This document shows, piece after piece, positions 1-38,761 of a DNA stretch of 38,761 nucleotides. Both the position numbers and the translations under genes were made by a program. Source of the stretch: Gammaproteobacteria bacterium (GTDB lineage Bacteria > Pseudomonadota > Gammaproteobacteria > SZUA-152); NCBI GenBank assembly GCA_011371455.1, contig DRQN01000173.1, positions 1 to 38,761 of the forward strand, in the 5' to 3' direction. The notes beneath the pieces are model-generated. The model searched no databases and was not told where the DNA came from. It saw only the letters and a list, made by a program, of their open reading frames with translations. Positions within the stretch are counted from its first letter, which is position 1. Every line of letters starts with the position of its first letter.

Positions 1-1
1 A

Positions 2-697
2 CTGCTGGGCGGCTGTTCGCGCGAGGTCTATACCCCGCTGATGAACGCGGCCAGGGACGGCAACGTCGAGGCCATTGCGCGCGTGCTCGACGGCGGCGCC
101 GACGTCAACGAACGCACCACCGAGGGCAAGCGCGCGCTGATGCTGGCCGCCTCGGAGGGGCATGTCGATGCCGCGCGGCTGCTGATCGAGCGCGGCGCGG
201 AGGTGGACGCTGCGGACAAGTACAACACCACGGCGCTGATCGTTGCCGCCACCGGCGGCCACGACGACGTCGTCGCCCTGCTGCTGAAAAATGGCGCCAA
301 TCCCCTGGCCCGCGACGACAGCGGCGGCAGCCCACTGGTCAACGCCTGCTATTTTGGCCACGACAAGACCGTGCGGCTGTTGCTGGACAAGATCCCGGCC
401 CTGGACAAGCAGGACAGCGAAGAACTGCTGCTGCTGGCCGCGGGACTGGGACACGCGGGCGTGGTGGCAGCGCTGCTCGATGGCGGCGTGGACGTCAACG
501 GGCGCGGCCTCAAGCAACGTACCGCGTTGATGGCGGCGGCAGCCTTCAATCAGCCCGAGGTGGTCCGTCTGCTGCTCAAGCGCGGCGCCGACCCCCAGGC
601 CCGCGACGAAGACGGCGAGACCGCCCTCAGCGTGGCCGAGGACAAGGGCAACGAGGAAATCATCGGCCTGTTGCAGGCAGCCGCGACGCCCACCTGA
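2..697 (+). CDS. Ankyrin-repeat lipoprotein, 5' end outside window
   Basis: The frame is open to the window edge and reads LLGGCSREVYTPLMNAARDGN (lipobox LLGGC), followed by ankyrin repeats (e.g. DGGADVNERTTEGKRALMLAASEGHVDAARLLIERGAEVDAAD). Confidence 0.85.
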   Translation: MLGGCSREVYTPLMNAARDGNVEAIARVLDGGADVNERTTEGKRALMLAASEGHVDAARLLIERGAEVDAADKYNTTALIVAATGGHDDVVALLLKNGANPLARDDSGGSPLVNACYFGHDKTVRLLLDKIPALDKQDSEELLLLAAGLGHAGVVAALLDGGVDVNGRGLKQRTALMAAAAFNQPEVVRLLLKRGADPQARDEDGETALSVAEDKGNEEIIGLLQAAATPT

Positions 698-713
698 TCA
701 GGCACCTGGCGAG

Positions 714-1391
714 CTACCACCACTTCGGCCCGGAACCGGGGTGCGAGACGCTGTGGCAACGCTCGCAGATGAAGAGCGAAAACGACACCTTGCCGTGGCA
801 GACGCCGCAGTATTCCCCCGCCAGCACCGCATTCATGTCGATATCGTTGCCGCCCGTCTTCGGCAGGAATATCTCCGAATGACAATTGGAGCAATCCAGC
901 CAGGCGGTGTGCTTGTCGTGCGGGAACAGCACCCAGGGCATGGCACCGGTGTTCTTGAACGTGATATCCATGTCCAGCACCGGCATCTCCGACTCGCCCA
1001 GCAGATCGGCGCGCGGCGCAATCAACCCCCCGTCCAGTGCCAGCACCCAGTCTACTTCGCCGCGCCGGTCGCGCGGAAAATCGGCCATCGCCTGGGTCGG
1101 ATCCTGCAACACGTCCAGCGATTCGTTGAGCGGATCGTGGATGCCATCGTCGCGCGGCGATTCACTGGCTTGTTCCGCCGCCGGGCTCTGCGCCAGGGGC
1201 GGGTCGGGCTCGGTCACCAGCGGCGCCGATGCCGTGGATCCGTTGTCTTGTTTCATGTCCTCGTCCAGCGCCGCCTGCAATGCCGGCGTCAGCGCCACCG
1301 GGGCCTCTTCGTCCGCCGCCGGCCGAGGCTCCGGCCCGGCCTTGCAGCCTGCCAGCAAGGCGAGCAATGTCATCGTCAAGACGGTTTTCAT
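714..1391 (-). CDS. Triheme c-type (c7-like) cytochrome lipoprotein
   Basis: Start taken at MKTVLTMTLLALLAGC (lipobox). Three CXXCH motifs: CSNCH, CGVCH, CERCH. Paralogous to the adjacent gene. Confidence 0.8.
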   Translation of the reverse strand: MKTVLTMTLLALLAGCKAGPEPRPAADEEAPVALTPALQAALDEDMKQDNGSTASAPLVTEPDPPLAQSPAAEQASESPRDDGIHDPLNESLDVLQDPTQAMADFPRDRRGEVDWVLALDGGLIAPRADLLGESEMPVLDMDITFKNTGAMPWVLFPHDKHTAWLDCSNCHSEIFLPKTGGNDIDMNAVLAGEYCGVCHGKVSFSLFICERCHSVSHPGSGPKWW

Positions 1392-1392
1392 A

Positions 1393-2028
1393 TCACCACC
1401 ACTTCGCCGGTGAACCTTCGTGCGGCACGCTGTGACAGCGCTCGCACACCCACAGGGTAAACGACACCTTGCCATGGCAGCGGCCGCAGAACTCACCGGC
1501 CAGCACCGCATCCATGGTGATCTTGTTGGCCCCGGCCTGGGGGATGAAGATCTCGTCGTGACAGTTGGTGCAGTCCAGCCAGGCGGTGTGCTTGTCGTGC
1601 GGGAACAGCACCCAGGGCATGGCGCCGGTATCCTTGAACATGATATCCATGTCCAGCACCGCCATCTCGGATTCGCCCAGCAGATCGGCGCGCGGCGAGA
1701 TGATGCCCAGATCCAGCGCCTTTACCCAGTCGGCGGCACCGCGGCGATCGATGGGAAAGGCCGCCAGCGCCTCGGCGGGCTCCTGCAGGACCGGGAGGGC
1801 CTCGCTCTCCGGGTCATGGATGCCGTCACTGGCCAGCGGCTCAACCTCCAGCATCACCTGGCTGGGCGTCGAGCGGCGCCAGCTGGTGCCGGTGTCCTCG
1901 CTACCATCCACCACATAGCTGGCGCTGCGCGAGGTGGAAGGCGGCGGCGACGAACAGGCGACCAGCAGCAGGAATGACAGGCCCAGCAGTATCAGTGTCG
2001 TGAAAAAAACGCGCATCCCGTTGTCCAC
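1393..2028 (-). CDS. Triheme c-type (c7-like) cytochrome lipoprotein
   Basis: Lipobox-like LLLVAC. CTNCH, CGRCH and CERCH motifs. C-terminal half is very similar to the 714-1391 product. Confidence 0.8.
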   Translation of the reverse strand: MDNGMRVFFTTLILLGLSFLLLVACSSPPPSTSRSASYVVDGSEDTGTSWRRSTPSQVMLEVEPLASDGIHDPESEALPVLQEPAEALAAFPIDRRGAADWVKALDLGIISPRADLLGESEMAVLDMDIMFKDTGAMPWVLFPHDKHTAWLDCTNCHDEIFIPQAGANKITMDAVLAGEFCGRCHGKVSFTLWVCERCHSVPHEGSPAKWW

Positions 2029-2586
2029 TCAGTATTTCGCGCCGGCGGCCTGCAGCAGCGCCAGTATTTCGCTCAAGCCCTCACTGCGTGCAATCATCAC
2101 GGCATTACGCCCGTCCCTGGTCGTCGCATTGGCATCGGCACCAGCGGCCAGCAGCAGGCGGACCAACTCAAGGTGGCCGCGGTTGACGGCCCACAACAGC
2201 GGTGTCCACCCCTTGTTGTCGGCCAGATTGGCGTCCGCGCCATGCTCGAGCAAAAACGCCGCGGCCTGTTGCTGATCCTTGCGCACCGCGCGCAGCAACG
2301 CTGTCCAGCCATCATTGTCCTGTGCATTGACGTCGGCACCCGCCGCCAACAGCACGCGCAGGCTGCCGACATCGCCCAGCCGGGCCGCGTGCATCAAGGC
2401 CGTCCAGCCATAGTTGTTGCGCGCATCGACGTCCTCGCCCTGCGCCAGCGTGGCCTCGATCGCCGCCACATCGCCGGACAGGGTCTGCTCCATCAGCGGC
2501 GTGTTGCCGTCGCAGCCGCTCAGCAGCCACGGCAATAAAAAAACGGCAAGCGACCATCCGACCTTCCCCCGCCAGGATCCCCTCAT
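2029..2586 (-). CDS. Ankyrin-repeat lipoprotein
   Basis: Signal peptide with LLSGC lipobox; four ankyrin-like repeats (NNYGWTALMHAARLGDVGSLRVLLAAGADVNAQD and others). Confidence 0.82.
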   Translation of the reverse strand: MRGSWRGKVGWSLAVFLLPWLLSGCDGNTPLMEQTLSGDVAAIEATLAQGEDVDARNNYGWTALMHAARLGDVGSLRVLLAAGADVNAQDNDGWTALLRAVRKDQQQAAAFLLEHGADANLADNKGWTPLLWAVNRGHLELVRLLLAAGADANATTRDGRNAVMIARSEGLSEILALLQAAGAKY

Positions 2587-2730
2587 TGAATTCCCCGTTC
2601 TCCGTCAATAAAAAGCAGCGTGAAATGTTTTTTCTTTCGATTGTAACCAATCCCCTCTCCCGGGAATAGGCAGATACCCCGCCACTCGGTTAAGATCGGC
2701 AGTCCGATACCGCGCTCGACGACACGACTC

Positions 2731-3042
2731 ATGGCCTCCATCCCCTGCCCCCATTGTGAACAGAAATCCTTTTCCTGGTGGGACAAATACCGCAGCGCGA
2801 AATGGGCCATCATGCACTGCTCGAATTGCGGCGGCCGTGTCTGCGCCCAGCCCCTCATCATGGCCGTCATGTACTTCCTCTATATGTGGGACGTGGTGCT
2901 GTTCGGCTACCTCGCCTATCTCGACAGCCTCTGGTACCTGCTCGCCGGCCTGGCGGGCTGGCTGATCCTCGACTACTTCAGCCTCTACATCCCCCTCTCC
3001 GCCATGCGCCGGGCCGGCAGCGGCCCGGACAAGAGCCACTAA
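2731..3042 (+). CDS. Small membrane protein with N-terminal zinc-ribbon-like CPHC/CSNC motifs
   Basis: CPHCEQ...CSNCGG followed by two hydrophobic segments. Confidence 0.6.
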   Translation: MASIPCPHCEQKSFSWWDKYRSAKWAIMHCSNCGGRVCAQPLIMAVMYFLYMWDVVLFGYLAYLDSLWYLLAGLAGWLILDYFSLYIPLSAMRRAGSGPDKSH

Positions 3043-3050
3043 CGCGCACC

Positions 3051-3965
3051 ATGGCCAACATCCTCGGCGTCGGTATCGCCACCCTGGATATCGTCAACCA
3101 TGTCGCCGCCTGGCCCACCGAGGACGAGGAAGTGCGCGCCCTGGCGCAGGACGTGCGCCGCGGCGGTAACGTCACCAACACCCTGGTGGTGCTCAGCCAG
3201 CTCGGCCACCACTGCCGCTGGGCCGGCACCCTGGCCGACGACGCCAGCAGCACGACCATCCGCGACGACCTGGCGCGATACGCCATCGACACCACCCCTG
3301 TGCGGCAGATCCCCGGCGCCCACGCCCCCACGTCCTATATCGCCCTCAACGTGCAAAACGGCTCGCGCACCATCATCCACTATCGCGACCTGCCGGAATA
3401 CGACCTCGATGCCTTCCGTCACATCGATCTCCGGCAACTGGACTGGCTGCACGCCGAGGGGCGCAACGTGGCGGCCCTCGCCATGATGCTGAAACACGCC
3501 CGCCGCCAGTGCCCGCGGCTGCCCCTGTCGGTCGAGATCGAAAAGCCCCGCGAGCACATCGAGCAGCTGTTCGGCCTCGCGGACCTGCTGATATACTCGC
3601 GCCACTACGCGCTGCACCGGCTTGGCACAGCGGCCCCGGCAGAGCCCGAGGCCGCCGCTGGCGCCTTCCTGCGCCACCAGCAACAGCGGGCGTCGCGGGC
3701 GCTCCACGTCTGCAGCTGGGGGAGGCACGGCGCCTATGGCCTCGCCCCGGGCGGCGAACTCCGTCACAGCCCGGCCTTCGCGCCCGCCAGAGTCATCGAC
3801 ACCATCGGCGCCGGCGACACCTTCAACGCCGGCCTGATCCATGCCCGGCTGGCGGGGCAGGGGCTCGCCGACAGCCTGCGCAACGCCTGCCGGCTGGCCG
3901 GCGAGAAAGTCGGCCGGCACGGCTTTCACGGCCTCAACAGCCAATCGATACAGGAACAGTCATGA
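3051..3965 (+). CDS. PfkB-family carbohydrate kinase (ketohexokinase-like)
   Basis: MANILGVGIATLDIVNHV N-terminus, RRGGNVTNTLVVLSQLG, and the C-terminal PfkB signature DTIGAGDTFNAGLIHA. Confidence 0.82.
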   Translation: MANILGVGIATLDIVNHVAAWPTEDEEVRALAQDVRRGGNVTNTLVVLSQLGHHCRWAGTLADDASSTTIRDDLARYAIDTTPVRQIPGAHAPTSYIALNVQNGSRTIIHYRDLPEYDLDAFRHIDLRQLDWLHAEGRNVAALAMMLKHARRQCPRLPLSVEIEKPREHIEQLFGLADLLIYSRHYALHRLGTAAPAEPEAAAGAFLRHQQQRASRALHVCSWGRHGAYGLAPGGELRHSPAFAPARVIDTIGAGDTFNAGLIHARLAGQGLADSLRNACRLAGEKVGRHGFHGLNSQSIQEQS

Positions 3966-5062
3966 GTGACCATCTCATCGTCGGCGGCGGCATCATCGGC
4001 CTGCTCACCGCCCGCTATCTCAGCCAGGCCGGGGCCAGCGTCACCCTGCTGGAACGCCGCCAGATCGGCCGCGAATCCTCCTGGGCCGGCGGCGGCATCC
4101 TCTCCCCGCTCTACCCGTGGCGCTACGCGCAGCCGGTCAACGCCCTGGCCCGCTGGAGCCAGCAGCACTACCGCGCCCTCACCGACCAGCTGCAGGCCGA
4201 CACCGGCATCGACCCCGAATGGACCCAGAGCGGCCTGCTGATCCTCGACCACGGCGAGACGCCCCACGCCACGGACTGGGCGGAAAAGGCCGGCGCCCGG
4301 CTCGAACACATCGACGGCGACACACTCGGCCGCATCGAACCGGTCGTCGGCGAACATCCCCAAGGCGGCCTGCTGTTTCCCGAATTCGCCCAGGTGCGCA
4401 ACCCCTGCCTGCTCAAGGCCTTGCGCCAGGATGTGCAGGCACGCGGCGTGCGCATCCGCGAAGCGGCCGAGGTCAGCCGCCTGCTGCACGAAAACGGCCG
4501 CATCCGCGGTGTCGGCACCGCCGATGGCGGCAGCATCGCCGCCGAGCAGGTCGTCATCGCCTGCGGCGCCTGGAGCGCCTCCCTGCTACGCGAGCTGGGC
4601 CAGAGCATCGACGTCACCCCCGTGCGCGGCCAGATGCTGCTCTACCGGGGCGAGCCCGGGCTGCTGAAGCACGTCGTCCTGCACCGGGGGCACTACGCCA
4701 TCCCGCGCCGCGACGGTCGCCTCCTGTTCGGCAGCACCATGGAAGACGTAGGTTTCGACAAGACCGTCACCGCACAGGCCCGGCAGGAGCTGGAGCGCGC
4801 CGCCCAGGCCCTGATACCCGCGCTCGCCGAGATCCCGCTGGAACGCCACTGGGCCGGCCTGCGCCCCGCCTCCCCCAACGGCATCCCTTATATCGGCGCC
4901 CATCCACGGATCGAGGGGCTGTACATCAACGCCGGCCATTTCCGCAACGGCGTGGTCATGGCACCGGCCTCCGCGCACCTGCTGGTGGATCTGATACTGG
5001 GCCGCCCCCCCATACTTGACCCCGCCCCGTTTGCCCTCGACAGCCACGCCAGCGCGGCCTGA
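3962..5062 (+). CDS. thiO: FAD-dependent glycine oxidase ThiO-like
   Basis: N-terminal DHLIVGGGIIGLLTARYLSQAGASVTLLER dinucleotide-binding motif; GLRPASPNGIPYIGAHPRIEGLYINAGHFRNGV at the C-terminus. ATGA overlap with the kinase stop. Confidence 0.82.
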   Translation: MSDHLIVGGGIIGLLTARYLSQAGASVTLLERRQIGRESSWAGGGILSPLYPWRYAQPVNALARWSQQHYRALTDQLQADTGIDPEWTQSGLLILDHGETPHATDWAEKAGARLEHIDGDTLGRIEPVVGEHPQGGLLFPEFAQVRNPCLLKALRQDVQARGVRIREAAEVSRLLHENGRIRGVGTADGGSIAAEQVVIACGAWSASLLRELGQSIDVTPVRGQMLLYRGEPGLLKHVVLHRGHYAIPRRDGRLLFGSTMEDVGFDKTVTAQARQELERAAQALIPALAEIPLERHWAGLRPASPNGIPYIGAHPRIEGLYINAGHFRNGVVMAPASAHLLVDLILGRPPILDPAPFALDSHASAA

Positions 5063-5089
5063 AGCCGCCAATATTAGAATTTTTCCACA

Positions 5090-5536
5090 TTGGACGATAT
5101 ACTTAGCATCATGGTAGGAAATAGCGACAAACGATTTGGCGGAGATGTTGGCGAGCTGCTGGCCAGCCACGGCATCTCACCCACCCAGCAGCGCCGGCAG
5201 ATTGCCCGCATCATGTTTGCCCGCCCGCAGCATCTGTCTGCGGAGCAAATCCTCGAGCGCGTCAACCAGGGAGAACATCACGTTTCCAAGGCCACGGTGT
5301 ACAACACCCTCGGCCTGTTCACCCGCAAGGGCCTGGTCCGCGAGGTGGTGGTCGATCCCAGCAAGATCTTCTATGACTCCAACACCCGCCCGCACCACCA
5401 CTACTTCAACCTCAGCACCGGCATGCTGAGTGACATCGACGACGACAAGATCGCCCTCAGCCAGCTGCCCACGCCTCCTGACGGCACGGAGCTGGAAGGC
5501 ATCGACATCATCGTCCGCCTGCGCAACAAATCCTGA
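5090..5536 (+). CDS. Fur-family transcriptional regulator
   Basis: GISPTQQRRQIARIMF...HLSAEQILERVN...VSKATVYNTLGLFTRKGLVREV...HHHYFN: Fur-type winged helix and metal-binding region. Start could instead be at 5111. Confidence 0.85.
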   Translation: MDDILSIMVGNSDKRFGGDVGELLASHGISPTQQRRQIARIMFARPQHLSAEQILERVNQGEHHVSKATVYNTLGLFTRKGLVREVVVDPSKIFYDSNTRPHHHYFNLSTGMLSDIDDDKIALSQLPTPPDGTELEGIDIIVRLRNKS

Positions 5537-5636
5537 CCCGGGGCCAGCACCGCTGAGCCTGCCCAGCAGTGCTGGTTGTTTCCCCACCCATCCATCTCGT
5601 ATACTCCCGCCTCACGCGCGGCAAACCCGGCCACAC

Positions 5637-5712
<76 letters not shown>

Positions 5713-5720
5713 TAGAAAAA

Positions 5721-5746
5721 CAAAGCCAGCATCGCGGCTGGCTTTG
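5721..5746 (+). terminator. Hairpin downstream of tRNA-Thr, candidate terminator
   Basis: caaagccagc-atcgcg-gctggctttg, a perfect 10-bp stem; followed by only a weak pyrimidine tract. Confidence 0.55.
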
Positions 5747-5753
5747 TCTCTCG

Positions 5754-5773
5754 CCCGAACCCATGGGTTCGGG
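5754..5773. repeat. Copy 1 of dispersed 20-bp palindrome
   Basis: CCCGAACCCATGGGTTCGGG, a perfect 20-bp palindrome and variant of consensus CCTGAAYCCNNGGRTTCAGG. Confidence 0.7.
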
Positions 5774-5831
5774 TCCCATGGCACAGGACTATCCCTTCCC
5801 GTCCCAGCATTCACCCCTGCGCAACCACTCA

Positions 5832-6356
5832 TCACCCGCTACCACGCCGCGTACGCCGCAGAAACCGGCCCCTGAGCAGATCCCGGCGACTGAGAGGCCG
5901 CTCCTCCAGCGGCAGCGACTCCTCCACGGCCCTGCTCCCGGCACTTGCGGTCGCGCCCTGTTCGCCGACCAGGCCCCGCAGCACCGCCTTGGCAGTGGCC
6001 ACGGCGGTCGCCTGATCGGCAAAACGGGCCATGGGGGAGAACAGTGTGCACACCTGGTAACGGCCGATGCCGTCATCTTCGGCAACGGTGAATTCATAGG
6101 CGCCCGAGGGAAATGCATGGATGCATTTCTCCCCCAGCCGCAGCTTGCTCCAGTCATCACCCTCACGCGGAATCAGCATCAGGCCCATGAACCAGGGCGT
6201 AACCATCACGCCCAGGCTGTGCCCCTGCCAGGGGCGAAAACCAACCGCCTCCACCCGCAGGTCATCATTGATTAGCGGCATGTGCCGTGCGCGCTCCCGC
6301 AGGATGCGCCTAAAGGCTCGCTCCAGGCCCTGGCTGAGATAATCGGGGCAGGTCAT
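5832..6356 (-). CDS. hybE: [NiFe]-hydrogenase assembly chaperone HybE/HupJ-like
   Basis: GHSLGVMVTPWFMGLMLIP...YEFTVAEDDGIGRYQVCTLFSPM resembles the HybE core. C-terminal tail LSRRDLLRGRFLRR. Confidence 0.72.
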   Translation of the reverse strand: MTCPDYLSQGLERAFRRILRERARHMPLINDDLRVEAVGFRPWQGHSLGVMVTPWFMGLMLIPREGDDWSKLRLGEKCIHAFPSGAYEFTVAEDDGIGRYQVCTLFSPMARFADQATAVATAKAVLRGLVGEQGATASAGSRAVEESLPLEERPLSRRDLLRGRFLRRTRRGSG

Positions 6357-6423
6357 TGTCGATCCTCGCTTGGCGAAAAGGGCTCACCCCTCCCCCAGCT
6401 CCAGACGGGTGGATTGGATGGTA

Positions 6424-6443
6424 CCTCAATCCGTGGGTTCAGG
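6424..6443. repeat. Copy 2 of dispersed palindrome (degenerate)
   Basis: CCTCAATCCGTGGGTTCAGG matches the consensus with one arm change. Confidence 0.6.
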
Positions 6444-6650
6444 GCGTAGGCAGACTGTGCATGATTGCCGCTTCGATACTCGGATTCAACCAGTTTCGGC
6501 CGTTGCAGGCCTGAGTCCAACGGCTGCATTGGGGGCCGGTCCAGCGCCCTTTCCCCATGCCCCGCTGGCCGCTATCAGCCGATCAGACCGTTTTACGACA
6601 TCCCCACGGTCAAGCGCGGAGCGTCAGGCTTCCTCTGGGGTGGACAGGCG

Positions 6651-7202
6651 TCATGCCTTAAGCCGGCGGGTTTTTTGCACCAGGCGATAGAATGAGCGGG
6701 CATGGTTGAAGCGCAACACCTGCTCCAGCGGCACCCAGCGAACCTCATGCGCTTCATCACTGCCAGGCAATGGTATCCGGTCATCGATCTCGACGAGAAA
6801 GCGGGGGTCGTAATGCTGGTGACGCTGATCGTGCTTACTGGCAGGGATGGTGTGCACGTCCACATCGAAGATGTCTTCGCTCAACAGCTTGATCTGCGAC
6901 GCATCGACACCGGATTCTTCCGCGGTCTCCTTCAATGCCACGCTGACGATATCACTCTCGCCATCGGCATGGCCGCCGGGCTGCAGCCAGAGATCCAGCT
7001 TGCGGTGATGCAGCATCAATACATGGCGGCGCGTCGGATCGACCACCCAGGCTGAAGCAGTGACATGACCGGATTTGAGACTGCGATCGAAACAGTTTTC
7101 ATGTTGCAGAATGAAACGCCGTGTGCGTTCAACCATCGCCGCCTCTTCCAGATAGGGCGTTTTATAGCGCGCAAGCAATTGCAAAAGCTGTTGTCGATGC
7201 AT
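6651..7202 (-). CDS. NUDIX hydrolase
   Basis: LQPGGHADGESDIVSVALKETAEESGV, a slightly degenerate Nudix box, at the distal end of the carboxysome gene run. Confidence 0.85.
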   Translation of the reverse strand: MHRQQLLQLLARYKTPYLEEAAMVERTRRFILQHENCFDRSLKSGHVTASAWVVDPTRRHVLMLHHRKLDLWLQPGGHADGESDIVSVALKETAEESGVDASQIKLLSEDIFDVDVHTIPASKHDQRHQHYDPRFLVEIDDRIPLPGSDEAHEVRWVPLEQVLRFNHARSFYRLVQKTRRLKA

Positions 7203-7228
7203 CTCTCTGCGTCTGTCGTGATTCCGGG

Positions 7229-7843
7229 CTAACTGCCGGAAAGACCTCTTATGACCTGCAATGCCGCATTGGCAGCGGCGTCGATATCGGCCTCTTTTCC
7301 GGCCAGTGTGAGGCGGCCAAACGCGCCGACCGCACGGGCATCCACCAGGGTGATATTGGCGGCCTTTTCGGCCTCGTTCGCGGCATAGACGACATAACCT
7401 GCCGGTTCCGTCTCAAGAATGAACATGCTTTGGCCCGGCAGTATCATCGATCCCCGGCGATCCTGCCGATTGATCAGGACGGCATGGTCCGGGGTGATCG
7501 AACGCACGGTCTCTTTCCAGGCAATACGGCATTTCTGGCGCGACTCCAGTGTGGTGTCCAGTGCATCGAGGACACTGCGACCCGCCTCGATCACATCGCT
7601 CTGGTCACGATGATGAAACACCATGGAACCAAACGCGCGTTCGACGACCTGCAGCCCGAGGTGTACCCGGGTTGCCTTCAGGGCAACATCTGTGAGCCTG
7701 TGTACCGCCATGCCCGGGGCGATCTCCATCCACAGACAGGCATTACCCGGCACCGGCAGAAAACCCTGTGAGGCCGTACCCATATAGGTGGCCAGCTGTG
7801 GCTGCAGCGAGTCGATGTACACATAGGTTCTTAGTTTGATCAT
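7229..7843 (-). CDS. csoS1D: CsoS1D-like tandem-BMC-domain shell protein
   Basis: 204-aa [45 protein letters not shown]..., resembling CsoS1D, in carboxysome context. Confidence 0.82.
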
Positions 7844-8042
7844 GTAAATTCTACGACTTGCTTATTCACTAAGCCTGGGGGCTCTGCCGCAGAGCGCGGT
7901 TTCGACCGGGCTCAAGCATTCGGCTCCGGGGCGGGACGCCAGATGGCGCCGCAAACATGCCGGGACACGCAAGGAAACAGAACGCCGCCGACAGAAGAAG
8001 CCAGTAAGGACAATCCCGCCCGGCAGTTCGTCAGCCGGCACC

Positions 8043-8062
8043 CGAATCCGGAGGTTCAGGCG
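8043..8062. repeat. Copy 3 of dispersed palindrome (degenerate)
   Basis: CCCGAATCCGGAGGTTCAGG. Confidence 0.55.
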
Positions 8063-8107
8063 ATAGCCGCCCGGTAAACACGGGGTGAAGATATCAGACT
8101 GCGGTGC

Positions 8108-8350
8108 TCAATCCGGCCACACGCGGCGGCCTCCACCGCTCGAGAAGGAATCCGGCTGGGCGGATTTGCCCTTCACCGGCGAAGGCTTCTTCGGCTTTGC
8201 GCGGGATGCCGCGGGCTTCTTCGGCCTGGGTGCCTTCACCGGCGCGTCGGCCTCCGTCTTCACCGGCGCAGCAGCCTGGCCGGCGACCCCCGCCTTGGTC
8301 TTGCGCATGGAATTGACGAGCTTCTGTCGTGTGGCGTCCTTATCGGTCAT
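8108..8350 (-). CDS. mcdB: Candidate alpha-McdB: small, basic, low-complexity protein
   Basis: 80-aa Lys/Ala/Pro-rich, disordered-looking protein immediately downstream of ParA/McdA, with a Trp near the C-terminus (GGGRRVWPD). Confidence 0.68.
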   Translation of the reverse strand: MTDKDATRQKLVNSMRKTKAGVAGQAAAPVKTEADAPVKAPRPKKPAASRAKPKKPSPVKGKSAQPDSFSSGGGRRVWPD

Positions 8351-8975
8351 ATGTAATTACCTCGCTGATCAATTGATCGAGTTCCGCTGCCGCAGCTGCG
8401 CCACGCCGGCCCATGTGAAAGACGCTCCTGCCCTCCAGCGCACTGGCGCGGTACACGGCACGGCGTCGAACCGCCGTCGCCGCCACCGCTATCTCCAGTT
8501 CCGCCAGCGCATCGGGCATCAGCCGTGACAAGGTTGTGCGTGCTTCGAGCTGGCTGATAACCAATAAGGCCGCCAGCCCGGGATTGACTTCGCGCGCCTG
8601 TTCAAGCGCACGCTCCAGGTGCACCATCGCCCACAGGTCGAGTGGAGAAGGTTGCACCGGAATCAGCGCAAGATCACCGGCTCGTAGTGCGGCGTGTGTC
8701 TGCGGCGCCAGCACCGAGGGTGGACAATCAATGACGATACGGCGGTAGCGCGTCTGCAGGTCGGCAAGCTGCGCGTCGAGATCAGCGGCTGCCGCAAATA
8801 CAGGGGGTAACAGCTCCCCGTACTCGCTGTTGGCATACCATTGCAGGGCCGAACCCTGTGGATCGGCATCGAGTATCACCGTCGGCTCGTTGCGAGCAAA
8901 GGCAGCCGCCAGATTCAGACTGAGCGTGGTCTTTCCCACGCCACCTTTGTTGCCAACCAGCACGATCACGGACAT
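8340..8975 (-). CDS. mcdA: ParA-type ATPase, carboxysome-positioning McdA-like
   Basis: MSVIVLVGNKGGVGKTTLSLNLAAAFA deviant Walker A, DADPQGSALQW, IVIDCPPS. Start chosen at the internal Met. Confidence 0.85.
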   Translation of the reverse strand: MSVIVLVGNKGGVGKTTLSLNLAAAFARNEPTVILDADPQGSALQWYANSEYGELLPPVFAAAADLDAQLADLQTRYRRIVIDCPPSVLAPQTHAALRAGDLALIPVQPSPLDLWAMVHLERALEQAREVNPGLAALLVISQLEARTTLSRLMPDALAELEIAVAATAVRRRAVYRASALEGRSVFHMGRRGAAAAAELDQLISEVITYDR

Positions 8976-8985
8976 GATGACGATC

Positions 8986-9249
8986 TCAGGGGCTGGCGTT
9001 GGCGTTATACAGCGCGTCGAGCTGCACGGCGAAATTTCGCTGCTCCATGGCAAGCTCGTCCGCACCTTCCCCGGCGTGGATCGTAATGTTCACATAATCA
9101 CGACCGAAACCCATGTCCGGGTACAGACCCTCGCGCTCCGACAGTTCTGCGGCACGATCGAGAAAGTCACGCAACGCTTCGTAATTTGCAAATCCGTAGC
9201 GTTTTTCCAGGCGATTGGGACGCTTGCGCTCCCGCCACTCCTCGTTCAT
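8986..9249 (-). CDS. Carboxysome Rubisco assembly factor (acRAF), pterin dehydratase-like
   Basis: 87 aa, PNRLEKRYGFANYEALRDFLDRAAELSEREGLYPDMGFGRDYVNITI, in canonical alpha-carboxysome position. Confidence 0.8.
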   Translation of the reverse strand: MNEEWRERKRPNRLEKRYGFANYEALRDFLDRAAELSEREGLYPDMGFGRDYVNITIHAGEGADELAMEQRNFAVQLDALYNANASP

Positions 9250-9258
9250 GGCTGCTCC

Positions 9259-9735
9259 TCAGAAAGTGGCGCGTTCCGCTGGCGTTCTGGCAGCAGGACC
9301 TTCCAGTTCCTCGAGCCAGCGGGCAAACTCATCGACATGATGCTTCTCTTCCTTGAGGAGCGTTTCGAAAAACAGGCGATTATCGTGATCACCCATAGCT
9401 GCGCAATGGCGGGTGGCATTGTCGTACAAATGGACAATTTCCCTTTCAAAGCTGTGATTTTGCAATAACAGTTCACGCAGCGTGGAGCCCAGACGAACCG
9501 GTCTGAGTTGTGAGGCGTTGGGGGCGACACCGAGTGCCAACATGCGGGCAATGATGCGATCGACATGCCCCAGCTCTTCGCTTGCTTCCTGGCCCAGGCG
9601 CCGTGCAGCATCGTCCAGCCCCCAGCCCGCCACCAGGCGCGATTGGGTACTGTACTGCTGCACCGCTGAAAACTCGAGGCTCAGCGCCCGTCCAAGATAA
9701 CCGAGGACGTGCCGATCAGCGCTGGTGTAGAGCAT
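9259..9735 (-). CDS. Ferritin-like / bacterioferritin-family protein of the carboxysome locus
   Basis: LEFSAVQQYSTQSRLVAGWGLDDAARRLGQEASEELGHVDRIIARM...LKEEKHHVDEFARWLEEL, a four-helix di-iron-like pattern. Confidence 0.78.
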   Translation of the reverse strand: MLYTSADRHVLGYLGRALSLEFSAVQQYSTQSRLVAGWGLDDAARRLGQEASEELGHVDRIIARMLALGVAPNASQLRPVRLGSTLRELLLQNHSFEREIVHLYDNATRHCAAMGDHDNRLFFETLLKEEKHHVDEFARWLEELEGPAARTPAERATF

Positions 9736-9750
9736 GATGGCAAACCCCGA

Positions 9751-10071
9751 TTAAGTAGCGGCGCGCTTGCCCGTAGAGCCCGTCCCGCCACCGAGCACCG
9801 GCTCCACTTCACTGTGCGGGCGAGCGATGATATGCGCAGCGACCAGGCCGTCACCCACCCGTTCGCAGGCATCGGCACCCGCACGCACCGCCGCGTTCAC
9901 TGCACCGGTCTCGCCACGCACCAGCACGGTAACATAGCCACCGCCGACGAATTCACGGCCAACAAGGTGCACTTCTGCGGCCTTGGTCATGGCGTCTGCC
10001 GCCTCGATTGCGGGCACCAGCCCGCGGGTCTCGATCATGCCCAGTGCAATACCGTAGTTGTCGTTGGTCAT
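9751..10071 (-). CDS. csoS1B: Major carboxysome shell protein CsoS1 (BMC domain), paralog
   Basis: [59 protein letters not shown]. Confidence 0.93.
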
Positions 10072-10260
10072 GGCTTGGTTCTCCTGTTGGATAAATTACG
10101 GGCTCGCAAAAACAAGTCCCCGGTCCGGGGCGATGAAAACACCCACCTGGCACGCAATGGGTCGAGGCACATGGAATAAACGATGCGATCTCTCCCCGGC
10201 GCACCAGGCGAAATGGTTCAACCGACTAAAACAACACCTGATAAGCGAGTCCCGAATGTC

Positions 10261-10575
10261 TTACTTGGAATTCGCCTTGCCAGCATCACCCGTGGGCAAT
10301 ACGGGCTCAACTTCACGATGCGGGCGGGCAATGATGTGCGCAGCAACCAGGCCGTCACCCACCCGTTCACAGGCATCGGCACCCGCGCGCACGGCCGCAT
10401 TGACCGCACCGGTCTCGCCGCGTACCAGAACGGTGACATAGCCGCCACCGACGAATTCGCGGCCGATGAGGCGCACTTCCGCAGCCTTGGTCATGGCGTC
10501 TGCCGCCTCGATTGCGGGCACCAGCCCGCGGGTCTCGATCATGCCCAGTGCAATACCGTAATTGTCATTTGCCAT
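10261..10575 (-). CDS. csoS1A: Major carboxysome shell protein CsoS1 (BMC domain), paralog
   Basis: BMC domain nearly identical to its neighbours. The A/B/C assignment is by position only. Confidence 0.92.
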   Translation of the reverse strand: MANDNYGIALGMIETRGLVPAIEAADAMTKAAEVRLIGREFVGGGYVTVLVRGETGAVNAAVRAGADACERVGDGLVAAHIIARPHREVEPVLPTGDAGKANSK

Positions 10576-10644
10576 TGGTTTGTTCTCCGTCGTTACTTGT
10601 TGTCAAATAAATGAATGCGTCAGCATCACGATGTGAAACACCGC

Positions 10645-10944
10645 CTATGCCTTGAATTTGTTGTCGAGAATGGGCTCGACCTCACGGTGAGGACGGGCAA
10701 TGATGTGTGCGGCAACCAGGCCGTCACCTACCCGCTCACAGGCATCCGCACCCGCACGTACGGCCGCATTGACCGCACCGGTCTCGCCGCGCACCAGAAC
10801 GGTGACATAGCCACCACCGACGAAGTCGCGGCCGACAAGGCGCACTTCCGCAGCCTTGGTCATGGCGTCTGCCGCCTCGATTGCGGGCACCAGCCCTCGT
10901 GTTTCAATCATACCCAGTGCAATGCCGTAATTGTCGCTAGCCAT
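10645..10944 (-). CDS. csoS1C: Major carboxysome shell protein CsoS1 (BMC domain), paralog
   Basis: BMC domain nearly identical to its neighbours; first of three csoS1 genes in transcription order. Confidence 0.92.
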
Positions 10945-11002
10945 CTTTGTATCTCCTGCTGACTCGGTTCTATCATTTGGTTAGTGAAAATATTAAAAAT
11001 CC

Positions 11003-11278
11003 CTATTGACCTGCCTGCTCGGCCAAACAGCTGTTTATGCTCCCCTGGTCAATGATTCCGCCGATGGTGAGATCGGTCAGAATACCGAAATCACCAGCCG
11101 CGTACCGTGCCGCCGAACCGCTCACGGTGAACACCCAATTGCCCTCACGGACACCAACCGGATCGACTGCCACCAAACGTTTGCCCTTGCGGTCACGCAA
11201 CACCCGCAAACTGATCAGTTTCAGGCCGGCGACACGCTGAGTGCAAACGAGCGGCGCCTCGACCCGCAAAATTTCCAT
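11003..11278 (-). CDS. csoS4B: Carboxysome vertex protein CsoS4B (BMV/pentamer)
   Basis: MEILRVEAPLVCTQRVAGLKLISLRVLRDRKGKRLVAVDPVGVREGNWVFTVSGSAARYA, resembling CsoS4/CcmL. Confidence 0.9.
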   Translation of the reverse strand: MEILRVEAPLVCTQRVAGLKLISLRVLRDRKGKRLVAVDPVGVREGNWVFTVSGSAARYAAGDFGILTDLTIGGIIDQGSINSCLAEQAGQ

Positions 11279-11550
11279 CAGCGCTCGCCCCCTTCCGGCG
11301 CATCCTCTTCCGGCGGCCAGTAGTCGATGATGCCAACGATCGTGAAATCGCTCGGGTACTCTTTGCTACCCGCAGCCTCGCGGGCAGCGGAACTGCCGAC
11401 ACAGATCACCCAGTCGCCAGGCGCGCAGCCGACACTATCGACGGCTACCAGGAGCGCACTACCATCACGCACCACCTGCAGGTGCTTGTGCTCGAGGGTC
11501 TGGATGCGATTGGTCGACACCAGAGGACTGACAACCTGGCAAATCTTCAT
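11278..11550 (-). CDS. csoS4A: Carboxysome vertex protein CsoS4A (BMV/pentamer)
   Basis: MKICQVVSPLVSTNRIQTLEHKHLQVVRDGSALLVAVDSVGCAPGDWVICVGSSAAREAAG. Coupled to csoSCA. Confidence 0.9.
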   Translation of the reverse strand: MKICQVVSPLVSTNRIQTLEHKHLQVVRDGSALLVAVDSVGCAPGDWVICVGSSAAREAAGSKEYPSDFTIVGIIDYWPPEEDAPEGGER

Positions 11551-13091
11551 CCGTGGACTTCCTGTGCGCCGACCGAACAGGCCAACACCTCGATGCGTCC
11601 GCCGGCGTTACAGTCGCGAACCACCTGCAAGGTATGCAGCAAGCCTTTCTCGGCGAGCTTTGCATAGCGCGAGGTCAAGGCATCCGTCACACGGGCGCAA
11701 CGTTTGATCGCTCGCTCACGCGCGCCCGGCACCTGGCCGTGGTAGTCATAACGCACCACCACCGGGATGGGCAGGCCATGCGCGACATTGAGTTTGGAAA
11801 AAATACTCACCCCGACATCGAGATCCTGTGCAGCCTCTTCAACGGTGTCGAGGTAGGCGAAATACGTCAGGTTGCGTAGCTGCACTTCCTCAAAACCAAT
11901 CCCGGCCCCGATGAAACGTTCGGCGTGGCCGATATCCTCATAATGTTCGCCGTGGAAAGCGCGTACATAATCGATCTGCGAAAAATTGTTGGCAATCAGC
12001 CGGGTAACCAGTTTCGCCATACCCGGGGCAACGTTATCGGTCGTCGCGTCGACGAGTTCTCTGATGCGTGCCTCCGCCTCGTAAGCCGACAGGCGCAAGG
12101 TCTCCTTGCGGATTTCACCGGCATCGAGGTAACGCTCGAGCGCAATATCGCCGCTGCCATCCGGCACATGCACGCGAATCACGTCGGTATCCGTATCCAG
12201 TCCTATCAACAACAGGTCAATGGAGGCGCCACAGCAAAAACTGTTTTCCACCGCCTGGCGGAAAGCATACAGCTGACCGAGCGCACCCTGGGCCGCAAGG
12301 GTCGCATCGGAGCCGTGCGCGGCACAGCCCTGATTGTCAGGATCGCCCGAACTGTAGTGATAGACAGCCACCTTGAGGTAGCGCGTCGGCAGGCCGGAGT
12401 CATCGGGCCGGCCTTGGCGAAGCCGCAGCATCTCGGTCTCCACCCACTTCTGGATACTGTCATCGACGTCGAACATGGCACCCGCATAAGACTTGCGGCG
12501 CACGGCCCGGTAGGGCAGCCGCAATACATAGCGGATCACATGCGCCAACCGCCCATCAGCACAGGGAGACACGTCCAGGGTGTGGAACCCACAGTCCTGA
12601 AGAAAACGGCGAAATGCCTGTTCTTCCTCCACAGAACCCAGCGGGGTCTCGGTGAAAAACTCGTCGCAAAAACGCCGGTACGTCTCGAACAGGCACCAGG
12701 CAAATAAACGGCGCATATCGAGCTGGTTCACCCAGGCATCTTCCAGGATCTCCTCAGGAAGACCAAAGCCCAGCTGTTCGCGCGCAATGGCTTGCGCCCG
12801 CACCTCGAAATCCTCTTCGTGCTGCAACGCCGAGATCCTTTTCAGAACCGGGACAATGGCATCGAAAGAGGCCTTGACGCTGCGCTCATAATCAAACAGC
12901 TGCTGATTTTCATCGACGCGCGTCAATGCATGGGTTTCATGCCTGCCCTGCATCTGCGCGACAGCCGGGCGCGCGGCACCAAACGCGCCTCGCCTGAACG
13001 AGTCGGCCTGGCTGCTGGGCTTCTTGCCCAGGGGCGCCGCTGTCTGCGACCAGCAGAGCGAGCGTGGGTGATTGCGACGTGAACTCAACAT
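11547..13091 (-). CDS. csoSCA: Carboxysomal carbonic anhydrase CsoSCA (CsoS3)
   Basis: 514 aa with basic, disordered N-terminus. Cys/His-containing VAVYHYSSGDPDNQGCAAHGSDATLAAQGALGQLYAFRQAVENSFCCGASIDLLLIGLDTDTDVIRVH is typical of CsoSCA. Confidence 0.9.
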   Translation of the reverse strand: MLSSRRNHPRSLCWSQTAAPLGKKPSSQADSFRRGAFGAARPAVAQMQGRHETHALTRVDENQQLFDYERSVKASFDAIVPVLKRISALQHEEDFEVRAQAIAREQLGFGLPEEILEDAWVNQLDMRRLFAWCLFETYRRFCDEFFTETPLGSVEEEQAFRRFLQDCGFHTLDVSPCADGRLAHVIRYVLRLPYRAVRRKSYAGAMFDVDDSIQKWVETEMLRLRQGRPDDSGLPTRYLKVAVYHYSSGDPDNQGCAAHGSDATLAAQGALGQLYAFRQAVENSFCCGASIDLLLIGLDTDTDVIRVHVPDGSGDIALERYLDAGEIRKETLRLSAYEAEARIRELVDATTDNVAPGMAKLVTRLIANNFSQIDYVRAFHGEHYEDIGHAERFIGAGIGFEEVQLRNLTYFAYLDTVEEAAQDLDVGVSIFSKLNVAHGLPIPVVVRYDYHGQVPGARERAIKRCARVTDALTSRYAKLAEKGLLHTLQVVRDCNAGGRIEVLACSVGAQEVHG

Positions 13092-13109
13092 TACGACTTA
13101 TAATCGGGG

Positions 13110-15545
13110 TCAGCCCCGCGCGCCCCCCGAGTAAGTCACCAGAGAACCTTTTTCGCTATTCCCACTGCCACCCGTCACTTTACTGACAGGCTCACTCACT
13201 GCTTCATTTCTCTTGCTCGGCGGGGCTGAGGCGATAGTGCTGCCGCGGCGGGTTGGATTACGCCGCATGGCGGATCTGCCTTCAGTACCGGTAACAAGGT
13301 CGCCGGTATCCCAGTCATTACCCGTGATCCTCGAGTCACCGATGCCTTCGCCGCTGATACGGGACTTCACGCGTCCTTCAACGCTGGCCGCCGTCTCCGG
13401 CAGCGGCGATTCTGCGCGCGCCGAACGGCCGGAACGAAATTCTTCCGTACCCGTCACCTTGCCCGTCGCCATACCGAATGGCCCGGTGATCTGGCCCTGG
13501 GCATAACGGGTTCCCGTCACGCCCGCCGGAGTGTCTTGCGTGGCCTGGGCAGCCATATTGGCAACACTGAACTGGCCCCAAGGCGCATCTCCACCCAGCG
13601 ACTGTGGAAAATCCGGGCTGGCGGGCTCCGCAGCAGTCGCCGCACAGGCATTCGCATACTGGTCGGCGCCGATATAGGGCGTCCCCGTCAATGGCTCACA
13701 GTCGCCCTTCTCGGTCCCGGTCACTTTCCCGCCGATGCCAGGCTGCTGGCCGGTCATCACGGCGCCAGCGGCGCCCTTTTGCACCGAGGTACGCGCTGCA
13801 GCCACGGTGGATGCCTCCGGCTTGCAATAATCGTAGTATTGCTCAGCCCCCGCATAGCCAGTACCGGTAATCGCCTTGCAGGTACCGGGCTCGTCGCCCG
13901 TGACCTTGCCGGAACGTCCGGTCATGGTGCCCGTCACCAGCTTACCGCTAAATGTCTGCGAAACGCCCACCTTGGCGTCCTGCGGCTCCGGTACGCTGGC
14001 ACAAAAATCACGGTACTGTTCCCCGCCGACGTAGTCGTCACCGCTGATGATGCGACAGGTGCCAGGCTCGTCACCGGTAACCCGCTCGCTGCGCCCGACC
14101 ATGGTGCCGGTCACGGAACCACCGCGCAGGGTATTGGTAGTGCCGACCTTGGCCGGCGCCTGACCCTCACCCGCCCGCATATATTGGCTGCCGGTCAATT
14201 CACGCTCAGCACCGGCTTCGTCACCCGTCACCTTGGGCGAACGACCTACCTCGTTGCCGGTCACCGGCTGACCCTTGCGGGTTTCGGTACGCGCCACCTT
14301 GGCCGGAGCAGGGACCGGAGCAGACTCAGGGCGATTGCCGCAGAAGGTCTCTGCATGCCCTGCCCCCAGGTACTCAACGCCCGTCACCTGCTGGCAGCTG
14401 CCCGGCTCATCACCGGTCACATGGTGACTGCGACCCAGCTCATTGCCGGTCACCGGGTTGCCGCGGAGGGTAGCGCTCAGCCTCACCTTGGGCGCCATTT
14501 TATTGGGCTCGGACTGGCAGAACTCACGAAAAATATCCGCACCCATATAGTCGGTGCCCGTCACGTCACGACAGGTACTGGGCTCATCGCCCGTGGTCTT
14601 GTGGCTGCGACCCACCATGGTGCCGGTGATCGTCTGGCCGTGGCTGGTTTCGCCCGCGCCCACTTTCCATGGCGCATCCTGTGCCGCGCCGACAGCGGGA
14701 TTCTTCGGCGGCCGAATGCGGCCACAAGGGGAACTCTTTTTCTGGCAGGTTTTGCCCTGGCGGCTACGTTGCGCACGCAGCGCCTGAGCCAGTTCACGGC
14801 CGGAAACAAGAGGATTCGCCGCACGCACGGTCTGTGCGGCGCTCATGCTGCTGGCGCTCACACCCGCCTTGCCACGGGCAGACATCGCCTGCCGGCGCGC
14901 CAGCGCAATCACGCGACTATTGTTTGCGGCACTGGCCTGTACCGTGGCACGCTTCTTTACTTGGCGTTGCGGTTTACGCGGTTTGCTGCCAGTCGCCGGC
15001 GCCTCGGCGACTCCGCCGCCCTTGCAACCACAACCACAATCTGCGGGGGAAGTCTCCGCCCCCACGCCCGCGCCCGTCATCGTTTTTTCTCTGGATTCTG
15101 GGCCGCGCACCCGGTCACGACTGCTCACGCCGCCCTTTCCATGAGTCGACATTGCCCGTCGACGAGCGATCACCACGGCACGACTGCCGCTCACGCCGAC
15201 GCCGGCAGCGGAAGCCCTTCCGCCAGCAGCAACAGCCGTCGAGCGCCTGGCCGACACAACTCGTGCATCTTCTTTCCGCGCAGGCGTCGCCGCTGCGGCT
15301 GGGCTCGGCGGCACCCGTACACGGTCGTGACTACTCACGCTGCGCTTGCCACCCTCGGACATTGCCCGGCGACGAGCCACGGAGGCGGCACGCCCTGTTG
15401 CATTCGCAGAATTTGAGCGGGCGGCAGGCGTCGCGGAAACCGCATTATCGTTGGCTGCCGCCTTGCCGCCACGGCTCAAGGCTTGCCGCCTGGCGAGTGC
15501 GGCCTGACGCCCGCCGCTGCTGTTGTTGCTGACAGTCTGTGCCAT
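13110..15545 (-). CDS. csoS2: Carboxysome assembly scaffold CsoS2
   Basis: N-terminal ARRxAMSxxGKxxV repeats and six M-type VTGxxxGRSxxVTGDEPGxC...TGxxYxGA repeats. Start chosen at MAQTVSNNSSGGRQAALARRQALS. Confidence 0.93.
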   Translation of the reverse strand: MAQTVSNNSSGGRQAALARRQALSRGGKAAANDNAVSATPAARSNSANATGRAASVARRRAMSEGGKRSVSSHDRVRVPPSPAAAATPARKEDARVVSARRSTAVAAGGRASAAGVGVSGSRAVVIARRRAMSTHGKGGVSSRDRVRGPESREKTMTGAGVGAETSPADCGCGCKGGGVAEAPATGSKPRKPQRQVKKRATVQASAANNSRVIALARRQAMSARGKAGVSASSMSAAQTVRAANPLVSGRELAQALRAQRSRQGKTCQKKSSPCGRIRPPKNPAVGAAQDAPWKVGAGETSHGQTITGTMVGRSHKTTGDEPSTCRDVTGTDYMGADIFREFCQSEPNKMAPKVRLSATLRGNPVTGNELGRSHHVTGDEPGSCQQVTGVEYLGAGHAETFCGNRPESAPVPAPAKVARTETRKGQPVTGNEVGRSPKVTGDEAGAERELTGSQYMRAGEGQAPAKVGTTNTLRGGSVTGTMVGRSERVTGDEPGTCRIISGDDYVGGEQYRDFCASVPEPQDAKVGVSQTFSGKLVTGTMTGRSGKVTGDEPGTCKAITGTGYAGAEQYYDYCKPEASTVAAARTSVQKGAAGAVMTGQQPGIGGKVTGTEKGDCEPLTGTPYIGADQYANACAATAAEPASPDFPQSLGGDAPWGQFSVANMAAQATQDTPAGVTGTRYAQGQITGPFGMATGKVTGTEEFRSGRSARAESPLPETAASVEGRVKSRISGEGIGDSRITGNDWDTGDLVTGTEGRSAMRRNPTRRGSTIASAPPSKRNEAVSEPVSKVTGGSGNSEKGSLVTYSGGARG
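13773..13779 (-). promoter_or_regulatory. Candidate -1 programmed ribosomal frameshift slippery heptamer A AAG GGC in csoS2
   Basis: Minus-strand AAAGGGC in exact X XXY YYZ phase with the csoS2 frame. The -1 frame stops at TGA 13698-13696. Confidence 0.6.
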
Positions 15546-15590
15546 CGTAAACCCCGTCACGTTGTTTGCTGGATTCGAACCTTGTCAGCA

Positions 15591-15612
15591 GTTGCCCCGG
15601 AACCGGGGCAAC
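15591..15612 (-). promoter_or_regulatory. Strong intercistronic hairpin between cbbS and csoS2
   Basis: GTTGCCCCGG-AA-CCGGGGCAAC, perfect 10-bp arms with 2-nt centre. Confidence 0.7.
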
Positions 15613-15625
15613 CACCATAGAGCCC

Positions 15626-15970
15626 CTAGCCGCGACCCTCGTAGACCACAAAACAGACACCCTGACTCTGGGTGTAGGTATCGTAGCCGAGCAAACGGAC
15701 ATGGTGATCCGGGTAGGCGCGACGACAAGCCTCCAGCTCATCAAGCACTCGATCGAGGCTCGTTTCACCGAAAAACGGCAGCTTCCACATCGTCCAATAG
15801 TGATTGAATGCACGGCTTGGGTGCTCGTGCTCAATGGACGGGGTCCAGCCCTGCGCAATGATGTAGTTTATCTGCGCCTCAACTTCTTGCTGAGTCAGCT
15901 TGGGCAGGAAACCGAAAGTCTCCAGCGTGGGGACGGTCTGGTAGTCACCCATTTCATGCGTGCCAGTCAT
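15626..15970 (-). CDS. cbbS: RuBisCO small subunit, form I
   Basis: YQTVPTLETFGFLPKLTQQEVEAQINYIIAQGWTPSIEHEHPSRAFNHYWTMWKLPFFGE. Confidence 0.96.
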   Translation of the reverse strand: MTGTHEMGDYQTVPTLETFGFLPKLTQQEVEAQINYIIAQGWTPSIEHEHPSRAFNHYWTMWKLPFFGETSLDRVLDELEACRRAYPDHHVRLLGYDTYTQSQGVCFVVYEGRG

Positions 15971-16017
15971 AATAATTTCCTCATATTTGATTTAGCTTCG
16001 GGTTCGCCAACAGCTGT

Positions 16018-17430
16018 TTACTTGACATCCAGCTTGTCGATGGTATCGAACTCGAACTTGATCTCTTTCCAGGTCTCCATTGCGATGGCCAGCTCCGGGC
16101 TGTGGCGGGCGGCCTCGGTGAGAATTTCCTTCGCCTCACGCTCAAGCTCACGACCCTCATTGCGCGCCTTGACGCAGGCTTCCAGTGCAACACGGTTTGC
16201 AGCGGCGCCCGCAGCATTGCCCCACGGGTGACCCTGGGTTCCGCCACCGAACTGGAATACCGCGTCGTCGCCAAAGATGGAGAGCAGGGCGGGCATGTGC
16301 CAGACGTGGATACCGCCAGAGGCGACCGCGAAGACACCCGGCATCGAGCCCCAATCCTGGTCGAAGAAGATACCGCGCGAGCGGTCTTCGGGAACGAACG
16401 ATTCGCGCAACTGATCGACGAAGCCCAGCGTCGCATTGCGATCGCCTTCGAGCTTGCCCACCACGGTACCCGTGTGCAGATGGTCGCCGCCGGAAAGACG
16501 CAGGCACTTGGCCAGCACGCGGAAATGGATGCCATGTTTCGGATGACGGTCGATAACGCCATGCATGGCACGGTGAATGTGCAGCAGCATGCCGTTTTCG
16601 CGGCACCACTTTGCCAGACCCGTATTGGCAGTGAAGCCAGCCGTCAGGAAGTCGTGCATGATGATCGGCTGCCCCAGCTCCTTGGCGAACTCGGCACGCG
16701 CATACATTTGCTCGGGGTCAGCGGCGGTGACGTTCAGGTAGTGACCCTTGCGCTCACCGGTCTCTTCCTGGGACTTGAGGACAGCCTCGGCCACGAACTC
16801 GAAACGGTTCTGCCAACGCATGAAGGGCTGACTGTTGACGTTCTCGTCATCCTTGGTGAAGTCCAGGCCGCCACGCAGGCATTCGTACACCGCGCGACCG
16901 TAGTTCTTTGCCGACAGACCCAGCTTGGGCTTGATGGTGGCGCCCAGCAGCGGACGGCCATACTTGTTCAGCTTGTCACGCTCCACCTGAATACCGCTCG
17001 GCGGCCCCATGCAAGTCTTGATATAGGCGATCGGGAAGCGAATGTCTTCCAGGCGCAAATGCCTGAGCGCCTTGAAGCCGAAGACGTTACCCACCAGCGA
17101 GGTCAACACATTGACCACTGAGCCCTCTTCGAACAGGTCGATGGGATACGCAATGAAGACGTAGAAGGCCTCCGGATCACCCGGCACATCTTCGATGCGG
17201 TAGGCGCGACCTTTGTAATACTCGAGGTCGGTCAGATATTCAGACCAGACAGTACTCCAGGTACCCGTTGACGACTCGGCGGCCACGGCAGCAGCCACTT
17301 CCTCATTGGGCACGCCCGGCTGGCCGGTGACCTTGAAGCAGGCCAGCAGGTCAGTATCGAGCGGAACGTAATCTGGGGTCCAGTACTTTTCGCGGTACTC
17401 TTTCACGCCCGCTTGGTAAGTATTGCTCAT
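16018..17430 (-). CDS. cbbL: RuBisCO large subunit, form I (carboxysomal type)
   Basis: [52 protein letters not shown] gagaggg upstream of ATG. Confidence 0.98.
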
Positions 17431-17456
17431 TATGAAGTACCCTCTCTAGTGCAATG

Positions 17457-17594
17457 TGAATGAACGACGAATAACAAACCGGTGCCCATGTCGCTTAGTA
17501 GTGAATGAGCTTGGACTGCATTGATGAATGAACGATGAATAACAAACCGGTGCTTAATATCACTTAAGGCGTGATACAAGCGTGGACTGCATTG
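17457..17594. repeat. Two tandem direct repeats of about 67-70 bp upstream of cbbL
   Basis: Unit 1 (17457-17523) and unit 2 (17525-17594) both start tgaatgaacgaYgaataacaaaccggtgc and end tggactgcattg. Confidence 0.85.
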
Positions 17595-17621
17595 TCATAG
17601 AGCTGCATGATAAATAACAGT

Positions 17622-17634
17622 TTAAATTACTTAA
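17622..17634. promoter_or_regulatory. Candidate CbbR (LysR-type TNA-N7-TNA) operator in the cbbL/cbbR divergent region
   Basis: TTA-AATTACT-TAA in an AT-rich spacer between divergent cbbL and cbbR. Confidence 0.4.
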
Positions 17635-17787
17635 ATTGTCTTTTAGTATATGTTTAACTATACGCCTTGCAGCGGTCGGGCATTGTACGCCACAGGCCTC
17701 GTTATTGCCATCGAGCGCCCGAAACGCACACCTTACAAACGGCGTTGATCTATCTCTAACCAAGTCAACGGATCCATTGTCTACCCG

Positions 17788-18705
17788 ATGTCAATACGCC
17801 ATGCAACCCTGCGTCAGCTGGAGATCTTCGATACCCTGGCGGTACATATGAGCATCACCCGCACTGCCGACGCGCTCCACCTTTCCCCGCCGGCGGTTTC
17901 GATCCAGGTCAGACAGCTGGCGGAAGCGGTCGGCCAGCCGTTGATAGAGCAGGTCGGCAAGAAGCTCTATTTCACCGATGCAGGCAATGCGATGGCACTG
18001 GCCTGCCGGGATCTGTTCGAACGCATGGAGCGGCTCACGCAAGAACTGGCGGCTCTTCAGGGCCTGGAGAAGGGCAGCCTGCGACTCGCCATCATTACCA
18101 CCGCAAAATATTTCGTGCCGCGCCTGCTAGGCGCATTCAGCGAGCAGCACCCGGACATCGACGTGTCTCTGTTCGTCGGTAACCGCAAGGCCATTCTGGA
18201 ACGGCTGAACCAAAACCAGGACGATCTGTACATCCTGGGGCAGCCGCCCAAAAACCTCAAGCTCACCGCGACACCCTTCGCTCCCAACCAACTGGTCGCC
18301 GTCGCCTATCCCGGACACCCGCTGGCCAAGCAGTCCGCGATCCCGCCCGCCCGCCTGGGCAGCGAGCCCTTCATCTCCCGCGAGTTGGGGTCCGGTACGC
18401 GCCGCGCCTATGAAGACTTCTTCCGGCAACACAAGACAGAACTCAGAATACGCATGGAACTGGGTAGCGACGAAGCCATCAAACAGACCGTTGCGGGGCG
18501 GCTCGGGATCACCATCCTCTCCAAGAGCACGGTGCAAGCCGAGCTGATCAGCGGTGACCTGGTCCTGCTCGACGTACAAGGACTCCCTCTTGAACGCCAG
18601 TGGTACGTTGTCTATCCGGAGCAGAAGTCCCTGGCGCCAGTGACAAAGGCATTCCAGGCGTTTCTGATATCTCAGCACGGGAATGCGACTACGCCCTCGT
18701 CCTGA
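17788..18705 (+). CDS. cbbR: LysR-family regulator CbbR, divergent from cbbL
   Basis: RHATLRQLEIFDTLAVHMSITRTADALHLSPPAVSIQVRQLAEAVGQPLIEQVG helix-turn-helix; TTAKYFVPRLLGAF typical of CbbR. Confidence 0.92.
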   Translation: MSIRHATLRQLEIFDTLAVHMSITRTADALHLSPPAVSIQVRQLAEAVGQPLIEQVGKKLYFTDAGNAMALACRDLFERMERLTQELAALQGLEKGSLRLAIITTAKYFVPRLLGAFSEQHPDIDVSLFVGNRKAILERLNQNQDDLYILGQPPKNLKLTATPFAPNQLVAVAYPGHPLAKQSAIPPARLGSEPFISRELGSGTRRAYEDFFRQHKTELRIRMELGSDEAIKQTVAGRLGITILSKSTVQAELISGDLVLLDVQGLPLERQWYVVYPEQKSLAPVTKAFQAFLISQHGNATTPSS

Positions 18706-18805
18706 CCCGCACACAACCCGAAAAACCACGCCAGCGCCAGCCTCGGCGGCGGACGCGCCGTTCGCTGGTGAGTTCGTTCCGTTGTGGCAGCGCCCCCGCG
18801 TACCG

Positions 18806-19108
18806 TCAGAACTTTTCCGGGCGCACCACGTCCACATCGCACATGAACAGGATCATGGCATAGTTGGCGTAGTAGTGCTCTCGCAAATATCCAACGATGG
18901 CATCGGCTACCGCCGCATCGCACACCACTTCGACACGGATGTTGCTACTGGTACTCCAATCGGCATCGCGTACGCCCCGATGACCTTTGCCTCGGGCGTT
19001 GGTAATGGTGTAACCATGGGCGCCCAGGCGTTCGAAATCATCGGCCAGGCTATGCTCCAGCGCGGACTCCGTGATGATGGTGACGAGCTTACGGGTATCA
19101 ATCGACAT
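18806..19108 (-). CDS. PII-like protein (CPII/SbtB type)
   Basis: MSIDTRKLVTIITESALEHSLADDFERLGAHGYTITNARGKGHRGVRDADW: PII-like ferredoxin fold pattern, next to the SbtA homolog. Confidence 0.8.
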   Translation of the reverse strand: MSIDTRKLVTIITESALEHSLADDFERLGAHGYTITNARGKGHRGVRDADWSTSSNIRVEVVCDAAVADAIVGYLREHYYANYAMILFMCDVDVVRPEKF

Positions 19109-19115
19109 TGCGGTG

Positions 19116-20063
19116 TCATCCTCCGGGGCCATGCAACAGGTTGGCAAGTTGAAGATAGAGCGGTATTCCCACCAGAATGTTGAACGGGAAAGTCACCCCC
19201 AATGAAACGCTGATCGACAGCGTGGGATTCGCCTCTGGCACCGTAAGCCGCATTGCCGCTGGCACGGCAATGTAGGAGCCACTCGCTGCCAGGGTTGCCA
19301 GCATCATGATACCACCCGTCGACATCCCCAGCATCAGGCCGAGCAAGCCGCCCACGACCGCCGAAAACAACGGAAACAGAATGCCAAAACCAACAAGGAA
19401 CAGGCCATAACGGCGCAGGCTGCTTATCTGACTGGCCGCGACCAGCCCCATTTCCAGCAAGAAGAGCGCAAGTATCGCCTTGAACAGATCGAAAAACAGC
19501 GGTGCAAGCGGCTCTACGCCCTTGGGGCCGGCAACCCAGCCGATCAGCATTCCACCCACGAGCAACACGACCCCCTTGCCCAGCAGCACTTCGTGGGACA
19601 GCTTCCCCCAGCGCGTCTCGCGGGAGATACCGCGGGCCAGGATGATCCCCACCAGAATCGCGGGCACCTCCAGAATCACGACCATCAAGGGCATGTAAGA
19701 CTCGAAACTGATATCCAGGGAGGCCAGATACGCCACCGCCACCGCGAAGGTGCCGACGCTGACCGAACCGTAATGGGCGGCGATGGAGGCTGCATCCGGC
19801 CGCTTGAAGCGGCCGACATACAGCAACACCGGATAAGCGACCAGCGGCAACAGAAAGCCCATCAGCATTACCGAAAACACGGGGACGACCAGCTCGGCAA
19901 AGGGCTGTTTGGCCAGCTCTATCCCCCCCTTCAGACCGATGGCTATCAGCAGCAGTATCGTCAAGCCCTCATAGATAGCCGGCGGCAAACGCAATTCGGA
20001 GCGCAAGACGCCGGCAACCAGCCCGAGGATAAAAAAGAGTACGATAGGATCTAGTGGTGTCAT
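19116..20063 (-). CDS. sbtA: SbtA-type sodium-dependent bicarbonate transporter family protein
   Basis: LRLPPAIYEGLTILLLIAIGLKGGIEL...AAHYGSVSVGTFAVAVAYL...LAASGSYIAVPAAMRL...NPTLSISVSLGVTFPFNILVGIPLY. The track start at 20075 is a TTG; ATG at 20063 preferred. Confidence 0.85.
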   Translation of the reverse strand: MTPLDPIVLFFILGLVAGVLRSELRLPPAIYEGLTILLLIAIGLKGGIELAKQPFAELVVPVFSVMLMGFLLPLVAYPVLLYVGRFKRPDAASIAAHYGSVSVGTFAVAVAYLASLDISFESYMPLMVVILEVPAILVGIILARGISRETRWGKLSHEVLLGKGVVLLVGGMLIGWVAGPKGVEPLAPLFFDLFKAILALFLLEMGLVAASQISSLRRYGLFLVGFGILFPLFSAVVGGLLGLMLGMSTGGIMMLATLAASGSYIAVPAAMRLTVPEANPTLSISVSLGVTFPFNILVGIPLYLQLANLLHGPGG

Positions 20064-20094
20064 GGGATAAATCAACCGCTCGTTTTATTGAAGA

Positions 20095-20114
20095 CCTGAA
20101 CCCACGGATTCAGG
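20095..20114. repeat. Copy 4 of dispersed palindrome
   Basis: CCTGAACCCACGGATTCAGG. Confidence 0.75.
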
Positions 20115-20507
20115 CGAAGACTCATTGAACCAATGATGTGGCAGGCCTCCCGCCACTCACTCCGCGCCCGCACGGCACCACGCCCGACAGCCCACCCAGG
20201 CGTCCGCCTCGCATCAAGCAATGCCTTTGCGATACCCAAGGGCGACCAGCAGACCAACCCAGGCGGCAGCCCAAATACTAACAGAAGATCCTGCAGCCAC
20301 CACGCCAGCCGCTATTCCCGAGCGGCGGCATCCTGCCTGCGGCGCAAGCTTGCAAGCAGCCGGGACATTCGTATCTTTCGGCGCACAATCCCCGCGCCGC
20401 CAGAACCCGCCGCACCCTTTGCGGCGACAGTCTCTTCCCGTGTTTCAAAAATACACGCCATGCAACGGCTGTTATCACTCGGTGGACATTATGCATAAAT
20501 CTCTATA

Positions 20508-20520
20508 TAAATTTAAATCA
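20508..20520. promoter_or_regulatory. Candidate LysR operator TNA-N7-TNA upstream of second cbbR
   Basis: TAA-ATTTAAA-TCA inside an AT-rich region bounded by inverted CTCTATA (20501-20507) / TATAGAG (20538-20544). Confidence 0.35.
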
Positions 20521-20552
20521 ATGACCTCTATCATGGGTATAGAGAATCAACT

Positions 20553-21545
20553 ATGTCCTGCTCGGCCCCTGAAAACCTCATTCGACACATATCCCTGCGC
20601 CAGTTGCAGATTTTCGAGGCCGTGGTTCGCCTCGGCGGCTACACCCGTGCCGCCGAGGCGCTGCATCTGACCCAGCCCACTGTTTCCATGCAGGTCAAGA
20701 AACTCAGTGAGACCATTGGCCAGCCCTTGCTGGAAAAAGTCGGCCACCATCTTCATACGACAGCCGTCGGCAGTGAAGTTTATACCTCGGCCCAGAGTGT
20801 CCTTGGCAGCGTGGCCTCGCTGAGCGAATCGGCTGCCGCACTTGAAGGCGTGGTCAAGGGGCCGCTGCGCATTGCCGTCATCACTACCGCCAAATATTTC
20901 ATGCCCCATCTGTTGGGCGCCTTTATCGCGCAGCACCCCGAAGTGAAGCCCATACTGAAGGTGACCAACCGCTCCCGGGTGCTTGAGCGCCTGAAATCCC
21001 GCGAAGACGATTTATTGATCATGGGACAGGTCCCCGTTGGGCTCGATGTAGAGGCCTACCCGTTCGCCGAAAACGAACTGGTAGTTGTCGCAAGCCCCCA
21101 CCACCCCCTCACGCAATGTCCATCCATTTCGCTACAGCGGTTGAGCGAAGAGCGCTTTCTGGTACGTGAAGCAGGCTCCGGAACACGTTTGGCCGTGGAT
21201 CGCCTGTTTGCCGAGCAGGGCCTCAAGATTCAGCCCTATATGGAACTGGGCAGCAGTGAAGCCATCAAACAGGCCGTCATGGCGGGGCTGGGGATATCCG
21301 TCCTGTCGCGGCACAACCTCCGGCTGGAGCTTGCCGGCAACAATATTGCCGTGCTGGATGCGAGCGGATTTCCACTCGTACGCAGCTGGTATGCCGTGCA
21401 CCTGAAAGGCAAGAAACTGTCGCTGGCAGCCCGAAGTTTTCTGGACTTTCTGCTGCAACAAGGCAAGAACGTGTTGCGGCATATCCCGGAGGGGCGACCA
21501 GCCGCTGGCCTGGCAGCGCCTTCTCATCGACCCGGCACTGATTGA
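20553..21545 (+). CDS. Second CbbR-like LysR-family regulator
   Basis: LRQLQIFEAVVRLGGYTRAAEALHLTQPTVSMQVKKLSETIGQPLLEKVG; shares the TTAKYFMPHLLGAF and LGSSEAIKQAV blocks with the first CbbR. Confidence 0.9.
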   Translation: MSCSAPENLIRHISLRQLQIFEAVVRLGGYTRAAEALHLTQPTVSMQVKKLSETIGQPLLEKVGHHLHTTAVGSEVYTSAQSVLGSVASLSESAAALEGVVKGPLRIAVITTAKYFMPHLLGAFIAQHPEVKPILKVTNRSRVLERLKSREDDLLIMGQVPVGLDVEAYPFAENELVVVASPHHPLTQCPSISLQRLSEERFLVREAGSGTRLAVDRLFAEQGLKIQPYMELGSSEAIKQAVMAGLGISVLSRHNLRLELAGNNIAVLDASGFPLVRSWYAVHLKGKKLSLAARSFLDFLLQQGKNVLRHIPEGRPAAGLAAPSHRPGTD

Positions 21546-21845
21546 TGCCCGGTGGCTGAGGGTTTCGACGGATTCGCAGGAGTGGGCGGCACGAAACACG
21601 TCACTGCCAGCGATGCGGGATGACGAAGCCGGCGCCAGACTCTACAATCCGGCCACGGCAATGATCCCGGAGCAACGCGAATGGATCTGCGCCAACGAGC
21701 GGCAGAGTGATGCGCCGGTGCCGGCCCGGGCGGCATGCAAGCACCCGGAGCGGGGCGCCCCGCGCAAAACCCGATGGCGGAACGATTAGAGAACGCCCTA
21801 CGCGAAGAAGGGCGACACGAGAGAAACAACGAGGGAGAAAACGAC

Positions 21846-23066
21846 ATGGCGCTGGTTAACATGCGTGACATGCTGCACCACGCGTATGAGAACAACTATG
21901 CGGTGGGCGCCTTTGACCTGGTCAGCCTGGACTTTCTCGAGGCCGTCGTCGACGCCGCCGAGACGTCCCGCGCGCCGGTGATCCTCAGCGTGGCCGAGCA
22001 CCACTTCGCCCATTACGACCTGGAACTCATGATGCCGGCGGTGGAAGCGGCCGCCAAGCGCGCCTCCGTGCCCATCGCCATCCAGCTCGACCACGCCAGC
22101 TCCCTCGAATCCGCCCGCCGCGCCATCAACCTGGGCTGCAACGGTATCACCCTCTGCTCCGCCAACCGCGAACTGCCCGACAACATCAAACTGAGCAAAG
22201 ACATCGCCGCCATGGCGCACAGCTGCAACGTGCCGGTGGTCGGCGAAGTCGGCTACGTGGGCTCGGCCAACGACGAAGACGTCTCGGCCCTGACCCTGCC
22301 CGTCGAGGCCAAGACCTACGTCGAACGCAGCGGGGTCGATTTTCTGTCCGTCTCCATCGGCACCGTGCAGGGACGGTCCAAGGGCCGCATCAAGCTCGAC
22401 TTCCAACGCCTGAAACAGATCCACACCGCCGTCGACATCCCCCTGGTTCTGCACGGTGGCAGCGGCCTCAACGAAGAGCAATACCGCCGCCTCAGCACGC
22501 TGGGCGTAGCCAAGATCAACTACTTCACCGGGCTTTCCGAAGTGGCGGCGAAGACCATGCGCGCACAGGTCAAGGCCGACCGCGAAGGCAGCTTCATCGA
22601 TTTGAAAAAGGGCGTCAAAGAGGCCATCTGCACCGAGGTGAAGCGCTGCCTGCGCCTGTGGGGCAGCGCCGGACGCGCCGCCGAGGTACTGACCCAGTGC
22701 GAACCCTGGGCGCCGGTCGAGCATCTGATCATCTACAACGTCATCGACCGCATGAGCGACGAGCAGGCCCAATCGATGATCGCCAAAGGCCGGCAGATCC
22801 TCGCCAACATCCCCGGCGTGCGCGAAGTCTTCACCGGCGAAGCCGTCAAGCAAAACGCCAAATACCGCTTCTGCTGGCTGGTGCGTTTCGCCCACAAGGC
22901 CGTGATCGACAGCTATCGCGACCATCCCGACCACGTCCGCTTCGCCGACACCCTGTTCCGCCCCTACGCCGGCGACCGCATCAGCATCGACTACCAGGAC
23001 TGCTCCGTCACCCACGGCGTGACCCTGCCGGGCAGCGTGTCGGGCGGGGTGAAAAAACGCGCCTAG
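21846..23066 (+). CDS. Class II fructose-bisphosphate aldolase family protein fused to a C-terminal Dabb domain
   Basis: Aldolase: MALVNMRDMLHHAYENNYAVGAF, AIQLDHASS, VGEVGYVG, LHGGSGL. Dabb-like C-terminus: VEHLIIYNVIDRMSDEQAQSMIAKGRQILANIPGVREVFTGEAV...YRDHPDHVRFADTLFRP. Confidence 0.82.
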   Translation: MALVNMRDMLHHAYENNYAVGAFDLVSLDFLEAVVDAAETSRAPVILSVAEHHFAHYDLELMMPAVEAAAKRASVPIAIQLDHASSLESARRAINLGCNGITLCSANRELPDNIKLSKDIAAMAHSCNVPVVGEVGYVGSANDEDVSALTLPVEAKTYVERSGVDFLSVSIGTVQGRSKGRIKLDFQRLKQIHTAVDIPLVLHGGSGLNEEQYRRLSTLGVAKINYFTGLSEVAAKTMRAQVKADREGSFIDLKKGVKEAICTEVKRCLRLWGSAGRAAEVLTQCEPWAPVEHLIIYNVIDRMSDEQAQSMIAKGRQILANIPGVREVFTGEAVKQNAKYRFCWLVRFAHKAVIDSYRDHPDHVRFADTLFRPYAGDRISIDYQDCSVTHGVTLPGSVSGGVKKRA

Positions 23067-23130
23067 CCGGATTTGGGGCCAATCTACCGCACGGGTGGAA
23101 GGGCGGCCAAACATTCCCCGATTTTTTCCT

Positions 23131-23142
23131 CGTGGGTTCAGG
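23131..23142. repeat. Half-site of dispersed palindrome (copy 5)
   Basis: CGTGGGTTCAGG; the left arm is degenerate. Confidence 0.4.
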
Positions 23143-23268
23143 TGGTATGGAGACTCCGGACGCTCATGACATTACCCACTTCTCCCACGCACAAATGAAC
23201 ATCATGGATTGTAGCGCTAATAAGACTCAAACTGGCCTTATAGGAATTCTTTCGAATGAGAGTTCACG

Positions 23269-23556
23269 ATGGACAGCAGGCAGGCTTTCGGGAAAAGTTT
23301 AAAAGCGATCAGAACGGCCAGGGGGCTGACCCAGGAGGATTTCTCGACCGTCTCCAGTCGCACCTACTTGAGCACCCTGGAAAGAGGACTCAAGAGCCCG
23401 ACCCTGGACAAGATCGAGGCCCTCTGCGAAACAATGGATGTTCACCCACTGACCCTGCTGGCATTAACCTACCTAAACACCCAGAAGAACAAGCGCCTGG
23501 ACAGTCTGCTCAGAAAGGTTGAGAAAGAAGCCGCGGCATTACAGAAAGAAAATTGA
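23269..23556 (+). CDS. XRE-family helix-turn-helix regulator
   Basis: FGKSLKAIRTARGLTQEDFSTVSSRTYLSTLERGLKSPTLDKIEALCETMDVHPLTLL. Confidence 0.85.
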   Translation: MDSRQAFGKSLKAIRTARGLTQEDFSTVSSRTYLSTLERGLKSPTLDKIEALCETMDVHPLTLLALTYLNTQKNKRLDSLLRKVEKEAAALQKEN

Positions 23557-23589
23557 ACGCCTCATTACATTAAGAGCGGATCAGCGGCA

Positions 23590-23609
23590 CCTGAATCCGT
23601 AGATTTTTT
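23590..23609. repeat. Copy 6 of dispersed palindrome (right arm eroded)
   Basis: CCTGAATCCGTAGATTTTTT. Confidence 0.5.
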
Positions 23610-23687
23610 AGTGGCTTGTAACAGCGCACCGCGCTTGCGCCTGACATCCGCCTCGAAGCTGCGAATACAGGCCGAAATCGATAAAAA

Positions 23688-23764
23688 TGGCGCGCCTGAC
23701 AGGAGTCGAACCTGTGACCCCCGCCTTCGGAGGGCGGTACTCTATCCAGCTGAGCTACAGGCGC
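23688..23764 (-). tRNA. tRNA-Arg (anticodon CCG)
   Basis: Reverse complement gcgcctgtagctcagctggatagagtaccgccctccgaaggcgggggtcacaggttcgaatcctgtcaggcgcgcca; loop ctccgaa; CCA encoded. Confidence 0.95.
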
Positions 23765-24053
23765 ATTTTGTTGAGCGATCCCCGAACGGGGTGCGTAGGA
23801 TATCGCTTATGGGGCGGGACGTCCATGCGGCTGTTGCCGGCCATTCGCGGGGCCTGGCTTGTCCGTCATCCGCCGACACCACCACCTCCTGGCGACAGCA
23901 TGGATTTCCTCGCAGGCATCGGCTTGCGCCCGGTGGTTGGCGGCCTCGCGATTTTTGTGTTTTCATCCGCAAGGTTCCGAGAGGAAGGTTTGCTGCGGCA
24001 GAGATACTCATTCAATGCATCCGGCATCATCGGGGCCTGCCGTTATCTGCAAA

Positions 24054-24073
24054 CCTGAATCCACGGATTCAGG
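24054..24073. repeat. Copy 7 of dispersed palindrome (best consensus copy)
   Basis: CCTGAATCC-AC-GGATTCAGG, perfect 9-bp arms, about 20 bp upstream of the next CDS. Confidence 0.8.
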
Positions 24074-24094
24074 TGCAAAGACAAGGAGAGAGCC

Positions 24095-24658
24095 GTGCCC
24101 AACAAGAAAAGCGCCAGCGTCCAGCGAGCCAGTACCGAAGCCGGCCCCGGTGGCGAGGAAAGCGTCGACAAGATCCGTGACATCATCTTCGGCAGCCAGA
24201 TGCGCGACTACGAGCGCAAATTCTCGCAACTGGAAGAGCGGATCATGAAGGAGGTGAGCCGGCTGCGCGAGGAGCAGGAAAAGCGCCTGGCCGCCCTCGA
24301 ACAGTCCATCGACCGTGAGCTGGAATCCCTGCTAGAACGCCTCAGCGGCGAGCACGATGACCGCCTGGCCGCGGAGCAGGATCTCGCCGAGGCCCTGGCG
24401 GGGCTGGGCGAAGACCTGAAGCAGACGGCCGGCGACTTACGACAGCAGATCGAGCAGCAGTCCCGCGCCCTTGGCGAGGAGATCGGCGCCCGCCAGGCGG
24501 AAGCCGGCGACCAGCTGGCGCGCGAAACCGGCAGCCTGCGCGAACAAAAGGTCGACCGCAGCGACCTTTCCGCCCTGTTCAACGAGCTGGCCATGCGCAT
24601 CGCCGGCGATGCGCCGCAGACCGGCGGCTCCCCACCAGAAGGCAACGGGAAGGCCTGA
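24095..24658 (+). CDS. Coiled-coil protein, first gene of the OmpA/GTPase/HD-GYP operon
   Basis: 187 aa, heptad-rich (ERKFSQLEERIMKEVSRLREEQEKRLAALEQSIDRELESLLERL). Confidence 0.72.
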   Translation: MPNKKSASVQRASTEAGPGGEESVDKIRDIIFGSQMRDYERKFSQLEERIMKEVSRLREEQEKRLAALEQSIDRELESLLERLSGEHDDRLAAEQDLAEALAGLGEDLKQTAGDLRQQIEQQSRALGEEIGARQAEAGDQLARETGSLREQKVDRSDLSALFNELAMRIAGDAPQTGGSPPEGNGKA

Positions 24659-24659
24659 G

Positions 24660-26420
24660 GTGGCCGCCGACAAGCCTGTCGCCCCCGGGGCGGATGGCGA
24701 AGACGACGACCTCGGCACCCTGCGGCGCCTGCTGCTGCGTCCGGAGCAGCGCCGCATCGAGGAGCTGGGCGAGCGCCTGGAGAACCCGGCGCTGCGCGCC
24801 CGCGACGTCAGCCGGGTGCTGCCCGAGGCCCTGCGCCTCAGCGCAAAAGACGGCCATGCCCTGGGTGATGCCCTGACCCCCACCATCGAAACCATCATCC
24901 ACACCTCCGTGCGCCGCGACAGCCGCCGCTTCGCCGATGCCCTGTTTCCGGTCATCGGCCCCGCCATCCGCAAGGCCATGGCCGAGGCCCTGCGCCAGAT
25001 GCTGCAGAACCTCAGCGAGGCGCTGGAGCACAGTTTCTCCCGCCGCGGCCTGGCCTGGCGCTTCGAGGCCTGGCGCAGCGGCCGCCCCTTCGCCGAGGTG
25101 GTGTTGCTGCACAGCCTGGAATTCCGCGTCGAACAGGTGTTTCTCATCCACCGCGAAAGCAGCGTGCTGTTGCAGCACCTCAGCGCCGGCAACGTGGCCT
25201 GTGAGGATGCCGGTCTGGTCTCGGCCATGCTCACTGCCATCCAGGACTTCGTCCGCGACTCCTTCGCCGTGGCCGATGGCCAGACCCTCGACAGCATTCA
25301 GATGGGCGACCTCACGGTGTGGGTGGAACAGGGTCCGGAGGCGGTCATCGCCGGCGCCATCCGCGGCAACGCCCCACAGGCGCTGCGCGGCGTGTTCCGC
25401 GAGGCCCTGGAGACCCTCCACCAGCAACAGGCCGAGGCCCTGAGCGGCTTCACCGGCGATCCGGCGGCCTTCGAGACGGACGAGGTACGGCAAACCCTGC
25501 AGCAATGCCTGCAGGCCCGTTACCGCGACCCCCCCCGGCGCATCTCGCCGCTGCTGCTGATACCGTTGCTGGCCCTGCTCGCCGGCGGCGGCTATTGGGC
25601 CTATACCGGCCTGCGCGAGCGGCAGGCCTTCGAGGCCTACCTGCAGGCCCTGGACCAGGCACCGGGCATCGTGGTGACCCGCGCCGGGGCCGCTGGCGAC
25701 GGCTATCGCGTGCAGGGCCTGCGCGATCCACTGGCGGCCGAACCCCTGTCGCTGCTCGACACCCAGGGGCCGCTGGACCCGCAGCGCCTCGATCTCCACT
25801 TCGAGCCCTACCAGGCCCTCGCCCCGCCCTTCGTGCTGAGCCGCGCCCGGCAGCTGCTGCAACCACCGGCGACGGTGAGCCTGACGCTGGACGGCGGGGT
25901 GCTGCGCCTCGACGGCCAGGCCCCGGGCCACTGGATCACCGAGGCACGACGCCTTGCCCTGGCCCTGCCCGGCGTGGACTCGGTCGACGCCAGCGGCCTG
26001 CGAGACCCGGCCGGCGATGAACTGCACGCCTTGCAGACGGCGCTGGGCGGGCAGGTAATCCTTTTCGACGTCGACACCGCCCGTGGCGAAGCCGACGCAC
26101 AGACCCTGCAACGCCTGGCCCGCGACCTGCGCCGCCTGGACGCCCTGGCGCGACAGCAGGGACAACGGGCAAGGGTGGTACTGGTGGGCCACAGCGATGC
26201 CACGGGCAGCGCAGCGCACAACCTCATGCTCAGCCGCCAGCGTGCCGAATGGCTGCGTGAGCAGCTGCTTGCCCGCGGCGTCGATCCCGCCCTGCTCACA
26301 CTGCGCGCCGCCGGCAGCAGCGAGCCGGTGAGCACGCAAGACACCCCGGCGGGGCGGGCGCAAAACCGCAGCGTGACCCTGGAGATTAAACGAATGCCGA
26401 GAGAAGAAGCGGGCGCATGA
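24660..26420 (+). CDS. Trans-envelope protein with cytoplasmic N-terminal domain, one TM segment and C-terminal OmpA-like domain
   Basis: GTG start just after the upstream stop. TM ISPLLLIPLLALLAGGGYWAYTGL. C-terminus VVLVGHSDATGSAAHNLMLSRQRAEWLREQLLARGVDPALLTLRAAGSSEP...GRAQNRSVTLEI. Confidence 0.8.
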   Translation: MAADKPVAPGADGEDDDLGTLRRLLLRPEQRRIEELGERLENPALRARDVSRVLPEALRLSAKDGHALGDALTPTIETIIHTSVRRDSRRFADALFPVIGPAIRKAMAEALRQMLQNLSEALEHSFSRRGLAWRFEAWRSGRPFAEVVLLHSLEFRVEQVFLIHRESSVLLQHLSAGNVACEDAGLVSAMLTAIQDFVRDSFAVADGQTLDSIQMGDLTVWVEQGPEAVIAGAIRGNAPQALRGVFREALETLHQQQAEALSGFTGDPAAFETDEVRQTLQQCLQARYRDPPRRISPLLLIPLLALLAGGGYWAYTGLRERQAFEAYLQALDQAPGIVVTRAGAAGDGYRVQGLRDPLAAEPLSLLDTQGPLDPQRLDLHFEPYQALAPPFVLSRARQLLQPPATVSLTLDGGVLRLDGQAPGHWITEARRLALALPGVDSVDASGLRDPAGDELHALQTALGGQVILFDVDTARGEADAQTLQRLARDLRRLDALARQQGQRARVVLVGHSDATGSAAHNLMLSRQRAEWLREQLLARGVDPALLTLRAAGSSEPVSTQDTPAGRAQNRSVTLEIKRMPREEAGA

Positions 26421-26914
26421 TACGCAAGAAGATCTGCATGCTGGGCGCCTTCGCGGTGGGCAAGACCTCATTGGTGGAGCGTTTCGTCAAAAGCCTGTTC
26501 AACGCGCGCTACCAGACCTCACTGGGGGTCAAGATCGACAAGAAGCCACTGGCCATCGATGGCCGGCTGCTGGAACTGATCCTGTGGGATCTGGCCGGCG
26601 AGGACGAATTCGTCAGCCTGCGTCTGCCCTACCTGCGCGGTGCCGCCGGCCTGCTGCTGGTGGTGGACGGTACCCGCCCGGAGACACTGGACACGGCCCT
26701 CGCCCTGCGCGACAAGGCCCTCGCCGAGATCGGCGAGGTACCCTTCGCCTTCCTCATCAACAAGGCCGATCTGACCGAGGGCTGGCTCATCGACCCGCGT
26801 GATATCGACCGCCTGGTGGCGCGCGGCTGGACGGTGCTGGAGACCAGCGCCAAGACCGGCCGCGGCGTGGAAGAGGCCTTCATCGCCCTGGGCAAAGAGA
26901 TGCTGGACGAATGA
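26417..26914 (+). CDS. Small Ras-like GTPase
   Basis: G1 GAFAVGKTSL, G3 WDLAGEDEF, G4 NKAD, G5 ETSAKT; 165 aa; ATGA overlap with upstream gene. Confidence 0.88.
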   Translation: MIRKKICMLGAFAVGKTSLVERFVKSLFNARYQTSLGVKIDKKPLAIDGRLLELILWDLAGEDEFVSLRLPYLRGAAGLLLVVDGTRPETLDTALALRDKALAEIGEVPFAFLINKADLTEGWLIDPRDIDRLVARGWTVLETSAKTGRGVEEAFIALGKEMLDE

Positions 26915-28401
26915 TCGATGAACTGCCAGCGGCGGTGGGCGGCGCCCTGCTCGAACTCACCCTGCGGCAGGATGCCAGCGCCTGGCTGCAGATCGGCAAG
27001 GACGGCGTCCTCAATGACATGGGCGGCGATCTGGAGCACTTCGGCCTCAGGGGCCTGGTGCCGGGCGAGGCGGCGGCGGAACAACTGCTGTTTCTTGCCG
27101 GCATGCTGCCCCTGGGCGACACCTCGCTGACCCTGGCGGCAGTGGAACTCGGCCTGGACCGCCATGCCGACATCCACCTTCTGCCCGAAGAGCGCCGCGA
27201 CTGGGTGGTGTTGATCGACCGCAGCAACAGCCTCTACTGGCGCGCCCAGGCGCAGCAGAAGGCCAATGAACTCAATCTGCTGCGCCGCCGCCTGCTGCGC
27301 CTGGAGTCCACCCCGCCGCAAACCTCGCCAGCCGCGCCGGGGATGGCGGCGCCCATGCTCTGCAACGCCCTCGACATGGCGGTGCTGGAGCGGCAGACGG
27401 ACGGCAGTTTCCAGCTGGTGGGCACACCGCCGGCGGGATTCGAGGTACTGCTGGCCGAGGCCGGGCAGACGGGCGGACGCCTCTACCCGCAACGTGAGTT
27501 TCCCTTTCTGGAAAACTTCATCGCCGAGGCCGAAGCCGTCTGGGACCATGCCGCGAAACCGCAGCGCTCCGGGCCCTGGGTGGAGACGGACGCCCGCGGC
27601 GGTGAGCATGCCCTGGAGGCCATCGCCGTGCGCTGGAACGGGCGCCGCCTGCTCATCATCGAACTGCTGGGCGAGCGCTACGAGGCGCAGCGCGTTTTTT
27701 TGCAGATGGGGCGCGAGAATGCCCTGCTGAGGAATTTTCTGGAAACGCAGGTGCACCGGCGCACCGCGGACATCCGGGCCCGCGAAGAGGAGATCGCCCT
27801 GCGCCTGGTGTGGGCGGCGGAATCCCGCGACGATGGCGAGACCGGTGCGCACATCCGCCGCATCGGCCTCTACAGCGAGGCCCTGGCCAGCGCCATCGGC
27901 TGGGAGCGCAGCCGCATCGACGACATCCGCATCGCCGCCACCATGCACGATATCGGCAAGATCGGCATCCCCGACGTGGTGCTGCGCAAACCGGGCCCGC
28001 TCAGCGCCGAGGAATTCGCCATCATGAAGACCCACCCGGTGATCGGCGGACGCATCCTTGCCGGCTCCAAGAGCCCCATGCTGCAGATGGCCAAGGATAT
28101 CGCCCTCAGCCATCACGAGAAGTGGGACGGCAGCGGCTACCCCTACGGCCTCAAGGGCGAGGCCATCCCCATGGCCTCGCGCATCGTCGCCCTGGCCGAC
28201 GTGTTCGACGCCCTGGTGCACGAGCGGGTCTACAAGCCCGGCATGTCGGCCGACGCGGCCGTGGAGATCATGACCCTGAACCGGGGCCGCCAGTTCGACC
28301 CCAATCTGTTCGATGAATTCGTGCGCCAGCGCCAGCGCTTCGAACACATTGCCCAGGAGCAGTCGGTGATGCTGTTCGAGGGCTTTCGCGGCAATCCCTG
28401 A
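26911..28401 (+). CDS. HD-GYP domain protein (putative c-di-GMP phosphodiesterase)
   Basis: MHDIGKIGIPD and HHEKWDGSGYPYGLKGEAIPMASRIVALADVFDAL; ATGA overlap with the GTPase gene. Confidence 0.88.
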   Translation: MIDELPAAVGGALLELTLRQDASAWLQIGKDGVLNDMGGDLEHFGLRGLVPGEAAAEQLLFLAGMLPLGDTSLTLAAVELGLDRHADIHLLPEERRDWVVLIDRSNSLYWRAQAQQKANELNLLRRRLLRLESTPPQTSPAAPGMAAPMLCNALDMAVLERQTDGSFQLVGTPPAGFEVLLAEAGQTGGRLYPQREFPFLENFIAEAEAVWDHAAKPQRSGPWVETDARGGEHALEAIAVRWNGRRLLIIELLGERYEAQRVFLQMGRENALLRNFLETQVHRRTADIRAREEEIALRLVWAAESRDDGETGAHIRRIGLYSEALASAIGWERSRIDDIRIAATMHDIGKIGIPDVVLRKPGPLSAEEFAIMKTHPVIGGRILAGSKSPMLQMAKDIALSHHEKWDGSGYPYGLKGEAIPMASRIVALADVFDALVHERVYKPGMSADAAVEIMTLNRGRQFDPNLFDEFVRQRQRFEHIAQEQSVMLFEGFRGNP

Positions 28402-28530
28402 GCGGATGGATTATCCTCTATTTTGTCGCATTCCCCCCTCCTGCCCAGGCAGGAATCCATAACCGCCTGTCGGCGTCGGTTCGGGGCGAACCCTGTCCGT
28501 GGTTCATCGATCAAACCACGGCATATGAAA

Positions 28531-28625
28531 CGCGGAGGTCACGGAGTCACAGGGCCGCAGAGAAATTCGTTGAAAAACGCCGTGCCTCCGCGGCTCTGTG
28601 GTCTCCATATTCCCATCCCGGCCTG
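28531..28625. repeat. Intergenic repeat of degenerate inverted type, ending TTCCCATCCCGG
   Basis: CGCGGAGG (28531-28538) with inverted CCTCCGCG (28585-28592), followed by ttcccatcccgg; same layout as 32226-32322. Confidence 0.55.
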
Positions 28626-28727
28626 TCATCATTCACCGTGGGCATGACCCGCTCCAGGGCCGGGGGAGATTTCTTGTTCGACTATCGCCCTTCGTCCAAA
28701 CTTGCTTGTCAATCTGACAAAGCAGAA

Positions 28728-29477
28728 TTACTTGCGGTGCCTGGCGGGGTCGTAGTCTTCCGTCACCGGCACCGAACTGATGCGGGCCATGGTCTCATCC
28801 ATCCAGGCCTCGCCGCGCTGGTTGATCTCCGAGGCGCTGAGGCCGCTGGTGTCCATGGGCTCGCCGATCACCACGCGGATGGTGCCCGGCCGTTTGACGA
28901 AGGAGCCACGGCCCCAGAACTCGCCGGCGTTGTGCGCCACCAGCACCACCGGCGCGCCGCTCCTGGACGCCAGCAATGCGCCGCCCACGCCCCAGCGTTT
29001 GCGTACCCCGGGCGGAACGCGCGTGCCTTCGGGGAAGATCACCACCCAGATGCCGTCTTTCAGCCGTTGCATGCCCTGCTCGATGATCTGCTTGACCGCC
29101 TTGCGCCCGGACGAGCGATCGATGGCGATGGGGCGCAGCATGGCCAGTCCCCAGCCGAAGAAGGGCAGCCACATGAGTTCCCGCTTCAGCACCCAGCACT
29201 GCGGCGGGAACAGCATCTGCAAGGCATAGGTCTCCCAGGTGGACTGATGCTTGCAAAAAATGATGGCCGGGCCATCGGGCATATTCTCGCGTCCCTCCAC
29301 CTCGTAATCGATGCCGCACAGCCACTTGAGCATGTTCACGTTATAGGCCGCATAAACGCTCCCAAAGCGTGCCCGCCAGGCAAAGGGCAGAGGCGCCATG
29401 AGGATCAGGCCGAAGGCGGCGACGATGGTGGAAAGGATCATCGACAGGCTGAACAGGGAAGAGCGCAGCAGCATCAT
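28728..29477 (-). CDS. plsC: 1-acyl-sn-glycerol-3-phosphate acyltransferase (PlsC family)
   Basis: AIIFCKHQSTWETYALQ (HX4D-like HQSTWE), VIFPEGTRVPPG. Start at 29477 or 29474. Confidence 0.85.
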   Translation of the reverse strand: MMLLRSSLFSLSMILSTIVAAFGLILMAPLPFAWRARFGSVYAAYNVNMLKWLCGIDYEVEGRENMPDGPAIIFCKHQSTWETYALQMLFPPQCWVLKRELMWLPFFGWGLAMLRPIAIDRSSGRKAVKQIIEQGMQRLKDGIWVVIFPEGTRVPPGVRKRWGVGGALLASRSGAPVVLVAHNAGEFWGRGSFVKRPGTIRVVIGEPMDTSGLSASEINQRGEAWMDETMARISSVPVTEDYDPARHRK

Positions 29478-30013
29478 GATGGCGCCACCAGCCCGTCGAC
29501 CGCGGCCGCCAGATCGGCGTAGACCGGCACCCCGTCCAGGCCCTTGCCCGCGGCCAGGGTGCGCCCGCCCTTGCCGCTGCGCACCAGGATCGGCCGCGCA
29601 CCCACGGCGCGGGCGGCCTCGAGATCGCGCAGGGAATCGCCGATCACCGGCACGCCGGTCAGCGGCACGGCATAGTGGCCGGCGATCTGCCGCATCAACC
29701 CCGGCAGCGGCTTGCGGCAATCGCAGCCGTCGTCCGGGGCGTGGGGGCAATAAAAGATGTGGTCGATGCGGCCGCCCTCCTGCGCCAGCAGGCGGGCCAG
29801 CTTGTCGTGCATGGCCGCCAGCGCAGCGAGGTCGAACAGGCCACGGCCGACGCCGGACTGGTTGGTCGCCACCGCCACCGTATAGCCCGCCCGGTTGAGG
29901 CGCGCAATGGCCGCCAGGCTGCCGGGCAGGGGGATGAACTCGTCCACGGACTTGATGTATTCGTCGGAGTCTTCGTTGATCACACCGTCACGATCGAGAA
30001 TTACCAATTGCAT
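29474..30013 (-). CDS. gmhB: D-glycero-beta-D-manno-heptose 1,7-bisphosphate 7-phosphatase
   Basis: MQLVILDRDGVINEDSDEYIKSVDEFIPLPGSLAAIARLNRAGYTVAVATNQSGVGRG; CPHAPDDGCDCRKP zinc loop. Confidence 0.93.
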   Translation of the reverse strand: MQLVILDRDGVINEDSDEYIKSVDEFIPLPGSLAAIARLNRAGYTVAVATNQSGVGRGLFDLAALAAMHDKLARLLAQEGGRIDHIFYCPHAPDDGCDCRKPLPGLMRQIAGHYAVPLTGVPVIGDSLRDLEAARAVGARPILVRSGKGGRTLAAGKGLDGVPVYADLAAAVDGLVAPS

Positions 30014-30102
30014 GCCGCTCCCGCAGGGTGGTTGTTGGTTGTCGGCATTCTAGCAAAACCCCGACGGTGGTTTTCGCCGCCCTTGAGGGAAGGGGGATGA
30101 AT

Positions 30103-32190
30103 TCAGCCCTGCAGCCGTGACAGGTCGGCCACCCGCAGGAACAGATTGCGCAGCTTTGCCAGCAGCGCCAGGCGGTTGGCGCGCAGGGCCTCGTCGTCCA
30201 CCATCACCATCACGTCGTCGAAGAAGCGGTCGACGGCCTCGCGCAGGTCGGCGAGGCGGGCCAGGGCCGGCTCGTAGTCGCGGGCGTCGAACAGCGGGAT
30301 GACTTCCTGCTCCAGCTCGATGAGCCGTTCGGCGAGGGTCTTCTCGGCGTCTTCGGCGAGCTTTGCATTATCCACCGCCCCGGGCACGGCGATGCCCTTC
30401 TCCTGCGCCTGCTGCAGGATGTTGGCGATGCGTTTGTTGGCGGCGGTGAGGCTGTCCGCCTGCGGCAGGCTGCGGAAGTGGTTGACGGCGCGCACGCGGC
30501 GGTCGAAGTCCAGCGGCTGGGTGGGGCGGCGGGCGTGCACGGCGTCGAACACGTCCGGGGTCACGCCGATGTCGGCGTAGTAGGCGCGCAGGCGGTCCAT
30601 CATGAAGTCGAACACCTTTTCGCTTACGCCCTCGGCGGTGATGCGGTCATCGAGGCCGTCCACGGCGGCCTGGATCGCGGCGCCCAGGTCCAGTGGCAGC
30701 TGGCGCTCGATGATGATGCGCAGCAGGCCCAGCGCGGCGCGGCGCAGGGCGAAGGGGTCCTTGCTGCCGGTGGGCGGCTGCTGGATGCCGAACATGCCGG
30801 CGATGGTGTCCAGCTTGTCGGCGATGGCCAGGGCCTGGCCGGTGGGGGTGGCGGGCAGCTCGTCGCCGGCGTGGCGCGGCATGTACTGCTCGTCCTGGGC
30901 CAGCGCCACCTCTTCCGGCTCGCCGTCGTGTAATGCGTAGTAGCGGCCCATGATGCCCTGCAGCTCCGGGAACTCGTAGACCATCTCGGTCATCAGGTCG
31001 CACTTGGCCAGCCAGGCGGCGCGCTCGGCCCATTCGCGGTTGGCGCCCAGGCTGTCGGCGACGAAGCCGGCCAGGTTGGCCACGCGCTCGGCCTTGTCGT
31101 ACAGGGTGCCCAGCTTTTGCTGGAAGACGATGTTTTTCAGTTCGCCGATGTGCGAGTCGAGGCGGCGTTTGCGATCCTGGGTCCAGAAGAATTCGGCGTC
31201 GGAGAGGCGCGGGCGGATGACGCGTTCGTTGCCCTCGCGCACCCGTTCGGGCTGGCGGCTGCTGATATTGGCCACGGTGACGAAGTGGGGCATCAACTTG
31301 CCGTCAGCGTCGATGACGTGGAAATACTTCTGATTGGCCTTCATGGTGGAGATCAGGGCCTCGGCGGGCACGTCGAGGAAGCGTTCCTCGAAGTCGCCGG
31401 CGATGGCCACCGGCCATTCGACCATGGACGTTACTTCGTCCAGCAGGGCCTCGTCGATCACCGCTTCACCGCCCAGCCTGGCGCCGGCCTCCAGCACCTG
31501 CGCGCGCACCGCCTCGCGGCGCGCGGTGAAATCGGCCACCACGAAGCCCTCGGTCTCCAGCAGTGGTGCGTAGGCGGCAGGCTCGGCGATGTAGAGCGCG
31601 CCGGGGTGGTGAAAGCGATGGCCGCGCGTCTCGCGGCCGCTGAGTACGGCGAGGATCTCCGTCTCGATCACCTCGTCGCCGAACAACAGCACCACCCAGT
31701 GCACCGGGCGCACGAACTCCGCCGCCAGCGCGCCCCAGCGCATGCGCCTGGGGATGGGCAGTTTGTCCAGCGCGGCGCGCACGATGTCCGGGATCAGCTC
31801 GACGCTGGCCTGGCCGGGTTGCTCGGCGCGGTACACGAGCCAGGCGCCCTTGTCGGTTTCGATGCGATCGAGGTCGTCGACGGAGGCCACGCCGCAGGAG
31901 CGCGCAAAGCCCTCGGCGGCCTTGGTGGGGCAGCCCTCGTCGTCGAAGGCGGCGGCCAGCGCCGGGCCGCGGCGTTCGATGGTCTTGTCGGCCTGGGCCT
32001 CGGCGAGGCCGCGCACCAGCACCGCGAGACGGCGCGGGCTGGCGTACAGGCTCACCTCGCCGTGGGCGAGATCGGCGTTCTTCAGACCGTCGGTGACGCC
32101 GGCGCCGAAGGCCTCGGAGAGGCGCTTGAGGGCCTTGGGCGGCAGTTCCTCGGTGCCGATCTCGATGAGCAGGTCGCGGCTGTTGGTCAT
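30103..32190 (-). CDS. glyS: Glycyl-tRNA synthetase beta subunit
   Basis: RDLLIEIGTEELPPKALKRLSEAF...IPRRMRWG...VEWPVAIAGDFEERFLDVPAEALISTMKANQKYF. Confidence 0.97.
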   Translation of the reverse strand: MTNSRDLLIEIGTEELPPKALKRLSEAFGAGVTDGLKNADLAHGEVSLYASPRRLAVLVRGLAEAQADKTIERRGPALAAAFDDEGCPTKAAEGFARSCGVASVDDLDRIETDKGAWLVYRAEQPGQASVELIPDIVRAALDKLPIPRRMRWGALAAEFVRPVHWVVLLFGDEVIETEILAVLSGRETRGHRFHHPGALYIAEPAAYAPLLETEGFVVADFTARREAVRAQVLEAGARLGGEAVIDEALLDEVTSMVEWPVAIAGDFEERFLDVPAEALISTMKANQKYFHVIDADGKLMPHFVTVANISSRQPERVREGNERVIRPRLSDAEFFWTQDRKRRLDSHIGELKNIVFQQKLGTLYDKAERVANLAGFVADSLGANREWAERAAWLAKCDLMTEMVYEFPELQGIMGRYYALHDGEPEEVALAQDEQYMPRHAGDELPATPTGQALAIADKLDTIAGMFGIQQPPTGSKDPFALRRAALGLLRIIIERQLPLDLGAAIQAAVDGLDDRITAEGVSEKVFDFMMDRLRAYYADIGVTPDVFDAVHARRPTQPLDFDRRVRAVNHFRSLPQADSLTAANKRIANILQQAQEKGIAVPGAVDNAKLAEDAEKTLAERLIELEQEVIPLFDARDYEPALARLADLREAVDRFFDDVMVMVDDEALRANRLALLAKLRNLFLRVADLSRLQG

Positions 32191-32225
32191 GTCTCGTCTC
32201 GTGGTTGTTTCGTGTTCGGTGATTC

Positions 32226-32322
32226 AACGCAAAGGTCGCAAAGGCGCCAAGGACGCAAGGATGATCATTTGTTTTTCTTTGCGCACTCTGTGTCTTTGCG
32301 ACCTTTGCGTTCCCATCCCGGG
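32226..32322. repeat. Intergenic inverted repeat in the glyQ-glyS spacer
   Basis: AACGCAAAGGTCGCAAAG (32226-32243) and its exact reverse complement CTTTGCGACCTTTGCGTT (32294-32311), followed by cccatcccgg. Confidence 0.85.
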
Positions 32323-32327
32323 CTTTC

Positions 32328-33233
32328 CTACGCCCCGGCCAGCATCGGAAAGCCCAGCTTCTCGCGAGCGTCGTAGTAGGCCTGGGCCACGGCGCGCGAC
32401 AGGGTGCGCACGCGCAGGATGTAGCGCTGGCGCTCGGTGACGGAGATGGCGTGGCGAGCGTCGAGCAGGTTGAAGGTGTGCGAGGCCTTGAGCACCTGCT
32501 CGTAGGCCGGCAGCGGCAGACCGGCCTCGATGAGGCGCTGCGATTCGTGCTCGCAGGTGTCGAAGGCCTTGAACAGGGCCTCGGTGTCGGCGTGTTCGAA
32601 GTTGTAGGCCGACTGCTCCACCTCGTTCTGGTGAAACACGTCGCCGTAGCTGATGCGGCCCAGCGGGCCGTCGGTCCAGGCCAGGTCGTAGACGCTCTCC
32701 ACCCCCTGCAGGTACATGGCGATGCGCTCCAGGCCGTAGGTGATCTCGCCGCTGACGGGCTTGCACTCCAGGCCGCCCACCTGCTGGAAATAGGTGAACT
32801 GGGTCACCTCCATGCCGTTCAGCCACACCTCCCAGCCCAGGCCCCAGGCGCCCAGGGTGGGGGACTCCCAGTTGTCCTCGACGAAACGGATGTCGTGCAC
32901 CAAGGGATCGATGCCGAGCATCTTCAGCGACCCGAGGTACAGCTCCTGGATCTCCAGCGGCGAGGGCTTGATCAGCACCTGGAACTGGTAATAGTGCTGC
33001 AGACGGTTGGGGTTCTCGCCGTAGCGGCCGTCGGTAGGCCGGCGCGAGGGCTGCACGTAGGCGGCGCTCCACGGCTCGGGACCGATGGCGCGCAGGAAGG
33101 TGGCGGGGTGAAAGGTGCCCGCGCCCACCTCCATGTCCAGCGGCTGCAGGATCACGCAACCCTGTTCCGCCCAGTAGTGTTGCAGGGCGAAGATCATCCC
33201 CTGGAAGGTCGATACATCCGGTTTCGCTGGCAT
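32328..33233 (-). CDS. glyQ: Glycyl-tRNA synthetase alpha subunit
   Basis: [79 protein letters not shown]. Start set at [10 protein letters not shown]. Confidence 0.97.
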
Positions 33234-33403
33234 AGGGTCGCTACTGTGAGTGGTATGGTGGATCAAAGGGCGCACAGTATACCCGCTGCACGGGAGTGGC
33301 GAAAACGACCCTGCGCCTTGCCGCCCGCCAGCCGGGAACAGGGGTAGACGCCCAGGGCTTTTTGACACATAACTTTACTGACGTTGGAAGATTCGGGAGA
33401 CAC

Positions 33404-34834
33404 ATGGGCCAGGAAATCAGCGAAGCCCGCTTCAGCCGCCAGGACTTCATCACCTTCCACCAGCGGCTGGCCGAGGAAACCGCCCTGCTCGCGGAGTGGT
33501 TCCGGCAGGACCGCTTCGACCCCGGGCCACCGGTGGCCGGCTTCGAACTGGAGGCCTGGCTGGTGGACGAGCAGCTGCGTCCCGCCCCCGTCAACGCCCG
33601 GTTCATCGAACGCCTGGGCAGCCCGCTGGTGTTTCCCGAACTGGCCACCTTCAACGTCGAATTCAACATCGCGCCCCTGCCGCTGAGCGGCCGCATCCTC
33701 TCGCGCATGGCCGACGGCCTGCAACAGACCTGGCGGCAGGCGCGCCAAACGGCCCAGGAGATGCAGCTGGAACTGGCCATGACCGGCATCCTGCCCACCG
33801 TCCGCGACGCCGATCTCAGCCCCGCCAACCTCTCCGCCATGAACCGCTACCGCGCGCTGAACGCCGAGATCCTGCGCCTGCGCGGCGGCCGCCCGCTGCG
33901 CCTCGACATCCACGGCCACGACATCCTGCGCGCCGAGCACGGCGACGTGATGCTGGAATCCGCCACCACCTCGTTCCAGATCCACCTGCAAGTCCCGCCC
34001 CAACTCGCCGTGCGCGCCTACAACGCCAGCACCATCGCCTCGGCGCCGCTGGTGGCGGTGAGCGCCAACTCGCCCTACCTGTTCGGCCACGACCTGTGGG
34101 CCGAGACGCGCATCCCCCTGTTCGAGCAATCGGTGGAAGTGGGCGGCTACGAAGAGAATGCCCACGGCCCCATGCGCCGCGTCAGCTTCGGCTCCGGCTA
34201 CGCGCGGGCCTCCCTGCAGGAAGTGTTCACGGAAAACCTCGAACACTTCCCGGTGCTGCTGCCGGTGCTGTTCGACACGCCCCCCGAGCGTCTCGAACAC
34301 CTGCGCCTGCACAACGGCACCCTGTGGCGCTGGAACCGCCCGCTGATCGGCTTCAACGACGGCCGGCCCCACCTGCGCATCGAGCAGCGCGTGACACCCG
34401 CCGGTCCCAGTATCGTCGACACCGTGGCCAACGCCGCTTTTTTCTATGGCCTCTGCTGGGCCCTGTGCCAACAGGACGAAGCCGCCGAGAACCGCCTTCC
34501 CTTCGCCAGCGCGCGTGACAACTTCCATGCCGCCGCCCGCCACGGCCTCGACGCCCAGCTCATCTGGCTGGACGGCAACAAGCAACCGGCCCAGTCACTG
34601 CTGTTGAAGACACTGCTGCCGCTGGCGGCGCGGGGACTGGAAGCGCTGGGCATAGAGCACCGTGAAGCCGGGCACTACCTGGGCATCATCGAATCGCGGG
34701 TGGAAAACGCCTGCAACGGCGCCGCCTGGCAGCGTGCCTACGTCGCCCGCCATGGCCCCGATATGCAGGCCCTGCTGGGCGCCTACCTGGAACGCCAGCA
34801 CAGCGGCGCGCCGGTGCATGAGTGGGATATTTGA
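33404..34834 (+). CDS. Glutamate-cysteine ligase family (GCS2-like) protein
   Basis: GFELEAWLVDEQLRPAPVN...TFNVEFNIAPLPLSG...SFQIHLQVP...NSPYLFGHDLWAETRIPLFEQS. Confidence 0.72.
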   Translation: MGQEISEARFSRQDFITFHQRLAEETALLAEWFRQDRFDPGPPVAGFELEAWLVDEQLRPAPVNARFIERLGSPLVFPELATFNVEFNIAPLPLSGRILSRMADGLQQTWRQARQTAQEMQLELAMTGILPTVRDADLSPANLSAMNRYRALNAEILRLRGGRPLRLDIHGHDILRAEHGDVMLESATTSFQIHLQVPPQLAVRAYNASTIASAPLVAVSANSPYLFGHDLWAETRIPLFEQSVEVGGYEENAHGPMRRVSFGSGYARASLQEVFTENLEHFPVLLPVLFDTPPERLEHLRLHNGTLWRWNRPLIGFNDGRPHLRIEQRVTPAGPSIVDTVANAAFFYGLCWALCQQDEAAENRLPFASARDNFHAAARHGLDAQLIWLDGNKQPAQSLLLKTLLPLAARGLEALGIEHREAGHYLGIIESRVENACNGAAWQRAYVARHGPDMQALLGAYLERQHSGAPVHEWDI

Positions 34835-34842
34835 GACCTGAA

Positions 34843-34863
34843 CCTGAATCCAGGGATTCAAGG
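34843..34863. repeat. Copy 8 of dispersed palindrome
   Basis: CCTGAATCCAGGGATTCAAGG, one inserted base. Confidence 0.65.
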
Positions 34864-34958
34864 TGAGCCTTGCCTGCGGCCGAAACCGCTCCAGAAATGG
34901 CGGCTTTACTTGCCAGTGACATCACGGGCATGGCCTGCACGCTGTTTGGTGCCCGCTG

Positions 34959-36293
34959 TCAGGCCCGCAGATAACGCGCCAGCAAACCCAGCTTCGGCAG
35001 CCCGTCCGGCCACGGAATCCGCACCCGGTGACCGCCGCCGGGGGCCTCGTCCACCGGGCGACCATGCAGGTCGGTCATGGTCTCGATCACCATGTCCCGG
35101 TTGCCCTCGGGGCGGATCACTTCCACCCGGTCACCGACGCGGAACTTGTTCTTGGCCAGTATCTCCGCCTGCCCGCCGGTCACCGCGACGATTTCGCCGC
35201 AGAACTGCTGCTCGCTGCTCAGCGAGTGGCCCCGCAGATAATTCTGATGCTCGGCGACGTGGTGGCGCTGATAGAAGCCGTCGGTATAACCACGATTGGC
35301 CAGTCCTTCCAGCACCCCCAGCAGACGCGGATCGAGTTCACGCCCGGCCACTGCGTCGTCGATGGCCTGGCGGTAGACCTGGGCGGTGCGCGCGGCGTAG
35401 TAGTGCGATTTGGTGCGGCCCTCGATCTTCAGGCAGTCGACACCGATCTCGCACAGCCGCGCCACATGCTCCAACGCGCGCAGGTCCTTGGAATTGAGGA
35501 TGTAGGTGCCGTGCTCGTCTTCCTCCATCACCATCTGTTCGCCGGGGCGACCACCCTCCTCGATGAGTACCGGCTGGTCCGCCAGGGGATGGCGGGGCAG
35601 GTCGCCGCAGGCCGAGGGCACGGCCTGGATCTCGGCCAGGTCGATGGCGCGCAGGTCGCCGGTGGCGTCTTCGGCGGCGGGGCTGACGCTGTAACCCCAG
35701 CGGCAGGCGTTGGTGCAGGTGCCCTGGTTGGGGTCGCGGCGGTTGAAGTAGCCGGACAACAGGCAGCGGCCGGAATAGGCGATGCAGAGGGCACCGTGCA
35801 CGAACACCTCCAGCTCCATGTCCGGACAGCGCTGGCGGATGTCGTCGATCTCGTCCAGCGACAATTCGCGCGACAGGATCACCCGCGCCACGCCCAGGCG
35901 CTGCCAGAATTGCACCGCGGCGTAGTTGACCGTGTTGGCCTGCACGGAGAGATGGATGGCCATCTCCGGCCATTGTTCACGCACCAGCATCATCAGGCCC
36001 GGGTCGGCCATGATCAGCGCATCGGGGCCGAGGGCGATCACCGGCGCCATGTCGGCCAGGTAGGTGTCCACCTTGCGGTTGTGGGGCGAGATGTTGCTGG
36101 CGACGTAGAAGCGCTTGCCCTGGGCGTGGGCCTCATTGATGCCGATACCAAGGTGCTCGAGATCGAAATCGTTGTTGCGCGCGCGCAGGCTGTAGCGCGG
36201 CTGGCCGGCATACACGGCATCGGCGCCGTAGGCCAGGGCATAGCGCATGTTGTGCAGGGTGCCGGCGGGGGAAAGGAGTTCGGGGGCTTTCAT
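34959..36293 (-). CDS. trhP: U32-family protein, TrhP/YegQ-like (tRNA hydroxylation)
   Basis: ELLSPAGTLHNMRYALAYGADAVYAGQPRYSLRARNNDF...CIAYSGRCLLSGYFNRRDPNQGTCTNACRW. Confidence 0.88.
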   Translation of the reverse strand: MKAPELLSPAGTLHNMRYALAYGADAVYAGQPRYSLRARNNDFDLEHLGIGINEAHAQGKRFYVASNISPHNRKVDTYLADMAPVIALGPDALIMADPGLMMLVREQWPEMAIHLSVQANTVNYAAVQFWQRLGVARVILSRELSLDEIDDIRQRCPDMELEVFVHGALCIAYSGRCLLSGYFNRRDPNQGTCTNACRWGYSVSPAAEDATGDLRAIDLAEIQAVPSACGDLPRHPLADQPVLIEEGGRPGEQMVMEEDEHGTYILNSKDLRALEHVARLCEIGVDCLKIEGRTKSHYYAARTAQVYRQAIDDAVAGRELDPRLLGVLEGLANRGYTDGFYQRHHVAEHQNYLRGHSLSSEQQFCGEIVAVTGGQAEILAKNKFRVGDRVEVIRPEGNRDMVIETMTDLHGRPVDEAPGGGHRVRIPWPDGLPKLGLLARYLRA

Positions 36294-36385
36294 GGCATGC
36301 TCACGGCAACGGAGTGGAGCCGGCTATTGTAACAAGGCGCGGCGTCTGCGATAGACTAGCCGACCACAACCCACCGGAATCTCCC

Positions 36386-37429
36386 ATGCACTGGCTGTTT
36401 GTTCTGCTGATCTTCGTCTTCGCCACGGCCGCCAAGGCCGAAGAGCGCCAGGCGGTGATCTTTATGTATCACCACTTCGGGGTCGAAAAATACCCGTCGA
36501 CCAATGTGCGCCTGGAACAGTTCGAGGCCCATCTCGACTACATCGCCGACAACGGCTACCAGGTCTGGCCACTGCAAAAGGTGGTGCGCTACCTGCGTGA
36601 CGACAAGCCCTTCCCGGCGCGGGTGGTGGCCATCACCATCGACGACGCCTACACCTCCGTCTACCACGAGGCCTTCCCGCGCCTGCGCGCACGCGGCTGG
36701 CCGTTTACCGTGTTCGTCGCCACCGACGGCGTCGATCGCCGCTACAAGGCGCTGATGAGCTGGGATCAGATGCGCGAAATGCGCCAGCACGGCGCCAGCT
36801 TCGCCAACCACTCCGCCAGCCACGAGCACCTGATTCGCCGCCACGCCGGCGAAAACGACGCAGCCTGGCTGGCGCGCGTGCGCGAGGACATCCAGCGCGC
36901 GCAACGGCGACTGACGGAGGAGCTGGGCGAGGCGCCGATGCTGCTGGCCTATCCTTACGGTGAATTCAACACCGCACTGGCGGATCTGGTCGCGGGACTG
37001 GGCTACACCGCCTTCGGCCAGCAATCCGGGCCCGCCGGTCTCGGTTATGATCTCCGCGCCCTGCCCCGCTACCCCATGTCGGAGCGCTTTGCCGACATGG
37101 ACGGCTTTCGCACCAAGATCGCCAGCCTGGCCCTGCCGGTGCTGTCGGCCGAGCCCTGGGAGCCGGTGATCACGGCCGCCAACAACCCGCCGCGCCTGCG
37201 CGTGGGCCTGGACGACAGCAAGGCCCGTCTCGGCCAACTCGCCTGTTTCGTCTCCGGCCAGGGGCGCGTCGAGGTGGCATGGGAAGACCGCCAGGCGCGC
37301 CGCTTTGCGGTGCAGGCCAAGGCGCCGCTGCCGGTGGGCCGCAGCCGCTACAACTGCACCGCGCCCTCTGCGCAACGGGGACGCTATTACTGGTACAGCC
37401 ACCTGTGGATTCGCCTGGCGGCGAACTAA
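36386..37429 (+). CDS. Secreted polysaccharide deacetylase family protein
   Basis: Signal peptide MHWLFVLLIFVFATAAKA; VIFMYHHFGVEKYPSTNV; VVAITIDDAYTSVYHEAFPRLRARGWPFTVFV; FANHSASHEHL. Confidence 0.85.
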   Translation: MHWLFVLLIFVFATAAKAEERQAVIFMYHHFGVEKYPSTNVRLEQFEAHLDYIADNGYQVWPLQKVVRYLRDDKPFPARVVAITIDDAYTSVYHEAFPRLRARGWPFTVFVATDGVDRRYKALMSWDQMREMRQHGASFANHSASHEHLIRRHAGENDAAWLARVREDIQRAQRRLTEELGEAPMLLAYPYGEFNTALADLVAGLGYTAFGQQSGPAGLGYDLRALPRYPMSERFADMDGFRTKIASLALPVLSAEPWEPVITAANNPPRLRVGLDDSKARLGQLACFVSGQGRVEVAWEDRQARRFAVQAKAPLPVGRSRYNCTAPSAQRGRYYWYSHLWIRLAAN

Positions 37430-37457
37430 TCGGCTCCCATCACATCCAAGCATCACA

Positions 37458-37518
37458 GGGTGGGCACGATCCACCATTCGCCCTTTCGGAAACCGGCATT
37501 GGTGGGCCGTGCCCGCCC
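37458..37518. repeat. Long imperfect inverted repeat upstream of tal
   Basis: GGGTGGGCACGATCCACCA (37458-37476) versus TGGTGGGCCGTGCCCGCCC (37500-37518): 16 of 19 complementary. Confidence 0.7.
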
Positions 37519-37607
37519 CACGGGACTAAAGTCATTCCAGGCACGGCCGCTAGCATCAGCCTGTAACGCTCCTCTATTCAGTTAGCTAGCGCAAAAGGAC
37601 ACACGCC

Positions 37608-38579
37608 ATGAACAAGCTCGAACAACTACGCAACATGACCACCGTGGTGGCCGACACCGGCGACATCGAATCCATCCAGCAGTATCGGCCCAGCGATGCC
37701 ACCACCAATCCCTCGCTGCTGTACAAGGCGGCGCAGATGCCGCAGTACCAGCCGCTGGTGCAATCGGCGATCGAATACGCCCAGGCCAGGGGCGGCAGCG
37801 AGGAACAACGGCGCCTGCTGACGCTGGACAAGATCGCCGTCAATTTCGGCAAGGAAATCCTCGACATCGTGCCCGGCCGTGTCTCCACCGAAGTGGATGC
37901 CCGCCTGTCCTTCGACACCGCCGCCACCATCGCCCGCGCCGAACAGCTCATCGCCCTGTACCGCGAGGCCGGGGTGGACAGCGCGCGCATCCTGATCAAG
38001 ATCGCCTCCACCTGGGAAGGCATCCGCGCCGCCGAAGTGCTGGAGAAGAAGGGCATTCACTGCAACCTGACGCTGATGTTCAGCCTCGCCCAGGCCGTTG
38101 GCGCCGCCGAGGCCGGCGCGACCCTGATCTCGCCCTTCGTCGGCCGCATCATGGACTGGTACAAAAAGACCGAGGGTGTCGAAGGCTACGCCGCCGACGA
38201 CGACCCTGGCGTCAAGTCGGTCACCACCATCTACCAGTATTTCAAGAAATTCGGCTACGACACGGTGGTGATGGGCGCCAGCTTCCGCAATATCGGCGAA
38301 ATCATGGCGCTGGCCGGCTGCGACCTGCTGACCATCGCCCCCGCCCTGATGGAACGACTGCGCAACAGCGAGGGCGAGCTGCCGCGCAAGCTGTCGCCGG
38401 AAATGGCCCGCGAGGCCGACATCGAGCGCATCGAACTCGATGAGCCCCGCTTCCGCTGGCTGATGAACGAAGACGCCATGGCCACGGAGAAGCTCGCCGA
38501 GGGCATCCGCGGATTTGCCGCCGATACGCTGAAACTGGAACGGCTGGTGGCGGACATCACGCGCCAGCAAGCCGCCTGA
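37608..38579 (+). CDS. tal: Transaldolase
   Basis: [38 protein letters not shown]...[36 protein letters not shown]. Confidence 0.96.
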
Positions 38580-38592
38580 GCCTGCCGAAAAA

Positions 38593-38616
38593 AGCCCCGC
38601 CGTTTGCGGCGGGGCT
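38593..38616. terminator. Rho-independent terminator between convergent genes
   Basis: agccccgcc-gtttgc-ggcggggct, flanked by aaaaaa that gives a U-tract for minus-strand transcription. Confidence 0.85.
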
Positions 38617-38638
38617 CAGGACCACGCCATCTAAACCA

Positions 38639-38761
38639 CTAACCCACTGACGAACAAATTCCCCAGCGCCGTTGGACGAACTGCTCCAGCCAGACACCGT
38701 GGCGGAAGGTGAGCAGGGCGTGCACCATGCGGGCCCGTTCTTCGCTGAGCGCCGTGTTGCC
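38639..38761 (-). CDS. C-terminal fragment of a CDS continuing past the window
   Basis: Minus frame open from the window end: GNTALSEERARMVHALLTFRHGVWLEQFVQRRWGICSSVG, stop TAG. Confidence 0.5.
   Translation of the reverse strand, partial: GNTALSEERARMVHALLTFRHGVWLEQFVQRRWGICSSVG

Follow-up and report, generated by a model that had tools for sequence, protein, structure and literature searches.

The gene neighbourhood of the Group 1 Rup GTPases was defined, by prediction, by Wuichet and Søgaard-Andersen in 2014 (PMC4316618). As set out in the main text of that paper, it consists of a cytoplasmic coiled-coil protein, a protein with a conserved unknown domain that is often followed by a transmembrane (TM) helix and an OmpA domain, a GTPase devoid of the glutamine of the G3 motif, and an output protein with an invariant N-terminal glutamine. 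The neighbourhood was reported from gamma-proteobacteria, cyanobacteria and others, and the typical outputs given in the main text are GGDEF/EAL fusions or histidine kinases. Its authors proposed that the glutamine is supplied to Rup in trans, drew an analogy with the actinobacterial conservon (Cvn), and described the Rup GTPases as having G motifs like those of the eukaryotic Ras superfamily and as proposed kin of the ancestors of the eukaryotic proteins (PMC4316618). The main text gives the unknown domain no fold and predicts that Rup and MglB homologues do not interact. A search of the open-access literature found no experimental studies of any Rup protein, and the system is known from prediction.

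A four-gene operon and the systems closest to it

The window analysed here, a gammaproteobacterial contig of 38,761 nucleotides, carries four close-packed genes on the + strand, which encode a coiled-coil protein, a protein with a TM segment and an OmpA domain (the scaffold), a Ras-like GTPase and an HD-GYP protein (Table 1). Gene 2 starts one base past the stop of gene 1 (TGA-G-GTG). A scan for promoters and terminators gave no signal above chance. The open reading frames and junctions proved to be as described in an earlier sequence-only reading of the window, and the domains recognised there (coiled coil, OmpA, Ras-like GTPase and HD-GYP) were confirmed, with matches to Pfam OmpA, Ras and HD_5. 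Its claim that no described system has this composition was wrong, because a paper of 2014 had already set out the Group 1 Rup neighbourhood with its four components (PMC4316618).

Table 1. Features of the operon (positions in the window).
Feature	Position	Strand	Remarks
Shine-Dalgarno-like AAGGAG of gene 1	24083..24088	+	direct sequence reading
Gene 1	24095..24658	+	GTG 24095 to TGA 24656-24658; 187-aa cytoplasmic coiled-coil protein
Gene 2	24660..26420	+	GTG 24660-24662 to stop 26418-26420; 586-aa scaffold
Gene 2, helical region (residues 14-140)	24699..25079	+	predicted, AlphaFold2 model
Gene 2, predicted longin/roadblock-like domain (residues 144-256)	25089..25427	+	AlphaFold2; Foldseek
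Gene 2, single TM segment (residues 295-313)	25542..25598	+	hydropathy
Gene 2, OmpA-like domain (residues 487-570)	26118..26369	+	Pfam PF00691, 1e-12; motif GHSD...LSRQRA
Gene 3	26417..26914	+	165-aa Rup-type Ras-like GTPase; start within ATGA 26417-26420
Gene 4	26911..28401	+	496-aa output protein; start within ATGA 26911-26914
Gene 4, PAS-like module 1 ('on', residues 21-133)	26971..27309	+	AlphaFold2 model; invariant Q116, codon 27256-27258
Gene 4, PAS-like module 2 ('mid', residues 147-290)	27349..27780	+	AlphaFold2 model; invariant Q265, codon 27703-27705
Gene 4, HD-GYP domain (residues 313-466)	27847..28308	+	Pfam HD_5, 5e-35

The product of gene 3 matches the Pfam Ras family (2e-26), contains the G1, G3, G4 and G5 motifs, and has Glu62 (DLAGE; codon 26600-26602) at the position of Ras Gln61. 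A glutamine in G3 is found in none of 100 relatives of this GTPase, and 72 of them carry a glutamate. Judged by its sequence, the protein fits the description of Rup and not that of MglA. The operon is like the Group 1 Rup neighbourhood in all four components, as it contains a GTPase that lacks the G3 glutamine, a coiled-coil neighbour, a protein with the domain–TM–OmpA arrangement and a glutamine-bearing output. It matches the published description of a Group 1 Rup system, with an HD-GYP output where the typical outputs in the main text of the paper are GGDEF/EAL proteins or histidine kinases.

Other systems resemble parts of the operon. The comparison with MglA, made in the sequence-only reading, turned out to be loose. 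Both systems have a prokaryotic Ras-like GTPase, and the roadblock fold of MglB resembles that predicted for the scaffold domain, but the latter is not a Pfam Robl_LC7 domain and is tethered to the envelope, and the operon has no Pfam Roadblock (MglB-type) gene. Membership in the MglA/MglB family of systems was rejected, as there is no adjacent Robl_LC7 (PF03259) gene and no Robl match in gene 2; the sole PF03259 gene of the genome lies away from the operon, on contig C166 (G000:C166:2553-2783). The conservon is likewise a conserved operon of a small GTPase and signal-transduction proteins, but a membrane histidine kinase and an MglB take the places that the OmpA scaffold and the exchangeable PAS-like output have here. 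The Zorya proteins ZorA (coiled coil) and ZorB (OmpA) give weak profile matches that extend to the coiled coil and OmpA only. Zorya was rejected, as there is no MotA-like membrane protein (gene 1 has no TM segment by hydropathy) and a GTPase and an HD-GYP protein are present instead.

The surroundings of the operon contain a tRNA-Arg gene, upstream and on the opposite strand, and a gene for a class II fructose-bisphosphate aldolase that has a Dabb (stress responsive A/B barrel) domain fused to its C-terminus (21735-23066, + strand). Further upstream (11547-17430, - strand) are alpha-carboxysome genes for the CsoSCA carbonic anhydrase, CsoS2 and the RuBisCO large subunit, and the organism is therefore probably an autotroph.

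Gene order and co-occurrence

Among 57 relatives searched, true homologues of the N-terminal domain of gene 2 were found in four genomes that share the genus or family of the window and in two that belong to other families. The four close relatives have all four genes in the same order. The two distant ones have the first three genes in order, and in place of the fourth is a gene for a histidine kinase-response regulator in which the N-terminal module of the output is retained. When GTDB genomes were scanned with an alignment of the domain, at least 408 relatives came up, of which the 80 best-scoring ones, not a random sample, were analysed. These 80 come from the Cyanobacteria, Nitrospirota, Acidobacteriota, Desulfobacterota, Chloroflexota, Verrucomicrobiota, Myxococcota, Latescibacterota and Gammaproteobacteria. 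Cultured, non-pathogenic carriers include a Nostoc strain and Desulfospira joergensenii (locus L113). No close relatives were found in viral contigs.

Pooling the best 80 with a sample of the class gave 104 loci, many of them from cyanobacteria and Nitrospira. In 96 of the 104, the scaffold gene directly follows the coiled-coil gene, and in 96, likewise, it is directly followed by the GTPase gene; three of the misses are contig ends in either case. The gap between scaffold and GTPase is 20 nt or shorter in 87 of 96 loci, and that between GTPase and output in 75 of 95. Synteny over 104 loci and such short gaps indicate that the arrangement of the genes is not due to chance. As judged from these sequences, a three-gene core recurs across many phyla while the outputs are swapped between HD-GYP, histidine kinase, sigma-54 activator and nucleotide cyclase proteins. 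Two loci (L195 and L196) contain a diverged system that has no recognisable coiled-coil gene and an ATPase-type fourth gene devoid of detectable PAS-like modules.

The class sample consists of 275 evenly sampled genomes. The scaffold domain is present in 25 of them, 24 of which also have the GTPase family (E 5e-25 or better), and the two genes are adjacent in 22 genomes. None of the other 250 genomes has a protein in the score range of the GTPase family (best match, 3e-22). GTPase and scaffold thus co-occur almost perfectly in the 275 genomes, and this quantification is new. The co-conservation that the sequence-only reading had put forward as its check was borne out by the synteny and by this co-occurrence.

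The coiled-coil protein and the predicted fold of the scaffold domain

The coiled-coil protein is conserved at its two ends, with the patterns DKIRDI(L)FG..R..F..LE in residues 25–50 and K152..DR..L158 (78 aligned sequences). The scaffold consists of a cytoplasmic N-terminal domain, a single TM segment, a periplasmic region and an OmpA-like C-terminus. Positive charges precede the TM segment (RYRDPPRR), which should place the 290 residues at the N-terminus in the cytoplasm. Asp513 and Arg528 of the OmpA-like domain have a 15-residue spacing, which we take to be that of the peptidoglycan-binding pair of OmpA. An OmpA domain is found in 46 of 57 scaffold relatives and is absent from the remaining 11, and wall binding is hence not universal. 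In one family of the class, the scaffolds are 885–974 residues long (L036, 4085-7009; L181; L183), and their N-terminal helical part matches gene 2 repeatedly; the periplasmic repeat of the L036 scaffold also matches gene 2 more than once.

The N-terminal domain of gene 2 matches no Pfam family, and a PDB sequence search with its profile gave no credible match. An AlphaFold2 model computed from a 58-sequence alignment has a mean pLDDT of 80. In this model, residues 144–256 follow the order helix-strand-strand-helix-strand-strand-strand-helix, which is the order of the Roadblock/longin fold. A Foldseek search of the PDB with the domain gave 15 matches at E 1e-3 or better. The best is the Mon1-Ccz1 complex bound to Ypt7 (3.6e-5), AP sigma subunits and TRAPP are also among the leaders, and MglB (1j3w, 3t12) appears at about 2e-3. 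Judging by their descriptions, all 50 PDB matches listed are presumably longin/roadblock proteins, and we take most of these 50 to belong to complexes with a small GTPase as their binding partner or regulatory target. The longin/roadblock fold is that of GTPase regulators such as Mon1-Ccz1, TRAPP and MglB, of which Mon1-Ccz1 and TRAPP are Rab exchange factors. These two rank at the top of the fold comparison with the modelled scaffold domain but have no detectable sequence similarity to it, and an hhalign comparison of the domain with 17 Roadblock (Robl_LC7) proteins scored 12.8, within the range of controls with shuffled columns. With a negative profile comparison and a positive fold match, the longin assignment, drawn from a single predicted model, is a claim about fold, not homology. 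The cytoplasmic domain of gene 2 is thus predicted to have a longin/roadblock fold, which is new with respect to the 2014 description. Encoded beside a GTPase, such a predicted regulator fold would be expected of the exchange factor, GTPase-activating protein (GAP) or platform of that GTPase.

The presence of MglB among the fold matches would also fit a role in polarity or localisation similar to that of MglA/MglB. The wall-bound scaffold would then mark a site on the envelope to which Rup recruits the output, and the output would be placed locally and not switched in its activity. The coiled-coil partner and the anchoring domain of 46 of the 57 scaffolds are in line with such a role. We nevertheless hold it to be distinctly improbable, as the GTPase fits Rup and not MglA, and its tight linkage to the N-terminal regulatory module of many enzymes favours allosteric control.

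Output modules and the proposed relay

In gene 4, two PAS-like modules precede the HD-GYP domain, whose catalytic motifs (HDIGKIGIPD and HHEKWDGSGYP) are intact. The N-terminus matches no Pfam family. In an AlphaFold2 model (mean pLDDT 88), its 290 residues fold into two PAS-like domains that both lead into a long helix. Foldseek picks out tandem-PAS proteins, among them PpsR, DosP and FixL. Gln116 is the sole invariant column of module 1 (39 aligned sequences), and module 2 has invariant Ser, Gln and Leu columns (31 sequences), with Gln265 being the glutamine. Each glutamine follows the last strand of its own domain by 13 residues in the model (103 to 116 and 252 to 265). A comparison of the two module profiles aligned them over their full length but with an E value of 0.058 and a probability of 0.9%. 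As this does not establish homology, the claim is limited to a common predicted fold and a common position of the glutamine. The predicted structure of two PAS-like modules, with a second invariant glutamine, is an addition to the 2014 description.

The modules occur in several contexts. They are separate in cyanobacteria, where module 1 is encoded by a gene of its own (about 133 residues) and module 2 is fused to a histidine kinase-like ATPase. At one locus (L061), the partner of module 1 is a nucleotide cyclase and that of module 2 is HD-GYP, in two neighbouring genes. Of 100 GTPase genes, 95 precede an output with one or both modules, and for four the following gene has no detectable PAS-like module. 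Among 70 scanned outputs, which were chosen by hand so that the counts are not frequencies, 33 contain HATPase_c, 16 HD_5, 11 a sigma-54 activator and seven a nucleotide cyclase domain. In the gammaproteobacterial loci, the outputs were HD-GYP proteins or histidine kinases. Two orphan pairs of GTPase and output have no scaffold gene nearby (L197, L198). They tie the GTPase to the output and suggest two submodules, a scaffold pair and a switch–output pair.

Two side observations concern the outputs. One genome (G144) has, in addition to a full operon with a kinase, a second, orphan GTPase–output pair with HD-GYP. In six gammaproteobacterial loci (L180, L182, L187, L193, L199 and L200), GGDEF-like proteins, identified by motif search only, adjoin the operon or a GTPase–output pair, which suggests paired synthesis and hydrolysis of c-di-GMP.

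That the genes form a conserved cluster whose members do not signal to one another is very improbable. Searches of the open-access literature turned up no functional test that links them, which fits such a cluster, but the near-perfect co-occurrence, the near-zero gaps, the orphan pairs and the existence of both fused and split modules argue for a connection.

On balance, we consider it somewhat more probable than not that the Group 1 Rup operon constitutes a path from a wall-anchored scaffold through Rup and the PAS-like modules to c-di-GMP. The scaffold would span the inner membrane, probably hold peptidoglycan with its OmpA domain, and assemble with the coiled-coil protein on the cytoplasmic side. 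Its predicted longin/roadblock domain would bind Rup and set its nucleotide state as an exchange factor, a GAP or a platform. Rup would then act on gene 4 at its two PAS-like modules, the invariant glutamines of which may stand in for the catalytic one absent from Rup, and the signalling helices would switch the HD-GYP domain and, with it, c-di-GMP hydrolysis, the predicted activity. The comparison contributes to this scheme the composition, synteny, co-occurrence, missing G3 glutamine, invariant output glutamine and modular outputs, and the models contribute the predicted longin and PAS folds; to these, the scheme adds interactions, a direction of information flow and a stimulus that we infer. 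The sequence-only reading had proposed an envelope scaffold, a GTPase switch and a c-di-GMP output as a co-inherited unit. Synteny, co-occurrence and the predicted folds support that unit, and the OmpA domain suggests that gene 2 may sense the cell wall.

The invariant glutamine could alternatively have a structural role. Information could also flow in the opposite direction, with the PAS-like modules sensing a cytoplasmic or redox cue and acting through their glutamine as the GAP of Rup; Rup and the wall-bound scaffold would then be downstream and set position or assembly, with HD-GYP as a parallel output. The invariant glutamine is in the output and not in Rup, and the PAS fold usually senses, both of which agree with this reversal. 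The catalytic domains (HD-GYP, kinase, cyclase and sigma-54 activator), however, are C-terminal to the modules, the usual place of a regulated effector, and the glutamine is in the helix past the PAS core, a usual place of signal transmission. The reverse direction is rather unlikely.

With flow from the wall to the output, the operon can tentatively be generalised, in a reading to which we give a little less than even weight, to a trans-envelope receptor of many phyla. A longin/roadblock-fold regulator of a Rab-like GTPase would relay the state of the wall to exchangeable outputs (c-di-GMP, phosphorylation, cyclase and transcription), and the PAS-like modules would complete the GTPase active site with their glutamine. 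If true, bacteria would possess a G-protein relay of the longin–Rab type, not recognised as such in the main text of the 2014 description. If the scaffold domain is truly a longin/roadblock regulator, the pairing of a Rab-like GTPase with a longin regulator would serve bacteria of different phyla in signalling at the envelope, and named domains and residues would make it possible to test directly how Rup is regulated and which proteins read it.
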